A DNA stretch of 64,000 nt from Candidatus Thermochlorobacter aerophilus (lineage in GTDB: Bacteria; Bacteroidota; Chlorobiia; Chlorobiales; Thermochlorobacteraceae): the NCBI GenBank assembly GCA_002794105.1, contig PHFL01000071.1:46643-110642 (forward strand), given 5' to 3'. The notes under the pieces are model-generated. The model worked only from the letters and a program-made list of their open reading frames with translations. It was not told the origin of the DNA and did not search any database. A program made the position numbers and the translations under genes. This document shows, piece after piece, positions 1 to 64,000 of the stretch (its first letter is position 1; the number at the start of each line of letters is the position of its first letter).

Positions 1-1773
1 AAATTCAAAAGCCAGCTCTGAAGAGTCTACTTCATGATACTTGCCATCGTACAGCGTCACTCGAACATCTTGCACTGGGTAACCAGCTAGTATTCCATCT
101 CTCATCGCACTTTCAACACCCTTCTGAACTGCTGGGATATACTCCTTCGGCACTGCTCCACCTTTGATAGCATTTACAAACTCAAACCCTTTACCTCTCT
201 CAAGGGGTTCGATAATCAGGTTTACAATACCAAACTGACCCTTTCCACCAGATTGGCGCACAAATTTGCCTTCTGCCTCAACCTTACGTCGAATCGTTTC
301 ACGATAGGCGACTTGCGGTTTGCCCACATTTGCCTCAACCTTGAACTCTCGCTTCAATCTATCGACAATGATTTCTAGGTGCAATTCACCCATGCCTGCA
401 ATGATCGTCTGCTGAGTTTCCTCATCGACGCTGACGCGAAAAGTCGGGTCTTCCTCAGCCAATTTCTGCAGTGACGCACTCAGCTTATCGGAGTCCGCTT
501 TGGTCTTCGGCTCAATAGCAATTTGAATCACTGGCTCAGGGAAGCTCATCTTCTCGAGCACAATTGGTTTCGACTCGTCGCAAAGCGTATCGCCAGTACG
601 TGTATCTTTCAGACCTACAGCCGCTACAATATCGCCTGTAAGTGCTTCCTCAATATCCTCACGATGATTGGCATGCATCTGCACCAGTCGGCTGATACGC
701 TCTTTCGTACCTGTTGTAGAGTTTAGCACATAGCTTCCCTTGGTCAGCTTTCCTGAATAGACCCGAAAGTAGGTCAGTCGACCAACAAATGGGTCTGTCA
801 TAATCTTGAAAGCCAATGCAGAGAAGGCTTCATTGTCATCGACCTTGCGCTCAATTTCTTCGCCCGTTTTCGGATGTGTGCCCTTGATAGCTGGAATATC
901 TAGTGGAGAAGGTAAGTAGTCCACTACAGCGTCCAGCAAGAACTGTACGCCTTTGTTCTTGAATGCAGAACCGCACAGCACTGGCACAATCTTTGAGCTC
1001 AAGGTCGCTTTACGGAGTGTTTCTCTTACTTCTTCTTCAGAAATCTCTTCTCCGCTCAAGTATTTTTCCATCAAATGGTCATTTACTTCTGACACAGCCT
1101 CTAACATGTTGATGCGCCACTTTTCTGTTACTTCCTTGTATTCGGCTGGCACATCAAATTCTTTATAGCTGGTTCCATCTTCAGTATCGTAGACAATAGC
1201 CTTCATTCGAAGGAGGTCGATAGAGCCTTTGTAGGCTTCTCCTTCGCCATAGGGCACCTGAATTGGTACAGCGTTTGCCCCTAGGCGTTCTTTCATCATT
1301 TCCACGCAGCGAAAGAAGTTGGCTCCAACTCTATCCATCTTATTGACAAAAGCAATGCGTGGCACATGGTATTTGTTTGCCTGACGCCATACCGTCTCTG
1401 ACTGCGGTTGCACTCCAGCCACTGCGTCATACAGTGCCACTGCGCCGTCCAAGATGCGCAGCGACCGCTCAACTTCCACTGTAAAATCTACGTGACCCGG
1501 TGTATCAATGATGTTGATACGATGCTTTTTGTCTTTGAAATTCCCGTATTTTGGAGTCCAAAAACATGTTGTCGCGGCTGAAGTAATCGTAATTCCTCGT
1601 TCTTTCTCCTGTTCCATCCAGTCCATCGTTGCCGCACCGTCGTGTACCTCTCCCAAACGGTGTACTCGACCTGTGTAGTAGAGTATCCGCTCTGTGGTCG
1701 TTGTCTTTCCGGCATCAATATGAGCCATGATACCGATGTTTCTTACCTTGTCTAACGAAACTTGTCTGGGCAT
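1..1773 (-). CDS. fusA: Elongation factor G, 3' end beyond the window
   Basis: Translational GTPase that drives ribosomal translocation and, with RRF, ribosome recycling in the cytoplasm. The 591 visible codons open with [14 protein letters not shown]. The G-domain motifs are all present: P-loop AHIDAGKT (residues 17-24), switch RGITI (59-63), DTPGH (90-94) and NKMD (144-147). Domains II-IV follow and reading is open to base 1, where the protein is cut at about [11 protein letters not shown] is usually about 700 residues, so roughly 100 C-terminal residues lie outside. The ATG at 1773 has an AAGG Shine-Dalgarno about 10 bases upstream. It is the third gene of a str operon behind rpsL and rpsG, separated from rpsG by 50 bases. 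The identity is certain; only the end is missing. Confidence 0.97.
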
Positions 1774-1823
1774 ATATTGCGCTTACCTTAAGTTTAGTTT
1801 TGTAGTAGTTAAACTTCTCCAAC

Positions 1824-2291
1824 TCAGAATCTAAAATGCGAAAATGCCTTATTGGCTTCCGCCATTTTATGAACCTCTTCTTTTTTCTTAATTGCTCCTC
1901 CTTGGTTATTAGCCGCATCAATAAGTTCTGCGGCAAGCTTGTCTGACATTGTCTTGCCACTGCGTTTCTTTGCACTTTCTCTTATCCAACGCAGTGCCAA
2001 TGCAATTCTTCGGTCTGCACGCACCTCCATTGGAATCTGATATGTTGCCCCGCCGATGCGCTTACCGCGCACTTCTACTACGGGTGCAACATTAGACACT
2101 GCTTTTTTGAACACCTCTATACCTGCTTCTTGCGACCTTTGAGTAATCAAATCAAACGCTCCATAGACAATTCTTCGCGCCAAATTCTTCTTTCCCCTCT
2201 GCATGATGCAGTTTATCAGGCGCGCTACCAAGGGATCGTTATACTTTGCATCAGGTTGAATTTGGCGTTTAATTGCTCGTTTTTTTCTCAT
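1824..2291 (-). CDS. rpsG: 30S ribosomal protein S7
   Basis: Primary 16S rRNA binder that nucleates the 30S head, near the decoding and E-site region. The 155-residue product has the family length and conserved stretches: MRKKRAIKR at the N-terminus, YNDPLVARLINCIMQRGKK, and GGATYQIPMEVR about residues 80-91. The C-terminal part is typical (KMAEANKAFSHFRF). It lies 15 bases downstream of rpsL and 50 bases upstream of fusA on the same strand, the classic str order. In other bacteria S7 autoregulates this operon, but I did not identify the binding structure here. Confidence 0.97.
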   Translation of the reverse strand: MRKKRAIKRQIQPDAKYNDPLVARLINCIMQRGKKNLARRIVYGAFDLITQRSQEAGIEVFKKAVSNVAPVVEVRGKRIGGATYQIPMEVRADRRIALALRWIRESAKKRSGKTMSDKLAAELIDAANNQGGAIKKKEEVHKMAEANKAFSHFRF

Positions 2292-2306
2292 TCGTAGTCT
2301 AGTCGC

Positions 2307-2729
2307 TTATTTTTTCTTTGCTGGAGCAGCTGCCGCCTTTGCACCAGCTGCGCCTGTTGTACCAGCTTTCTTTGTTCCATACTTTGAGCGCCCTTGCTTG
2401 CGATCTTGCACCCCAGCCGCATCCAAAGCTCCACGAATGATATGATAGCGCACACCCGGCAAATCCTTTACACGCCCACCACGAATCAGCACAATAGAGT
2501 GCTCTTGCAGATTATGCCCCTCTCCGGGGATGTAGGCAATCACTTCTTGCTGATTCGACAAACGCACCTTTGCCACTTTCCGCAGTGCCGAATTTGGCTT
2601 CTTCGGGGTCGTAGTGTACACCCTAGTGCATACACCACGCTTTTGCGGGCACCCTTCCAGTGCTGGCACTTTCGTCTTGGCTAACTTTGTACGACGCCCT
2701 TTTCGGACTAACTGTTGAATCGTTGGCAT
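2307..2729 (-). CDS. rpsL: 30S ribosomal protein S12
   Basis: Decoding-centre protein of the small subunit and classical site of streptomycin resistance. The start is placed at ATG 2729 ([12 protein letters not shown]), the canonical family N-terminus, with GAAGAAGG ending about 6 bases upstream; an in-frame TTG at 2744 would add only five residues. Conserved motifs are [34 protein letters not shown] and [14 protein letters not shown]. The lysine in the TTPKKPNSA segment is the streptomycin-sensitive residue. The 140-residue product carries an extra Ala/Gly/Lys tail ([16 protein letters not shown]) beyond the usual KKAG end. First gene of the str operon; promoter at 2830-2861. Confidence 0.96.
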
Positions 2730-2829
2730 TCTCGCCTTCTTCAATAGGCTACCCTAAACCCATTGATAGATGGGCCTTTGCGGGCAGTGCTTGTTTTCGG
2801 AAACTTTCTTTGCAAAACACAAAGGATTG

Positions 2830-2861
2830 CAAAGGTAAGAATCTGTTTGCAATTTTCAAAA
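2830..2861 (-). promoter_or_regulatory. Bacteroidota-type promoter of the rpsL-rpsG-fusA operon
   Basis: Read on the minus strand, TTTTG (2861-2857) is followed by a 19-base spacer and TACCTTTG (2837-2830). This matches the TTTG / TAnnTTTG consensus of the Bacteroidota primary sigma factor. It leaves a leader of about 95 bases before the rpsL start, room for feedback control by a ribosomal protein. Confidence 0.75.
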
Positions 2862-2916
2862 TCTTTTCTGACAAACTTTTTTCTGCCAAACTGAATTTTT
2901 CCCGAGAGTTACCAAT

Positions 2917-2944
2917 GAAAAAGGCGCCATTTTCTGCGACGCCT
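2917..2944 (-). terminator. Rho-independent terminator of rpsA
   Basis: On the minus strand AGGCGTC pairs with GGCGCCT (7 bp, one G-U) across a 9-base loop and is followed directly by a run of T. It lies 33 bases past the rpsA stop and upstream of the rpsL promoter, so it separates the two transcription units. Confidence 0.75.
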
Positions 2945-2977
2945 CTTTGAAGCCATCAATGTAGAAGCCAGTCGTAA

Positions 2978-4813
2978 TTAGCTATCAGATTGCTCTTGTT
3001 CTTGCTCTGCTCTCTGGATTTCTGGTGCAGGTGGCATGTCCAGTGCTGCCGATGCTTCTTGAATCTTTTGCTTCTCATTCGGATGAGCACGCATGTATTC
3101 CTCAATTTCTTCCTTGCTCTTGCCCTTAAAGTATTCTAGCGCTGAGAGAATGATACGACGATTTTCTTTATCAAACTCGATTACTTTGAGCGGGAGCTCA
3201 TCGTTAATTTTGAATGAGGAGTGTATGTCACGCACTCCGCCCTGCAAAAGATGTGAAGCAGGCACAAACCCATCCACACCCAAAGGCAATTCGACCACTA
3301 CACCTTTTTCAAGAATTTGTGTAATCTTGCCTTTGGTTTCCATGCCCACCATGTAGACCGTCTCAAAGTGATTCCATGGGTCTTCTGTGATTTGCTTATG
3401 CCCCAGCGCAATTCGCCGCGCTTTGACATCCACTTTCAGCACCTTTACCATTAGCTCATCATTTTTCTTAACCAGCTCACTTGGATGACGAATCTTTTTT
3501 GTCCATGAAAGGTCAGAAATGTGCACCAAGCCATCGACGCCGGGCTCTAACTCCACAAAGACACCAAAGTCTGTCAGGTTACGCACGATGCCTTTGTGAA
3601 TGGTATCTGGGGCATACTTTTCAGCAAGTTTCAGCCACGGGTCTGCCTCCACTTGCTTCATGGAAAGAGATAGCTTTGTATTCTCCTTATCGATGTTCAG
3701 AATCACACACTCTACTTCCTGCCCTAAAGAGACGAACTGACTTGGATGTTTGATGTGCTGTGTCCAACTCATTTCGCTGATGTGAACCAGCCCTTCAATG
3801 CCTTTTTCAATTTCAACAAATGCGCCGTAGTCTGTAATGGAGACCACTTTGCCTTTAACTTTTGCTCCAACTTGGTATTTGGCATCAATATTTTCCCATG
3901 GGTGTGGTGTCAGTTGCTTCATGCCGAGCGAGACCCGCTGCTTTTCTTCATCGTAGCCAATGACCACAACCTTGATGGGGTCATCCAACTTGACCGCCTC
4001 TGAAGGATGTGTAATTCGTCCCCAAGTAATATCGGTAATGTGCACTAGACCATCGAGACCGCCCAAGTCGACAAAGATGCCAAAGTCTGTGATATTTTTG
4101 ACCGTGCCTTCAAGCACCATGCCGACTTTGATATTAGCCAGCATTTCTTTGCGACGGGCTTCATACTCGGCTTCAAGAATGACTTTACGGCTTACGACGA
4201 TATTCTGCGTCAGGGGATTGATTTTGACGACGCGAAAATCCATTGTCTGACCCACGAGCGCATCGAAATCTCGCACAGGCTTGACATCAATTTGAGAACC
4301 GGGCAAAAAGGCTTCTACGCCGCTGAGCGAGACTGTCATGCCGCCTTTGACACGCGCTACAATTTTTCCACTGATAATCGTGCCCTTTTCGAGAGATTCA
4401 TAAATTTTCTCCCAAATGCGCATCGTATCAGCTTTGCGCTTGGAGAGAATCAATTGCCCCATCTTGTCTTCGATGCTTTCAAGATAGACTTCAATCTCGT
4501 CGCCTACTTTGAGCTGCGATGGGTCACGAAATTCTATCAGTGGAATAATTCCTTCCGATTTGAATCCCACATCGACCGTTACATCCTTGTCGGAGATATG
4601 CACGATGCGACCCTTGACAATTTCGCCCTCCGTCAGTTCATTTAGCGTGCCTGAATACATTGACTCCATCTGCCGCAGTTCTTCATCTTGATAGTCGGCA
4701 AAGAATCGCACGCGCGTGGGCTTTCTTGTTTTCACTGACTCGTTTGCTACAACGCTGCCTTCCGTGTTGCTATCGTTTTGAGCTGGCATTTCAGCGACTT
4801 GCATTTCTGCCAT
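2978..4813 (-). CDS. rpsA: 30S ribosomal protein S1
   Basis: RNA-binding protein that unfolds mRNA on the 30S subunit and helps initiation on weak Shine-Dalgarno signals. The 611 residues hold six S1/OB-fold repeats, beginning near residues 60, 145, 230, 315, 400 and 490. Repeats 3-5 have the textbook pattern ([60 protein letters not shown]). Repeats 1 and 2 are the divergent ribosome-docking type. The N-terminal 35 residues and the Glu/Gln-rich tail ([11 protein letters not shown]) are disordered-looking extensions. The gene is monocistronic, with its own promoter at 4943-4973 and terminator at 2917-2944. Bacteroidota mRNAs often lack strong Shine-Dalgarno sites, which fits a full-length S1. 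Confidence 0.96.
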
Positions 4814-4942
4814 TCAGTTCATCCTTTCTCTCTTGGTTTTGCACCACTGTTCCCAGAGAGAAGAAACAGTGGGTTTTAGTTTACCGAAACTTTAAAGCCA
4901 AAAAAGTGTGATTCCATCCTGATGCTTTCAGGAAAAGGGCTA

Positions 4943-4973
4943 CAAAGATAGCAAAAAACTTTTTAGACCAAAA
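4943..4973 (-). promoter_or_regulatory. Bacteroidota-type promoter of rpsA
   Basis: On the minus strand TTTG (4972-4969), an 18-base spacer and TATCTTTG (4950-4943) give a full match to TTTG / TAnnTTTG. The predicted leader to the rpsA ATG at 4813 is about 125 bases, long enough for S1 autoregulation. Confidence 0.78.
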
Positions 4974-5002
4974 TCCGAAAAGAGGCTTATTAGTTGCCTG
5001 AC

Positions 5003-5034
5003 CTTGCTTGAGTAGCTCTTCTTTACTAAGTTTG
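5003..5034 (+). promoter_or_regulatory. Probable promoter of the GNAT-murI pair
   Basis: CTTG (5003-5006), a 20-base spacer and TAAGTTTG (5027-5034) match the Bacteroidota primary promoter except for the first base of the upstream element. The predicted start of transcription would leave only about 18 bases before the ATG at 5058. It lies back-to-back with the rpsA promoter. Confidence 0.6.
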
Positions 5035-5057
5035 CGCTCTTATAGCGTTTTTTGAGC

Positions 5058-5543
5058 ATGGCTTTTCAGATTGTGCCCGTTCAGGCTGAGCATAAACCTG
5101 CTATTCGCACCCTTCTCATGCAGACCAACTTTTTCCGAGCCGACGAAATTGAAGTGGCTATGGAACTCATTGATGACACCTTGGCGCGTCAAGGGCACTT
5201 GACACCTGAAGATTATCACATCTTTGTTGCCACACAGGCTTGTGAGGTTCTTGGCTATGTGTGCTTTGGCAAAACTCCACTTACCGATTCCACATACGAC
5301 CTTTACTGGATTGCTGTTGCTCCTCACATGCAAAGTCGCGGAATTGGCACACGTCTTTTTGAGTTCAGTTGCCAAGAAATTCGAAAGCAAGGCGGCACAC
5401 TGCTGGTGATTGAAACCTCATCTCAACCAAAATACGAACCGACTTGCAAGTTTTATGAAAAAGTCGGTTGCACCTTAGAGGCACGCATCAAGAACTTCTA
5501 CCGTCTTGGTGATGATAAACTCATTTACACAAAACCGCTGTAA
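5058..5543 (+). CDS. GNAT-family N-acetyltransferase
   Basis: Predicted acetyl-CoA-dependent N-acyltransferase of unknown substrate, cytoplasmic. The single-domain 161-residue protein has the GNAT fold signature. Strand beta-4 (YDLYWIAVAPHMQ) is followed by the acetyl-CoA pyrophosphate loop QSRGIGTRLF (Q/R-x-x-G-x-G). It ends with the FYEKVGC segment common near the C-terminus. The start is taken at ATG 5058; an in-frame TTG two codons upstream is less likely. It is 6 bases upstream of murI, so the two are probably co-transcribed. That pairing hints at an amino-acid or peptidoglycan-precursor substrate, but nothing in the sequence fixes it. Confidence 0.85.
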   Translation: MAFQIVPVQAEHKPAIRTLLMQTNFFRADEIEVAMELIDDTLARQGHLTPEDYHIFVATQACEVLGYVCFGKTPLTDSTYDLYWIAVAPHMQSRGIGTRLFEFSCQEIRKQGGTLLVIETSSQPKYEPTCKFYEKVGCTLEARIKNFYRLGDDKLIYTKPL

Positions 5544-5549
5544 CGCTCT

Positions 5550-6392
5550 GTGGCAACTTACACCATCACACCGCGCTCACCGATTGGCATTTTTGACTCT
5601 GGCGTTGGCGGCTTGACTGTTCTACGCACCATCAACGCACTTCTGCCTAATGAACATTTGATTTACTTTGGCGACACGGCTCGCGTGCCATATGGTACGA
5701 AGTCAGAACCCACAGTGCGCAAATACGCTATTGAAGATACCCAGCTACTTTTGCGCTATGAGCCTAAACTGCTGGTTGTGGCTTGCAACACGGTCTCAGC
5801 GCTTGCACTCAATAGCGTGCAAGAAACTGCCAAAGGCATCGGAGTTCTAGGCGTCATCGAAGCTGGAGCAAGATGCGCATTAGAGAAAAGCACTAACAAG
5901 CGCATCGGCGTAATCGGCACCCCTGCCACAATTGCTTCTCATGCTTATCAACATGAGTTGTATCGGCTGAGCAAAGATGTGCAAGTGTTTGCAAAAGCGT
6001 GCCCACTCTTTGTGCCCTTAGCTGAAGAAGGGTTTGCTCAACATGAAGCTGCAAAACTCATTGCTCAGGAGTACCTTGCTGAGCTTCTCGACTCGTGCAT
6101 TGATACACTCATTCTTGGATGCACTCATTATCCACTTTTGAAATCCACTATTCAAGAAGTGGTTGGTGAAGCGGTGGTCTTGATTGATTCTGCAGAGGCT
6201 GTGGCACAGGACGTTAGAGCCTATCTTGCCGAGCGTCAGTTACTTTCGCTCGATTTGCCGAAACCGCCGCGCGTGCTAGTCAGCGATATGCCGCAACGGT
6301 TTCAGAGCATTGCTGAACGCTTCTTGGGCTTTCGCCTTCATCATCTTGAGCTGGTGTCGTTAGATGAACTTGCCAGCACTACTAATGATTAG
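5550..6392 (+). CDS. murI: Glutamate racemase
   Basis: Interconverts L- and D-glutamate, supplying the D-Glu added to UDP-MurNAc-Ala by MurD. Cofactor-independent two-cysteine enzyme. Motifs are [13 protein letters not shown] (D16-S17), [12 protein letters not shown] (about 41-52), the first catalytic Cys in VVACNTVSA (C79) and the second in LGCTHYPLL (about residue 190), with [10 protein letters not shown] after it. The 280-residue length is normal. The only sensible start is GTG at 5550, just after the GNAT gene. Its TAG stop overlaps the stop of the convergent TonB receptor by four bases, so no terminator separates the two. Confidence 0.95.
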
Positions 6393-8971
6393 AACACGGC
6401 ACTGATACCCAAAGTTGGCACAATCGGCAACATGCCATTGACAAAACGAATGACACCTGGCACTTGTCCTACTGGCACATCCCACTCTACGTCGTAGTTG
6501 TAGCCAATCACATTAGTGCGATTGTAGAGGTTAATGATGTCAAGATAGAAATCCCAGCGGGCGCCCCAAAATTCTGCATGTGCGGTCAGTCGCACATCCA
6601 AGCGATGATATGCAGGCAAGCGTGCCGCGTTGATGTTTTCTTCGCCGCCAAAATCCAGCGAGAACATGGTGCGTCCAAAGAGTGGATCTTCTTGCACTAC
6701 ATGCTGACCATTCGGCATACGAATAATGCGCGGTTGCAAGCCAATTGCCAAGGTGATGGGGAACCCGCTACCGTATCGCCACCGCACTGCCAAATCAAGC
6801 CAGTCGTTGATTTTGTAGCCGCCTACAATGTTGATGGTATGGCGTTGGTCGAAGTTAAATGGTATGGTAAGCCCATCTCGATATCGGCTGGCAAACGCTA
6901 GTGCATAGCTTATCCAACCATTGAGCCGGTCTTGTGATGAGGTCAGACGCTTTTCCAGCAACAGTTCAATGCCGTAGGCTTCGCCACGTCCATCATTGAC
7001 AGGAATTGCCGATAAGACTTTTCGCACTTCTGGCTCAGGTGTTGACCAATTTCTGACATTGTATGCGTCGCCGCCAAGAAAGCGCGATGTATAGACAATT
7101 TGTTCTTCTTTACGCTGAACGATAAGGTCATCAAAGAGCTTGTAGTAGGCTTCGGCTTTGAAGAGCCACTTATCGTCTAACCAGCGGTCAATGCCCACAA
7201 CGAAGTGCATGGCACGTTCTGCTCTTAGGGAGCGGATGTATTCGCCATCGCGTAGGTCAATGAACTGTTGCTGGTCAATGAGTTTTTCATAGCCCGGCGA
7301 TTGCACATACATTCCCCATGCGCCGCGCAAGGTGGTATTGTCATCGAGGGCAAAAGACAAGTTGAGGCGTGGGGAGAGATAAAATTTCTCAATGATTTGG
7401 TAGTAATCGAGCCGGATTCCGGGCTGAATGAAGAGTTTATCGTCTATGACTTCAAAGCGGTTCTGGATGTAGAAGTTGCTGCGTAGATAGGTTTGCTGCT
7501 GCCTTACGGTCGTATCCAGTGGCAGTGCACCAATTCGCCCAGAGGCTTGAGCGGCTAAGAACCCTGCCCGCAATTGTTCATTAGGTCGCAAGTAGAAGAA
7601 AATTGAGATTGTCAGTATATCCAATCCGCTGCCGACTTCGAGCAGATGCTTTCCCCACTTGAATGAGAAATCGTCTCGAAAATTCCATTTCTCGAAGCCG
7701 AAGGCATTTTCAGATTGAAGCGTTGCTGCCGCCAGTTGAATTACTGCCATAGGATTGGCTTGCAGCGCACTATCGACTTTATCAGATGGATAGTTGAGCC
7801 GGTCGACAAAATTGCCAGCAAAGCGTGAGGTGCCTGCATTGTTATACCACGACACTGTAAACTTGTTGAGTATGTTGGAATTTGGTCGGAAATGCCATGA
7901 AAGCCCAGCCACGTCGTTACTGGTTATGTTGCCTACATTGAGGCTATCGGGCTGGTCTTTGCTACGAGCGGCGCTAATTACATCAATACCATCGCGTCCG
8001 ATGATGCCTGTAAACTGCAATCGGTGTTGCGGTGAGAGCTGAAAAGCCAGTCGTGCTTGAATGTCAGCAAAGTTTGGGAACGCAGTGTTGCCTTCAACGA
8101 GTCGTGCATTGCGCAAAATGGGTCCCACAATCAAGTCGTAATAGGTGCGCCGCGCTGAAAGAATCCATGAGCCCTCTATGCCAAAAGGCGCCTTGCCTTC
8201 AGCAATCACGTTTGCATCAGTTATGTTCACATTGACTTGTGCGCCGAAGTATCGGTCTCTTATACCATCACGATTGCTGACATCCAACACTGCCGAGAGC
8301 CTGTCGCCGTATTTTGCAGGGAAACCGCCCGTAATTAGGCTAATGTCGGCAACGGTTTCAGGGTTAAACATGCTAATTGTACCATAGAGCCGATAGGGAT
8401 TGAACACTTCAATGTCGTCGACGAGCATCAAGTTCTGGTCAGGTCCAGAGCCGCGAATGTAGAGCTGAGAGGAAAAATCGTTAGCTGCCAGTACGCCGGG
8501 AATAGCTTGCAATCCTCGCAGCACATCTTCCACACCGCCTGCTAAGTTTTTGACCTGCTTCGGCTCCAGCTTATACAGACTGATTCGCACATCTTCCTTT
8601 GGCTGACGGTAGTCTTCTGCAGTAACCTGAATTTCACTGACTTCTACACTGCTCTCTTGCATTTGCAGTGTCAGCATAAGCACTTGACCTTCCTCAATAG
8701 TAACGGTGAGCACCAGCGGCTGATAGCCCACAAACGTGGCTCGCAGCGTGTATGTGCCAGCTGGGATATTTTCAATCTTGAAACTCCCATCGGATTTGCT
8801 GACGGCTCCGAGCTCTGTACCCTCAATTTTGATGATGACGCCCACCATTGGCTCTTTGCTTACTGCATCTATCACCTTACCTTTGAGCGTGCCGCCTGCA
8901 AAAGCAGTTGAGCAGGTCACTACAGCGGATAGAATGAGAAAGATTAGGGATTTTACTGCTTGAGTGTTCAT
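6389..8971 (-). CDS. TonB-dependent outer-membrane receptor with carboxypeptidase-regulatory-like N-terminus
   Basis: Predicted 22-strand outer-membrane barrel for energised uptake of an unknown ligand. The start is set at ATG 8971 because GGAGA sits 5-7 bases upstream; the longer TTG start at 8992 lacks this. An N-terminal signal peptide ([19 protein letters not shown]) is followed by a CarboxypepD_reg-like beta-sandwich ([16 protein letters not shown] to about residue 100). The plug domain comes next ([34 protein letters not shown]), then the barrel, ending in an aromatic-rich strand finishing in Phe (LGISAVF). No siderophore or sugar-utilisation neighbour points to a substrate. It ends tail-to-tail with murI. 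The architecture is the SusC/FecA-like type common in Bacteroidota. Confidence 0.9.
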
Positions 8972-9190
8972 CGTCTCCGTGCATTTTTGCAATCAGAAGT
9001 TTTTAACGCTGTTCCAAGCTCTGCTGCTCTTCAACATTGCTTACGGTCGAGAAATTTCGGGTGCACAAAGTTTACGATGTTTTTGCTTTACGCCCTGTGC
9101 TTTAGTCCATAGCTCCATACAGCGAACATAGCTTGTGTTACGCATCAAGTGGCAAGATGTTATTTCTTTGCTACTGCATTTCCCATGCGC

Positions 9191-10207
9191 TTAGTCAGAG
9201 TGCGTTAGTAGAAACTGCAGTGGAATATGCACGCGCTTGCGCCATGCTCGTTCAGAGTGTTCATCGCCTTCAAACTTGCGCGTCATCCAAGTCTTGCTCG
9301 TGTAGCCTTTTGCCTTCATGATTTCATCGGCTTGGCGTTGATAAGGCTCGTAGTCTTTATCCACAGTTTCAGTGCCGTAGTCAAAGTAAATCTTGTGCGT
9401 CGAAGGGTCGGGCAGATGGTCTTTCATGTATTCGAGCATGATGCCTTTGCCAGCTGGAAAGTGTGTCGAAAGGCAGCCTGCACCACCAAACACTTCTGGA
9501 TATTCGCAAATGGCATAAAGCGACACCAAGCCGCCCATGCTCGAGCCCATGATGAAGGTGCTTTCGCGCTGTGGCTGGGTGCGAAAGGTTGAATCAATAA
9601 ACGGCTTGAGTTCAGAGACAAGAAATTGCAGGTAGCGGTCTGAACAGGCAGGGCTTCCGTGCTGTGCTATCCATGCGGCTTTTTCCGCTTCAGAGAGTTT
9701 TTCGAAGGCTTTCTGCGGCATATACTCAGCTCGACGCTTCGGCGAGTTCCACACGCCTACGACCATCACTGGCGGGACGCGCTTTTCTCCAATCAGTTGC
9801 GTTAGCGTCTCATCTATTGCCCAATCTACACCAATGAACGAGAGTTTCGGGTCAAAGAGGTTTTGTCCATCGTGCATATACAGCACGGCGTATCGCTCAT
9901 TGGGATTTTTGTCGTAGTCTGGTGGCAACCATACATCTACATTGCGCGGCTCTACATAGCGTGAGGGAAATTTTTCAAAGCGTCTTATCGTCCCAGTCAC
10001 GCCAAGTGGCACTGTATCGTTTAGCATAGCTTGCATAGCAAATAAAGTTTCACTAAGCACGGCATACGCCACGAGCATCAAAATCTGCATTGAGAGCGCC
10101 GTCTTCACCTGTGAAAAGGGTTTGCAAGCGTTTGTTTGACTTTGCATGGCGCGCTCACTGCGGTAAGCTTTAGCGGACTCTGCACCACGCATTCTGAATT
10201 TTTGCAT
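9191..10207 (-). CDS. Esterase of the putative esterase / enterochelin-esterase fold, probably exported
   Basis: Alpha/beta hydrolase (PF00756-like) expected to cleave an ester; substrate unknown. Recognisable pieces are VDVWLPPDYDKNP, RYAVLYMHDGQNLFDP, the nucleophile elbow MGSSMGGLVS (GxSxG), an acid in FDYGTETVD and the histidine in GDEHSERAWRKR. The stretch SMQILMLVAYAVLSETLFAM near residues 39-58 looks like a signal sequence, so the true start may be an internal Met (for example MQSQT) rather than 10207. It lies 15 bases after the histidine kinase gene and is probably co-transcribed with it. Such domains occur in feruloyl, acetylxylan and siderophore esterases; I cannot choose between them. 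Confidence 0.82.
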   Translation of the reverse strand: MQKFRMRGAESAKAYRSERAMQSQTNACKPFSQVKTALSMQILMLVAYAVLSETLFAMQAMLNDTVPLGVTGTIRRFEKFPSRYVEPRNVDVWLPPDYDKNPNERYAVLYMHDGQNLFDPKLSFIGVDWAIDETLTQLIGEKRVPPVMVVGVWNSPKRRAEYMPQKAFEKLSEAEKAAWIAQHGSPACSDRYLQFLVSELKPFIDSTFRTQPQRESTFIMGSSMGGLVSLYAICEYPEVFGGAGCLSTHFPAGKGIMLEYMKDHLPDPSTHKIYFDYGTETVDKDYEPYQRQADEIMKAKGYTSKTWMTRKFEGDEHSERAWRKRVHIPLQFLLTHSD

Positions 10208-10222
10208 CTGGACGAAGCGTAT

Positions 10223-12430
10223 TTACATCGTTGAGTTTGCTGGCAGCGCTACATAGAATGTTGCCCCTTTGTCTTTGCCTTCCGACTCTACCCACACTTT
10301 GCCGCCATGCAGTTCCACGATTTGTTTAACAATTGCCAATCCTAAGCCGGTTGAACTCTCTCCGCCTGTCGGGCGTGCTGAAAGGCGTTGAAACTTGCCG
10401 AATACTTTTCTCTTATCGTCTTCCGTCAAGCCCTGTCCCTCATCTTTGACAGCAATCAGCACTGAAGCAGGCATCTTTGAAGATTCTGCTTTGACTGGTT
10501 CTCTCTTTTTTTCACAATAGACGGTTATGGTCTTGGCATTAGGACTATACTTGATGGCATTAGAGAGCAGATTTTCAATCACCTCGCGCAGGCGCACTTG
10601 GTCAGCTTTTGCATAGCAGTTTGGTTCAATTTGCATCTGTATCACCTGGCTTTTTCGCCTAGCATGCTCTTCATACTCTGCCACCACCGTTTCTACCAGT
10701 GCGCTGACATTCGTCTCGGTCAAATTCAAGGCAATTTTTCCTTCTTCTAACACGGTGGTTTCTAAGAGGCATTTGATGAGCTCTGCCATTCGCTGTGAAG
10801 AGCTATAAATTTTGTCGAGAAATGCTCTCACGATTGCGCTTCGGCTGGCTTCGCCGTCTGCGACAGCCTTATCAAGCTGTTCTTTGGCAAGTTCAGCAAA
10901 GCCTGAGATGGATTGCAATGGATTTTTGAGGTCATGTGCGGCAATGGAGAGTAGCTCGGTTTTAATGCGATTGGCTTCTTCAGCAATTTGCCGCTGTTCT
11001 TCTGCTACCTTACGCTGCGCTTCTGCGACCTTGCGCTGCTGCTCGGCAATTTTCAATGCGGCATCTAAAGCCTCATTTTTTTCCCGAAGCACTTGCTCTG
11101 ACTTTCGCTTTATGCGATACGAGCGATATGCCGTCGTTGCCAGTGCCAGCGCTAACACCGCAATGATGATGAAGGAATTGCGCAGCAGTGTCTGGCGCAA
11201 AAGTTCCAGCTCTTGAATTTCTTTTTCTCGGCGCAATCGCTCTATTTCTTTTTCCTTTTTTTCGGTTTCAAATTGTGTTTTGAGTGAGTTGATGGTTTTG
11301 GCTTTTTCAAGATTGAGCAGGGTGTCGTAAAGTGCATGAAAGTTCTTGTATGCCTCTAAGGCTTTGTGGTAATCACCGATTTTTTCATAGAGTTCTGAAA
11401 GGCTCAGGTATGAGTTACGCATTTCTTCAGGTTCGCGCAGCGATTGAGCTATTTCAATGCTTTGGCTCAAGTAGGATAGTGCTTCTTTTATTTTGCCTTC
11501 TTTGCTGCAGATTATTCCCAGCATGCGTGTAGCAGTAATCAATCCGCTTCGGTCGTCAATAGCGCTATAGAGTTTGAAGGCTTCTTCAGCCGCTTTGCGT
11601 GCCTTTACAAGTTCGTTTTTTTCTGCATACACATCGGCAAGGTTGATAAGTGCCGTTGCTACATTCGGTGGGTTGTCGTTACCAGCTTTTTTGCCAATTC
11701 GCCGCTCGACTTCCAGTGAGGCTTCGTAGTAGACTTGTGCAGAATCGTATTTTTCTTGGATGCGGTATATGGCACCGATGTTGTTGAGTACAGCCGCCAT
11801 GCCCTCATCGTTGTTGAATGTTCTAAATGTTTTCAGTGCCAAGCTGTACATCTTCAAGGCTTCGTCATACTGCTTTTGCTTTTTGTAGATGAGTCCGATG
11901 TTTGCCATAGAGTTTGCCATGCCCAGCGAGTCGCCTAACTTTTCTTTGATGCGTAGCGACTGAAAGTGATTTTCAAGGGCTTGCACATAGTCGCCTTGCC
12001 GAGAATAGGCAATGGCGATGTTGTTAAACAGTTTGGGTTTATCTGCCAGTTGTCCTGCCGAGTCGCAGATGGAGAGTGCTCGTTTGTAGATGATGATGGC
12101 GTCGGCGTATGCGCCTTTATCTCTTATCACATTAGCTTGAGTGTTTAGGCTTCGGATTAGCCCTTTCACGAAACCAAGTCGTGCAGAAATCTCTTCGGCT
12201 CGTTTTGCATAAAAGAGTGCGCTATCTGGCAAGATGGTCCTATACTTTTCTGCAAGTTCATTTAGGGCTATGGCGTGTGAACTGTCGGGGAGCTGTTGCA
12301 TGATGATAGTTGCTGAACCGTCTTGCCTTCTAGCTTGTGCCTGTGCTTGCGCGCCAACTGCGCATAGCAGGACTGCCCATGCCACGACCTGTGCGGCAAT
12401 AGGCAGCATGGCTTGCATGCCCCTCTTCAT
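10223..12430 (-). CDS. TPR-containing sensor histidine kinase
   Basis: Membrane sensor kinase of 735 residues. After a signal peptide (MLPIAAQVVAWAVLLCAVGAQA) the exported part is a chain of about seven tetratricopeptide repeats, roughly residues 50-370 (for example AIAYSRQGDYVQALENHFQSL, NIGLIYKKQKQYDEALKMY). A charged coiled coil, one membrane helix (SFIIIAVLALALATTAY, about 417-433) and a second coiled coil rich in EQQRKVAEAQ repeats follow. Then come HisKA with phospho-acceptor His in IAAHDLKNPLQS (about 499) and HATPase_c with NLLSNAIKYSP, DEGQGL and GLGLAIVKQIVELHGG. No response regulator gene is adjacent, so the partner is unknown. It probably shares a transcript with the esterase downstream. 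Confidence 0.92.
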   Translation of the reverse strand: MKRGMQAMLPIAAQVVAWAVLLCAVGAQAQAQARRQDGSATIIMQQLPDSSHAIALNELAEKYRTILPDSALFYAKRAEEISARLGFVKGLIRSLNTQANVIRDKGAYADAIIIYKRALSICDSAGQLADKPKLFNNIAIAYSRQGDYVQALENHFQSLRIKEKLGDSLGMANSMANIGLIYKKQKQYDEALKMYSLALKTFRTFNNDEGMAAVLNNIGAIYRIQEKYDSAQVYYEASLEVERRIGKKAGNDNPPNVATALINLADVYAEKNELVKARKAAEEAFKLYSAIDDRSGLITATRMLGIICSKEGKIKEALSYLSQSIEIAQSLREPEEMRNSYLSLSELYEKIGDYHKALEAYKNFHALYDTLLNLEKAKTINSLKTQFETEKKEKEIERLRREKEIQELELLRQTLLRNSFIIIAVLALALATTAYRSYRIKRKSEQVLREKNEALDAALKIAEQQRKVAEAQRKVAEEQRQIAEEANRIKTELLSIAAHDLKNPLQSISGFAELAKEQLDKAVADGEASRSAIVRAFLDKIYSSSQRMAELIKCLLETTVLEEGKIALNLTETNVSALVETVVAEYEEHARRKSQVIQMQIEPNCYAKADQVRLREVIENLLSNAIKYSPNAKTITVYCEKKREPVKAESSKMPASVLIAVKDEGQGLTEDDKRKVFGKFQRLSARPTGGESSTGLGLAIVKQIVELHGGKVWVESEGKDKGATFYVALPANSTM

Positions 12431-12567
12431 GTCTGCAGCAGATTTTATCAGATGTTGAACGCACCTTTGCAGCGACTGCGCTGCTTTTTCTGAGCCTCAG
12501 GCGGTAAATTACGCTGAAGGTTGGCAGGATGGATTGATTGCTTTCAGAATGTGTGTTTCAGAGCACC

Positions 12568-15500
12568 TTATTTGATAAGTGTCATTTTCCTTGTTTGCGT
12601 AAAACTTCCTGCCTGCAATCGATAAAAGTACAATCCACTTGAGAGCCGTTCAGCATTGAATTGGACTTGGTAGCGCCCAGCGTTTTGTCTGCCACGAAAG
12701 AGTGTTGCCACTTCACGACCGAGAACATCATAGACCTTCAAGCTCACATCACTTGCCACTGGAAGTTGATAGACGATAGTCGTCGTCGGGTTGAATGGGT
12801 TCGGGTAATTTTGCTCGAGCAAGTAGGTTTGCGGACGAGCTCCTTCTACTTCTCTGACAATAGATGCCGCTCGCGCCGGTTGTGCATATCGCAATACTTG
12901 TCCTTCACCTGTTATTGCTAAGCCAAACACGCTGTCTGCAGTAGTAAGAAAAGAAAATGATGCAACCGCTTCAGTCAGCGGGGTGCTGTTATGGCGTAGC
13001 CATGTTGTGCCTGCATCACGACTTGTGAAGATGCTTGGTCCTTGTGCCGAGATAGCACTAAGCCAGAGATGTCCAAGTTCTGGCACGCCTGTGCCGCCCA
13101 AAAATGCCAATGCGCTCGGAGCAGTTGTCGCTCCCCAAGTCTGCCCGCCATCGGTCGTTCGGCGCAAGACACTGTTTGCAATTTGTTGATTTTGCAAAGT
13201 GTATCCGCCTACGACGCCAGTATTCGTTGAAGCAAATGACACCACTATCAACCAATCATTATTGCCTGCCGCTATGCTGCTGCTCCATGTATTTCCCGCA
13301 TCGGTAGAACGGAACACTCGTCCTTGATTGGTGCCAAACCAACCAACATTGCCTACAAACTGGAACGAGCCTACCAGCCCAAACTCGCCATTGGCAGCGG
13401 CAACCTGTTGTGCAATTGGTGTCCAAGTTGCGCCGCCATCAGTCGTTTTGACCAAGATAAATCCGCTTGTGGGCGATACAGGGTCGGACTGCGCAATTCC
13501 ATTTTGTGCATCAAAGAAGTGAATAGCATTCCAGAAACTGCCACTTTCACTTACCACTTGCCATGTCTGACCGCCATCGGTGGTGCGAAACAGTCTTGCC
13601 GGTCCGCTATCAGGACCATCGCCGACAATTGCCACGTTTTCATCTAAGGCATTGATGCAGTAGAGATTATTGCTTGTTGGGGCTGATACGCGCGTCCAAG
13701 TTCTGCCTCCATCGAGCGAGCGCACCACCACGCCGCCATCGGCACAAGCCCATGCCACATTGCGATTCACCAATTTGATAGCATGAAAATCCCTGCTGAT
13801 TTGCGATAAGCGAGTTTGCTCAATCCATGCCGGTCGGCTTAGGTCTAAAAATGCCGCATCGCTAAAGTTTGTGGCATTATCGACCATATCTAACCGAAAG
13901 AGAGCTGTAGTAGTGGTAAAATCAATCGTTGCGGGCAAACTTACATTGAAAGATAGTGTCAGTGTATCGTTGGTATTGATAACCCCACGCGACACTCGCG
14001 GATTAGGGATACTGACACCTTGCACAGAGGTTGTCAGCAAAAATTCTGCATTTACGGTTGGGGCATTGTAGTTGGCAACACGTGCCACGACGGCACGGCT
14101 GGGCTCATCGTAGCGCAAATCAAAAGCTACAAGTCCCGGTGTTGTGCGTCGCATTGCCGCCTCCGCATCCAGAATCCGTAGAGCAACTGGACCAAATGCA
14201 GTGGCGCGAATTTGTGTGGCAATACGCTGTGGGCTCCAGTTCGGGTGCCGCGCCTTGATTAAGCCAGCAATTCCTGCCACAATCGGGCTGGCAAATGAAG
14301 TGCCAGAGACCAAAATGTATAGTTCCGACGCCGCACGCCCATCCTTGATATCCACTGCTCGTCCCGGCACCGTAGTCAGCACGGCATTTCCAGCCGCATA
14401 GACTTTCACGGTTGCTCCAAAATTTGAAAATGCGGCGCGCTGTCCGATATTTACGCCTGAATGTATCACCGCACCAACCGATAGGGTATTTGTGTAAGCC
14501 GCTGGATAACTTGGAGCATCGGTACCGCCATTGCCTGCCGCCGCTACCACCAACACCCCTGCATTTGTTGCAAAATTTACTGCATCCTCAATTGCTCGCG
14601 AACGGTTCGGTCCGCCAAAGCTGCTATTGATGATGCTGGCACCATTAGCCGTCGCATACACGATACCTTGTTCAATGAACGCCACATTCCGCACCCGCTC
14701 GCGTGTCCCTCCGAGCTTGACTGCCATTACTCGGCAGTTATATCCTGTACTGGCTATGCCGATACCGTTGTTTGTGCTTGCCCCTGCCAATCCTGCAGTG
14801 CCTGTACCGTGCCCTGAAAATTCATCAAATGGATTGTTGTCGCGCGTTACCGTCGTGGTGCCGCTCTCCCAAAAATCCCATCCTCGCCAATCGTCAACAA
14901 ATCCGTTACCATCGTCATCTACCCCATTGGAGCGCTTGTCTCGACCTTGTGCGTCGGTGCCCGTCTCGCCAGGATTTGTCCAAATCTTGCCCTGCAGGTC
15001 TGGATGGTCAAAATCGATGCCAGTATCCAAAATCGCAATCACCACATCTGGACTACCCGTGCTAATTGCCCACGCCTGTGGAATGTTGTGATATTCAAAA
15101 AAGTCTTGCCCGCGCGTCCCGTATGCAGAATCGTTCGGCACAACCGACAGCGAATACAGGTAACTTGGTTCCGCATACTCGACCTCTGGCAACTTTGAGA
15201 GTTCGGCTGCCACTTGTGCTGGATTTGTGCCGTCGGAGTAATAGAGGTAGTAGATGCGTGAAATTTCGCCCGTCATGCGTGCCGCCGCTTCGCTTGGTGT
15301 CTTTGCCGTTAGCACTGCTTCTCCCAACTCGCCCGTGCCAATGCGGCTTGCCAAAGTTTGGCAAAGTTTGTGCTCATACTCGGCTTTCCATAGCGGCTCA
15401 ATTTTCTGTAGCCCATGTGCTCGCATTACAGCTTGAACGCTTGCAAGTCTGTCTGCCGCCTTAGCTTGCAGCTGCAATCCTCCTCCCGTCTCCCCCTTGA

Positions 15501-15684
15501 GTTTGACCACAACCATCCCTTCCATCATGTCCGATGGCGCCGCCACCGCCCGACGCCGTGCCTTCAGCGCCTCCAGCTTATTGACTCGCAGTTCCGATGC
15601 CTCCTGCGCCAATAGCCATGCCGGACATAGCTCTGTCAGACTAAGCCACGCAAGGAGAAGAAGACATGCTCGCATAACACGCAT
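12568..15684 (-). CDS. Secreted subtilisin-like serine protease with BNR/Ycf48-like repeats and a T9SS sorting domain
   Basis: Predicted extracellular S8 peptidase, 1038 residues. A signal peptide and an inhibitor-like propeptide (about 30-180) precede the catalytic domain, with Asp220 (AILDTGIDFDHPDL), His292 (SGHGTGTAGLAG), oxyanion Asn385 (AAAGNGG) and Ser463 (SGTSFASPIVAG). The middle third repeats a short beta-propeller motif, TTDGGQTW / SLDGGRTW / STDAGNTW / TSRDAGTTW, as in BNR and Ycf48-like sialidase-type propellers. The last about 80 residues (NYPNPFNPTTTIVYQL to KMTLIK) form the type A C-terminal signal used by the type IX (Por) secretion system. No T9SS machinery gene is in the window. 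Monocistronic as far as visible. Confidence 0.94.
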   Translation of the reverse strand: MRVMRACLLLLAWLSLTELCPAWLLAQEASELRVNKLEALKARRRAVAAPSDMMEGMVVVKLKGETGGGLQLQAKAADRLASVQAVMRAHGLQKIEPLWKAEYEHKLCQTLASRIGTGELGEAVLTAKTPSEAAARMTGEISRIYYLYYSDGTNPAQVAAELSKLPEVEYAEPSYLYSLSVVPNDSAYGTRGQDFFEYHNIPQAWAISTGSPDVVIAILDTGIDFDHPDLQGKIWTNPGETGTDAQGRDKRSNGVDDDGNGFVDDWRGWDFWESGTTTVTRDNNPFDEFSGHGTGTAGLAGASTNNGIGIASTGYNCRVMAVKLGGTRERVRNVAFIEQGIVYATANGASIINSSFGGPNRSRAIEDAVNFATNAGVLVVAAAGNGGTDAPSYPAAYTNTLSVGAVIHSGVNIGQRAAFSNFGATVKVYAAGNAVLTTVPGRAVDIKDGRAASELYILVSGTSFASPIVAGIAGLIKARHPNWSPQRIATQIRATAFGPVALRILDAEAAMRRTTPGLVAFDLRYDEPSRAVVARVANYNAPTVNAEFLLTTSVQGVSIPNPRVSRGVINTNDTLTLSFNVSLPATIDFTTTTALFRLDMVDNATNFSDAAFLDLSRPAWIEQTRLSQISRDFHAIKLVNRNVAWACADGGVVVRSLDGGRTWTRVSAPTSNNLYCINALDENVAIVGDGPDSGPARLFRTTDGGQTWQVVSESGSFWNAIHFFDAQNGIAQSDPVSPTSGFILVKTTDGGATWTPIAQQVAAANGEFGLVGSFQFVGNVGWFGTNQGRVFRSTDAGNTWSSSIAAGNNDWLIVVSFASTNTGVVGGYTLQNQQIANSVLRRTTDGGQTWGATTAPSALAFLGGTGVPELGHLWLSAISAQGPSIFTSRDAGTTWLRHNSTPLTEAVASFSFLTTADSVFGLAITGEGQVLRYAQPARAASIVREVEGARPQTYLLEQNYPNPFNPTTTIVYQLPVASDVSLKVYDVLGREVATLFRGRQNAGRYQVQFNAERLSSGLYFYRLQAGSFTQTRKMTLIK

Positions 15685-15801
15685 TTAATTTAGCTTGAAG
15701 TTCTATTGCAAGAATAAGAACGCAGAAAGTAAATTTTCCTCTGCTATTCTCCAAGAGAAAATCCTGTCAACCATTAACACCAAACCAATGCGCATCAATC
15801 C

Positions 15802-17631
15802 ATGACCGAACTTCTCTGGGACGGCAAATACAAAGACGGCAAAAAAACATCACCCATTCGCATCGCACTCCCGTTTCAGACCATTGAAACCCTTAACGAG
15901 AGCGCAACCGACCGACAAAAACGGCTCAATAGCCTCTTTCAACAAAAAGACGATACCACTTGGTATAACCGCCTCATCTGGGGCGATAAAAAATACGTGC
16001 TCCCCTCGCTCCTGCCCGAATTCGCTGGCAAAGTGGATTTGATTTACATCGACCCGCCCTTCAACGTCGGCGCCGACTTCTCCTTCACCACCACACTCCC
16101 GCCCGCCCCCGACGACGGCGACGAACAAACGACCTTCACCAAAGAACCCAGCATCATCGAACAAAAAGCTTACCGCGATACTTGGGGACGCGGCTTGGAC
16201 TCCTACCTCCAATGGTTCTACGAAACCGTCGTTCTATTGCGAGAACTCCTCGCCGATACTGGCTCCATCTACGTCCATCTCGACTGGCACGTCGGACACT
16301 ACGCCAAATGCGTGTTAGATGAAGTGTTCGGGTATGAGAATTTTAGAAATGAAATTTATTGGTATTACTATAATAAGATGCCGGATACTCGTAAAGGCGT
16401 TTTCCCTCGTGCAACAGACACAATTTATTGGTATGTAAAAAACAAATCATCTAACTATTGCTTTAATCCTCTTACAGAAAAAAGAGATACCCCTGTTAAA
16501 CAACTTGTGCGAAAAAAGGTTGATGGTAAAGCCATCAACGCAAGGGATGAAGAAGGAAATGTTATGTATCAAATCCGAGACGAGAGAGTTGTTGACAATG
16601 TTTGGCGGTTATCAATGCTTCAGCCAGCAGATAGAACAGAAAACCTCTTCTATCAAACACAAAAACCAGAAGCCCTGTTAGACCGCATCATCAAGGCGAG
16701 TTCGAATGAGGGGGATTTGGTGTTGGATTGTTTTTGTGGGAGCGGGACGACGGCGGCGGTGGCGGAGAAGCTTGGTCGGCGTTGGATTGCGTGCGATTTA
16801 GGTCGGTTTGCGATTCACACGACGCGCAAGCGGCTGTTGAGCATTCCGAATGTCAAGCCGTTTGTGGTGCAGAATTTGGGCAAGTATGAGCGGCAGGCGT
16901 GGGTTCAGGCGGAGTTTGAGCGACCGGAGAGTCGGTTAGAGCAGGAGCGGGCGTATCGGAAGTTTATTTTGGAGTTGTATCATGCGACGGAGTTAGCAGG
17001 TTACACGTGGATACATGGGGTGAAGTCGGGGCGGGCGGTGCATGTTGGAGGTGTGGAGGCGCCAGTAGCGGTAGAAGATGTGCGGCAGATGGTCATAGAG
17101 TTTTTGAAATTAGTAGGCAAAGAGCGGGCACTGACCATCAACGGGATTGATGTTTTAGGTTGGGAGTTTGCTTTTGAGTTAAATGAAATTGCGCGTGAAT
17201 ATGCGGAAAGGAACGGAGTTGATGTGAAGTTTAAGAAAATTCCGCGTGAGGTGTTGGAGAAGAAGGCGGTCGAGCAGGGCGATATTAAGTTTTATGAGTT
17301 AGCGGCGTTGGAGGTTGAGACGGCGGTCAAGGCTATGACGCTGGTGCTGAATTTAAAGAATTTCACGATTCCGCCTGACGATGTGCCGCCGGAGGTTCAG
17401 CGCGGGATTACGCATTGGAGTCAGTGGATTGATTATTGGAGCGTGGATTGGAACTATCGGGGCGACACGTTTCACAACGAGTGGCAGAGTTATCGGACGA
17501 AGAAAAATCCGAAGATAGAGCTTTCGGCAAGCCATGAATATGAAGCGGCAGGGAAATATACTGTGTTAGTGAAGGTAATAGACATTTTGGGCAACGATAC
17601 AACAAAGGCTTTGCAGGTGGTAATTGGTTAA
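15802..17631 (+). CDS. mod: Type III restriction-modification system, DNA methyltransferase (Mod)
   Basis: Beta-class N6-adenine (or N4-cytosine) DNA methyltransferase, 609 residues. Motif IV DPPF is at residues 84-87 (IYIDPPFNVG); the AdoMet motif I VLDCFCGSGTTAAVAEKLG lies near 305-325. The specificity (target recognition) region lies between them. The central part, roughly bases 16320-16690, is visibly more AT-rich than its flanks, as expected for an exchanged specificity segment. The last about 45 residues (HEYEAAGKYTVLVKVIDILG and on) resemble a PKD-type beta-sandwich. The res gene follows immediately, and together they should methylate and cut at a short asymmetric site. No promoter was recognised in the 117-base gap upstream. 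Confidence 0.9.
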   Translation: MTELLWDGKYKDGKKTSPIRIALPFQTIETLNESATDRQKRLNSLFQQKDDTTWYNRLIWGDKKYVLPSLLPEFAGKVDLIYIDPPFNVGADFSFTTTLPPAPDDGDEQTTFTKEPSIIEQKAYRDTWGRGLDSYLQWFYETVVLLRELLADTGSIYVHLDWHVGHYAKCVLDEVFGYENFRNEIYWYYYNKMPDTRKGVFPRATDTIYWYVKNKSSNYCFNPLTEKRDTPVKQLVRKKVDGKAINARDEEGNVMYQIRDERVVDNVWRLSMLQPADRTENLFYQTQKPEALLDRIIKASSNEGDLVLDCFCGSGTTAAVAEKLGRRWIACDLGRFAIHTTRKRLLSIPNVKPFVVQNLGKYERQAWVQAEFERPESRLEQERAYRKFILELYHATELAGYTWIHGVKSGRAVHVGGVEAPVAVEDVRQMVIEFLKLVGKERALTINGIDVLGWEFAFELNEIAREYAERNGVDVKFKKIPREVLEKKAVEQGDIKFYELAALEVETAVKAMTLVLNLKNFTIPPDDVPPEVQRGITHWSQWIDYWSVDWNYRGDTFHNEWQSYRTKKNPKIELSASHEYEAAGKYTVLVKVIDILGNDTTKALQVVIG

Positions 17632-17659
17632 TCATCAAAAATCAATCATTGACGAGTTT

Positions 17660-20224
17660 ATGCCTAAGACGAGAAAAAAATCTTCTGCACAGCAGGATTT
17701 TTTCAACATTGAGGAGCAATTAAGGACGGCAGTATGTGTGCCTCAAATTCGTGAAGCGGTCAGGGCATGGCGCGCCGATGGCTACAAGGGCACGACGGAG
17801 ACCACGCAAGAGCTCTTAAACTTTTGGTTTTGCACCGACCACATCTTGCCCAATAGAGAGCGGTTCCGTTTTCACAATGCACAGCGCGACGCCATAGAAA
17901 CCCTAATTTACATTTATGAAGTTGAAAAAGTGAGAACCCGCAAAGCCCTTTTAGAAAAATATGCCTTCAAAAGCCAAGCGTTACGCATGCCGCCTTACGA
18001 CGACTTCGCACGCTATTGTATCAAAATGGCAACGGGTAGCGGCAAAACCTTCGTGATGGCAATGAGCATTGTTTGGCAGTTTGCTAATTATTTGCGCGGT
18101 GGGCAAGACTATGCGAATACTTTCTTAATTATCGCCCCGAATGTTATCGTCTTCGACCGTCTCAAAGGTGATTTTGAAAGCGGCATATTGTTCAGGAAAT
18201 ATCCTTTTATTCCGAAGCATCTGGCATGGCTTTGGGATATGGATTACTACATGCGTGGCGATACCGAAAGAGCCTACACACACGGAGCACTCTACTTAAC
18301 CAACATTCAACAATTTTACGAGAGAGATTCAACTGCGGACAAAGAAGAGGTCGATATTATGACGGCAATGCTGGGCAATAAACCTTCTTCGCAAACAGTA
18401 GAAGTGAGCGATTTTGAAGAGCGGATTGCAAAACGAGAAGGGTTGGTCATGGTTATTAACGATGAGGCGCATCACACGCATGATGAAGAGAGCGAGTGGA
18501 ATAAATTTATTCGTAGGTTACACAAGAAGCGTGCGGTGGCAGCGCAATTAGATTTTTCAGCAACGCCGCGTTATACCAAAGGCAGTTTATTTGCTTGGAC
18601 TATTTTCGATTATCCGCTCAAGCAAGCGATTCTGGATGGGGTGGTCAAGCGCCCAGTGAAAGGGATTGCACAAGTTCAAGAAGCCAGAAGTAATATCGCA
18701 AGTGTGCGTTATGAGGCATATTTAATTGCTGCGGTAGAGCGTTGGAAAGAGTATAAGGCGCAACTTTCGCCGCTGAATAAAAAGCCAATTCTTTTTATTA
18801 TGATGAACGACACGCGCGAGGCTGATGACGTTGGCGATTGGCTACGCACAAAATATCCCGAAGAATTCAGTGGCGAAAAAACCTTAGTAATTCACACTGA
18901 CAAAAGTGGCGAAGTCTCTAAAAAAGATTTGGAGCTGGCGCGCAAGGTTGCCCGTGAAGTTGACCACGAAAATAGCCCTGTCAATGCAATTGTTTCCGTT
19001 TTGATGTTGCGAGAAGGTTGGGATGTTCAGAGCGTAACGGTAGTTGTTGGCTTGCGTCCTTATACTGCCAAAGCGAATATCTTGCCTGAACAGACAATTG
19101 GCAGGGGCTTGCGTCTCATGTTTCGAAATCAACCTTACTACACGGAGCGGGTGGATATAATTGGCAATAAGGCTTTCATGAAGTTTGTAGAAGACCTTGA
19201 AAAATTAGAGGAAATAACGCTTGAAACCTTTCAAGTTGGCAAAGATAAACTTAGAATTCTTACGATTCAGCCTGTAGAGAGCAAAAAGGAGTTTGATATT
19301 AACATTCCTGAAATTTCGTCGTTCTTAAGTAGAAAGAAATCCTTATCCGCAGAAATTGCCGCCCTTGATGTGATGCAGTTTAATATCAATCCACTTCCTC
19401 TGAAAAGGAAGGATATTTCAGAGATAGAGACGTTCACATATGAAGGGCGAGACATCTTAACTGATGAAAAGCTCTTAGAGCGCGAATACAAAATACCCGA
19501 AGCACAAACTGCGGAAGAAGTTATCGGTTACTATGCGCGCAGGATTGCGCAAAATATCAAACTTCCTTCACAATTTGCGGCGCTGGTGCCAAAAATTCGT
19601 GAATTTTTTGAGAAGAAGGCGTTTGGCACGACTGTGGATTTATCTGACCCGCTTGTCATTCAAGCCATGAGTAGTAATGTTGCAAGTTATGTAGTAACGA
19701 AAGAGTTTGAGAAAGCGTTGAAAGCGATGATTGTAGAAGAAAAACAGCCTGTTTTGCTTTCTTTGGAGCGCTGGCTTTCTTCAACGCCGCCCTTCCCAAC
19801 ATCTAAGAAAGTCTTAGAGGCTAAAAAAACCATTTTTAACTACACGCCATGCGATAACGACTATGAGTACGACTTTGCGCAATTTCTTGATAAGTCGAGC
19901 GACATCAAAGCGTTTGCGAAATTGCCTGAACAATTTGGGTTTTCTATTCAATATACCGATGCATCAGTGAACATTCGCCACTACTTTCCTGACTTTGTGG
20001 CAGTGAGCCAAGACGGGGCTCATTGGATAATAGAGACGAAGGGGCGAGAAGATGTTGATGTCAAACTAAAAGATTCTGCCGCCCTGAATTGGTGCCGCAC
20101 GGTTACTCACCTTACGGCAACAGAATGGAAATACTTGAAAGTCTTGCAAAGAGAGTTTGAAGATTTATCCCCTGAAAATTTTAGTGAACTTCTTACGGGA
20201 ATTACACCCATTACATCTGTGTAG
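17660..20224 (+). CDS. res: Type III restriction enzyme, helicase-nuclease subunit (Res)
   Basis: ATP-dependent translocase/endonuclease partner of the Mod upstream. It has the SF2 core: Walker A ATGSGKTF (about residues 124-131), DEAH-type box NDEAHHTHDE (about 267-276), SATPRY, LREGWDVQSV, and motif VI EQTIGRGLRLMFR. A C-terminal PD-(D/E)xK nuclease is seen as YFPDFVAV...WIIETKGRED (about 774-795). Length of about 854 residues is normal. The start is uncertain: ATG 17660 is preferred, but a TTG at 17624, preceded by AGGTGG and overlapping the mod stop, would add 12 residues. It ends 17 bases before the convergent hppA gene. No truncation or frameshift seen. Confidence 0.9.
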   Translation: MPKTRKKSSAQQDFFNIEEQLRTAVCVPQIREAVRAWRADGYKGTTETTQELLNFWFCTDHILPNRERFRFHNAQRDAIETLIYIYEVEKVRTRKALLEKYAFKSQALRMPPYDDFARYCIKMATGSGKTFVMAMSIVWQFANYLRGGQDYANTFLIIAPNVIVFDRLKGDFESGILFRKYPFIPKHLAWLWDMDYYMRGDTERAYTHGALYLTNIQQFYERDSTADKEEVDIMTAMLGNKPSSQTVEVSDFEERIAKREGLVMVINDEAHHTHDEESEWNKFIRRLHKKRAVAAQLDFSATPRYTKGSLFAWTIFDYPLKQAILDGVVKRPVKGIAQVQEARSNIASVRYEAYLIAAVERWKEYKAQLSPLNKKPILFIMMNDTREADDVGDWLRTKYPEEFSGEKTLVIHTDKSGEVSKKDLELARKVAREVDHENSPVNAIVSVLMLREGWDVQSVTVVVGLRPYTAKANILPEQTIGRGLRLMFRNQPYYTERVDIIGNKAFMKFVEDLEKLEEITLETFQVGKDKLRILTIQPVESKKEFDINIPEISSFLSRKKSLSAEIAALDVMQFNINPLPLKRKDISEIETFTYEGRDILTDEKLLEREYKIPEAQTAEEVIGYYARRIAQNIKLPSQFAALVPKIREFFEKKAFGTTVDLSDPLVIQAMSSNVASYVVTKEFEKALKAMIVEEKQPVLLSLERWLSSTPPFPTSKKVLEAKKTIFNYTPCDNDYEYDFAQFLDKSSDIKAFAKLPEQFGFSIQYTDASVNIRHYFPDFVAVSQDGAHWIIETKGREDVDVKLKDSAALNWCRTVTHLTATEWKYLKVLQREFEDLSPENFSELLTGITPITSV

Positions 20225-20241
20225 TGTATGATGCAAATCGT

Positions 20242-22437
20242 TTAAATAAACAGCGGCGCCATCACGAGTGTAATAGTAGAAAGCAGTTTAATAAGCACGT
20301 GGAGCGAAGGTCCTGCCGTGTCCTTGAATGGGTCACCGACGGTATCGCCCACGACAGCGGCTTTGTGTGCATCTGACTTTTTGCGATGCACCACGCCTTT
20401 TTCATCTTTGAAATTGCCTGATTCTACGAACTTTTTGGCGTTATCCCATGCGCCGCCCGTGTTGTTGAGGAAAAGCGCCATCAAAATTCCAGCAATGGTG
20501 CCGACCATCAAGAGTCCTGCCACGACTTCCGAACCTTTCGCCCCTTCGCCGCCATTGGCTGTGTGAATTAACTTAAACAGCACTCCGACGACAATCGGCA
20601 TCAGCACCACCAGCGCTCCGGGCAAGACCATTTCACGCAGTGCCGCCTTCGTTACAATATCGACGCACGCCCCATAATCAGGCTTAAAATCTTGAGTAAA
20701 TTCAATTTCGCCGTTGGCTAAGCGTTTGAGTGAAGCAAATTGCCGACGCACCTCGCCAATGACCGACTGCGCCGCTGACCCAACAGCCCGAATCGCAAAT
20801 GAACTAAACAGGAAAACTAACATTGCACCCAACAGTCCGCCAATAAACACTTCTGGCTTCGATAGGTCAACTGACTCCAATGGCGAGCCGTAGTTGCGCA
20901 GTTCATCCAGATACGCACTGAACAGCAGAAATGCCGCTAATCCCGCCGAGCCCACCGCATAGCCTTTTGTCAGGGCTTTGGTAGTATTGCCCATGGCATC
21001 GAGCTTATCGGTCTTTTCGCGCACCGATTCAGGCTGTTCCGACATTTCCACAATGCCGCCTGCGTTGTCGGTAATTGGTCCGAAGTTATCCATTGCCAAG
21101 ATGTAAGCCGCTGTGCCCAGCATACCAAGCGTGGCGACCGCTGTGCCAAACAAGCCTGCATCTTTGAGTCCTGAACCCTGTCCGAGAAAATATGCCGAGA
21201 TAATTGCGGCAGAAATCGTGAGCACAGGCAATGCGGCACTTTCCATTCCAACGGCAATTCCACCAATGACATTCGTGGCTGGTCCTGTCAGTGAAGCTTT
21301 GGCAATCGAACGCACTGGGCGATATGCATACTCTGTGTAGTATTGCGTGAGATAGACGAAAATCAAGGCTGTCGCTAAGCCTACCACACCACACAAGAAG
21401 AAATTGAGCCAAAACGGACCTAAAAACCATTTGCATGCCACAAAGAAACCGACCGCTGTCAGTCCTGTGGAAACATAGTAGCCCCGATTGAGTGCATTCA
21501 TTGGATTTTCATTGCCGTCGGTTTTTACAATGAGGACACCGACGAGCGAGGCTATCATACCGAATGCATTGACGATAAGCGGAAAGAGCAAGACGCCCAG
21601 AATGCCAATGCCTGCGCTTTCAAATGTGGCTTGATTTGTTACATAGAGCGCGGAGGCAATAATCATGGCGCCGATGTTTTCTGCCGCCATAGATTCAAAA
21701 ATATCGGCACCGCGACCGGCGCAATCGCCTACATTATCGCCCACGAGGTCAGCAATGACGGCGGGGTTTCGCGGGTCATCTTCGGGAATGCCAGCTTCGA
21801 CTTTGCCGACAAGGTCAGCGCCAACGTCAGCGGCTTTTGTGTAGATGCCGCCGCCAAGTTGCGCAAAAAGCGCCACAAACGATGCCCCAAAGCCAAAACC
21901 TGCAATCAGGAGGGGAATTTTCTCGACACTGGTTGCTCCAACTGCTTGGATAACGGTAAAGAGTCCTGCAATGCCCAAAATGCACAGCGTTACCACCAAA
22001 AATCCAGTAGCTGCGCCGCCGCGCAAAGCAATCACTAAGGCTTCGTTGAGTGAGCTTAGCGCACCTGCCGCCGTGCGAATGTTGGTGCGAATGGCTATCC
22101 ACATGCCAATGTAGCCCGACACCACCGAACACGCCGCACCTAAAAGAAACGATAGCATAATCCAAAGCCCTAATTGGATGGGGTTCGTAACAGGGTCATG
22201 TTCATTTGTGGCACGGGCAAAGCCATACAGGATGAAAATCAGCGTAGCGGTAAGAATGGCTAAATAGAAAATCGTGCGATTCTGACGACTCAGGAAGGCT
22301 TCCGCACCTTCTCTGATGGCGTCAGAGACGCGCTGCATTTCGCTGGTGCCGCTGGATTTGGAGAGCACTTGGCGTGTGAGAAACAGGGCAAACAGAATGC
22401 CAATTGCACCTGCCCCGAAAATTAGTGCTAATTCCAT
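20242..22437 (-). CDS. hppA: Proton-translocating membrane pyrophosphatase
   Basis: Integral inner-membrane pump that couples PPi hydrolysis to H+ export. The start is set at ATG 22437 (MELALIFGAGAIG), which gives 731 residues; a longer frame from 22503 adds non-conserved sequence. About 16 hydrophobic helices are visible. The active-site loop DVGADLVGKVEAGIPEDDPRNP and DNVGDCAGRGADIFES are intact, as are the late acidic loops (VGDTVGDPFKDTAGPSLH). The signature GNTTKALTKGYAVGSAG has Lys and Thr at the positions that distinguish K+-independent H+-pumps from K+-dependent ones (GNTTAA). It is divergent from alr across a shared promoter region. Confidence 0.96.
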   Translation of the reverse strand: MELALIFGAGAIGILFALFLTRQVLSKSSGTSEMQRVSDAIREGAEAFLSRQNRTIFYLAILTATLIFILYGFARATNEHDPVTNPIQLGLWIMLSFLLGAACSVVSGYIGMWIAIRTNIRTAAGALSSLNEALVIALRGGAATGFLVVTLCILGIAGLFTVIQAVGATSVEKIPLLIAGFGFGASFVALFAQLGGGIYTKAADVGADLVGKVEAGIPEDDPRNPAVIADLVGDNVGDCAGRGADIFESMAAENIGAMIIASALYVTNQATFESAGIGILGVLLFPLIVNAFGMIASLVGVLIVKTDGNENPMNALNRGYYVSTGLTAVGFFVACKWFLGPFWLNFFLCGVVGLATALIFVYLTQYYTEYAYRPVRSIAKASLTGPATNVIGGIAVGMESAALPVLTISAAIISAYFLGQGSGLKDAGLFGTAVATLGMLGTAAYILAMDNFGPITDNAGGIVEMSEQPESVREKTDKLDAMGNTTKALTKGYAVGSAGLAAFLLFSAYLDELRNYGSPLESVDLSKPEVFIGGLLGAMLVFLFSSFAIRAVGSAAQSVIGEVRRQFASLKRLANGEIEFTQDFKPDYGACVDIVTKAALREMVLPGALVVLMPIVVGVLFKLIHTANGGEGAKGSEVVAGLLMVGTIAGILMALFLNNTGGAWDNAKKFVESGNFKDEKGVVHRKKSDAHKAAVVGDTVGDPFKDTAGPSLHVLIKLLSTITLVMAPLFI

Positions 22438-22500
22438 GCTGCAAAAAAGATGTTTTGTTGTCTTGCGTTGAGCATTGCTTTGGCTGACTATAAGATAGTG

Positions 22501-22508
22501 CAAAGATA
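22501..22508 (-). promoter_or_regulatory. Probable -7 element of hppA
   Basis: TATCTTTG on the minus strand is a perfect TAnnTTTG element 64 bases upstream of the hppA ATG. No convincing TTTG is found 18-20 bases further upstream, so this promoter may need an activator or be weak. Confidence 0.5.
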
Positions 22509-22529
22509 GCGTTTTTGCATATCTCTTGC

Positions 22530-22559
22530 TTTGCAGAATATTTCAAATCTGTATCTTTG
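22530..22559 (+). promoter_or_regulatory. Bacteroidota-type promoter of alr
   Basis: TTTG (22530-22533), an 18-base spacer and TATCTTTG (22552-22559) match the consensus completely. It lies back-to-back with the hppA element. It also shows that the alr start must lie downstream, which argues against a longer alr product starting at the TTG at 22531. Confidence 0.75.
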
Positions 22560-22665
22560 CGAAAAAAAATTTTTTTACACTTTGCTTCAGAAGACACGCA
22601 TAGATTTGCACGACGATTGTTTAGCCCCTAAGACCTCAAACGGTTCTTCGTCTGAATCTTCACCG

Positions 22666-23784
22666 ATGCCGCTTTCAAGGGCATTGATTTCGATTGGGCG
22701 TTTGCGACGCAATGTGCGTGCCGTGCAGCGATTGGTTGGCACTTCGCGCATCATGGCAGTTGTGAAAGCAAATGGTTATGGGCATAGCGTCGATGGCATT
22801 GCCAAGCCGCTGGTAGAAGAAGGCGTGCGTGATTTTGGCGTTGCCAATATCCACGAAGCAATTCACTTGCGCAAAGTGCTGCGTGAGCGTGGCGTTCAGC
22901 AGCCTGTAAGCATTCTCGCTTTTGCTTCCGCTTTGCCAGAACACTTGCACTTTTACTTGCAATACGATATTGAGCTATCCATCAGCGATTTTGAGATATT
23001 TCGTCGAGCTGAACAATTGGCGGCAAACTTCGGCAAACCGCTCACGGTGCATCTGAAAATTGACACAGGCATGGGGCGCTTAGGCGTTCAGCCCGCCCAA
23101 GCTCTCGAACTTGCTGAAGCCATTTATCGCTCACCGCATCTCTTTCTTAAAGCTATCTACACACACTTTGCTTCCAGTGGCATAGACCGTGCATTTACGC
23201 AGGCACAATTGACGCTATATTTGAACCTTGTGCGAGAGTTTGAGCATCGAACTGGAGCAAAAGTCATCCGCCATGTTGCCAATAGTGGCGCCATTTTGAC
23301 CGATGCTACAACTTACTTGGATATGGTGCGACCGGGCATCTTGCTCTATGGCTATGCCCCCAGCACAGCCTTTGAACACAACTTGCCCCTTGAACCTGTG
23401 ATGCAACTGCAATCGCATGTTGTATTCACCAAATGGGTCGATGCTGGCACCACGATTAGTTATGGGCGTCAGTGGCAAGCACCGCGTCGCACACGCATTG
23501 CTACCGTTGCAATTGGATATGCCGATGGCTATCCACGCTTGCTGTCTAACAAAGCTCAAGTGGTTATCGGTGGCAAGTGCTTCCCACAGGTCGGCGCAGT
23601 TACGATGGATGCTCTGATGGTGGATTTGGGTGATGATACATCGGTTCAGGTTGGCGACTGCGTAACGCTCTTTGGCTGGGAGACAGGCTTTTCAGTCAAT
23701 GCACTGGCTGAACGCATCGGCACAATTGGATATGAACTGCTGTGTGCGGTCTCGCCACGTGTGCAACGTATTTTTGTGGAATAA
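22666..23784 (+). CDS. alr: Alanine racemase
   Basis: PLP enzyme making D-alanine for peptidoglycan. From ATG 22666 the 372-residue protein has family length. VVKANGYGHS carries the PLP-binding Lys near residue 38. LKIDTGMGRLG follows, together with RPGILLYGYAP and the second-domain catalytic Tyr in TTISYGRQW; VAIGYADGYPR and DALMVDLG complete the C-terminal beta domain. The frame is open further upstream to 22531, but that extension is not conserved and overlaps the promoter, so it is rejected. No strong Shine-Dalgarno is seen. The M28 peptidase gene begins 30 bases after the stop and is probably co-transcribed. Confidence 0.95.
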   Translation: MPLSRALISIGRLRRNVRAVQRLVGTSRIMAVVKANGYGHSVDGIAKPLVEEGVRDFGVANIHEAIHLRKVLRERGVQQPVSILAFASALPEHLHFYLQYDIELSISDFEIFRRAEQLAANFGKPLTVHLKIDTGMGRLGVQPAQALELAEAIYRSPHLFLKAIYTHFASSGIDRAFTQAQLTLYLNLVREFEHRTGAKVIRHVANSGAILTDATTYLDMVRPGILLYGYAPSTAFEHNLPLEPVMQLQSHVVFTKWVDAGTTISYGRQWQAPRRTRIATVAIGYADGYPRLLSNKAQVVIGGKCFPQVGAVTMDALMVDLGDDTSVQVGDCVTLFGWETGFSVNALAERIGTIGYELLCAVSPRVQRIFVE

Positions 23785-23814
23785 TTTTCTTCCTAACCTT
23801 TCTGTGCTTCTGCT

Positions 23815-25416
23815 ATGCGTTTGCGTGCGACTTTTATCTTGCTCTTGCCTTTGCTGTTGCTGGCTTCACACACGCCGACAACGCCACCTGCTACCGAACA
23901 GCCCGGCTATCAACTTATTCAGCCAGCTTTGCTGAGTGCACACTTGCGCTTTCTTTCCTGCGATGAACTCGAAGGGCGAGAGACAGCTAAGCGCGGACAA
24001 AAAATCGCCGCACGCTACATTGCGGCACAATTTGAGCGACTGGGCTTGAAACCACTCGGCGATAGCGGCACCTATTTTCAAAGGTTTTTCGTCAAAGAAC
24101 GTCGGCTCGGTCCCAATAACGAGCTGGTGGTCAAAGTAGGCAACCTCACCACACGGTTCAACCGCTTGTTTGAAGATTTTGCATTTGCCGTGCGTGGCGC
24201 ACAAGCCACCAAACTTAGTGGCAATGTGGTCTTTTGCGGCTACGGCATCCGCGACAAAACCCTTTCATACTCGGATTACGATGGCATAGCCGCACAAGGC
24301 AAAATTGTGCTTCTGCTGTCTGGGATACCTAAAACTGCACGCCAAAGCGAGTCTCTCGAGCGCTGGAACGATACCTACACCAAATACCTTGCCGCCCTTG
24401 AAGCAAAACCATTAGCCGTGTTCATGGTCGTCGGACACAGCGCAACGCCCAGCCTAAAAGAGCAGTTTGACTCTCGCAAAGACCAGCTGGCAATGAGCAC
24501 CATGTCGCTCGTTGACCCTGCTCGAACGGCACTACCAGAATCGCGCTCGACCAACCCACCATTTGTGCTCATTTCAACAGAAGTTGCTAATGCAATGCTT
24601 GCACCGTATCAAAAAACGGTCAGTGAGCTTGCTGCAGCATTAGAGGAGCGAAAACCGCAGTCTTTTGAGCTCAAACAAGTTACAGCCAGTCTAACGATTG
24701 ATATTGTCGAGGAAGTTCTTCCAACTGAAAATGTCTGTGCCATGCTTGAAGGTAGCGATTCTACGCTCAAGCATGAAGCAGTGGTGTATTCTGCTCATTA
24801 CGACCATGTTGGCGTAGGTATTAGTGGCAGAGTGTTCAATGGAGCGGATGATGATGGCTCGGGCACTGCGGCGGTGCTGGCTTTGGCAGAAGCCTTCGCT
24901 AAAAATGGCACGCGTCCGCTTCGTTCCATGATTTTTTTGACCGTTACAGGTGAGGAAAAAGGATTGCTGGGCTCAAAGTTCTATACCGATTTTCCCAAGT
25001 TCCCACTAAAGCAAACGATAGCCAATCTCAACATCGATATGATTGGTCGCATCGATGAAAAGTATGAAAAGCTCGGCAATCCTAACTACATCTACGTTAT
25101 TGGCTCGGATAAAATTTCAAAAGACCTCGATGCCGTGTTGCAAGAGCAGAACCGCGCCAGTGTCAATCTCACATTAGACTATCGCTACAATGACGACAAC
25201 GACCCTAACCGCTTCTACTACCGCAGCGACCATTACAATTTTGCTAAGAACGGCATTCCCGTGATTTTCTTCTTCAACGGCACGCATGCAGATTACCATG
25301 AGCCAACTGACGACTTTGAGAAGATTCATCTGGAGAAGATGAGCAAAGTTGTTCGGTTGATTTTTGCAGTAGGTTGGGAACTTGGTCATCGTCGGGCGCC
25401 GCTTCGCCGTTCGTAG
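23815..25416 (+). CDS. Exported M28-family zinc aminopeptidase
   Basis: Predicted periplasmic or surface di-zinc peptidase of 533 residues. It opens with a signal peptide (MRLRATFILLLPLLLLASHT). Residues about 110-280 look like a PA (protease-associated) insert domain (FCGYGIRD, YDGIAAQGKIVLLL). Zinc ligands of the M28 core are in YSAHYDHVGV, FNGADDDGSGTAAV, TGEEKGLLGS, NIDMIGRIDE and the late His of FNGTHADYHEPTDD. All expected ligands are present, so it should be active. It probably shares the alr transcript. Substrate is not deducible; the family includes aminopeptidases and glutaminyl cyclases, and the GEEKG motif favours a peptidase. Confidence 0.9.
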   Translation: MRLRATFILLLPLLLLASHTPTTPPATEQPGYQLIQPALLSAHLRFLSCDELEGRETAKRGQKIAARYIAAQFERLGLKPLGDSGTYFQRFFVKERRLGPNNELVVKVGNLTTRFNRLFEDFAFAVRGAQATKLSGNVVFCGYGIRDKTLSYSDYDGIAAQGKIVLLLSGIPKTARQSESLERWNDTYTKYLAALEAKPLAVFMVVGHSATPSLKEQFDSRKDQLAMSTMSLVDPARTALPESRSTNPPFVLISTEVANAMLAPYQKTVSELAAALEERKPQSFELKQVTASLTIDIVEEVLPTENVCAMLEGSDSTLKHEAVVYSAHYDHVGVGISGRVFNGADDDGSGTAAVLALAEAFAKNGTRPLRSMIFLTVTGEEKGLLGSKFYTDFPKFPLKQTIANLNIDMIGRIDEKYEKLGNPNYIYVIGSDKISKDLDAVLQEQNRASVNLTLDYRYNDDNDPNRFYYRSDHYNFAKNGIPVIFFFNGTHADYHEPTDDFEKIHLEKMSKVVRLIFAVGWELGHRRAPLRRS

Positions 25417-25465
25417 AACAAAGATGCATGCCATGAAAGCAAGGCAGGTGTGGGGGATAAGGATT

Positions 25466-26365
25466 TTAGCTGCCGATGTATTCCTTGAGCACGTTGCTGT
25501 ATGGAGAATGCCGCAGGCGGCGAATAGCTTTTTCCTTGATTTGTCGGACGCGCTCACGTGTCAGTTTGAACTTTTCGCCAATTTCCTCGAGCGTAAGCGG
25601 ATTTTCCATGCCGATACCGAAGTAAGAGCGAATTACATCGGCTTCGCGCGGGGTCAGTGCTGAAAGTGAACGCTCGACTTCAATGCAGAGCGATTCGCGC
25701 ATCAGACCATGGTCGGGACGGTGTGAGTCGTTTTGCAAAACATCAAGCAGTCGGTTATCATCGCCCTGTGCAAAGGGAGCATCGACTGAGACATGCCGCC
25801 CAGCAATCTTGAGTGTGTCAGTAATTTCGCCAGCGTTCATGTCCAAGACTTGTGCCAGTTCTTCAGTGCTGGGGTCGCGCTCGTATTCTTGCTCTAACTG
25901 ACTGAATGCCTTGCCAATTTTGTTGAGTGTGCCGACGCGGTTGAGTGGTAGGCGCACAATGCGCGACTGTTCAGCCAAGGCTTGCAGAATGGACTGGCGA
26001 ATCCACCACACTGCGTAGGAGATAAACTTAAAACCACGTGTTTCATCGAAGCGCTTTGCCGCCTTAATTAAGCCCAAGTTTCCTTCATTGATAAGGTCGC
26101 CAAGCGATAGCCCTTGATTTTGATACTGCTTTGCCACCGAGACAACAAAGCGCAAGTTTGCTTTGATGAGCTTTTCTAAGGCACGCTGCGCTTCCTTGTA
26201 CTCCTTCGAATCCACTGGCTTGCCTTCTCCGCGCTTGATTTTGCGCGTCAGCTCAATTTCCTCTTGAGCCGTTAAGAGCTCAAACTTTCCGATTTCTTGC
26301 AAATATCGATCTAGCGAGGCACTCTCACGATTCGTGATTTGTCGGCTAATTTTGAGTTGTCGCAT
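25466..26365 (-). CDS. rpoD: Primary RNA polymerase sigma factor (Bacteroidota RpoD type)
   Basis: Group 1 sigma-70 factor that directs core RNA polymerase to housekeeping promoters. At 299 residues it is the short Bacteroidota/Chlorobiota form lacking region 1.1 and the long non-conserved insert. Region 1.2 is [16 protein letters not shown] (17-32). Regions 2.1-2.4 include [39 protein letters not shown] and [16 protein letters not shown]. Region 3 follows, and region 4 contains [14 protein letters not shown] and the helix-turn-helix [27 protein letters not shown]. The factor should read the TTTG / TAnnTTTG promoters seen elsewhere in this window. I found no clear promoter of that kind in its own upstream gap. 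Confidence 0.95.
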
Positions 26366-26544
26366 TGTTCGTACAAGGTTTGATTACTACTATGCTCGTG
26401 CTTGATTAAGTATGACTGCTTGTGTGTTGCAAAATAGGGTTTATGCCAGAACTTGCTCTAACGCAAAAGCACTGGCTATTGTTGCTTTGATGCACCTTCG
26501 GAACGTCGAATGTTAACGCTTATGATGCACTTTTAATTCCATGT

Positions 26545-28206
26545 TTAGAAAATTTTCACCACATTGCCGCCAGAGAGCTTGGCATGTTCCAAAGCCTTCT
26601 GGGCACTGTCAACCAAAGTTTCAATATCAGGTTGAGACTCACGAAGGCGGGCAATCCCGATACTCACAGTTGCAATAATGTTCTTGTACTTGTCTTCGGT
26701 TTCGAAGGCGAAATTTAAGATTTGTTCGCGAATTTTTTCAGCCCAAAATCGCGCATGGGTTTCGCTAATGCCAGTCAAACAAATGGCGTAGCTGAAGTCG
26801 CCGAAGCGAGCAACAAGGTCATAACTGCGAGTGTTTGCCATAATGAGGCTGGCAGCTTGGCGCATCATCATGCTTAGTGCCGTGGCACTGTAGCGTTTTT
26901 TGAGCATATCTTGTGCATCGAACTCGACTAAAATCAGGACCAACTCTTGCTGATGACGCAAGCAGCGATTAATCTCAGCGCTAAGTCGGGCATAGAAGGT
27001 GCGTAGCGACAGCGTACCGGTCTCTTCATCAATTGGGGTCATGGTGCGGCGCTGGTCGTCGAGCAGCAGTCGGTGTAGCGCCAGTGCAAGCGTCTCGACA
27101 AAAAAGCGTGCCTTCTTGAAAATCTCCGTGTTGAAGTAGCGCGGTTGTCCATGCTCCAAGGTCAGAACGCCTGCCGTCAGTTCGCCCAAACGAATCGGCA
27201 AAATCAACATCGAACCTTGCTTGGGCAAGGAAGGTGGTGCGCCTTCCACAGATGCCGTAGTGCTCGGCTGCGCCGCTTCGCCAACATAAAAGCGCGGCAC
27301 CTCTCCAAGCTGCGACAAATCATCAATCGCGCCGTAACTGCCATTCGTTACAGCATGTCCAACCGCCGAACGCTCCAAGTCAATGATGCATCCTTCAGCA
27401 ATGTAGTGGCTTTTGCTGATAGACTTTCTTACCACCAACTCTGCCTTGCGATTTAGCAAAGCCAGTACCAAGTGGTCAAACTCTATTGCTTGTGTAATGC
27501 TCTCACAGAAATGATTCAGAATGACATTGAGGTCTAGCGTCCGATACAAATGATGTGTCAATTGCTGGGCAGACTCTGCAAAACGTAGAGTATCGATGTA
27601 GCTGGATTTCAGGTCATACTTCTCGATAAAGGCAGAGCAAAGTTTGCCGAAGCGGCTAAGCAAATGTACATCGTCGTGCCCGAAGGCGCCTTTTGCTAAG
27701 CTATCGGCAAATAGCACGGCTAAGATATCGTCGTGGTAAAAGACTGGCACGCCCATAAATGCTTTGATGCCGTTGGGCGCATTGTAGTAAGTAATGAGCG
27801 TTGGTTCATCACTAGCACTGATTTCAGTGTAGAGTTGTGCCTTTTTTGCAATGACAATCTGTGTAACCGCATCGCTCTGAAACGGTAGCGACTTTTCTGA
27901 GGTAAAATCTTGCGCATCGGTCTGTACCGCCGAGACAATCAACCTTTTTTTGGCACGATTGACCCAACAGAAAGCTACAGTGCGCGCTTGAATCGTTTCT
28001 TTGACGATTGCTAAAATCTCACTCAGTGCCGCACCTATCTCTTCATTGAGTGAGCCAGTGCTTCCAGCTACACTCGTCGGCAACGGGTCTGGAAAACTTT
28101 CAAGCTCGACCTTGACTGTCTTTGCCGCCTCAGGCTTATACTTGCGAACATTGATGACCCCTTCGCTTTCGTTGAGGGCGGATTGGAAAATTTCTCGTGA
28201 GCTCAA
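26545..28206 (-). CDS. GAF-GAF protein with degenerate GGDEF domain
   Basis: Cytoplasmic signalling protein of 553 residues. Two GAF sensory domains are visible, about 50-200 (ARTVAFCWVNRAKKRLIVSA, KAFMGVPVFYHDDILAVLFA) and about 215-375 (FDHLVLALLNRKAELVV, SMLILPIRLGELTAGVLTLE). A GGDEF-like domain occupies about 385-553 (DEETGTLSLRTFYARLSAEI, TVSIGIARL). Its signature loop reads ARFGDFSYAICL instead of R-x-GGDEF, so the GTP/metal-binding Gly-Gly-Asp-Glu-Phe is lost and diguanylate cyclase activity is unlikely. It may bind nucleotide or act as a regulatory scaffold. The only available start is TTG at 28206, with GGA a few bases upstream. No transmembrane helix. Confidence 0.82.
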   Translation of the reverse strand: MSSREIFQSALNESEGVINVRKYKPEAAKTVKVELESFPDPLPTSVAGSTGSLNEEIGAALSEILAIVKETIQARTVAFCWVNRAKKRLIVSAVQTDAQDFTSEKSLPFQSDAVTQIVIAKKAQLYTEISASDEPTLITYYNAPNGIKAFMGVPVFYHDDILAVLFADSLAKGAFGHDDVHLLSRFGKLCSAFIEKYDLKSSYIDTLRFAESAQQLTHHLYRTLDLNVILNHFCESITQAIEFDHLVLALLNRKAELVVRKSISKSHYIAEGCIIDLERSAVGHAVTNGSYGAIDDLSQLGEVPRFYVGEAAQPSTTASVEGAPPSLPKQGSMLILPIRLGELTAGVLTLEHGQPRYFNTEIFKKARFFVETLALALHRLLLDDQRRTMTPIDEETGTLSLRTFYARLSAEINRCLRHQQELVLILVEFDAQDMLKKRYSATALSMMMRQAASLIMANTRSYDLVARFGDFSYAICLTGISETHARFWAEKIREQILNFAFETEDKYKNIIATVSIGIARLRESQPDIETLVDSAQKALEHAKLSGGNVVKIF

Positions 28207-28342
28207 TGTTCCAACACCGATTTGAAAAACTTTAAGTGTAGAAAAATAAACCTACAAAAATAGACCAAAATGCGCTTTCAGCAAGCTCTGATAAAGCCGA
28301 TTTGGACGGCGGTTTTTTCTTTAAAACCCAGTATAGATGTGC

Positions 28343-28350
28343 TAAATTTG
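28343..28350 (+). promoter_or_regulatory. Probable -7 element of the membrane protein at 28446
   Basis: TAAATTTG matches TAnnTTTG, with TTTA about 19 bases upstream as an imperfect -33 element. The predicted leader is about 90 bases and contains the inverted repeat at 28378-28423. Confidence 0.45.
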
Positions 28351-28377
28351 AAGCGGTTAGCAACACTTGTCAGTGTC

Positions 28378-28423
28378 TTAGTTAGTCTTAACACTGGGTT
28401 TGTAGTACATTTTCACTAACTAA
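28378..28423 (+). promoter_or_regulatory. Leader inverted repeat ahead of a strong ribosome binding site
   Basis: TTAGTTAGT (28378-28386) and ACTAACTAA (28415-28423) are perfect 9-base inverted arms separated by 28 bases. The strong Shine-Dalgarno AAAGGAG begins only 8 bases later (28431), ahead of the ATG at 28446. As RNA this would be a stem-loop next to the ribosome binding site; as DNA it could be an operator. Function is inference. Confidence 0.5.
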
Positions 28424-28445
28424 ATCGCACAAAGGAGAAATAACT

Positions 28446-29285
28446 ATGGCTGTAAACGCAACAGGAGCAGACGCTATTCGCGTATTGCCGACAGCGTTTG
28501 TCTACCACTTTACCTTGCCGCATACCATTGAGTTCCTGCCCGAGGTCAGTGAGTCTCTTGGCATGAAGGTCGAGATTAAAGACACTGGCAGAAACGCCTT
28601 CGAGATGTTTGGCGACTACATTAGCGGAAAGCTAAAGTATGAACACATTGACGACCCTGCCCAACGTCGCATGAATGACTGGCTGACGGCATGGATTGTG
28701 TTGAGCACCAGCTGGCCTTACATCCCAATTTTAGGTATCTACAGGGGCTTTAAGATTGGGGCAGACTTGGTCAAGAGCGGTGATGAATCGCAACGGTGGG
28801 TTGCTGGCATCCTTTCACTGATTCTGACCGCACCTTTGAACGTGCTTATGGGTATGTATGAGGCAGCAAACTTTACTTCCGCTCGCATTCGTGAAAAAGG
28901 CATCGATAAAGCTTTCCTGTCTGCAATGGACCAAATACCCGAAGTGCTCGGTGCAGGTTTTGATAAATCCGAAAAAGAATATAAGCCTGATGCTTTCATT
29001 GACGGCGCTACCAAAGCCATTACCAACATCATCATGGCGCCATTTTTGCCACTGATGGGCACCTACCGTGTAACAGCACTTATTAGCGACCTGACGCACA
29101 AGGATCGTCTGACACAGTTTATTGCCATGGTAATCGGTGCGCCGATTTTGGCAACTATCACATTGCCATACTTTGCTATTGTGCAATCTGGGGATGTTGC
29201 TCGAACTATTGTCGATAAGTCAGGCATAGCTGGCTGGATTGCCAAGAGTTTGAGCAGCGCTTCAGAAGCTGTAAAGTCAAAATAA
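28446..29285 (+). CDS. Unrecognised membrane-associated protein with an internal duplication
   Basis: I do not recognise this 279-residue protein. It has no signal peptide and four hydrophobic stretches (about 80-100, 117-140, 190-210 and 225-247), several broken by prolines. Two of them are copies of one unit: PYIPILGIYRGFKIGADL (91-108) matches PFLPLMGTYRVTALISDL (199-216), and each is followed by a hydrophobic run containing an AP dipeptide (129-130 and 232-233). The N-terminal 60 residues are soluble-looking, and the C-terminus is amphipathic (GWIAKSLSSASEAVKSK). The gene stands alone between a structured leader with a strong Shine-Dalgarno and a strong terminator, which suggests high, separately controlled expression. 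In a phototrophic relative one might think of a membrane or antenna-associated protein, but nothing here proves that. Confidence 0.8.
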   Translation: MAVNATGADAIRVLPTAFVYHFTLPHTIEFLPEVSESLGMKVEIKDTGRNAFEMFGDYISGKLKYEHIDDPAQRRMNDWLTAWIVLSTSWPYIPILGIYRGFKIGADLVKSGDESQRWVAGILSLILTAPLNVLMGMYEAANFTSARIREKGIDKAFLSAMDQIPEVLGAGFDKSEKEYKPDAFIDGATKAITNIIMAPFLPLMGTYRVTALISDLTHKDRLTQFIAMVIGAPILATITLPYFAIVQSGDVARTIVDKSGIAGWIAKSLSSASEAVKSK

Positions 29286-29351
29286 AATTATTGGCTCCAC
29301 ACTGGAGCCCACATCGAGCAAGCAGATGCCCACTTTGCGCTATGCTTGCCC

Positions 29352-29378
29352 AAAAGCCCTGTAACACAGGGCTTTTTT
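29352..29378 (+). terminator. Strong intrinsic terminator, bidirectional
   Basis: AGCCCTGT (29355-29362), a 3-base loop and ACAGGGCT (29366-29373) form a perfect 8-bp stem followed by six T and preceded by four A. It ends the gene at 28446 and can also serve the convergent ion-channel gene. Confidence 0.88.
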
Positions 29379-29434
29379 ATTGACTCCGCACACACTTGCG
29401 ATAAGCATGGGCACCTGCCAGGTCACTCAAAGTT

Positions 29435-30393
29435 TTAGGGACTATCTGCACGCTCTAACTTGGCATGATGTTCTGATTGGTGCGTTTTGGTTGCGTCGTG
29501 GCGCAATTTGGCGCGCAGTTCAGCCAGCTGTGCCAGCATCAGCTCGGTGTGTCGCAGATGATTTGTCAGCTGTTCTTCCATGGCACGCAAGTCCTCATCG
29601 GTGCCTTGCGTGTGGGTCTCGACACGCTTTTTTAGTTCCACAGCGGCGCGTGCTTCTCGTAGCTCGGCAAGCTCACTGGTGATAATGCCAATGAACAGGT
29701 TGAGAAATATCATGGCGCCAAAGAAAATGAAGGTTACAAAGTAAAGGGCGACGCCAACGGGATGGTGATGCTTCATCAAATCTTTCATCAATGCCGCCCA
29801 ATCATCGAAGGTGACGACGCGAAAGAGTGTGAGCAAGGCACTGGGTAGCGATTCAAATTCTTCGCAATCGGTGCGAAAGAAATCCGTGCCCAGCACGGCA
29901 TAAATGTAAAAGTAAAGCACCAGCAACAAAAACACATAAAACAAACTTGGCAAGCTATTGAAGAGCGCATTGATGATGATTTGTAGCTCTTGCAGTTGTT
30001 CAGCAAGTTTGAGCACACGCAGAACACGCGCCAAGCGGAGCACAGCAAAAAAGTGCGTATGCATGGCTTCTTGTGGGACAACATACGGCAGTGCGCATGC
30101 TATCACGATGACCGTGTCGAAGATGTTCCAACCGTCTCTAAAAAATTTGAGCGGCGTTCTGCCATGACTACCAATTCCCAATATCAGCTCTACGACAAAG
30201 GCAACCAGAACAATTTATCAATAGTGTGCAGCCATGCGCCGTATTGTGCTTCAATCGTTGGTGAGGTTTCTAAGCCTACAATCAAGCCGGCGACGACAAT
30301 TACGCCGAGCATGAAGCGCTCAAAAATCGGTGAGTGATAGATGCGGTAGCAAAAATTATGCTCTTCTATACCGTTCGTTGATAGCTTCTCCAT
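29435..30393 (-). pseudogene. Voltage-gated cation channel (bacterial Nav/Cav type), interrupted by a one-base frameshift
   Basis: Single-domain six-helix channel. The ATG at 30393 begins S1 (FMLGVIVVAGLIVGLE) and runs to DKLFWLPLS-stop at 30190. The rest of S2 onward is open in another frame to 29435. Inserting one G at about 30205-30207 (TGG to TGGG) restores DKLFWVAFVVELILGIGSHG and one continuous protein of about 318 residues. S3 is GWNIFDTVIVIACALPYV. S4 has charges every third residue (LRLARVLRVLK). S5, the pore loop with filter TFDDWAA, S6 (FGAMIFLNLFIGIITSEL) and a C-terminal coiled coil (EEQLTNHLRHTELMLAQLAEL) follow. The acidic filter resembles Ca-selective relatives more than NaChBac (LESWA). 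Either a genuine recent pseudogene or a homopolymer sequencing error. Confidence 0.85.
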
Positions 30394-30485
30394 AGTCTTT
30401 GCGTGTGATAGATTTCGGCAAATCTAAGCCAATGTGCTGGCGGCAAATGTGCACAACTGCACAGTTTATGGGAACTGCATTTACC

Positions 30486-31931
30486 TTAGCCTAAAATGGT
30501 GCGGAAGAGTAAAAACAGACCGCCTGAAAGTAACATGGAAACGGGTAATGTCAAAAGCCAAGCCAGTGCAATTTTTTTGACCACATCGGCTTGAATACCG
30601 GATTTTTGTGCAACCATGGTGCCAGCTACACCCGATGAGAGCACGTGCGTAGTGCTTACTGGCAGTCCCAGAAATGATGAGAGTCCAATGGTGCTCATAG
30701 CAACCATTTCAGCGGCGGCGCCTTGTGAGTAGGTGAGATGCGATTTGCCGATTTTTTCGCCTACAGTGACCACGATGCGTTTCCAGCCAATCATGGTGCC
30801 AATGCCCAGCGAAAGTGCAATCGCCACAATTACCCAAGTTGGCGCATATTCGGTGATGTTTCGTAGCACTTTGAGCTTTGCCTTGATACTTGCCATCACG
30901 TCTTCAGGCAAGCTCAGTTGCTTGTTCTTCTCGAGCTGACTAAACGCATTCGTTACAAGCAGGATATTTTTGCGAATCTCAAAACGCTCTTGCTTCGGGA
31001 TTTGCTCTACGGAAGATTTGCCCGCCAATTTAACTTGGATGGCATGCAAATTTTCTTTCAGTGTGGCATAGAGTGACTGAGCCTCATTGTTCGTCATGGC
31101 AGCAGGCACTACAAGCTGCGCAGTGGTCGCTCGCTGCACCCATGCTTCCAGTTCTTGCGATACGGCGTAGGCTTCAGCCAGCTGCGCTTTGCTGTAATCC
31201 ATGTTGAGCGCATAGCTTGCAGGCAATATACCGATGAGAATGAGCATCACCAGCCCGACGCCCTTCTGTCCATCATTGGAGCCATGTGCAAAACTTACGC
31301 CCGTACATGTAAAGATGAGAATGGCGCGAATCCACCATGGTGGCGGCGTATCGCCCTCCGGTTCGCGATGCAGATTAGGATTCGGAGCTAACTTCTTGAG
31401 CACTAAGAGCAAGACTGCCGCCAGCGTAAAGCCGGTCAGCGGCGAAATCAGTAGCGATAAGCCAATCTCTCCTGCTTTTGACCAATTGACTCCACTGCCA
31501 AATACATGACCGGGCAACATAGAGTTCGCCAACCCTACGCCCAGAATTGCCCCAATCAAGGTGTGCGAACTTGAAGCGGGAATGCCAAAATACCACGTGC
31601 CCACATTCCAAATAACCGCTGCAATTAGCAACGCTAAGACCATCGCCATGCCTACCCCTGCCCCACTGGAGACAAGTAGCTCGACTGGCAAGAGATTGAC
31701 AATTCCAATCGCCACCGCAATTCCACCCAAGAAAACACTGCAGAAATTGCAAATGCCCGACCACACCACCGACGGCACCGGCTTGAGCGATTTGGTGTAA
31801 ATCACCGTTGCCACCGCATTGGCAGTGTCGTGAAACCCATTGACGAACTCAAAGCCACACGCAATTGCGAGCGAAAGAAAAAGTAGCACAATTAGCCCCA
31901 CTGGAAGTGAGCCATCGAAGATTTCAGCCAT
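30486..31931 (-). CDS. pit: PiT-family inorganic phosphate transporter
   Basis: Low-affinity phosphate (metal-phosphate) : cation symporter in the inner membrane, 481 residues. The two inverted PHO4 signatures are present: GFEFVNGFHDTANAVATVIYTKSL near residue 30, and STIGLSSFLGLPVSTTHVLSSGVAGTM near residue 425. About ten membrane helices flank a hydrophilic central loop (about 250-360, ending in QLEKNKQLSLPEDVMASIKAK). Two further conserved pieces are GIPASSSHTLIGAILG and SFAHGSNDGQKGVG. Monocistronic; the MITE-like element lies just upstream of its start and could affect its promoter. Confidence 0.94.
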   Translation of the reverse strand: MAEIFDGSLPVGLIVLLFLSLAIACGFEFVNGFHDTANAVATVIYTKSLKPVPSVVWSGICNFCSVFLGGIAVAIGIVNLLPVELLVSSGAGVGMAMVLALLIAAVIWNVGTWYFGIPASSSHTLIGAILGVGLANSMLPGHVFGSGVNWSKAGEIGLSLLISPLTGFTLAAVLLLVLKKLAPNPNLHREPEGDTPPPWWIRAILIFTCTGVSFAHGSNDGQKGVGLVMLILIGILPASYALNMDYSKAQLAEAYAVSQELEAWVQRATTAQLVVPAAMTNNEAQSLYATLKENLHAIQVKLAGKSSVEQIPKQERFEIRKNILLVTNAFSQLEKNKQLSLPEDVMASIKAKLKVLRNITEYAPTWVIVAIALSLGIGTMIGWKRIVVTVGEKIGKSHLTYSQGAAAEMVAMSTIGLSSFLGLPVSTTHVLSSGVAGTMVAQKSGIQADVVKKIALAWLLTLPVSMLLSGGLFLLFRTILG

Positions 31932-31978
31932 AGAAGTTGCAAGTTTTGGATGTCAATTCGTTTGAGAAGTCTTGGGAT

Positions 31979-32361
31979 AAGAGTCATACCAAAAAAACCT
32001 GACTACGATTGTTCTCGTGCTCATTTCGAGCATTTCCTTTTGCGCCATCCTGAGCGCCTCTCTGATGTCATTCCGAACGCAGCGAGGAATCTACCGCATG
32101 GATGCCTCACTTCGCTTATGTGCCGTTCAGCATGACGCTGATGTCATCCCGAACGCAACGAGGAATCCAGTGCATGGATGCTTCACTTCGCTCAGCATGA
32201 CAAAAACAGGGAACTTGCACGCCGTTCAGCACGATAAGACCAACCGCATCATTCCAAGCGCCTCTCTGATGTTATTCCGAACGTCAGCGAGGAATCCACC
32301 GCATGGATGCTTTGCTCGGCATGACAAACCGCGTGATACTCTATTTTTTGGTATGAGTCTT
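31979..32361. mobile_element. MITE-like element with terminal inverted repeats and three internal repeat units
   Basis: This fills most of the gene-free stretch 31932-32445. The left end AAGAGTCATACCAAAAAA (31979-31996) and the right end TTTTTTGGTATGAGTCTT (32344-32361) are inverted copies with one mismatch in 18. Between them lie three related units centred on CCGAACGcAGCGAGGAATC: 32064-32137, 32140-32201 and 32268-32325. They share GCATGGATGC and end in CAGCATGAC or CGGCATGAC. A longer prefix GCGCCTCTCTGATGT precedes the first and third units. No transposase is encoded; the open frames here are repeats translated by chance. No target-site duplication is obvious. Confidence 0.7.
32064..32325 (+). 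repeat. Three imperfect direct repeats of about 60-75 bases
   Basis: The units at 32064, 32140 and 32268 each run from GATGT(C/T)AT(T/C)CCGAACG through AGCGAGGAATC or AACGAGGAATC and GCATGGATGC to GCATGAC. The middle unit is the most complete; the third has lost part of its 3' half. This is the kind of short interspersed repeat often found in many intergenic copies per genome. Confidence 0.8.
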
Positions 32362-32445
32362 GTAAGTTTTGCGTTTTTTCGGAATTTCTGCAAGGCACTA
32401 CACAAATTTAACAGAAAGGTAACCTTCACGCTTTTGCCAGACTTT

Positions 32446-34590
32446 TTACGGCATTGCATGGAGTTTGCGGATGAGCCATTCAGTGGCAAGCAGCACGATA
32501 ATCAGAGCGAGTGTTGGCGCCAGATTAGCTAATTCCATGCTGTGTTGCACTTGGGTTTCAATCGGTTGGAATGCGGCATCGCGTTTGAGGTCGGTTAGCA
32601 GGGATTCAAAGTTGTCTATCAGGTAGAATTTTCCGCCGCTCTGCACTGCAATACTGCGCAGGCTTGCCGCATCAGCATTCAAGGCTTTGAATTCCAATCC
32701 GGTTTGAGCCACTGAAAAGCTGCCGCTGGCAACGCCTAAGCTGTTTTCGCCTTCGCGTGCTTCAGCCGAGAACGTGTAGTCGCCTGCGGGTAATCGGTCG
32801 AAAGCAGTGCCATAGACGCCTGCCTCACTGCTGGGTTCAAAGACGGTGGAGTAAGTTTCTTGGGTTTTTGTGTTCTGCACCTTAAGTGAAATGGTGGCTG
32901 ACGAGATAGGTTGCAAGGCTTCGTCCTGCAAAGTTGCCGAAAAAAGGATGCGTTCAGATTCGTCGAAAATTTTTGCGGCAGGTTCAACTCGGAAGCGGCG
33001 CAAATCTTCTTTGGTGGTCAGCCACTCAATTGTGCCCAGCAAGGTTTGGCGATAGAGCTCACGCACATCGTTATCGGGCGACAGCCATAACTTCCAAAGC
33101 TGAACGGCAGTAATTGTTGCCGTTTTGCGGTCTGCAGATTTGCTAACGGCAAAGAGCACTTTATCAGTAACTCGTGTCTGGATGCCCAGCGTCCATAGCG
33201 TGGTGCTGTTCGGCTTTGGTTGAAAGTTGAAGTCAAGGTAGCTGACGGGCGGTGCCAAACGAATGGCATTTTCCCACGAAGCTGCCAGCGGTCGGAAAAT
33301 GGAAAATTGTGCGGCTTGCGGCGTCGGCTTTATGGAAGCCAGATTATCCAACACATCGCCTGCGGTTCTGCCAATTTTGACTGCCAAAAACGGCTCGAGC
33401 ATTTTGAGCCGTGCTGGTGCGCTCTGAAATGTCATGAGCGAGAGCACAGGCAATTTTGTGTCTTCCAGAAAGCTCTTTACGCGTGCCACGATAGCTTCGC
33501 TGATGATGGTGTTTGGAAATCCGATGAGCACTACGGCGTCGGCGTCCTTGTGTTGTTCCAAGTTAAGTGCGCCTTCAATAAAGTCGCTGCTGCTGCGCTG
33601 TGAAAAGAAAATGGCTTCTACGCTTGTGCTTGTTGCCAGTGCATTTCGCACTGCTGAAATCTCAGGGTCGGGCAGACCAGCAATCACCAAAATTTTTTTC
33701 TTTTGCTTTTGCACTTTGATAAAAAAGCTTTGCGAATTGTTGCGCGCCGAAAATTCTCCTTCCAGCGGCGAAAGCGAGAGTTGAAACCGAGTCTCTCCCA
33801 CCTGCTTTGGCACAAGCTCAAATGCCAGCATTTGTTCTGGTGCGGTCAGCGTGAGCGTTTTGCGTTCTAAAATTTCCTTTTCACTGCGCAGGGTGGCAGT
33901 CAGCGTGGCGCCACGAAAGCCTTCTTGCGTGATGAGCGCTGAAATTGGGGTTTTGGTTCCGACGACGGTCATTTCGGGGGCAATGACGCGCCGCAGGACA
34001 ATATCGCGCTTAATGCTGGTATCGCCTACAAGGGCAGTGTAAATCGGCAACGGTGCTCGTTCTGCCGCATAACTTGGGGTCTCGCCCGCATTGAACTGTC
34101 CATCAGAAATGATGATCGCGGCACTAAGTTTCTCTATGGATTTTAGGCGTGAAATTTCTTCGACAGCTTTGGAAAGATTGGTCTGTTTTTCAGCAAACGA
34201 CAGTGAATCAGGGGAGATGAATTTGAAGCCAGCACCAAAACCATAGAACTTGATATTGCCTAAAGCTTTGAGCTTGCTCTCATATTGGCGAAGCGTCATT
34301 TGAACGAGGCTATCACGTCGGATATTACCATCTTGAATGGTCATGCTTTCCGAATTATCGACCACGATGGCTAAAGTTGGCGGCTGAATGCGAACTTCTG
34401 TGCGAGTCAAGGCAGGTTCAGTGAGCAAGGATAGCACCAACAAGATGCTTACTGCACGCAATGCAGTCAGCACCATCTTTAGCGTTGGTGAAATGTTAGC
34501 CGTGCGGTAGGTAAAAACTGCTAAGGCGATTGAGAGGAAAAGAAAGAGCAGGAAAAGCCAAAAGTTTGTTACGCTCAACGAAAGCCCCAT
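32446..34590 (-). CDS. VWA-like domain membrane protein
   Basis: 714-residue protein anchored by two N-terminal helices (FWLFLLFLFLSIALAVFTY and VLTALRAVSILLVLSLL) and one C-terminal helix (LAPTLALIIVLLATEWLI). A von Willebrand A-like domain begins near residue 75, with the MIDAS-type motif VVDNSESMT (D-x-S-x-S) and AAIIISDGQFN. A glutamine-amidotransferase-like segment follows (KKKILVIAGLPDPEISAVR to about 430), then Ig-like regions (AGVYGTAFDRLPAGDYTFSAEA). This N-helix/VWA/C-helix layout recurs in FCB genomes, often near BatA/BatB and MoxR genes, none of which are here. It follows dctM by 74 bases on the same strand. Its role is unknown. Confidence 0.8.
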   Translation of the reverse strand: MGLSLSVTNFWLFLLFLFLSIALAVFTYRTANISPTLKMVLTALRAVSILLVLSLLTEPALTRTEVRIQPPTLAIVVDNSESMTIQDGNIRRDSLVQMTLRQYESKLKALGNIKFYGFGAGFKFISPDSLSFAEKQTNLSKAVEEISRLKSIEKLSAAIIISDGQFNAGETPSYAAERAPLPIYTALVGDTSIKRDIVLRRVIAPEMTVVGTKTPISALITQEGFRGATLTATLRSEKEILERKTLTLTAPEQMLAFELVPKQVGETRFQLSLSPLEGEFSARNNSQSFFIKVQKQKKKILVIAGLPDPEISAVRNALATSTSVEAIFFSQRSSSDFIEGALNLEQHKDADAVVLIGFPNTIISEAIVARVKSFLEDTKLPVLSLMTFQSAPARLKMLEPFLAVKIGRTAGDVLDNLASIKPTPQAAQFSIFRPLAASWENAIRLAPPVSYLDFNFQPKPNSTTLWTLGIQTRVTDKVLFAVSKSADRKTATITAVQLWKLWLSPDNDVRELYRQTLLGTIEWLTTKEDLRRFRVEPAAKIFDESERILFSATLQDEALQPISSATISLKVQNTKTQETYSTVFEPSSEAGVYGTAFDRLPAGDYTFSAEAREGENSLGVASGSFSVAQTGLEFKALNADAASLRSIAVQSGGKFYLIDNFESLLTDLKRDAAFQPIETQVQHSMELANLAPTLALIIVLLATEWLIRKLHAMP

Positions 34591-34664
34591 CGATATTTTG
34601 GGTTGTGTTTGCTTGCAGCATTGTAGTGGCTGTTGTGCTACGGCAAGTTAATGTCTGCCATGCT

Positions 34665-35996
34665 TTAAGGCAAAGCGGCGCGTGTGGTTTTTGGCACAAA
34701 CGAGCCCAGCTCAGGCACGGCAAAAATGGTTGCTACCACCAAGACCTGAATTACAATAAATGGAATAACACCTTTGTAGATGTCTGTGGTCTGTATTTCT
34801 GGCGGCGTAACACCCTTGAGATAGAACAGGGTAAAGCCAAATGGCGGCGTCAGAAACGAGGTTTGCAGCATCACCGTCATAAGAATTGCCACCCATATCA
34901 AGTTCATCTCATACTTTACTAGCAAGGGCGTGATGACTGGAACGAAAATGAAAATGATTTCAATGAAATCAATAAAGCAACCAGCGATAAAAATTCCAGC
35001 CAAGACAAAAGCCAGAAAGAGCGTTGGACTGAGGTTAGCATGTTCAATCAGATTCACCATGACGGCATCGCCACCAATTCCTCTGAAGACTAAGCCGAAG
35101 GCAGTTGCCCCAACCAAGATGATGAACACCATAGAAGTTAAAAATGTCGTCTGCTTGCAGGTATCCAGCACCACGTCCCAAGTGAGTTTTCCTTCGAGTG
35201 CGGTGAGCAGCATAGCGGCGGCGGCACCGACAGCGGCAGCTTCAGTTGGCGTTGCAATGCCCGCATAGATGGACCCCAAGACCGCCAGCACCAAAAAAAA
35301 TGGTAAGACAACTGCACGAAATAGCCGTTGCAACAAGCCTTTGCGCCAAAAGGCATCGAGCTCTTCAGGCGCAATTGGTGGCGCCTCTTTTGGATTGAGT
35401 AGCACTACAATGAGCACATAGAGCATATAGCCCAGCACCAGAATAGCACTTGGAATCAAGGCGGCGGCAAAGAGGTCTCCGACCGAGACATTCATCACGC
35501 TACCTAGTAGCACCATAACCACACTTGGCGGAATGAGCTGTCCCAGCGTCCCTGCCGCAGCAATTGTGCCCGTTGCTAAACTCTTGCTAAATCCTCGCCG
35601 TAGCATGGTTGGCAGGCTTAGCAAGCCCATCGTAGTTACGGTGGCACCGACTACGCCCGTTGTAGCGCCTAACATTGCGCCAACAATAATCACCGAGAGC
35701 GCCAGTCCGCCGCTCAATCGCCCCAGTAGCAGTGCCATCGTATTGAGCAAGCGTTCTGCAATGCCTGACTTTTCGAGCATCACGCCCATGAAGACAAACA
35801 GCGGCACAGCAATGAGCACATAGTTATTCATGATACCATAAATGCGCAGGGGTAAAAGATTGAAGAAATCAAAGCCAAATGCCACTAAGCCAAACACAAT
35901 AGATAAGCCGCCCAGTGTAAAAGCCACAGGAAACCCCATCAGCAACAGAGCAAACAGGAGCAGGAAAAATAGAAGGGTGAGTGCTTCGCTTGACAT
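34665..35996 (-). CDS. dctM: TRAP transporter large permease subunit
   Basis: Inner-membrane Na+-coupled permease (DctM / TRAP-T large subunit), 443 residues with about 12 helices. Typical features are the LLFALLLMGFPVAFTLG start, LIAVPLFVFMGVMLEKSGIAERLL, GATTGVVGATVTTMGLLSLPTML, IPPSVVMVLLG and a final FGFTLFYLKGVTPPEIQTTDIYKGVIPFI. Its ATG overlaps the dctQ stop (TAATG), a sign of translational coupling. With DctQ and the lipoprotein DctP it forms a complete importer for an organic acid. Family length normal. Confidence 0.94.
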   Translation of the reverse strand: MSSEALTLLFFLLLFALLLMGFPVAFTLGGLSIVFGLVAFGFDFFNLLPLRIYGIMNNYVLIAVPLFVFMGVMLEKSGIAERLLNTMALLLGRLSGGLALSVIIVGAMLGATTGVVGATVTTMGLLSLPTMLRRGFSKSLATGTIAAAGTLGQLIPPSVVMVLLGSVMNVSVGDLFAAALIPSAILVLGYMLYVLIVVLLNPKEAPPIAPEELDAFWRKGLLQRLFRAVVLPFFLVLAVLGSIYAGIATPTEAAAVGAAAAMLLTALEGKLTWDVVLDTCKQTTFLTSMVFIILVGATAFGLVFRGIGGDAVMVNLIEHANLSPTLFLAFVLAGIFIAGCFIDFIEIIFIFVPVITPLLVKYEMNLIWVAILMTVMLQTSFLTPPFGFTLFYLKGVTPPEIQTTDIYKGVIPFIVIQVLVVATIFAVPELGSFVPKTTRAALP

Positions 35997-36505
35997 TATT
36001 TTTCGTGTTCTTTTTTTGCCAACAACATGAGCTTTTCTATAAGCAACGCAATGCCTTGTAAGAGCAAAAGTCCAGCACCAATGACTATCATGGATTTAAT
36101 GACCCAGCGGTAGGGCAGACCGCCTGCATCAGGTGAGCCTTCGCCGGAGACAAAGGCATTCAGTGTGTAAGGAATGGCGGTTGCCAGTATCACGATGCAA
36201 AACGGTAGGAGAAAGACCACTGTGCCAATGACATCAGCCAGAGCTCTGCCGCGCTTTGAGAATCGCACATACAAAATATCGACTCGCACATGCCGGTCGT
36301 GAAGGAGCGTCCATCCTGCCGCCAGCAAGAACACCATTGAGAAGAGATGCCACTCCATCTCATAGAAAAATGCACTGGTTTTTTTGAGTGCGTATCGGAC
36401 CACGACATCAAAACAAACCAGTGCAATCATCAGCAAGTTTAGCAGTGCGGCAAACTTTCCTACCACTTCATTGAGTCGGCTCACTAAGCGAATGTATGTT
36501 TGCAT
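35996..36505 (-). CDS. dctQ: TRAP transporter small permease subunit
   Basis: Four-helix small subunit that joins DctM in the membrane, 169 residues from ATG 36505 (MQTYIRLVSRLNEVVGKFAALLNLL). An upstream GTG at 36565 would add about 20 non-hydrophobic residues and is less likely. The helices are AALLNLLMIALVCFDVVVRYAL, HLFSMVFLLAAGWTLLHD, VIGTVVFLLPFCIVILATAI and VIKSMIVIGAGLLLLQGIALL. The DRHVRVDI(L)Y segment is a DctQ hallmark. It sits between dctP and dctM in the same operon. Confidence 0.9.
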   Translation of the reverse strand: MQTYIRLVSRLNEVVGKFAALLNLLMIALVCFDVVVRYALKKTSAFFYEMEWHLFSMVFLLAAGWTLLHDRHVRVDILYVRFSKRGRALADVIGTVVFLLPFCIVILATAIPYTLNAFVSGEGSPDAGGLPYRWVIKSMIVIGAGLLLLQGIALLIEKLMLLAKKEHEK

Positions 36506-36577
36506 ACCTACCAAAAACAGATTGTCATCTTGGCTCGAGCACCTTGCGCAAAGCGGTTGTGCCACAAGCGTGCTTGT

Positions 36578-37669
36578 TTATTGCACTTGTAGATATGGAC
36601 GGATGGCATCTTCAGATTTCTTGTTCCACTCTATGATATTTTTCTTAAATGCCATCATGCTCTCATAGACACGCTTTGCCAGTGGGTCCTTTGCGGTCTC
36701 TTCTTCTGCCACTTCTTTAGCCAAGCGCTGTAGTTCCAGCAGCACTTCTCTTGGCAGTTCGCGCACTTGTACTTTTTCTTCGTTGATGAGCTTTTGCAAG
36801 TAGAGATTGTTCTTTGCCTCAAATTCTGAGAGTATCATAATGTTTATGTGTGCTGCCGCATCGCTGATAATTTGCTTTAGGTCACTGGGCAAGGCATCAT
36901 AGGCTTTTTTATTGACAATCAGCTCAAAAGCGGTACCCGGTTCATGCCAGCCGGGGTAGTAGTAAAACTTTGCAGCTTTGTGCAATCCGAGCTTGTAGTC
37001 ATGGTATGGTCCAATCCATTCTGCCGCATCAATTACTCCTCGCTCTAAGCTAGTGTAGATTTCGTTTGCTGCCAATGTTACGGCTGACCCTCCTGCTTTG
37101 GTAATCACTTTACCGCCCCAGCCCGGAATGCGCATCTTGAGCCCTTTCAAGTCCGCCACCGACTTGATTTCCTTATTGAACCAGCCTGCCATCTGCACGC
37201 CTGTATTGCCACAGAGAAACGGCACTACACCTTGTGGTGCATAGGCTTCTTCCCAGAGCTCTTTTCCTCCACCTGAATAATACCAAGCATTAAACTGCTG
37301 CGCATTCATGCCGAAGGGAATCGAGGCAAAGAGTGGCGCAGCTGGTATCTTGCCCACCCAATAGTAGGCTGCACTATGCCCCATTTCCGCCGTGCCTTGA
37401 CTGACCGCGTTGAAAACTTCTAACCCTGGTACTAATTCCCCTGCGCCATAGACTTGAATTTTTAACCTGCCATTCGAGGCACTATCGACATACTGCGCAA
37501 AACGCTCGACGCCTTCTCCAATGACTGGGAATTTAGGAGCCCATGATGTTACAAGTTTCCAGCGAAAGGTTTGCGTTGCCGCTTTCTGTCCCTCACCTTT
37601 TTGGGTATTACCGCCGCACGAAGCAAGCAGTAGCATGCATAGCAAGCCAAGCAAAAAGTTGCGTGTCAT
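36578..37669 (-). CDS. dctP: TRAP transporter solute-binding lipoprotein, TakP-like
   Basis: Extracytoplasmic binding protein of the importer, 363 residues. The signal sequence ends in a lipobox LLASC with Cys18, so it is a membrane-tethered lipoprotein rather than the free periplasmic form usual in proteobacteria. The domain has FRWKLVTSWAPKFP, GLKMRIPGWGGKVI (arginine for the carboxylate) and AEWIGPYHDYKLGLHKAAKFYYYPGWHEPG. The last two resemble TakP-type 2-oxoacid or monocarboxylate binders rather than C4-dicarboxylate DctP. First gene of the operon dctP-dctQ-dctM. The likely ligand is inference from motif similarity. Confidence 0.92.
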   Translation of the reverse strand: MTRNFLLGLLCMLLLASCGGNTQKGEGQKAATQTFRWKLVTSWAPKFPVIGEGVERFAQYVDSASNGRLKIQVYGAGELVPGLEVFNAVSQGTAEMGHSAAYYWVGKIPAAPLFASIPFGMNAQQFNAWYYSGGGKELWEEAYAPQGVVPFLCGNTGVQMAGWFNKEIKSVADLKGLKMRIPGWGGKVITKAGGSAVTLAANEIYTSLERGVIDAAEWIGPYHDYKLGLHKAAKFYYYPGWHEPGTAFELIVNKKAYDALPSDLKQIISDAAAHINIMILSEFEAKNNLYLQKLINEEKVQVRELPREVLLELQRLAKEVAEEETAKDPLAKRVYESMMAFKKNIIEWNKKSEDAIRPYLQVQ

Positions 37670-37721
37670 CGTAATAATTTTTTGGAGTTGTTTAGTTGTT
37701 TTGTTGATTACAGCGATGGCG

Positions 37722-37729
37722 CAAAGTTA
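37722..37729 (-). promoter_or_regulatory. Possible -7 element of the TRAP operon
   Basis: TAACTTTG on the minus strand fits TAnnTTTG, about 53 bases upstream of the dctP ATG. No clear TTTG is present 18-20 bases further upstream, so confidence is limited. Confidence 0.4.
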
Positions 37730-37763
37730 ATAAAGTCTCTCTGAAAATATCACGCAGTGGCTG

Positions 37764-39137
37764 TTATTGATAGCGTAAGGCTTCCACGGGGTCAATGCGC
37801 ATGGCGCGATAGGCAGGGTAGAGTCCTGCTATCAAACTGATGACCATTGAAAAGATGACGGCGCTTAGCATCAGCCATAGCGGGAAATGGAAGAACTCGA
37901 TTCTTGTGCCCGTCTGCGAGGCAATGTAAAGATTGACCAGCAGGTTGATTGCCGCTGTGGCAAGCTTGCCAAGCACAATACCGATAATACCACCGATGAA
38001 TCCAATCACGACACTTTCGACGAAGAAAATTTTGCGTATCTCATGGTCAGCTGCACCTACAGCTTTCATGATGCCAATTTCACGGTAACGCTCTACAATA
38101 GACATTACCATAGTGTTGGTAATACCTAATGTTGCTACCACAAGTGCTACCGTGCCAATAACCGCTAATGCAAATTCAAAGACAATGAAGAGTTTTTTGA
38201 ATTCTTCAAATTGGTCTGTAAAGCTTGTTGCATTTAGTCCAAGTGCCTCTGCCACCGCTTTGAGCCGTTCGCATTCCTTCTGATTTGATGCCCTCACAAT
38301 GATAGCTTGGTAGCCTGCGCTTTGCTCATTGTTACGCAATAGCTCTATCGTAGAAAGAAAATTTAGGCGACTAATTTTCTCGGATGTTGCAATTGGTATG
38401 ATTAACCTAAATCCACTGGAGAGTTTTTGAATATCGCTGCTCAATACCCCAACGATGCGAAAGTCGTAACTGTTTTCAGTCACAGGAAGCCCTACTGCTA
38501 ATTGGATAGGGTTAAGTGCCAGTTGCATCACTTTCTGCGCATCCAGTGATACTGTGGTTAGCTTGATGTGCTTGCCAAGTGCTTCTTCTGGTGAGCGAAT
38601 GCCAATGCGTGTCAGCAAAATTTCAGAGACGACTACATCATGACTGCTATCGCTATCAAAGAACTTGCCTACTCGAATTTCCCGATAGCCCGCTACACCT
38701 GCCATCGCTGCAGGTAGAGCCTCTGTCATGACAATAGTTTCCATAGTGTCGAAAGTTACTCGGCTTGGGAAAATAATTTCTGGATAGACAAGTGCATTGG
38801 GAACAGTGCTGTGGACTGCTTCTTTAACTTTGCGTAGTACAGAGTCTGTTAAGATAATCGGGTTTTTTTTGTCAAGCTGAGCTATGTTTTTGACTGTGCG
38901 TTTAGAAAGCGAAAAAATCGTTGAAAGATCGACGCGTGTGGGCGTAATACGCACGGTGTTGAAAAGCTCCAAGTCGCTGAACTCATCGGAGAAGGTCTTT
39001 TGCAGCCCGCTGCCGAAACTGACCATAGCTATCAGTGCTGCCACGCCAATTGATACACCTAGAATGGTCAGGAGTGAGCGCAATTTTCCGCGCCACAAGT
39101 TACTCAAGGCAAACTTGATTAAGTCTCTCAAAATCAT
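37764..39137 (-). CDS. ABC transporter permease, FtsX/MacB-like
   Basis: 457-residue permease with the MacB/LolC layout. The N-terminal helix (LTILGVSIGVAALIAMVSFG) follows a short cytoplasmic helix (FALSNLWRGKLRSL). A periplasmic MacB-PCD-like domain spans about residues 50-320. Three C-terminal helices form the FtsX domain (FALAVIGTVALVVATLGITNTM, FVESVVIGFIGGIIGIVLG, LMLSAVIFSMVISLIAGLYPAYRA). The conserved ERYREIGIMKAVGA loop and the closing MRIDPVEALRYQ are present. Its start overlaps the ATPase stop by four bases (ATGA). Likely function is mechanotransmission or export of a lipoprotein, peptide or lipid; the substrate is unknown. Confidence 0.92.
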   Translation of the reverse strand: MILRDLIKFALSNLWRGKLRSLLTILGVSIGVAALIAMVSFGSGLQKTFSDEFSDLELFNTVRITPTRVDLSTIFSLSKRTVKNIAQLDKKNPIILTDSVLRKVKEAVHSTVPNALVYPEIIFPSRVTFDTMETIVMTEALPAAMAGVAGYREIRVGKFFDSDSSHDVVVSEILLTRIGIRSPEEALGKHIKLTTVSLDAQKVMQLALNPIQLAVGLPVTENSYDFRIVGVLSSDIQKLSSGFRLIIPIATSEKISRLNFLSTIELLRNNEQSAGYQAIIVRASNQKECERLKAVAEALGLNATSFTDQFEEFKKLFIVFEFALAVIGTVALVVATLGITNTMVMSIVERYREIGIMKAVGAADHEIRKIFFVESVVIGFIGGIIGIVLGKLATAAINLLVNLYIASQTGTRIEFFHFPLWLMLSAVIFSMVISLIAGLYPAYRAMRIDPVEALRYQ

Positions 39138-39859
39138 AATGGCAGATTGGTTAGGGCAGGTTTGTGGGTTTCGTCACTTATAATTTCGCCATCCTTTAGC
39201 GTGATGATACGTGTGGAGAGTTGTTCGGCAAGCATGAGGTCGTGTGTAATCATCAATACCGTTTTACCTTGCTTGTGAATGTGATGGAGTAGGTGCACAA
39301 TTTCTTCAGAGGTACGTGAGTCTAAGTTGCCAGTTGGTTCATCTGCAAGCAAAAAGTGTGGATTGTTGACCAAGGCACGAGCAATTGCCACGCGCTGCTG
39401 CTCACCGCCTGAGAGTTCCACAGGGCGATGATTGTAGCGATGCGCCAAGCCGACACTTGCCAGCAATTCTTTGGCACGCGCTTGCCGCTCCGATTCAGAC
39501 CTGCCAGCAAAGAGCATCGGCATGGCGACATTTTCCCACGCGCTCATTGAAGGAATTAGGTGAAATGCCTGAAAAATCATGCCAACCGTGTTGCGCCGAT
39601 AGTGCGCCAGCTCATTACGGCTCATTTGCGAGATGACCTTGCCTACTACAATGATTTCACCAGAGGTCGGGCGGTCCATCCCTCCAATAAGATTCAGCAG
39701 CGTAGTTTTGCCACTTCCTGATTTGCCAACAATTGCGACAAACTCTCCTTCCAGCACCGAAAAACTTATATCTTTCAGCGCAACCACTGGTAGCATACCC
39801 ATGTTGTAGATACGACTTACCGACCTAAGCTCAATGAGTGGCTTTTTAGAACTTGACAC
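39134..39859 (-). CDS. ABC transporter ATP-binding protein, LolD/MacB-like
   Basis: 241-residue nucleotide-binding subunit for the permease immediately downstream. Walker A is GKSGSGKTT, the Q-loop lies in [22 protein letters not shown], the ABC signature is [15 protein letters not shown], Walker B is FLLADEPTG and the H-loop is MITHD. The sequence is typical of the LolD/MacB/FtsE group. First gene of the two-gene operon and divergent from the inositol-phosphatase-family gene. No promoter of the TTTG/TAnnTTTG kind was recognised in the 120-base divergent gap. Confidence 0.94.
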
Positions 39860-39980
39860 TGGTAACTTTTGTCAGCAGTTTGTTTTCACTTCTGATATGC
39901 CTAATTGCGGCTAGCTGTTCCTTGAACATTTCCTTAGTAGCGTTTGTTCCGTAAAAAAAACCTTGAGGTAGCTTGGAGCT

Positions 39981-40781
39981 ATGACCAGAGAACTTATTAC
40001 TGCTATTAACGCAGTTAAGGCTGCTGGGAAACTTGCCCGAAGAAACTTTGGACAGCTTTCTACGGCACATATTAGTCTCAAAGACCGTAACGACTTTGTC
40101 ACTAGAGTCGATCGCGAGTCTGAAGCCATTGCCGTAGAAACTATCCGTAAGCGCTTTCCTTATGATGAGATTTTGGGTGAGGAAGGTACTTTGGAGAAGG
40201 GCTCTTCTGGGCGGCGCTGGATTATTGACCCGCTCGACGGTACGCTCAACTTCATTCACTCACTGGCTATTTTCTGCATCAGCGTCGGCTTAATGGATGA
40301 AAAGGGCGATTTACTCGTCGGCGCCATCTACCAACCTATGACCAAAGAACTTTTCACAGCCGAGCGTGGGCGCGGCGCCTACCTCAACAACCGACGCATC
40401 CGAGTGACACGCAACTTTCGTAGCGAACGCTTGCTGCTTGCTACTGGATTTCCATACAAAGTCTATGAGCATCTGGATAAGTATCTTGCCTTATTCAAGG
40501 ATATTTTGGTCAGTACAGCAGGCATTCGTCGCCCCGGCTCTGCGGCTATTGACCTTGCTTACACGGCTTGCGGTCGCTTTGATGGATTTTGGGAGTATGG
40601 TCTTAACGCATGGGATATTGCCGCTGGCGCTCTCATCGTCAAAGAAGCAGGTGGAATTGTAACCGACTTCAAAGGCAATAATGACTACCTCAAATCAGGT
40701 CATATTATTGCGACCAATGGCAAAATTCATGGGTGGCTGCTCGGCAAAGTACAGACCTATTTTGGTACAGATTTCGAGTAA
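39981..40781 (+). CDS. suhB: Inositol monophosphatase-family phosphatase
   Basis: Mg2+-dependent sugar-phosphate phosphatase of the IMPase family, 266 residues. The metal site is complete: GEEG (66-69), DPLDGT (83-88) and the late NAWDIAAGALIVKEAGG motif. Conserved VTRVDRESE (near residue 42) and YLNNRRIRV are also present. The family includes SuhB, histidinol-phosphatase and 3'-phosphoadenosine phosphatase, so the substrate is not certain and the symbol is tentative. GGAG lies 2 bases before the ATG at 39981, rather close. The three cysteine-rich genes follow on the same strand. Confidence 0.88.
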   Translation: MTRELITAINAVKAAGKLARRNFGQLSTAHISLKDRNDFVTRVDRESEAIAVETIRKRFPYDEILGEEGTLEKGSSGRRWIIDPLDGTLNFIHSLAIFCISVGLMDEKGDLLVGAIYQPMTKELFTAERGRGAYLNNRRIRVTRNFRSERLLLATGFPYKVYEHLDKYLALFKDILVSTAGIRRPGSAAIDLAYTACGRFDGFWEYGLNAWDIAAGALIVKEAGGIVTDFKGNNDYLKSGHIIATNGKIHGWLLGKVQTYFGTDFE

Positions 40782-40945
40782 CGCTCTTTGTCTCTGGATT
40801 TGCCTTAGATATGCAGCACCGCCCGACCTGCTTTCTTGGCACTGCACTTCTGACTCAACTTTCTTGGACCACCGACAGTTACCCATTTTGGAATTTAACA
40901 GGCGTTTTTGTATGATTTCCTCCATGCAATTTCTTTGCTCTGTGT

Positions 40946-41323
40946 ATGCGCGTTCAGCTTATTCATAGGGTTGTTGCTATCCTACTAGTGTTAGCCTTGC
41001 TGCTTTCTCACGCACGGGTATGCTCCGACGAAAATTCATGCGGTCTTTGCAAATGCTGCAATGCAAAATCATGCATGCTTTCTTTTTCGGCTCCACCGTG
41101 CTGTGCGTCTTGCGAGGCAGCATCATCCGAAGCAACACTCAACGAGGCTCTTCCGCTTTTGGAGCAGGTCCACCAAGCCTTACGTGCGCATGCGCAGTGT
41201 TTCGTGACACTTGTCTATCCCTCACAGCCAATTTCTCGCTTTTGTGAAGACCGTTCTGAACGCTTCATGGCACTTGCTGCACAACCGCCCCTTCATCTAC
41301 GCTGCGAAGTTCTTCTCATTTGA
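40946..41323 (+). CDS. Small exported cysteine-rich protein, unrecognised
   Basis: 125-residue protein with a signal peptide (LIHRVVAILLVLALLLSHA) and twelve cysteines. Nine lie between residues 26 and 56 (C26, C32, C35, C37, C38, C43, C52, C53, C56), and C85, C100 and C120 are spread behind. The CGLCKCC and CCASC clusters look suited to binding a soft metal or forming disulphides in the periplasm. I do not recognise a family. It is the first of three short exported Cys-containing proteins in a row on the same strand, ended by a terminator at 41920. It begins 164 bases after suhB, so it may have its own promoter. Confidence 0.65.
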   Translation: MRVQLIHRVVAILLVLALLLSHARVCSDENSCGLCKCCNAKSCMLSFSAPPCCASCEAASSEATLNEALPLLEQVHQALRAHAQCFVTLVYPSQPISRFCEDRSERFMALAAQPPLHLRCEVLLI

Positions 41324-41407
41324 TTGCCTTCCCGTCGCTGCTTGAGTTGTTTCTGGTTGCGCTAATACACCAAGCGCACTTGTTATCAACTTTCAACACT
41401 GTCGTAT

Positions 41408-41677
41408 ATGCGTGTCTTTCTTTTTGCCTTGCTGGTCTTTGGGTTTGCCAGCCGTTCGTCAGGCGATAAAGCTGAAAAACCGTTTAATGAGCTTTGTCCC
41501 GTCATGGGTGAAAAAGTCAATCCGAAAGTCAAGACGGTATCCTATGCGGGCAAGACTTACGGCTTTTGCTGCAGCGGTTGCGACAAGAAGTTTGCCGCTG
41601 ACCCAGCAAAATATGCTGCAAACCTTAGTGCAGACGGCAAGGTGTTTGTAGGACAAAAAGCACCACTAACTCACTAA
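41408..41677 (+). CDS. Exported YHS-domain protein
   Basis: 89-residue protein: a signal peptide (MRVFLFALLVFGFASRSSG) followed by a single YHS/TRASH-like metal-binding domain. The motif is C30-PVMGEKV, then VSYAGKTYGFCCSGCDKKFAADPAKYAANL with C54, C55 and C58. YHS domains are found next to copper and heavy-metal handling proteins and are thought to bind metal. It lies 84 bases after one cysteine-rich gene and 17 bases before the next, so an operon for metal binding outside the cytoplasm is likely. No Shine-Dalgarno is evident. Confidence 0.82.
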   Translation: MRVFLFALLVFGFASRSSGDKAEKPFNELCPVMGEKVNPKVKTVSYAGKTYGFCCSGCDKKFAADPAKYAANLSADGKVFVGQKAPLTH

Positions 41678-41694
41678 AAATTGGAGATAAACAT

Positions 41695-41901
41695 ATGCGT
41701 AAGAGAATGTTGTCGTTTTTCGCTACTGTTATGCTTACACTCGGCTCAAGCCTTGCTTTCTTGCCAGACAGTGAGGCTGTTGCTGATGCAGCGTGCTGCT
41801 GTTCAGCTTGCACATATGAGGGTTGCACGAACTGTTGCAGCAGTTGCTGCGATACTGAGCGCTCATGCTGCACCAAGCCAATGGCATGTTGCTGTGAGTA
41901 A
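41695..41901 (+). CDS. Exported metallothionein-like cysteine-rich peptide
   Basis: 68-residue protein. Residues 1 to about 32 form a signal peptide (LSFFATVMLTLGSSLAFLPDSEA). The mature part, residues 34-67, has 14 cysteines (34-36, 39, 44, 47, 48, 51, 52, 58, 59, 65-67), in CC and CCC clusters separated by Ser, Thr and Gly. This resembles a metallothionein in composition but has no known bacterial metallothionein (SmtA) pattern, and it is exported, which is unusual. The Shine-Dalgarno GGAG (41683-41686) is 8 bases before the ATG. A strong terminator follows 19 bases after the stop. I infer metal sequestration in the periplasm or at the surface. Confidence 0.78.
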   Translation: MRKRMLSFFATVMLTLGSSLAFLPDSEAVADAACCCSACTYEGCTNCCSSCCDTERSCCTKPMACCCE

Positions 41902-41919
41902 CTGCTGAACCTGTTAAGC

Positions 41920-41948
41920 AAAAGGGACGCTACGCCGCGTCCCTTTTT
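41920..41948 (+). terminator. Strong bidirectional terminator
   Basis: GGGACGC (41924-41930) and GCGTCCC (41937-41943) form a perfect 7-bp stem with a 6-base loop, flanked by A-runs on the left and five T on the right. It closes the cysteine-rich operon and can also end the convergent lipoprotein gene. Confidence 0.88.
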
Positions 41949-41997
41949 ATTTGGCTTTGTTAGGCTTTGTAATTTTTCAGTCTTGTGCTAGCGGGTT

Positions 41998-42666
41998 TCA
42001 CTTTTGCACCGCTACGCCTTCTTTGCCTTGTTCAACATAGAAGTTGAGCACGGGGTCAATGTCTCGCACAGTAAGTTGCGTGCGAATAGGTTTATCTGTC
42101 AGCTCTACAGTTTGAAAGAGTATGCCACTTTGGCGCTCAGCATCATAGCCACTCATGAGCACATATTTGCCCGGTTTAAGTTCTGTGCCTAGCGTAGCGG
42201 CATCGAATCTGAACTTGCCTTGTTGATTGGTTTTAATGCCTTTGAGCTTTGGCAACTGTATGATAAGTGTCTTCAGCAAGCTGGCTTTATACTTATTTCT
42301 TTCCTTGTAGAATAGGTTGAGTGTATCGTTATACGCCATGAAGATTTTCTCGAGTGCTTCTGTATTTTTTCCTGCGTTGGCAATAGCTTTGCGCAAGCTA
42401 TCGATGATAAAATTGAGGCGACTTTCCACGCTATCAATAGCTTTTAACTCTGCCTTGAATCCCATACGCCATCTTTCCAAATTTTGTGAAACGACGCTAT
42501 CGGCAAGTAAGAAAACAGGATGGTCTATCAAGGTTTTATCACCCACATTGACATAACTCATGACCACTTCTCCTTCGATGAACAGTTCTTGTTTGGAGCA
42601 ACCAGTTGCAAAGATGAGGCTTATCAAGGTTATGCTGAGCCATAGACGAGTTAAGCTCTTGTTCAT
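41998..42666 (-). CDS. Lipoprotein of unknown function
   Basis: 222-residue predicted lipoprotein: hydrophobic leader LSITLISLIFATGC with lipidated Cys23. The centre (about 60-140) is charged and helical (AELKAIDSVESRLNFIIDSLRKAI). The C-terminal part (GIKTNQQGKFRFDAATLGTE, LKPGKYVLMSGYD) resembles the Ig-like carboxypeptidase-regulatory fold common in FCB surface proteins. No family name can be given. It is alone on its strand, convergent with the cysteine-rich operon and divergent from pnp. Confidence 0.75.
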   Translation of the reverse strand: MNKSLTRLWLSITLISLIFATGCSKQELFIEGEVVMSYVNVGDKTLIDHPVFLLADSVVSQNLERWRMGFKAELKAIDSVESRLNFIIDSLRKAIANAGKNTEALEKIFMAYNDTLNLFYKERNKYKASLLKTLIIQLPKLKGIKTNQQGKFRFDAATLGTELKPGKYVLMSGYDAERQSGILFQTVELTDKPIRTQLTVRDIDPVLNFYVEQGKEGVAVQK

Positions 42667-42894
42667 TTCTGACTCCCTAACTTGGTCTGGTTTTGTTGAA
42701 AGACATCTTCTTTTGGTGCTAGGTGGTAAAGTTACAAAGTTTTGCGTGATATGCTGTGCGTGTGATTTTATTGTTATCTTCGGCAGTATATTTAATGAGT
42801 GTTTATTACTTGGCGAGAAATTTCTTATATTATGGGCTTAAATTTTTTTATAGCATCAAGGTATCGTCAATTTAATACTTAATTCAGCCAACAA

Positions 42895-45135
42895 ATGGTT
42901 GTCAGGAAAGAAGTCGATCTTGGGGGCGGTAAAGTTCTTCGTATTGAGACAGGTAAAATGGCAAAGCAGGCCGACGGAGCGGCGGTCGTTGGGTTGGCAG
43001 AGACAATGGTACTTGCTACTGTGGTTGCAAGAAAGGATGATCCTGTACCTGGGCAAGACTTTATCCCGCTCCAAGTTGAATTTCGAGAGAAGTATTCTGC
43101 AGCTGGCAAGTTTCCGGGTGGTTTTGTCAAGCGTGAGGGTCGTCCTAGCGAAAAAGAAATTCTTTCAGCGCGGTTGATTGACCGAGCATTGCGTCCGCTC
43201 TTTCCAGCAGGCTACACGAGCGAAACTCAAGTTATTGTGACGGTTATTTCCTCTGACCAAATCAATGACGGCGATGTTTTAGGCGGTGTGGCGGCCTCTG
43301 TAGCGCTGATGATTTCCGACATTCCATTTTACACGCCGATGGCGGAAGTGCGCGTCGGACGCATCAATGGAGAGTTTATCATCAATCCGCATACTGGCGA
43401 GCTCGAAAAAAGCGACATGGACATTTGCATCGGCGGCACAAAAGACACGATTTGCATGCTGGAGGGCGAGATGCATGAGATTTCAGAGCAAGACATGCTC
43501 GAGGCAATTAAGTTCGGACACAATGCAATTAAGAAAATCTGCGAAGTGCAAGAGGAGTTAGCACGCGAGGTAGGCAAACCTAAGCGTCCTTTCAAGCCGA
43601 TTCTACCGCCAGAGGACTTGAAAGACTTTGTCAGAGCTCTCTGCTACGATAAGCTTTACGCATTGGCTCACGAAGCCCTTCCTAAAGATGTTCGCGCTGA
43701 AAAGACCAAAGCTATCTACGACGAGACACTTGCTGCAGTGCTTGAAAAGTACAAAGCGGAAATTACACCTGAAGTGCTTGCCGCTTCACCAGAAAAGGCT
43801 CTGTATTTGAATGAGAAACTTATCCGCCAAGTCATTCACGACTGTGAGCGTGATGCAATGCGTCAAACGATTTTGAACGACCGTGTGCGGCTCGATGGGC
43901 GCTCCTTGACAGATATTCGCCCGATTTCTATTGAGCTTGGTCTTATTCCACGCTCACATGGCTCTGCACTCTTTACACGCGGCGAAACCCAAGCATTGGT
44001 TTTTCTTACGCTGGGCACCAAGAAAGATGTTCAACTAATTGATACACTGACCGAAGACCCTGAGAAGCGTTTCATGCTACATTACAACTTTCCACCCTTC
44101 TCTGTCGGTGAGATTGGTCGCATGACGGGTGTCGGTCGCCGCGAGATTGGACATGGCAACTTGGCTGAGCGAGCGCTCAAGAACATGATTCCTGATGAGA
44201 GCACATTCCCTTACACCATGCGTGTCGTATCCGATATTCTCGAGTCGAATGGGTCGTCGTCTATGGCTTCTGTATGCGGCGGCACACTAGCTATCATGGA
44301 TGGCGGCGTTCCTCTAAAGCGCCCCGTTGCTGGAATTGCCATGGGCTTGATTAAAGAAGGTGACCGCTATGCAGTGCTCTCCGATATTCTTGGCAACGAA
44401 GACCACTTGGGCGATATGGATTTCAAAGTTGCTGGGACTACTGAAGGTATCACAGCCTGCCAAATGGACATCAAAATTGATGGCTTGGACTACGACATTC
44501 TTGCCGCCGCATTGGAGCAAGCCCGAGTTGGCAGATTGCAAATCTTGCAAATAATGGCACAAGCTATTGACAAGCCGCGTCCCACTCTTTCAAAATACGC
44601 TCCACGCCTGACTACAATACAAATCCCTGTCGAAGCTATTGGCACTGTAATTGGCAGAGGCGGCGAGACTATTCGCAGTATCACTTCACAAACCAATACA
44701 GAGATTGATATCGCCGATGACGGCACTATTACCATTGCTGCCAGCGATAGCGAGTCAGCAGAACGCGCTATTGCTATCATCAAGGGGCTGACGACTGAAC
44801 CTGAAGAAGGCAATGTCTATAGCGGAGAAGTCAAAGAAGTGCGTGATGAACTGGGAGCTATTGTAGAATTTCTGCCTAAGATTACTGGGTTGCTGCACAT
44901 TTCTGAAATTTCGCATAAGCGGGTCACTAAAGTCAGCGATGCGCTTAAAACTGGTGAGAAAGTTTCTGTTAAACTGATTCGCATTCAACAAGACCCCAAG
45001 ACTGGAAAGACGAAGTATAGTCTTTCCATGAAGGCGCTTATGCCACCGCCAGAAGATGCTGTAGAGCCTCGTAAGCCGCAGCCTCCACAACGCAGTGGGC
45101 ATCGCCGTCCACAACACAGTGGGCATCGTAGATAA
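42895..45135 (+). CDS. pnp: Polyribonucleotide nucleotidyltransferase (PNPase)
   Basis: Phosphorolytic 3'-5' exoribonuclease of the RNA degradation machinery, 746 residues. Two RNase PH domains are separated by an all-helical linker; the second carries [43 protein letters not shown] and [24 protein letters not shown] with the catalytic acids in [22 protein letters not shown] domain ([19 protein letters not shown]) and an S1 domain ([20 protein letters not shown]) follow. The C-terminal tail has an eight-residue duplication, PQRSGHRR then PQHSGHRR. murA begins 15 bases later. ATG 42895 ([15 protein letters not shown]) is the natural start. Confidence 0.96.
45084..45131 (+). repeat. 24-base tandem duplication at the 3' end of pnp
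   Basis: Unit 1 (45084-45107) and unit 2 (45108-45131) begin TCCACAAC and share CAGTGGGCATCG; only a few bases differ. They encode the basic repeats PQRSGHRR and PQHSGHRR that end PNPase. Being in frame, the number of units could vary between strains without breaking the protein. Confidence 0.8.
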
Positions 45136-45150
45136 ACCTGCTTCTGACTC

Positions 45151-46455
45151 ATGGATAAGCTGGTCATTTACGGCGGCAAGCCTTTAGCAGGTCAGGTGGA
45201 AACCTCCGGCTCCAAAAATGCTGCACTTGCGCTGATGGCCGCCTCACTTTTGCCTGCTTCGGGCAAGACGATTATTCATCGTGTTCCAGATTTGCGTGAT
45301 GTTCATACGCTTGCCAATCTGCTACGCATTATCGGAGCACGCGTCGACTATGAAGACCATACCTTGACAATTTCTGCAGCGAATGTGTCACACTTTGAGG
45401 CACCGTACGAACTGGTCAAAAAAATGCGTGCCTCAATTTACGTTCTTGGTCCCCTGTTAGGTCGTTTCGGGCGTGCTCGTGTGTCGCTACCTGGCGGATG
45501 CGCTTTTGGACCGCGACCAGTGGATTTGCACATTGAGGCTATGAAGCAGCTTGGGGCTTCAATTGAACTTGACGAGGGGTATATTGTTGCCAAAGCTAAG
45601 CGCAAGCGACTGATTGGTGCCAAGATTGCTTTTCCTCTTATCTCTGTTGGGGCGACTGGAAATGCACTGATGGCCGCAGTGCTTGCCAAAGGCACAACAA
45701 AGATTACCAACGCAGCCATCGAGCCTGAAATTACAGCGCTGGCACGCTTTCTTGTCAAAATGGGAGCAAAAATTGATGGCATCGGCACCCATACGCTTGA
45801 AATTGAAGGCGTCGATGAGCTCTATGCTGTGCGTGAGCACAATATCGCCGACCGCATAGAAGCTGCAACACTGCTAGCCGCAGCAGCCATTACACATGGG
45901 AGCATCACACTCACTAATGTCAATGCCAAAGACATGAAAGCCGTGCTCAAAAAGTTTGAATCAGCTGGCTGCCATATCACCATCGGTCCGGAATGCATCT
46001 CGCTTCAGGCGCCAGATGTGCTCCGCCCCACCAGCGTAGAAGCCAAACCCTACCCCAAATTTCCGACCGATATGCAAGCCCAGTGGTCAGCCCTGATGAC
46101 CCAAGCCGATGGCACCAGCTACATCACCGACCATGTGTACTTTGAGCGCTTCAAGCACATTCCTGAACTCAATCGTTTGGGCGCAGAAATTGAACTCAAA
46201 AAAAACCGTGCAATCGTTCGTGGCATCAAGACTCTGCGCGGAGCAAAAGTGATGTCGACTGACCTGCGTGCTTCCGCCAGCCTCATTTTGGGCGGACTTG
46301 CTGCCAAAGGCAAAACCGAAGTGCTACGCGTCTATCACCTCGATAGGGGATACGAGAAGATTGAGCAAAAACTGCGTAAGTTGGGCGCACATATTCGTCG
46401 CGAACAGTATGATGAGTTTTCTACACCCAGTCCGCCTGACCCCGATGAAGAATGA
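45151..46455 (+). CDS. murA: UDP-N-acetylglucosamine 1-carboxyvinyltransferase
   Basis: First committed step of peptidoglycan synthesis: transfers enolpyruvate from PEP to UDP-GlcNAc. 434 residues with the inside-out alpha/beta barrel repeats. [16 protein letters not shown] (19-34) holds the conserved Lys-Asn. The catalytic loop [14 protein letters not shown] contains Cys117, the fosfomycin target, rather than the resistant Asp variant. [18 protein letters not shown] and [17 protein letters not shown] are also conserved. It follows pnp by 15 bases and precedes folB by 63 bases. The C-terminal tail [12 protein letters not shown] is a short acidic extension. Confidence 0.96.
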
Positions 46456-46518
46456 GCACATACAAACTGGGCTATCTACGCCGAGCCTACTCCATACTGA
46501 AGACAAACCGCACACATT

Positions 46519-46911
46519 ATGCACTCACCGCACTTTCGCAGCTGCGTAAGATTGAAGAACGCTATTTTTTACGCCTACCATGGCGTTGGCGAAGCAGAGC
46601 ATAAGGTCGGTGCCCGCTATGAGGTGGATGCTGAACTGTATTTTGATTTTTCAGCTGCTGGGCAAACCGATTCGCTTCGCCAGACTGTCGACTATGAGCA
46701 AGTCTATGGCAAAATCTCCAAAGTCATTACTTCACGCAAGTTTTACCTTATCGAGGCAGTTGCCAAAAAAATTGCCGACGAATTGATGCAGGATTTTCCT
46801 ATTTTGGATGCTGTGCACATCAAGGTACGCAAGCGTAACCCACCCGTAGGCGGCGTATGCGATTTTGCCGAAGCTGATTACTTTCTGCAGCGCCCAACCA
46901 GCGCCCCGTAG
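46519..46911 (+). CDS. folB: Dihydroneopterin aldolase
   Basis: Folate pathway enzyme converting 7,8-dihydroneopterin to 6-hydroxymethyl-dihydropterin and glycolaldehyde. 130 residues. The motifs VRLKNAIFYAYHGVGEAEHKVGARYEVDAEL (conserved Tyr-His-Gly and Glu), TVDYEQVYGKI, the substrate Glu in FYLIEAVAKKIADEL, and VHIKVRKRNPPVGGVCDFAE with the catalytic Lys are all present. Last gene of the pnp-murA-folB run. No terminator was recognised behind it. Confidence 0.93.
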   Translation: MHSPHFRSCVRLKNAIFYAYHGVGEAEHKVGARYEVDAELYFDFSAAGQTDSLRQTVDYEQVYGKISKVITSRKFYLIEAVAKKIADELMQDFPILDAVHIKVRKRNPPVGGVCDFAEADYFLQRPTSAP

Positions 46912-47048
46912 GTTTCATCCGCTCTTGCCAAGTCTGTGCCCTCACCTGCTCTGCATTTTGCTTCCTGAACAAAAGTCTTTTGCTGAGTTAACAAAAATTT
47001 AACTTCACAATAATCAAAACTTAACATGCCAGTTTGGCGCTAAGGCGC

Positions 47049-47056
47049 TATATTTG
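47049..47056 (+). promoter_or_regulatory. Probable -7 element of the Oar-like receptor gene
   Basis: TATATTTG fits TAnnTTTG, 56 bases before the ATG at 47113. A TTTG lies only 12 bases upstream and nothing better is found at 18-20, so the upstream element is not convincing. Confidence 0.4.
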
Positions 47057-47112
47057 CCGCCGACTTAGACTTTCAAAGCCTTCTTTCTCAATCATCAAAA
47101 CTTAACTGTTCC

Positions 47113-50100
47113 ATGAGGTCAAGATATTCCATCACATTTCTGATAGTGCTGACGCTCTTACCAGCGCTCTCTTCGCCGCTGTGGGGGCAAGGCGTAACCA
47201 CCTCATCCTTGATTGGTACTGTTACAGATTTGAAGGGTGAACCACTCGTTGGCGCTACGGTAATTGCTACGCATTTGCCCTCTGGTACTCGCTACGGTGC
47301 TGTTACACAGGTTGATGGTCGCTACACTATTTTAGGCATGCGCGTCGGCGGTCCCTATCGTGTTACTGCCACATATGTCGGATATAAAACGCAGAGCATT
47401 GACAATATCTTTCTCTCGCTTGGCTCAGCAGGCTCTGCCAACTTCAAGCTTGCTGAAGAATCTGCCACAACTCAAGAAGTTACTGTTACTGCGGTGCGCA
47501 ACGCTGCCATCAGTCCCGACCGCACTGGTGCAGTAACCAACATTCCCAGAGAAGCTATCACGACTCTGCCTACCATCAATCGTAATTTTACAGACTTTAC
47601 ACGTCTGACTCCGCAAGCGCGCGGCAATTCATTTGCTGGTCAAGACAGTCGTTTGAACAATATCACTGTCGACGGCTCCTACTTCAATAACAGTTTCGGT
47701 CTGTCTGACCTACCTGGCGGCAGAGCTGGCATTGCTCCTATCAGCTTGGAGGCTCTCGAGGAAATCAATGTCAGCATTGCACCATACGATGTGCGTCAAG
47801 CTGGCTTTGTCGGTGCTGGAATTAATCTTGTAACTCGCCGCGGCACAAACGAATTTCAAGGTTCTGCGTTCTTCAATATCCGTAATCAAGGCTTCTTAGG
47901 TCGACGTGCCGCTGGCTCTGATGTCACCGTCAACGACTTTAGTAACATTCAAGGCGGACTTCGTTTCAGCGGACCAATTGTTCAAGATAAGCTCTTCTTT
48001 TCAATAGCTGCTGAGACCGAACAGAACTCTACACCATTTACTTTCCGTCCTCGCCGACCTGGCGAAACGCAAGGCGGAAACATCTCACGCCCTACCTTTA
48101 GCCAAATGGATTCGCTAAGCCAATTCTTGCGAAACAACTTTGGCTATGAGACCGGTCCGTTTGAGGGCTATTCTTTGCAGCAACCTTCTGGTATCAACTG
48201 GCTAATCCGACTCGACTACAACATTGATGACAATCACAAAGTCAGCCTGCGCTACAATGCGCTAGATGCTCGCCGCGATGTTCCGTTGAGCAATAGCGCC
48301 TCACTGGGCTTTGGCAACCGTGTTGGCATCAACGCCCTAAGCTACCAAAATTCCAATTACATCCAGTTCGACCGCATCCAATCGGTGATTGCTGAGCTGA
48401 ACTCTACATTTGCCGGGAAGTTTGCCAATCAGGTGATTGCTGGCTTTACTTACCAAAATGAAGACCGCGGTTCGCGCGGAACGCTCTTTCCACTCGTGGA
48501 AATTCAAGAGGCTGGCACCACGCTGATTTCATTTGGCTTTGAGCCATTTACCCCCAGCAACCAGCTCTCTTATACCACGCTCCAGTTTCAAGACAATTTC
48601 TCCTACTTTGCTGGTGCTCATACCTTGACGGCAGGAGTGAATCTGAACTACTACAGCTTCCGCAATGTCTTCTTCCCCGGCTCACAAAGCGTTTATGTCT
48701 ATAGTTCGCTGGCAGATTGGTATCGTGACGCAGAAGACCAATTGCGTAATCCTAACCGCACGACTTCGCCAGTTACGCTGCGCCGTTTCCAATATCGCTA
48801 CTCCGCACTGCCCGGCGGTGCTGAGCCTGTGCAACCCACGCGCGTCTGGTATCCGGGCATCTATGTGCAAGATGAGTGGCAAGTGCTCAGCAATTTGCGT
48901 ATCACGGGCGGCTTGCGTGTCGATATCCCGATTTTTGAAAACACCGCTCTTGCCAATCCTATTGTGCCTACACTTGAGTTTCGTGATGGCAATGGCAACC
49001 GGATTGAATCGCGCACCGACCGCTTACCTGCTGCTATCCCGCTCTTTTCACCACGCTTGGGCTTCAACTGGAATGTTCTGGAAGACAATAGTCTCCAAGT
49101 TCGTGGTGGGACAGGTATTTTCACCGGTCCGCCAGCTTTTGTGTGGATTTCCAACCAAGTGGGCAACAACGGCGTGCTGACAGGCTTTGAGGAACTCAAC
49201 AACACTCGCGACCGCCCCTTCAAGCCTGATGTTAATGCGTATCGCCCAGCCAATCCGCAACTTCCGCCGTCTTTTGAGTTGGCAACCACAGATCCAAACT
49301 TCCGCTTCCCGCAAGTTTGGCGCACCAATATCGGCATAGACTATCAACTGCCACTGGGCATTATCGCCACCTTTGATGGTATTTTCTCACGCACACTAAG
49401 CGGCATCAGCTACATCAATGCCAACCTACGCCCTGCAACACGCACCTTCGCCGGTCCAGACAACCGCTTGCGTTATGATGGTACGGCTAACAACGCCAAC
49501 CGCATCAACGCCAACATCGTCAATAACATCGTGCTACAAAACTCTGGCGAAGATTATGCCTTTGCGCTGACAGCACAGCTTGAGAAGGCATTCGGCGACA
49601 ACTGGTTTGCCAAAGTCGCCTACACTTACACCGAGGCCTACGCCAATAACAACCCAGGGAGCATTGCTTTTGGCTCTTGGGCAAGCAATGCCATTCGTAA
49701 CAATCCTAACCTGCCTGAACTAAGCTTCTCTTCAGAAGCAGTGCCGCATCGTGTGCTTGCTAGTGGCAGCTACCGCATTGAGTATGCTGGCTTGGGTGCC
49801 ACTACCATCTCGCTCTTCTGGTCTGGTAGTCCACAGGGTCGCTTTAGCTATGTCTATGCTGGCGATATGAATCAAGATGGCGTCGTCAACAACGACCTCA
49901 TCTTCGTGCCAAACCGTGCCAGTGACCTGCGCTTTGAGCAATTCACACAGTCTGGGCGTACCTTTACCGTTGCAGAGCAACAAGCCGCTTTTGATGCCTT
50001 CATTGACCAAGATGATTATCTGAAAACCCGTCGTGGCAAGTATGCCGAGCGCAATGGGGCTCTTTTCCCGTGGGTTTTCAGAGCAGACCTTAGTATTCAG

Positions 50101-50388
50101 CAAGAATTTTTCTTAGAGCTGGGTGGCAAGCGCAACACTCTGCAACTGCGTCTTGATGTGTTTAACGTTGGGAACCTACTCAATAGCGAATGGGGCGTCG
50201 GCTGGCAGCGTGTTGAGCCCTTCCCGCTCAATTTTGTCAGAGTTGACCCCGATGGCGTCCCAGTCTTCAGAATGCGTTTCGTCAATACACCAAGCGGTCC
50301 TGAGCTGCTGCGCGAATCTTTCCGTCGCACTGCTAGCATCAGCGATGTATGGTCAGCACAGTTCAGCATCCGCTACATCTTCAACTAA
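47113..50388 (+). CDS. TonB-dependent receptor, Oar-like
   Basis: 1091-residue outer-membrane receptor. A signal peptide (ITFLIVLTLLPALSSPLWGQG) is followed by a carboxypeptidase-regulatory-like domain (SSLIGTVTDLKGEPLVGATV to about residue 120). A plug (REAITTLPTINRNFTDFTRLTPQA, DSRLNNITVDGSYFNNSFG) and a long barrel follow, ending in an aromatic strand (SDVWSAQFSIRYIFN). The large size, the NITVDG plug and the GAGINLVTRRGTNEFQGSAFF segment are typical of Oar-type receptors, which in Myxococcus and Bacteroidota export or import peptides or proteins. It stands alone, ended by the terminator at 50414. No co-transcribed substrate gene. Confidence 0.92.
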   Translation: MRSRYSITFLIVLTLLPALSSPLWGQGVTTSSLIGTVTDLKGEPLVGATVIATHLPSGTRYGAVTQVDGRYTILGMRVGGPYRVTATYVGYKTQSIDNIFLSLGSAGSANFKLAEESATTQEVTVTAVRNAAISPDRTGAVTNIPREAITTLPTINRNFTDFTRLTPQARGNSFAGQDSRLNNITVDGSYFNNSFGLSDLPGGRAGIAPISLEALEEINVSIAPYDVRQAGFVGAGINLVTRRGTNEFQGSAFFNIRNQGFLGRRAAGSDVTVNDFSNIQGGLRFSGPIVQDKLFFSIAAETEQNSTPFTFRPRRPGETQGGNISRPTFSQMDSLSQFLRNNFGYETGPFEGYSLQQPSGINWLIRLDYNIDDNHKVSLRYNALDARRDVPLSNSASLGFGNRVGINALSYQNSNYIQFDRIQSVIAELNSTFAGKFANQVIAGFTYQNEDRGSRGTLFPLVEIQEAGTTLISFGFEPFTPSNQLSYTTLQFQDNFSYFAGAHTLTAGVNLNYYSFRNVFFPGSQSVYVYSSLADWYRDAEDQLRNPNRTTSPVTLRRFQYRYSALPGGAEPVQPTRVWYPGIYVQDEWQVLSNLRITGGLRVDIPIFENTALANPIVPTLEFRDGNGNRIESRTDRLPAAIPLFSPRLGFNWNVLEDNSLQVRGGTGIFTGPPAFVWISNQVGNNGVLTGFEELNNTRDRPFKPDVNAYRPANPQLPPSFELATTDPNFRFPQVWRTNIGIDYQLPLGIIATFDGIFSRTLSGISYINANLRPATRTFAGPDNRLRYDGTANNANRINANIVNNIVLQNSGEDYAFALTAQLEKAFGDNWFAKVAYTYTEAYANNNPGSIAFGSWASNAIRNNPNLPELSFSSEAVPHRVLASGSYRIEYAGLGATTISLFWSGSPQGRFSYVYAGDMNQDGVVNNDLIFVPNRASDLRFEQFTQSGRTFTVAEQQAAFDAFIDQDDYLKTRRGKYAERNGALFPWVFRADLSIQQEFFLELGGKRNTLQLRLDVFNVGNLLNSEWGVGWQRVEPFPLNFVRVDPDGVPVFRMRFVNTPSGPELLRESFRRTASISDVWSAQFSIRYIFN

Positions 50389-50413
50389 AGTTTAGTTCTC
50401 TTGCAGAAACCAT

Positions 50414-50444
50414 AAAGGCGTTCCACAAGCGGAACGCCTTTTTT
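50414..50444 (+). terminator. Intrinsic terminator of the Oar-like receptor
   Basis: AAAGGCGTTCC (50414-50424) and GGAACGCCTTT (50431-50441) form a perfect 11-bp stem around a 6-base loop, followed by T-rich DNA. It lies 26 bases past the receptor stop. Confidence 0.9.
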
Positions 50445-50543
50445 GTTTTTTTCATGAAAAAAGCAAAACTATTCACTATCTGATGACGACTGTTTTCACC
50501 TTTTAGAGCCATGCCGACATCGCTACTAGGCTTACATCGCACC

Positions 50544-53435
50544 TTATGCTTGCGCTTGTGGAACTAACTGTTGTTCAGTTAAAATCTCTTTAATCAATTC
50601 GCTAATTTTGTCATTGCAAAATTGTGTCTTAAAATGAATCTTTACGCCCCCTCCAAATAACTCTTCTGCATGTCGAATCTTCTTAATCTCCTCTTGACTT
50701 AACCCACTCTCGTTAGGATAGTTTTTCGCCTCTATAATAAAGTGCAACTTTTGCTCTCCATTTTTCAACCTCACTACATATGCAAAGTCAGGTGAATAAA
50801 ACCTGCCCCCCGCAACAGGAATCCTAATAGAATTCTTGGGAATCTTGCTAAAAACCGTTACCTCTTGAATATCGGTTGTTATATTCTCCTTCTCCAATTC
50901 AGAGTCGTAATACAGCTCATTAAACAAGTATGAATCAGCAACCCCCTCTTCCGAAAACAACACCCCCACATCCGTCGCCGAAATCTCTTTGAGCACATTG
51001 CCGTTCTCGTCAGTTAGTTTGGTCGGATGAATACAGTTGGAAACTTTTTTATACGCTATGGAATACTTATCAAAGGCTTGTGTCATAAGGTAATCATCAA
51101 ATTGTTGCTTAATTCTGCGAAGCGTAGCCTGATTGAGATAGTTGTTGATATCTATTTGCGCCTCACGAATAGACTCATGAAGTGTGCGCATATTTACATT
51201 CAGTTCCTCTGCAAGTTTCTTCAAAAAGTCGCTATACCTCATGGTTGAAATTGTCTCGGATGTTCCATTTCGGATAGTCTCCTTTTCATGTTTAACCGCC
51301 TTATTTTCTTGAAACTGAACTTCCGAAAGCCTTTCCCTAACCTCATCTTTTACAAAACTATCTTTCTGCGTTTTTAGAAATTCCGTTAGCAAATGCTTAA
51401 ACCCACCTTCGTTTTCAAACCTATATTCAAGAATTACCTTTTCATTGAGCTTTTCCCAAAGCTCTCTCAACTCATCATACTTTGAAGTTCTAACCGTCAC
51501 TTTCTTCTTCTCGTCGGTGGCTTTACGCACTTTGTTGGAATTTACCCCTTCAAAAATCAGTGGGAAGTGCTGTTTAATAAACTCAAAACCGCCTTTCTTA
51601 AAATCATTATCTCGCTTGATAACACCTTGTTCATCTAAATACTCCAGTAACTTCTCCTCATCAGCAAATTGGTCAGCATACTTTTGAAGAATAATCTTCA
51701 ACAAAGGATTGACACTCGTATAAGGCGTTTCCATGGATACTGCCCCAGACTTATCATTGATTTCACTGACCAACTTATCTACAAAATCGCTTTCTGTAAA
51801 ATCTACAAAATAATGCAGGTAAAACTGTTCATCCTTCACACGGTTGCCATACTCATTGACCGGCAAACGCAATCCACGACCCACCTCCTGCAATTTGGAT
51901 ATTTCACTACCACTGCCCCGCAACTTGCAAATCTGAAACACATTCGGATTGTCCCAACCCTCTCGTAATGTCCACTTAGAAAAAATAAATCTTCTCGGAT
52001 TTTCTAAATCCAGAATCGCTTGCTTATCGTGTAAAATTTCGTTTATCTCTCTCTCAATCGCTTCATCTTTCTCCGTGTTGTCCCTTGAGAAATACCCCGC
52101 ATGCGTGGCTGAAAGGTCTCCCAGCGTCTTTTCAAGATAGGCTCTGTAAAAAGTATCCGTCTCCGTCTTCAGCAACGCTTCAGCTTGAGCTTTGATACAC
52201 TCTTCAACCGTTTTTCGGATGTACCCTTCTTTACTTCGGTATTCCTCTATGTTGTCAATAAAAAATAGTGTCAAAGGCTTAATCCTCACTTCCCTTGTAA
52301 GCAGTTGCCTCTCAATTTCAAAATGATGCTCAACCGCTCTTTTTATCATCAATTCCTGCACGATTTCCGCATACGAATACGGATTGATTTTATCGCCCTT
52401 TTTCAGTTCCAACCCATTAGATAAAACAACCGCGCTTTTATTCAACTTCTCAATCATCAAACCGTTCATCGCCGAATGAACCCTTGCTAAACTCTCTTTT
52501 TCTTTCAATTTCACAGGCTCTTCCTCATTGAGCCGAAAAGTCGCTTCCTTGCCGTCGGAATCAATAAACTTTACTACTGCATTCTTTCCACTTTCAAATT
52601 CGATAATATGCCCTATGACGCCTTTCACTAAATTCCTATTAAACGCATCAACAGCAGTCAGCTTATACACAAGATTTTCATACCTCGTAAAAGTCGCCCC
52701 ATAACGCAAAATAAACTGAGGCTTCATTTTTTGAAGATTTTGCCATGTTTTATTTTCCTGCTCAAATCGATGTGGTTCATCAATAATCATAAAAGGCTTC
52801 GTAGCGGCAATTGCCTCAAATGGCTTGCTGAAGCGGTCAAACATCATTCCATCATAGACTTTTTCCATCGTGTCAGAATTGACCATGCCTGTATTGATAA
52901 TCATGACCTGAATCGTATCCTTTTCAAAATTGCCAGCATTGACAAAACTGCTGACAGCAAGCGGAAAATAAGATTTTTTGTTTTTGTTACTTTTTTGACT
53001 TTCTACAATATGCAAACGCAGGGTCTTGCCATACTCCTCTCTAAAATGCTCACGGCAACTTTCTGACCGCAAAAAGTCAATTGTCCCTGCTTTGATAGAT
53101 AAAGTCGGCACGACAATAATAAACTTGAAGATGCCAAAGTGCTTACTTAGTTCAAACATCGTTTTGGTATAGGTATAGGTCTTGCCCGTTCCCGTCTCCA
53201 TCATAATATCAATAATGTTGCTCCCTTTGAATGGCTCATTGATGCCATACTGCCGTTGTATGTTTTCAATGTTTCTTCTGTATTCGGGGTCTTTTTCCCA
53301 TTCAATTGTAGGATTGATGCAGTTTTTTTCTGCTTCCGAAGAATGCACAACTTGAAGTGAATGAAAGACAGCAATTGTATTTTCTACAGCTTGCTTTTGG
53401 TGTGCTAAATCTCTTTCAAAATGAAATCCTTTCAT
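50544..53435 (-). CDS. res: Second type III restriction enzyme, helicase-nuclease subunit (Res)
   Basis: ATP-dependent restriction subunit paired with the Mod at 53437-55428. The start is ATG 53435 (MKGFHFERDLAHQKQAVE), one base after the mod stop (TAA-T-ATG), giving 963 residues; a longer frame to 53582 would overlap mod and is not conserved. Walker A is METGTGKTYTYT (about 73-84), box II reads IDEPHRF (about 216), motif III RYGATFTRYE and motif VI KLQEVGRGLRLPVNEYG. The C-terminal nuclease is SPDFAYVVRL...FIIEAKNYPNES (about 880-905). It is a different subfamily from the Res at 17660. No interruptions seen. Confidence 0.92.
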   Translation of the reverse strand: MKGFHFERDLAHQKQAVENTIAVFHSLQVVHSSEAEKNCINPTIEWEKDPEYRRNIENIQRQYGINEPFKGSNIIDIMMETGTGKTYTYTKTMFELSKHFGIFKFIIVVPTLSIKAGTIDFLRSESCREHFREEYGKTLRLHIVESQKSNKNKKSYFPLAVSSFVNAGNFEKDTIQVMIINTGMVNSDTMEKVYDGMMFDRFSKPFEAIAATKPFMIIDEPHRFEQENKTWQNLQKMKPQFILRYGATFTRYENLVYKLTAVDAFNRNLVKGVIGHIIEFESGKNAVVKFIDSDGKEATFRLNEEEPVKLKEKESLARVHSAMNGLMIEKLNKSAVVLSNGLELKKGDKINPYSYAEIVQELMIKRAVEHHFEIERQLLTREVRIKPLTLFFIDNIEEYRSKEGYIRKTVEECIKAQAEALLKTETDTFYRAYLEKTLGDLSATHAGYFSRDNTEKDEAIEREINEILHDKQAILDLENPRRFIFSKWTLREGWDNPNVFQICKLRGSGSEISKLQEVGRGLRLPVNEYGNRVKDEQFYLHYFVDFTESDFVDKLVSEINDKSGAVSMETPYTSVNPLLKIILQKYADQFADEEKLLEYLDEQGVIKRDNDFKKGGFEFIKQHFPLIFEGVNSNKVRKATDEKKKVTVRTSKYDELRELWEKLNEKVILEYRFENEGGFKHLLTEFLKTQKDSFVKDEVRERLSEVQFQENKAVKHEKETIRNGTSETISTMRYSDFLKKLAEELNVNMRTLHESIREAQIDINNYLNQATLRRIKQQFDDYLMTQAFDKYSIAYKKVSNCIHPTKLTDENGNVLKEISATDVGVLFSEEGVADSYLFNELYYDSELEKENITTDIQEVTVFSKIPKNSIRIPVAGGRFYSPDFAYVVRLKNGEQKLHFIIEAKNYPNESGLSQEEIKKIRHAEELFGGGVKIHFKTQFCNDKISELIKEILTEQQLVPQAQA

Positions 53436-53436
53436 A

Positions 53437-55428
53437 TTAGTATCGTGCGATGAATTTGATTTCCGTTTTCTTTTTGTTGTTATAGGCTCTGACATTCTCG
53501 GCAAGCTCCTGAAGCCTTGCACTCTCAAAATGATACCCAAACGCAATAATTGTGCGTGGCTCAAAATGCTTATCGGTATCAACTTTTTCTAAAATGGCTT
53601 TGAGATGTTCGGTCTTGAAACCTTTGTGCATCAGATATAACTTACCTTTGCCATAATATGCTGTGTAGTTGCCTAAATCTACTGGTTCCAACTCTTGCGT
53701 CAGTGGAATGCCGTCGTAAGTTTTCCAAGTTGTAAGTAAGGCTTTTATATCGTCTTCGGTCAGTTTGCCTGTATCAAAGAGCGTGTGCGAACTATCGTAT
53801 TTTTCGGCTTCATAGTTGTAGTTGTCCCATATCGGTATGGTTTCAAATATCTTGAATCCTAAGTCTTGTTGCTCTAAGGCTTTGATTTCGGCTTTCAGTT
53901 GCTTGATTTTCTCTTGCTTATCTTCTAAATCTAATTTGCCTTCTAATTCCTTGATTTCTTTTTGCTTTTCAGCGATTTTTTTATCAATGGTTTCGGTTTT
54001 GATTTTTTTAGCGGCACGAATCAGGCGCTCCTTTGTAATTTCAAAAATTGTGGGATACTCTACGCCTAGTTCATTCTTCACAAAATCGTAAGCCGTTTTG
54101 TTCTTCTTTTCATCAATTGGTTCAGGCATTTGCACTAAAATATATTTGCGGTTGCCCCCATCTTCCGCATTCAGTTGCATCACCGCATCGCCCGTCGTGC
54201 CACTGCCTGCAAAGAAGTCCAAAATAATATCTGTTTCTTTTGTTGAAATTTTTACAAAAAATTCAACCAATTGCGAAGGCTTTGGGTTGTCGAAAACACT
54301 GCTTCCATTAAATAACTCACTGACATGTTCAGTTGCATCTTCGGTCATAGGAAATTTATTAGAGTCTAAGAATGAATACGGCAAGATACCTTCACCTAAC
54401 CTTTGCTTCTTGTAAAGAATACTGCCTGATGGACTTGTTCTAAGCTCTGCTTCGCCCTCATCTAACATTTTTTTTATGGTCTTCTCTGTATAAATGCATT
54501 TTTCAACCAAGTATTCTTTTCCATTATAAGTTATTTTGATGTCTCTCCCTCTGGTTGAATGTTTTGCCGTTTTCCAATAGAAAATACCCTTATCATCGAC
54601 TTGGTCGTAATCCTTCAAATCATCATTAGAGTATGGCACAGTCCATTTCTCCAAACCATATTGCTTAACATAGACAACAATATATTCATGTTGAATCGAA
54701 ATATATTTTAAGTTCTGATTACCACTTTTATTCTTTTTCCATAAAAAAACTCCCACAAAATTTTCCTCTCCAAAAATTTCATCCATCATCAGTCGCAGTT
54801 GAGCAACTTCGTTATCGTCAATAGAAACGAAGATAGCGCCGTCCTCACGCAAAAGATGTTTGGCAATGTAAAGTCGGGGATACATAAAGGTGAGCCAAGC
54901 AGAATGGCTATTGCTTTTGCTTCGGGTAAAGTCTAAAATGCGTTGGGCTTTTTCTTCGCTGATGCCAGCCATTTTTGCTAATTCTTTGGCGGTAAATTTT
55001 CTATCATCTTGATAGACAAAGCCATCGCTGCCAGTATTATAGGGCGGGTCGATATAAATCATTTTAATTTTTTCGTAGTAGGCATGGGCGAGGTGTTTAA
55101 GCACTTCGAGGTTATCGCCTTTGATGAGGAGGTTTTGGGAGGTTGCGTTTTCAGGTTTAGTGTTGTGGGTTTCGTCGGCTTTGAGAAGCGTAGTGGCGGG
55201 GTCGGTGGCTAAGAGTCGTGCGTAGCTTTTGCCCAGCCACTCCAGCCCGTAGCTTTCGGCAGAGAAACTTATTTTGCTTTCGGCAAGGTGTTTTTTGAAT
55301 TTTTCTAGGTCAAACTTTTCGTCTTTATTGAAGCAGTGGGGGAAATGTTTTTTCAGCACTTCCAAATCGGAATTCGGTACAGCGATATTTTTGGTGATGC
55401 TTTCCCTAATGACTTGTATTTCTTGCAT
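53437..55428 (-). CDS. mod: Second type III DNA methyltransferase (Mod)
   Basis: Beta-class adenine methyltransferase of 663 residues, classical EcoP15I-like layout. The N-terminal helical region (about 1-95) precedes motif IV DPPYNTGSDGF (about 126-136), which is followed by a long specificity region. Motif I is DIILDFFAGSGTTGDAVMQLN (about residue 400). A coiled coil (IDKKIAEKQKEIKELEGKL and on, about 485-525) may serve dimerisation of the Mod2 core. ATG 55428 (MQEIQVIRESI) has AGG about 6 bases upstream. It is transcribed first and coupled to res. The C-terminal part (FEPRTIIAFGYHFESARL) is typical of the family. Confidence 0.93.
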   Translation of the reverse strand: MQEIQVIRESITKNIAVPNSDLEVLKKHFPHCFNKDEKFDLEKFKKHLAESKISFSAESYGLEWLGKSYARLLATDPATTLLKADETHNTKPENATSQNLLIKGDNLEVLKHLAHAYYEKIKMIYIDPPYNTGSDGFVYQDDRKFTAKELAKMAGISEEKAQRILDFTRSKSNSHSAWLTFMYPRLYIAKHLLREDGAIFVSIDDNEVAQLRLMMDEIFGEENFVGVFLWKKNKSGNQNLKYISIQHEYIVVYVKQYGLEKWTVPYSNDDLKDYDQVDDKGIFYWKTAKHSTRGRDIKITYNGKEYLVEKCIYTEKTIKKMLDEGEAELRTSPSGSILYKKQRLGEGILPYSFLDSNKFPMTEDATEHVSELFNGSSVFDNPKPSQLVEFFVKISTKETDIILDFFAGSGTTGDAVMQLNAEDGGNRKYILVQMPEPIDEKKNKTAYDFVKNELGVEYPTIFEITKERLIRAAKKIKTETIDKKIAEKQKEIKELEGKLDLEDKQEKIKQLKAEIKALEQQDLGFKIFETIPIWDNYNYEAEKYDSSHTLFDTGKLTEDDIKALLTTWKTYDGIPLTQELEPVDLGNYTAYYGKGKLYLMHKGFKTEHLKAILEKVDTDKHFEPRTIIAFGYHFESARLQELAENVRAYNNKKKTEIKFIARY

Positions 55429-55571
55429 AGCCTGTTGTAGTTATTTTTGTTGTCAAGAGCGTCTTGTTCTCGTCGTGAGAATACTTCATTGTAGCGGCAA
55501 AGAAGGCTTTAAATCATAGAACGGCTTCGCTCAATAGGGTTTCTGCATACACAGTGAGGTGTTAGGAAATT

Positions 55572-55610
55572 CTCCCAGACACTTTCAAGGTGTGGGAGGC
55601 GCTCAGGGTG
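55572..55610 (-). repeat. Degenerate fragment related to the MITE-like repeat
   Basis: The gap 55429-55701 has no gene. GAGGCGCTCAGGGTGGC (about 55596-55612) is, on the opposite strand, nearly the same as GCCATCCTGAGCGCCTC at 32044-32060 inside the repeat element. Next to it CTCCC (55572-55576) and GGGAG (55594-55598), with ACAC/GTGT inside, make an imperfect hairpin lacking a T-run. It may be a decayed copy or solo end of the same repeat family. Confidence 0.4.
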
Positions 55611-55701
55611 GCATCTGCACAATAAAAAAGCCTACCTTTTGAGATACTTTTTTCTGCCCTTTCGTACAGGCACAATCGCCTACGCTGCGTTGGTTTGAGA
55701 T

Positions 55702-56403
55702 TTAGCTGACTTGCGTGTGCAATTCAGCCAGCACATCGGTCTTGCTGTATAGGATGGCTGTAAGTTTATCACCTGTTTGCACTTTGCCCACACCTTCAGG
55801 CGTGCCTGTAAAAATTAGGTCGCCAGCCTCCAAGCCAAAAATGTGCGAAAGATAGGAGATAAGAAAACTGATGCTGAAGGTCATCTCACGCGGATAGCCA
55901 AATTGCACGCGCTCCCCGTTTTTTTTGAGTTCGATTGCCATTTCGCTAACCTTATGCAATGGCAAGGGGACGAAATTGGATATGACTGCTGCAGTTCGGA
56001 ACCCTTTCGAGAGTAGCCATGGCTGACCGTTCCTCTTTGCTTCGGTTTGCCTATCGCGCAAAGTCATATCTAAGCCTACCCCGAAGCCTGCCACATAGTC
56101 CGCTGCATTTTCTTCACTGACTTCCACAGCACGCCGTCCAATCAAGACAACCAGTTCAAGTTCATGATGCATTTCATTTGAAATTGCTTTTCCTCTGAAG
56201 CGCGGAATAGTGATACTTTCACCAGAGTGAATGAGCGAGCTTGCTGGTTTGGAGAAAACAATTGGCTCTTGCGTTGCTGCTGTGTCGGAGAACTCCAGTC
56301 CAAGTTTATTGCGCATTTCCTTAGCATGCGCTTCGTAGTTTTTACCGATACAGTAGATAGTGCCTACAGCAACGGTTTTTGTGTCCAACAATACACTTGC
56401 CAT
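55702..56403 (-). CDS. Fumarylacetoacetate hydrolase (FAH)-family protein
   Basis: 233-residue single-domain FAH-fold enzyme, probably acting on a 2-oxo acid (acylpyruvase, oxaloacetate decarboxylase/tautomerase or hydratase type). Motifs are GTIYCIGKNYEAHAKEM, EPIVFSKPASSLIHSG, the metal-binding Glu pair in HHELELVVLIGR, the Asp in GVGLDMTLRDRQ, and KGFRTAAVISNFVP. DLIFTGTPEGVGKVQTGD follows. All three acidic ligands are present. The reaction cannot be fixed from sequence. It is divergent from the GCS2-family gene across 184 bases. Confidence 0.9.
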   Translation of the reverse strand: MASVLLDTKTVAVGTIYCIGKNYEAHAKEMRNKLGLEFSDTAATQEPIVFSKPASSLIHSGESITIPRFRGKAISNEMHHELELVVLIGRRAVEVSEENAADYVAGFGVGLDMTLRDRQTEAKRNGQPWLLSKGFRTAAVISNFVPLPLHKVSEMAIELKKNGERVQFGYPREMTFSISFLISYLSHIFGLEAGDLIFTGTPEGVGKVQTGDKLTAILYSKTDVLAELHTQVS

Positions 56404-56498
56404 GTTTGTATGAGATTTGTTTCCGCAAGGATAAGCATTGGTTGAAAAGAATGAAAAAGTTTAACTTCATCACAGAATTTTCACTGTTTCCTGCCTTA

Positions 56499-56529
56499 TT
56501 TGTAAAACCTCAGCAAGTTTGTATCTTTT
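56499..56529 (+). promoter_or_regulatory. Bacteroidota-type promoter of the GCS2-family gene
   Basis: TTTG (56499-56502), a 19-base spacer and TATCTTTT (56522-56529) match the consensus at all but the last base. The leader of about 55 bases carries AAAGGAG before the ATG at 56588. Confidence 0.6.
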
Positions 56530-56587
56530 TGGGATTTCATCTCGCACCACTGGATTACAAATTTCACAGCAAAGGAGTATTGAGTAC

Positions 56588-57730
56588 ATGGAGAAGGAAA
56601 AATTTACCATCGGCATTGAAGAAGAATACCAGATTGTCGACCCGCATACTAGAGAGCTTAGAAGCCATATTCAACAAATTTTGGAAGATGGCAAGCGTAT
56701 TTTGAAGGAGCATATCAAGCCTGAAATGCATCAGTCTGTAGTCGAGGTTGGTACAGGTATTTGTGCCAATATTGAAGAAGCTCGTCGCGATCTTGTTGCG
56801 CTGCGCACAGAGCTTGCCAAGCTTGCCATCAGCAAGGGACTGCGTATCGTGGCCGCTTCTACGCATCCTTTCTCTGATTGGAAATACCAAGAAATCACTC
56901 AGCATGAGCGCTATCGTGGATTAGTCAACGATTTCCAAGATGTTGCTCGTGCCAACCTTGTTTTTGGCTTGCATGTCCATGTTGGCATCAAAGACCGTGA
57001 AGCACAAATTCAGGTCATGAACCAAATCCGCTACATGCTCCCACACATCTTAGCGCTGACTACCAGCTCACCGTTTTGGCTGGGTCGTCCGACAGGACTT
57101 TTTTCGTGGCGGACGCAAGTCTTCAAAAGTTTTCCACGCACTGGTATTCCAGACATTTTTGATTCCTACACGGAGTTTGATGATTATGTCAAATTGCTGG
57201 TGCAAACTGGCTGCATTGACAACGGCAAAAAAATTTGGTGGGATGTGCGCCCGCATCCATTTTTTGAGACCATTGAAATTCGTATCTGCGACATTCCCAC
57301 GCGTGTCGATGAATCCATTGCCGTTGCGGCGCTTATTCAAGCAACGGTAAAAACACTCTACGATCTCTACAAGCGCAACATGCAGTTTCGCCACTATAGC
57401 CGTGCGCTGATTGAGGAAAATAAATTCCTTGCCGCACGCTACGGTCTGACCGGTCAGCTCATTGATTTTAGTAAGAAACAGAAAATTCCGACCGTAGATT
57501 TGATTTTGGAGTTTTTGCGCTTTGTCGATAATGCTGTCGAAGAACTTGGCTCACGCAAGGAAATCAATACCATCTACAAGATTTTAGAGCACGGCACCAG
57601 CGCTCGCAAACAGTTGCAAGTCTATGAAACCAGCGGTGGCGATATTAAAGCCGTCGTCGATTTTCTCATCAAAGAAACCTTGCATGGCTTGCCTATTGAG
57701 ATGCCTTCAGTAGCCAGCACGGCACACTAA
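56588..57730 (+). CDS. GCS2-family carboxylate-amine ligase (YbdK-like)
   Basis: ATP-grasp-unrelated glutamate-cysteine ligase type 2 fold, 380 residues from ATG 56588 (MEKEKFTIGIEEEYQIVD). AAAGGAG ends 10 bases upstream and the promoter at 56499-56529 is just ahead; a longer frame to 56519 would include the promoter. Conserved motifs are GIEEEYQ, EVGTGICANIEEAR, GLHVHVGI (metal-binding His), SSPFWLGRPTGLFSWR, WWDVRPHPFFETIEIRICDIPT and the C-terminal GTSARKQLQVYE. The family makes gamma-glutamyl or related amide bonds; whether this one makes gamma-glutamylcysteine is unknown. Its stop overlaps that of the convergent GT9 gene by four bases. Confidence 0.9.
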   Translation: MEKEKFTIGIEEEYQIVDPHTRELRSHIQQILEDGKRILKEHIKPEMHQSVVEVGTGICANIEEARRDLVALRTELAKLAISKGLRIVAASTHPFSDWKYQEITQHERYRGLVNDFQDVARANLVFGLHVHVGIKDREAQIQVMNQIRYMLPHILALTTSSPFWLGRPTGLFSWRTQVFKSFPRTGIPDIFDSYTEFDDYVKLLVQTGCIDNGKKIWWDVRPHPFFETIEIRICDIPTRVDESIAVAALIQATVKTLYDLYKRNMQFRHYSRALIEENKFLAARYGLTGQLIDFSKKQKIPTVDLILEFLRFVDNAVEELGSRKEINTIYKILEHGTSARKQLQVYETSGGDIKAVVDFLIKETLHGLPIEMPSVASTAH

Positions 57731-58860
57731 GTTTTGGGACTTAACAGCACATTTTCCAAGAGGGCTTCACTGGCGGCTATCACTTCTTGTGGCGTAATAG
57801 AGGCAACTGTACCATTATGCGCATGCAGTGCCTGAAACGGTGCAAAAGTCGGATACCACGCGGTTTCACCTTGAGGCAAATGCGTGAGAATCAGCATCGG
57901 CACGCGCCAAATATCCGCCAGATGCACGGCAGCAGAATCAGGCGTTATCAAGATATGCAGTCGCGAAATGATAGCTGCAAAATCTGCAAGTGTTTTGGTC
58001 TCATCGCATAGCGCTGCGCCACTCTGCTTGGCAATTTCTTGAGCTATTTCGCAGTAATTTTTAGCATACAAAATCAGCAACGCCGCATCGGGTCGCTTGG
58101 TGCGCAGATGTTTGACAAGCTCAATGAAATTTTGCGTCCCCCAAAATTTGAACGTTTTTGTGCTTGCAGAAATGTTGATGCCGATAACGGCTTGTTCAGG
58201 TGCTGTGCATACCTTCTTGATAACTTTTTCGGCAAATGCGTGCGCTGTATCTGGAACATGAAAGCAAGGTAGCAGCGGTTCCTCATCAGGGTTGAGCTGG
58301 AAGAGGCGCAAGATTTCAGCAAGTTGGCGCATCATGCGTTTGTCGGTCGGCATCTTGACCTTTTCGTCATAGAGAAAATCATTTGGTCGCTCAAAGCCCA
58401 TAATTACCTTCGCATTACAACAGAGGCAAATAAGTGTCGAGGTGGAAGATGCTGAGTGCACCAAGTCGACCACAATATCGTAGCGCTCTTTTCGTATGGA
58501 GTGTATGGCACTGAGGATATCGAGCTTTTTTTGTTTGATGATGTAGCGTTTGCGGATATGCGGATTTGCTTCTAATGCAACGGCATTGCGTCGGTCGAGC
58601 AATACATCTATGGTCATTGCAGGATAGTGGCGCTTGAGTGCAGCAAAAATCGGTGTTGAAATCAGCGCATCTCCAATCTGATTTTGGCGCAGGAATAGCA
58701 CCTTCGCCGTCCGAAAATCTACTTGATGCAGTGATGCCTTGCGGCGCGGGAGCACCCAGCGCAACAGGCGAATCAAGCCCTGCTGCAATCCGTATTCCGT
58801 CCATTTTATGGCTTCGCTAATGATGTATTTCGGCGTGTATTTGACTGGTGTGCGGCTCAT
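57727..58860 (-). CDS. Glycosyltransferase family 9 (heptosyltransferase-like)
   Basis: ADP-heptose:LPS heptosyltransferase-type enzyme of the cytoplasmic membrane face, 377 residues from ATG 58860 (MSRTPVKYTPKYIISEAI), whose start overlaps the upstream stop as ATGA. An in-frame start at 58950 would lie inside the preceding gene. The N-terminal domain has VLFLRQNQIGDALISTPIFAALK, a GT9 hallmark (normally IGDxLLxTP). The C-terminal donor domain has VIGINISASTKTFKFWG and LITPDSAAVHLADIW. It pairs with the acyltransferase directly upstream and with rfaE2 nearby, so a role in the LPS inner core is likely. Confidence 0.9.
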   Translation of the reverse strand: MSRTPVKYTPKYIISEAIKWTEYGLQQGLIRLLRWVLPRRKASLHQVDFRTAKVLFLRQNQIGDALISTPIFAALKRHYPAMTIDVLLDRRNAVALEANPHIRKRYIIKQKKLDILSAIHSIRKERYDIVVDLVHSASSTSTLICLCCNAKVIMGFERPNDFLYDEKVKMPTDKRMMRQLAEILRLFQLNPDEEPLLPCFHVPDTAHAFAEKVIKKVCTAPEQAVIGINISASTKTFKFWGTQNFIELVKHLRTKRPDAALLILYAKNYCEIAQEIAKQSGAALCDETKTLADFAAIISRLHILITPDSAAVHLADIWRVPMLILTHLPQGETAWYPTFAPFQALHAHNGTVASITPQEVIAASEALLENVLLSPKT

Positions 58861-59804
58861 GTCGGCTGATTGTAGAGTTGTGCATCGCTTTGGGTTGTGG
58901 CAGCCGCAGTGGGCGCAGGATGTTTCCAGCGGTTGTGTAGCCAGAACCACTGTTCGGGATAGCGGTAGATATAGGCTTCAATGGCGCGTGTATATCGTTC
59001 TGCCAGTTTGTGTACATTGTCGTGGCTGTAGGTCAAGTCGTCGGTTGGGATATGTGTGATTTCCAAGCGGTATTTGCCGAAGCCTGTTCGCACGGGCATC
59101 ACCAGTAGCATGGGCAGATTGGTGCGCAGTGCAAAGACGGCGGCGCCTAAGAATATGGCGGCACGCTGTCCTAAAAATTCTGTGAAGTATCCGTCGCTAT
59201 GTCCAGCTTGGTCGCTCAGCAAGGCTAAGAGTTTGCCTTCACGCAATCGGCGCAGACCTAAACGCGCCGCATCTTGCATGGTAATAAGTTCATTGCCACA
59301 CTCTGTTCGCCATTTATTGAGCAATGCATCTAAGTACGAATTGGAGAGTGGTTTATAGACGATAGCTACTGGTGACACGACCCGTGCCCAGCAGACTGCC
59401 ATCAATTCCCAATTGCCGAAGTGCGCTGAAACCACCACGCCACCACGCTGTTTTGAAAAACATAGGTCATTGATAAGACTGGCATCGATTTCAAAACGTG
59501 CCTTGGCATCGTGCTCGGTGCGCACCAGCGGCAGGCGCAGGACCTCCAAGAAATTCATGGCTTGACCAAGATACATGCGTCGGGCAATTTCGGCGCGCTC
59601 ATCCGCACTTTTTTCGGGAAAAGCCGCTTGCAAATTTTGCTCGACTAACTTTCTGCGCAGTTTGAGCCCATCATACAGCCACTTTCCCAGCCGCTCTGCA
59701 AAAGCATACACCTGCTCATCTGACATGCGTTGCACCACAGCTGCCACTATGCAAACCAGCCGATAGAATATCCAGTCTATCACCCGTTTTACCTGTCGCT
59801 TCAT
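58857..59804 (-). CDS. LpxL/HtrB-like lysophospholipid (lipid A) acyltransferase
   Basis: Membrane-bound acyltransferase of the lipid A late-acylation family, 315 residues. An N-terminal amphipathic/hydrophobic helix (WIFYRLVCIVAAVV) is followed by VVSAHFGNWELMAV with the catalytic His-x4-Glu. Conserved LALLSDQAGHSDGYFTEFLGQ, AAVFALRTNLPMLLV and the late RYPEQWFWLHNRWK complete the pattern. The final 20 residues (APTAAATTQSDAQLYNQPT) are a divergent tail. Co-transcribed and overlapping with the GT9 gene downstream. Likely adds a secondary acyl chain to lipid A, or acylates another lipid. Confidence 0.9.
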   Translation of the reverse strand: MKRQVKRVIDWIFYRLVCIVAAVVQRMSDEQVYAFAERLGKWLYDGLKLRRKLVEQNLQAAFPEKSADERAEIARRMYLGQAMNFLEVLRLPLVRTEHDAKARFEIDASLINDLCFSKQRGGVVVSAHFGNWELMAVCWARVVSPVAIVYKPLSNSYLDALLNKWRTECGNELITMQDAARLGLRRLREGKLLALLSDQAGHSDGYFTEFLGQRAAIFLGAAVFALRTNLPMLLVMPVRTGFGKYRLEITHIPTDDLTYSHDNVHKLAERYTRAIEAYIYRYPEQWFWLHNRWKHPAPTAAATTQSDAQLYNQPT

Positions 59805-59976
59805 GTATCAAATGTGAATTTCACAGCAAAGCAAATCGGTTTGTCACGACACTGTGTTGAACTTGAATTTTATCAGAAGAACACCATACATTCGTATTTT
59901 CAAGCCACGTGCGGCACTTGACCAACTGCCTATATTGCGTTTGCAAATTTACACCAAATCTTTTTCGTAAAACTGC

Positions 59977-60471
59977 ATGATGAATTTACATGGCGCCATT
60001 TTGCCACTTGACGCGGCCAAACAACTGGTCTATCGCGCTCAGCAACTTGGCAAGACGGTGGTTTTCACCAATGGCTGCTTCGACATTCTGCATGCTGGGC
60101 ATGTGCAGTACCTTGAGAAAGCCAAAGCACTTGGCGACATGCTTATTGTTGCCATCAACAGCGATGCGTCTGTGCGCCGACTCAAGGGCGCACCGCGTCC
60201 GATAAACTCTGAGCAAGATCGTGCGTATATTCTAAGCCGTCTCAAGCCCGTCGATGCCGTCGTCGTGTTTGATGACGATACCCCCTTACGCGTAATTGAA
60301 ACGCTGCTGCCCGATATTTTGGTAAAAGGCAGTGATTGGGATGTAGAGAACATCGTTGGCAAAGACATTGTTGAAGCCCACGGCGGAGAAGTGCGCACCA
60401 TTGAGTTCTTGGATGGTCGCTCTACAAGTGGCATAATTGAAAAAATTTTGAAGGCATATCGAAACCCTTGA
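59977..60471 (+). CDS. rfaE2: D-glycero-beta-D-manno-heptose 1-phosphate adenylyltransferase
   Basis: Makes ADP-heptose precursor for LPS core synthesis; the stand-alone C-terminal half of HldE. 164 residues. The nucleotidyltransferase signature VVFTNGCFDILHAGHVQYLEKAK (HxGH) begins near residue 29, then LIVAINSDASVRRLKGAPRPIN, a GSDWDVENIVG segment and the closing FLDGRSTSGIIEKI. The kinase half (RfaE1) is not in the window. It is 7 bases upstream of the TamB-like gene and divergent from the acyltransferase. Start ATG 59977; the next codon is also ATG. Confidence 0.94.
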   Translation: MMNLHGAILPLDAAKQLVYRAQQLGKTVVFTNGCFDILHAGHVQYLEKAKALGDMLIVAINSDASVRRLKGAPRPINSEQDRAYILSRLKPVDAVVVFDDDTPLRVIETLLPDILVKGSDWDVENIVGKDIVEAHGGEVRTIEFLDGRSTSGIIEKILKAYRNP

Positions 60472-60478
60472 ATATGTG

Positions 60479-63400
60479 ATGCCTTTGAGTGATAAAATAA
60501 TTTTGCTTTTAGCCTTTGTTGCCGAGTGGTTATATCGTTTGGCTGTTTTTATTTTTCGCAATGCTTTCTACCTGATACTTCTTTTGTGTACTACCGTAGC
60601 TGCACTCTTTGGCTATGCTCAAACCGAACATGGAAAAGCGTTTTTGAAAGAGAAGGCTATTGCCTTTTTTGCTGAGAATTTCAATGGTCGGCTGGCGTTT
60701 CATGAACTTTCTTTTCGTTTCCCTAACCAATTGATGGTAGATAGTATCAAAGTCTATGTTGCACAAGATAGTGTGCCGAGCCTTTCAGCCGACCAACTTG
60801 CTATTGATTTTGCTGCCGATGTGCTCTATGATGGTCTTTTGAACGGTTTTGTAGATCGTGTTCACTTTCGGCGCATTTTCCTACGCAACTTCTTTGTGCG
60901 CCTCAATGAGGATACAACTGGCAATTTTTCCATCCTCAATCTTCTTAAGTCAGAACCTGAAACCTCTGCCGACACTGCCGAAAGCACCCTGCCAAAGCTC
61001 ATTTTTGATGAAATCGCTTTAGATTCTGCCCAAATCATTTGGCTTCGTGCGCGTGCAGCACCTGCTACTCGTGACTCTATTGTCTATGACTACTGGAATA
61101 TCACCAATCTTAACTTGCTCTGCTATTTTGAATACAGCAACGATGTTCTTTCCCTCATTTTGCGCAAACTGCAGTTTGAAGAGCCTCACAAACATCTGGT
61201 TCTGCGTCATGCCTCAGGCTTTTTTATGGTTACTGACGAGCGGGTAGAAGTGTTAGGGTTAAGAGTAGAAACTGCCGCCTCACGCCTTGCTTGCCATGCT
61301 TCACTTAGCGGCATTAACATCTTTGCTCCGATTACACAAGCCGCTATTGAAAAAACTCGTTTCATGATCGATTTAGATGCCTCATGCATTGTGCCTACAG
61401 AGTTTCAAGCAATTGTTCCTGATGTGCCTCTGCCTGCTGGTGAATTTGGCGCCCTAATTGAAGCACGCGGTTGGCTCAACAATTTCACTCTTTCACCAAG
61501 CTATGTGCGCACGCCACAAAGTTTGCTCAATCTCTCTGGTGAAGTGGTTGGCATTTTTTCACTTGAATCGCTTTGGATAAATATACTGGTTCGCGATTCC
61601 TATCTCTCTGTGCCTGAACTGTCAGAGCTTCTGAAGCTAGAAGGTCTGCGACCTTATCGCGGGTTGGGCACCATTGAACTTGAAGGCCGATACCGTGGCA
61701 CAATAGACAATTTCAAAGCTGAACTGGCTGCTGCTTCGAACGCAGGTATTCTGAATGCCAACTTAGAGATGAGTTTTAGACCGGGCTACCCAGTTCGCTA
61801 TATTGGCGACATAAGCTTGCAGCGTCTTAATCTTGCCACAGTGCTGAGTGATTCTTCCATGCAGAGCAACATCAATTTCAGCGGTGAAGTCATCGGCGAA
61901 GGGACAGACTTTCTACGGCTGCGTGATGTCAAGACACGTATCAACGGCAGGTTCGACTCTTCTTCCTTCGGCTCTCGCCATATTTCTTCAGCTACACTCA
62001 ATCTTAACATCGCCCAGCAGAAAGCTGTGGGCGGACTGCACATTCGCTCTGGGGAACAGGAACTGCACTTCAATGGCGAACTGGACCTGCGCCAAAAAGA
62101 ACCTCGCTACAAGGGTCGCGCCGAGCTAGTGCAAGTTGACCTCAGCCAGTGGGTTGATGATGATAGCCTTACCACATACCTGAACATGACCTGCGAATTA
62201 GATGGCGAAAGTTTTGACCTCAGCAAAATCAGTGGCAATTTCAAAATCACATTCGATTCTTCACATGTTGGCAAGCTCTACATTCTTTCAGGTACAGAAG
62301 CCTCGCTGTCGCTTTTCCAGAGCGATAGCCTTTCGCGCATTTCTTTGGAGAGCAACGTAGCCAATTTTGAAGCGGAAGGGCAGTTCAACCTTCCTACACT
62401 GCTGAAGTTACTGTCTCTGCAGAGTGCTGTAGTCAGTGAAGAAGTTCTTAAGAACAACATTTTCCGCAGTCCCGCTCAGCAAAAACGCTATGAGCGCATC
62501 ATGGCTCGCTCCGACAAGATTTTCAGGGATTTGCAGAAAAGCTCACGCCGCAAGCGAGCACCCGACGAAGCAGAAGAAGGGAGCATCACTGATTCTTTGC
62601 TGGCTCTTCCCAGTCTTCAAGTTCGCTATAAACTTCGTTTCAAGAGTCTTTCAGATATTACGCTGGTGCTGCAATCTGGCTACTTCAATGCGATTGGCGA
62701 GCTTTCAGGCTACTTGGAAAGCCAGCCGAACTTTTGCCGCTTTAGTGCAAACTTAACGATTGATTCTCTGCGCTTTTCTAACATTCTTGCCGCACGTCGG
62801 CTAAACGTCTCACTTGACTACATCGATAACCTGAAACCAGATTCGTCTCAAGCTCGCACTTTTCATCACCTCGGCGGCACGCTCATTGCCAATGTATTCC
62901 GCATGAAAGTGAGCAATCAGCGCTTTGTTAAAACCTCCCTAGTCGCTAAGTATTCACCGAGTAACCTTAATCTTAACTTGCGCACAACCAATCAGAACAT
63001 TCGCGGGCTTTTTGACTTGGATACCGATATTCGCGTCATCAATGATAGTTATGTCATCTCTTTACGCGATGCCACTTTTGCTACGCAAAATTATTTCTGG
63101 CAAAATGATAGCAGAGCCCAAATCCTTATCAGCCGCGAACTTACCAAATTTGAAAACTTCAGTTTCAGCAATGCTGAGCAAGAAATTACACTGCGCGGGC
63201 AATTCTCACTTTCAGGTCGTAGTGAGCTTGCATTCACCATCAAGGATTTTTCGCTTGCCGATATTCGTCAGTTCTTGTTTGATTCTCCCAACGTCCAACT
63301 CGGTGGTCTGCTCAATCTCTCTGTGGTTGCCACAGGCAATTTCACTGCACCTGAAGTTAAGCTAAGTGCCACGCTTGATAACTTCTTCTACGAGACGATT

Positions 63401-64000
63401 GACATCGGACACTTTGAACTTGCTGGTAAGTATCTCGATACGGAGAAGTCTTTTACTTTCGAGCTTCATGCCAACACCGATACGGCTCGCTACCAATTGC
63501 TCAAGCTACCGCTCAAGCCTTACACCCACATCACTGGAGAGGGGCGCATTCCGCTTGACCTTTCACCCAATGCTGAAGAACGCCTGCCAAAACGAGAGCG
63601 CCTTTTTGTGCAAATCGTCTGTCCAAACATCAGTCCCGCCTTTTTGGAATTTGCTGCGCCTTTGCGAAATACCTTTGGCGAAATCAGTGCACGTGCAACG
63701 CTTTCTGGATTTTTCCCTCACCCGAAGTTAGATGTCTTACTTCGGGTTAAAAATCTGCATACAACTGCTATTGCCTCTAATGTGGAGTATATTATCAACG
63801 GCAGTGCAGCGCTTACACCCAGTCTTGTAAGTTGGCAAGGTGTGGAAATGCGAGATAGGCAAGGTGGAGTATTGGTCACCAGCGGGTCTGTGCAAATGTC
63901 CGATTTCGATGTTCAGCGATTTGATATTCGATTGAGTTTTTCGAAGCTTTTGCTCTACAATAAGTCTGCAGGCAGAAGTGAAGAGCTTTTGGGGAGATTG
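60479..64000 (+). CDS. TamB/AsmA-like envelope protein, 3' end beyond the window
   Basis: 1174 codons are open to base 64000 with no stop. From ATG 60479 (MPLSDKIILLLAFVAE) there is one membrane anchor (FYLILLLCTTVAALFGYAQTEHG) and then a very long periplasmic stretch. The segment after the anchor (LAFHELSFRFPNQLMVDSIKVYV, LSADQLAIDFAADVLYDGL) resembles the AsmA/TamB N-terminus. The rest consists of repeated beta strands, for example INFSGEVIGEGTDFLRL, VGGLHIRSGEQELHFNGELDL and LSATLDNFFYETIDIGHFEL. Such proteins form a hydrophobic groove between the inner and outer membranes for lipid transport or outer-membrane assembly. The usual C-terminal DUF490 end is outside. The start follows the rfaE2 stop by 7 bases. 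Confidence 0.82.
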   Translation, partial: MPLSDKIILLLAFVAEWLYRLAVFIFRNAFYLILLLCTTVAALFGYAQTEHGKAFLKEKAIAFFAENFNGRLAFHELSFRFPNQLMVDSIKVYVAQDSVPSLSADQLAIDFAADVLYDGLLNGFVDRVHFRRIFLRNFFVRLNEDTTGNFSILNLLKSEPETSADTAESTLPKLIFDEIALDSAQIIWLRARAAPATRDSIVYDYWNITNLNLLCYFEYSNDVLSLILRKLQFEEPHKHLVLRHASGFFMVTDERVEVLGLRVETAASRLACHASLSGINIFAPITQAAIEKTRFMIDLDASCIVPTEFQAIVPDVPLPAGEFGALIEARGWLNNFTLSPSYVRTPQSLLNLSGEVVGIFSLESLWINILVRDSYLSVPELSELLKLEGLRPYRGLGTIELEGRYRGTIDNFKAELAAASNAGILNANLEMSFRPGYPVRYIGDISLQRLNLATVLSDSSMQSNINFSGEVIGEGTDFLRLRDVKTRINGRFDSSSFGSRHISSATLNLNIAQQKAVGGLHIRSGEQELHFNGELDLRQKEPRYKGRAELVQVDLSQWVDDDSLTTYLNMTCELDGESFDLSKISGNFKITFDSSHVGKLYILSGTEASLSLFQSDSLSRISLESNVANFEAEGQFNLPTLLKLLSLQSAVVSEEVLKNNIFRSPAQQKRYERIMARSDKIFRDLQKSSRRKRAPDEAEEGSITDSLLALPSLQVRYKLRFKSLSDITLVLQSGYFNAIGELSGYLESQPNFCRFSANLTIDSLRFSNILAARRLNVSLDYIDNLKPDSSQARTFHHLGGTLIANVFRMKVSNQRFVKTSLVAKYSPSNLNLNLRTTNQNIRGLFDLDTDIRVINDSYVISLRDATFATQNYFWQNDSRAQILISRELTKFENFSFSNAEQEITLRGQFSLSGRSELAFTIKDFSLADIRQFLFDSPNVQLGGLLNLSVVATGNFTAPEVKLSATLDNFFYETIDIGHFELAGKYLDTEKSFTFELHANTDTARYQLLKLPLKPYTHITGEGRIPLDLSPNAEERLPKRERLFVQIVCPNISPAFLEFAAPLRNTFGEISARATLSGFFPHPKLDVLLRVKNLHTTAIASNVEYIINGSAALTPSLVSWQGVEMRDRQGGVLVTSGSVQMSDFDVQRFDIRLSFSKLLLYNKSAGRSEELLGRL

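Follow-up and report, generated by a model that had tools for sequence, protein, structure and literature searches.

A conserved three-gene cassette of Candidatus Thermochlorobacteriaceae with a predicted exported metallothionein-like peptide: a candidate periplasmic soft-metal buffering module

The locus described here raises the question of whether three small proteins, encoded side by side and each predicted to be exported, act together on metal outside the cytoplasm. It lies in a stretch of 64,000 nucleotides of Candidatus Thermochlorobacter aerophilus, an uncultured bacterium related to green sulfur bacteria (contig PHFL01000071.1), referred to below as the window. Gene 1 (40946-41323, + strand) encodes a protein of 125 amino acids with 12 cysteines, a CC...PPCC..C pattern and the C-terminal motif PPxxLRCxxLLI. 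Gene 2 (41408-41677, +) follows after 84 bp and encodes a YHS-domain protein of 89 amino acids with four cysteines. Gene 3 (41695-41901, +), 17 bp further on, encodes a metallothionein-like peptide of 68 amino acids, with 14 cysteines in the last ~34 residues, which belong to the mature part. A positively charged N-terminus followed by a hydrophobic stretch is present in all three proteins, and export was predicted from this by a simple hydropathy and motif check, not by a trained signal-peptide predictor. The cassette ends in a Rho-independent terminator-like hairpin (41920-41947, +; 11-bp stem and T tail), which is possibly shared with the convergent gene at 41998-42666 (- strand). The open reading frames (ORFs), their cysteine counts, the YHS domain and the terminator are as given in a preliminary description of the locus. 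No palindrome or clear metal-regulator box was found in the upstream intergenic region (40782-40945, +), the presumed promoter, and no pump, metal regulator or HMA gene adjoins the cassette in the window.

The three ORFs are genuine genes and are conserved in Candidatus Thermochlorobacteriaceae (order Chlorobiales). Most of their cysteine residues are kept in the homologues, and the trio is under purifying selection (pairwise dN/dS between genomes G000 and G002, of the same genus: 0.14 for gene 1, 0.15 for the YHS gene and 0.36 for the peptide gene). The ORF at 41695 is not a chance reading frame, since it was the only one of 726 ORFs (50 amino acids or longer) scanned in its own genome to hold more than nine cysteines in any 34 residues.

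Relatives were sought in nine genomes of the family (G000-G008), within a set of 98 Chlorobia genomes. Seven of the nine (G000-G004, G006 and G007), from three genera, have all three genes in a stretch of about 1 kb. The order is gene 1-YHS-peptide in G000-G003, and gene 1-peptide-YHS, followed by a gene for an HMA-DUF4396 membrane protein, in G004, G006 and G007. A GDCCVxC gene (NF041374) sits between the trio and the HMA-DUF4396 gene in G004; it was considered as a constant further member of the cassette and rejected, as it adjoins the cassette in that genome only. Gene 1 and a YHS gene are present in G005, which lacks the peptide, and none of the three genes was found in G008 (81% complete). 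The other 89 Chlorobia genomes yielded nothing similar to the YHS protein or to the peptide; a sample of 395 genomes of the phylum Bacteroidota likewise gave no peptide match beyond the family, and no relatives of the peptide were found on plasmids. The genes flanking the cassette vary between genera, and the block therefore moves or is kept as a unit. The listed contamination of the window's assembly (3.4 Mb) is 12%; this is unlikely to matter for the cassette because in G002 the cassette is followed by the lipoprotein, pnp-, murA- and folB-like ORFs (read by eye) that also follow it in the window, and the cassette is very probably native to the window's genome. Failure of the genes to co-occur in relatives had been named as an outcome that would count against an extracytoplasmic metal-handling unit; the conservation of the trio in seven genomes and three genera favours such a unit.

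Gene 1 matched no curated family (Pfam, NCBIfam), and neither the window's protein nor the other family members matched HYC_CC_PP (NF047658, cut-off 28 bits), likewise a short exported protein, which heads CusA/CzcA RND operons of Bacteroidota. A relation was reached through an intermediate profile. The gene 1 profile (A2) found nine loci outside the family. At eight of them RND metal-efflux genes (CusA/CzcA-type operons) are no more than a few kb away, and the ninth adjoins genes for an HMA-like protein and a TonB receptor. The proteins of four of these loci (L147 and L149-L151) were matched with per-genome E values of 2e-5 to 9e-4 and score 30-72 bits with NF047658, over the HYC_CC_PP cut-off. 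When the profiles of gene 1 and of the HYC_CC_PP-like protein of locus L079 were compared directly, the match was not significant (probability 3.6%). Because its profile finds mostly RND-operon loci, and four of the nine proteins pass the cut-off, the gene 1 protein is best regarded as divergent from, but distantly related to, the small proteins encoded first in heavy-metal RND operons of Bacteroidota. It resembles HYC_CC_PP in its central CC pairs and in a C-terminal PP...LLI-like end, and differs in its larger number of cysteines, in the missing NF047658 match and in having no RND pump beside it in the window.

The YHS protein matched PF04945 with 41.2 bits (Pfam cut-off 30.3 bits). Its four cysteines (Cys30, Cys54, Cys55 and Cys58) are invariant in nine family members and in distant relatives, and form a candidate metal-holding core. 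Relatives of gene 2 are, to judge from their N-termini, mostly lipoproteins: a lipobox-like cysteine is present in the YHS proteins of G001, G002 and G004-G007 (in G007 as read from the alignment) and is missing in the window and in G003. G005 has two YHS proteins, of which only the solo one (L019) carries this cysteine. The CP...YGFCC..C core is shared with the YHS/TRASH domains (PF04945) of heavy-metal P-type ATPases and of the copper-responsive adenylyl cyclase of M. phlei (PMC4626032), but gene 2 encodes a stand-alone protein, predicted to be exported or a lipoprotein, and not a domain of an enzyme or ATPase. On plasmids, matches to the YHS protein were mostly YHS parts of heavy-metal P-type ATPases. 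A fold search with a model of the YHS protein gave weak matches (E >= 0.1), with YHS-like regions of hydroxylases first and TRASH/LIM domains lower, a result that agrees with the domain assignment without deciding it. Beyond the family, at loci L083 and L087, a Cu-translocating ATPase (TIGR01511, about 600 bits) has as its neighbour a secreted protein with two YHS domains. These proteins (L083:4899-5504 and L087:4620-5144) and that of L084 (2316-2831, beside a Cu-ATPase called by eye only) come from Bacteroidota and Chlorobiota MAGs and have a His-rich linker.

In G005, genes 1 and 2 are part of a pump operon. This operon reads gene 1-YHS-HMA/MauE-CusA-OEP-CusB, with a heavy-metal-binding domain (HMBD), and it is the only one of the family loci with a CusA-type permease near the cassette genes; none was found near the cassette in the window. 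The earlier statement that no metal pump is adjacent holds for the window, but not for this relative. The G005 operon is akin to CusCBA/CzcCBA operons with accessory HMA and YHS genes, and in an Ignavibacteriales genome (L081) a secreted YHS gene lies directly 3' of CusA-OEP-CusB. The window and its six relatives with the full trio differ from such operons in that no pump gene adjoins and that the Cys-rich peptide has joined. The proposal of an extracytoplasmic metal unit is supported in part, through the co-occurrence of the three genes. The products of genes 1 and 2, however, are of known kinds, with relatives that adjoin heavy-metal RND pumps or Cu-ATPases.

The homologues of the peptide have in common an N-terminus that resembles a signal peptide and a tail carrying 12-15 cysteines in CC, CCC, CxC and CxxC runs, with almost no histidine or aromatic residues and with a net negative charge. 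Their identity is 25-53%; the cysteine content is kept and the spacing shifts, which makes the peptide metallothionein-like rather than a disulfide knot. It has the traits of metallothioneins (short, very rich in cysteine, with CC, CxC and CxxC motifs and few aromatics), a signature that marks the gene 3 product as a putative metal binder. No curated family in Pfam or NCBIfam was matched, with no metallothionein family at E values up to 5, and no solved structure was found, with no solved metallothionein at E values up to 10; composition filters may hide metallothionein matches in such searches. The peptide appears on these searches to be a new lineage-specific family. The profile searches called for in the preliminary description placed the YHS protein over a Pfam cut-off, led from gene 1 to HYC_CC_PP by way of a profile and left the peptide without a curated family.

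The standard bacterial metallothioneins are SmtA and MymT (PMC7558416). The peptide is like them in its small size, in having about 40% cysteine in the mature part and in its CC, CxC and CxxC motifs, but carries a predicted export signal and has no match to metallothionein families. The preliminary description stated that the known bacterial metallothioneins are cytoplasmic. An exported Cys-rich store has a precedent in Csp1 of methanotrophs, a Tat-exported copper store (PMC7558416); Csp1 is, however, a folded four-helix bundle. Although both are proposed exported multi-Cys stores of metal (copper), the mature peptide is about 40 residues long and has no detectable homology to Csp1, and neither a Tat signal nor a four-helix bundle was recognised on reading its sequence; its N-terminus (MRKRMLSFFAT) reads without a twin-Arg motif.

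The HMA-DUF4396 membrane protein and the peptide occur in the same seven of the 98 Chlorobia genomes and in no other. The HMA-DUF4396 gene adjoins the cassette in G004, G006 and G007 and is separate, but retained, in the other four. Because the genomes are related (one family), this co-occurrence is supportive but not independent evidence. At loci L020 (9566-10333) and L053 (8640-9407), MauE and DUF4396 membrane domains are each fused to an N-terminal HMA domain, and in related genomes the two kinds of fusion seem to fill one and the same role next to the YHS gene, as its partner. G000-G003 yielded no heavy-metal P1B ATPase above the curated cut-off, whereas such ATPases are present in G009-G014, which are Chlorobiales of other families; CusA over its cut-off was likewise not found in G000, G001 and G003. 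The window's genome (G000) thus shows neither kind of pump over cut-off.

Two of the three genes are of kinds normally found beside efflux pumps and the third encodes a metallothionein-like peptide; for these reasons the probable function of the set is to trap a toxic metal, copper being the likeliest, outside the cytoplasm with no neighbouring pump. On balance we favour, with moderate confidence, a periplasmic soft-metal buffering module, most likely for Cu(I)/Ag(I). As relatives of gene 1 and of the YHS gene adjoin RND pumps and Cu-ATPases, the cassette can be understood as efflux-accessory genes separated from their pump with a peptide added, and its best reading is the periplasmic accessory part of heavy-metal efflux, uncoupled from the RND pump and joined with an exported metallothionein-like sink. 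Metal that is already in the periplasm, or that the HMA-DUF4396 protein moves into it, would bind to the conserved cysteines of the YHS protein and then be kept by the peptide in a metal-thiolate cluster, so that the flow would run from HMA-DUF4396 to YHS to peptide. The gene 1 protein may be a further Cys-rich binding or protection factor of the periplasm, as its relatives presumably are for Cus/Czc pumps. The genes would have split off from the RND pump in the window's lineage, and with that separation sequestration, not expulsion, would be the main outcome. Points against buffering are that the window's cassette has neither a pump, a metal regulator nor an HMA gene beside it, that the upstream region showed no regulatory motif, and that an exported Cys-rich peptide that is free of metal could be oxidised to disulfides in the periplasm.

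Copper is the best-supported metal because those neighbours of the outside relatives to which curated models assign a metal are either Cu-ATPases (TIGR01511) or CusB-type adaptors carrying HMBD, and because a YHS domain has a Cu-responsive precedent (PMC4626032). The best match of the HMA-DUF4396 protein, to a CopZ-family model, also points to copper, although it lies below the cut-off of that model. These observations make it unlikely that the same exported module serves Zn(II)/Cd(II), Hg(II) or As(III) instead of Cu(I), even though a site set made up of cysteines only fits any soft metal, the HMA domains of the lineage also score with MerTP/MerP models, the GDCCVxC gene accompanies the set in G004, and one relative of gene 1 (L143) lies near ArsR-like and arsenic-type ORFs (read by eye).

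Copper might also be handled for supply and not for defence. Thermochlorobacter is aerobic, and if this holds for the present lineage, the set could store copper and pass it to periplasmic cuproenzymes such as cytochrome oxidase. The confinement of the cassette to Thermochlorobacteriaceae (0 of the other 89 Chlorobia genomes searched) agrees with this, as do the absence of P1B ATPases, the usual means of Cu export and cuproenzyme assembly, from genera g1 and g2 and the precedent that Csp1 provides for a Cu store outside the cytoplasm (PMC7558416). In other taxa, however, genes 1 and 2 belong with efflux operons, and no oxidase-assembly gene was recognised beside the cassette at the loci read; we consider a supply role quite improbable. 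Least probable, and very unlikely in our judgement, is that gene 3, whose small, Cys-rich product is predicted to be exported and changes fast in sequence, encodes a disulfide-rich secreted peptide (of a bacteriocin-like or structural type, or the precursor of a modified peptide) and stands beside metal genes by chance. Its conserved cysteine content without conserved spacing and its near lack of aromatics and histidine are metallothionein-like and not knottin-like, it always occurs with the YHS gene and gene 1, and the genes recognised beside it include none for modification, immunity or export.

A bolder extension of the buffering reading is put forward tentatively and may well be wrong: that this Chlorobiales lineage separated periplasmic accessory genes from their pump and replaced export by storage, the peptide, a YHS carrier and HMA-DUF4396 forming a copper route independent of P-type ATPases and of a type not yet described. 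Replacement of the pump is not general, since the g3 genomes keep a P1B-like ATPase and CusA elsewhere in the genome. If the buffering reading is true, the cassette offers a testable bacterial case of an exported metallothionein-like metal sink and ties HYC_CC_PP-like, stand-alone secreted YHS and HMA-DUF4396 proteins to one periplasmic metal-handling function; it also raises the question of how a lineage copes with copper when no P1B ATPase above the cut-off is seen in its genomes. In a literature search of incomplete coverage, no description was found of an exported metallothionein-like peptide tied to a YHS protein, nor any work on YHS with metallothionein, on GDCCVxC or on HYC_CC_PP; DUF4396 had one passing mention, beside a metal-resistance island of an acidophile.

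Elsewhere in the window, a type III restriction-modification pair (EcoP15I-like Mod and Res; 50544-55428, -) lies in a stretch with a GC content of 0.38-0.39, as against about 0.48 around it, and was probably acquired. A second type III-like pair of methyltransferase and restriction helicase lies at 15802-20224 (+).
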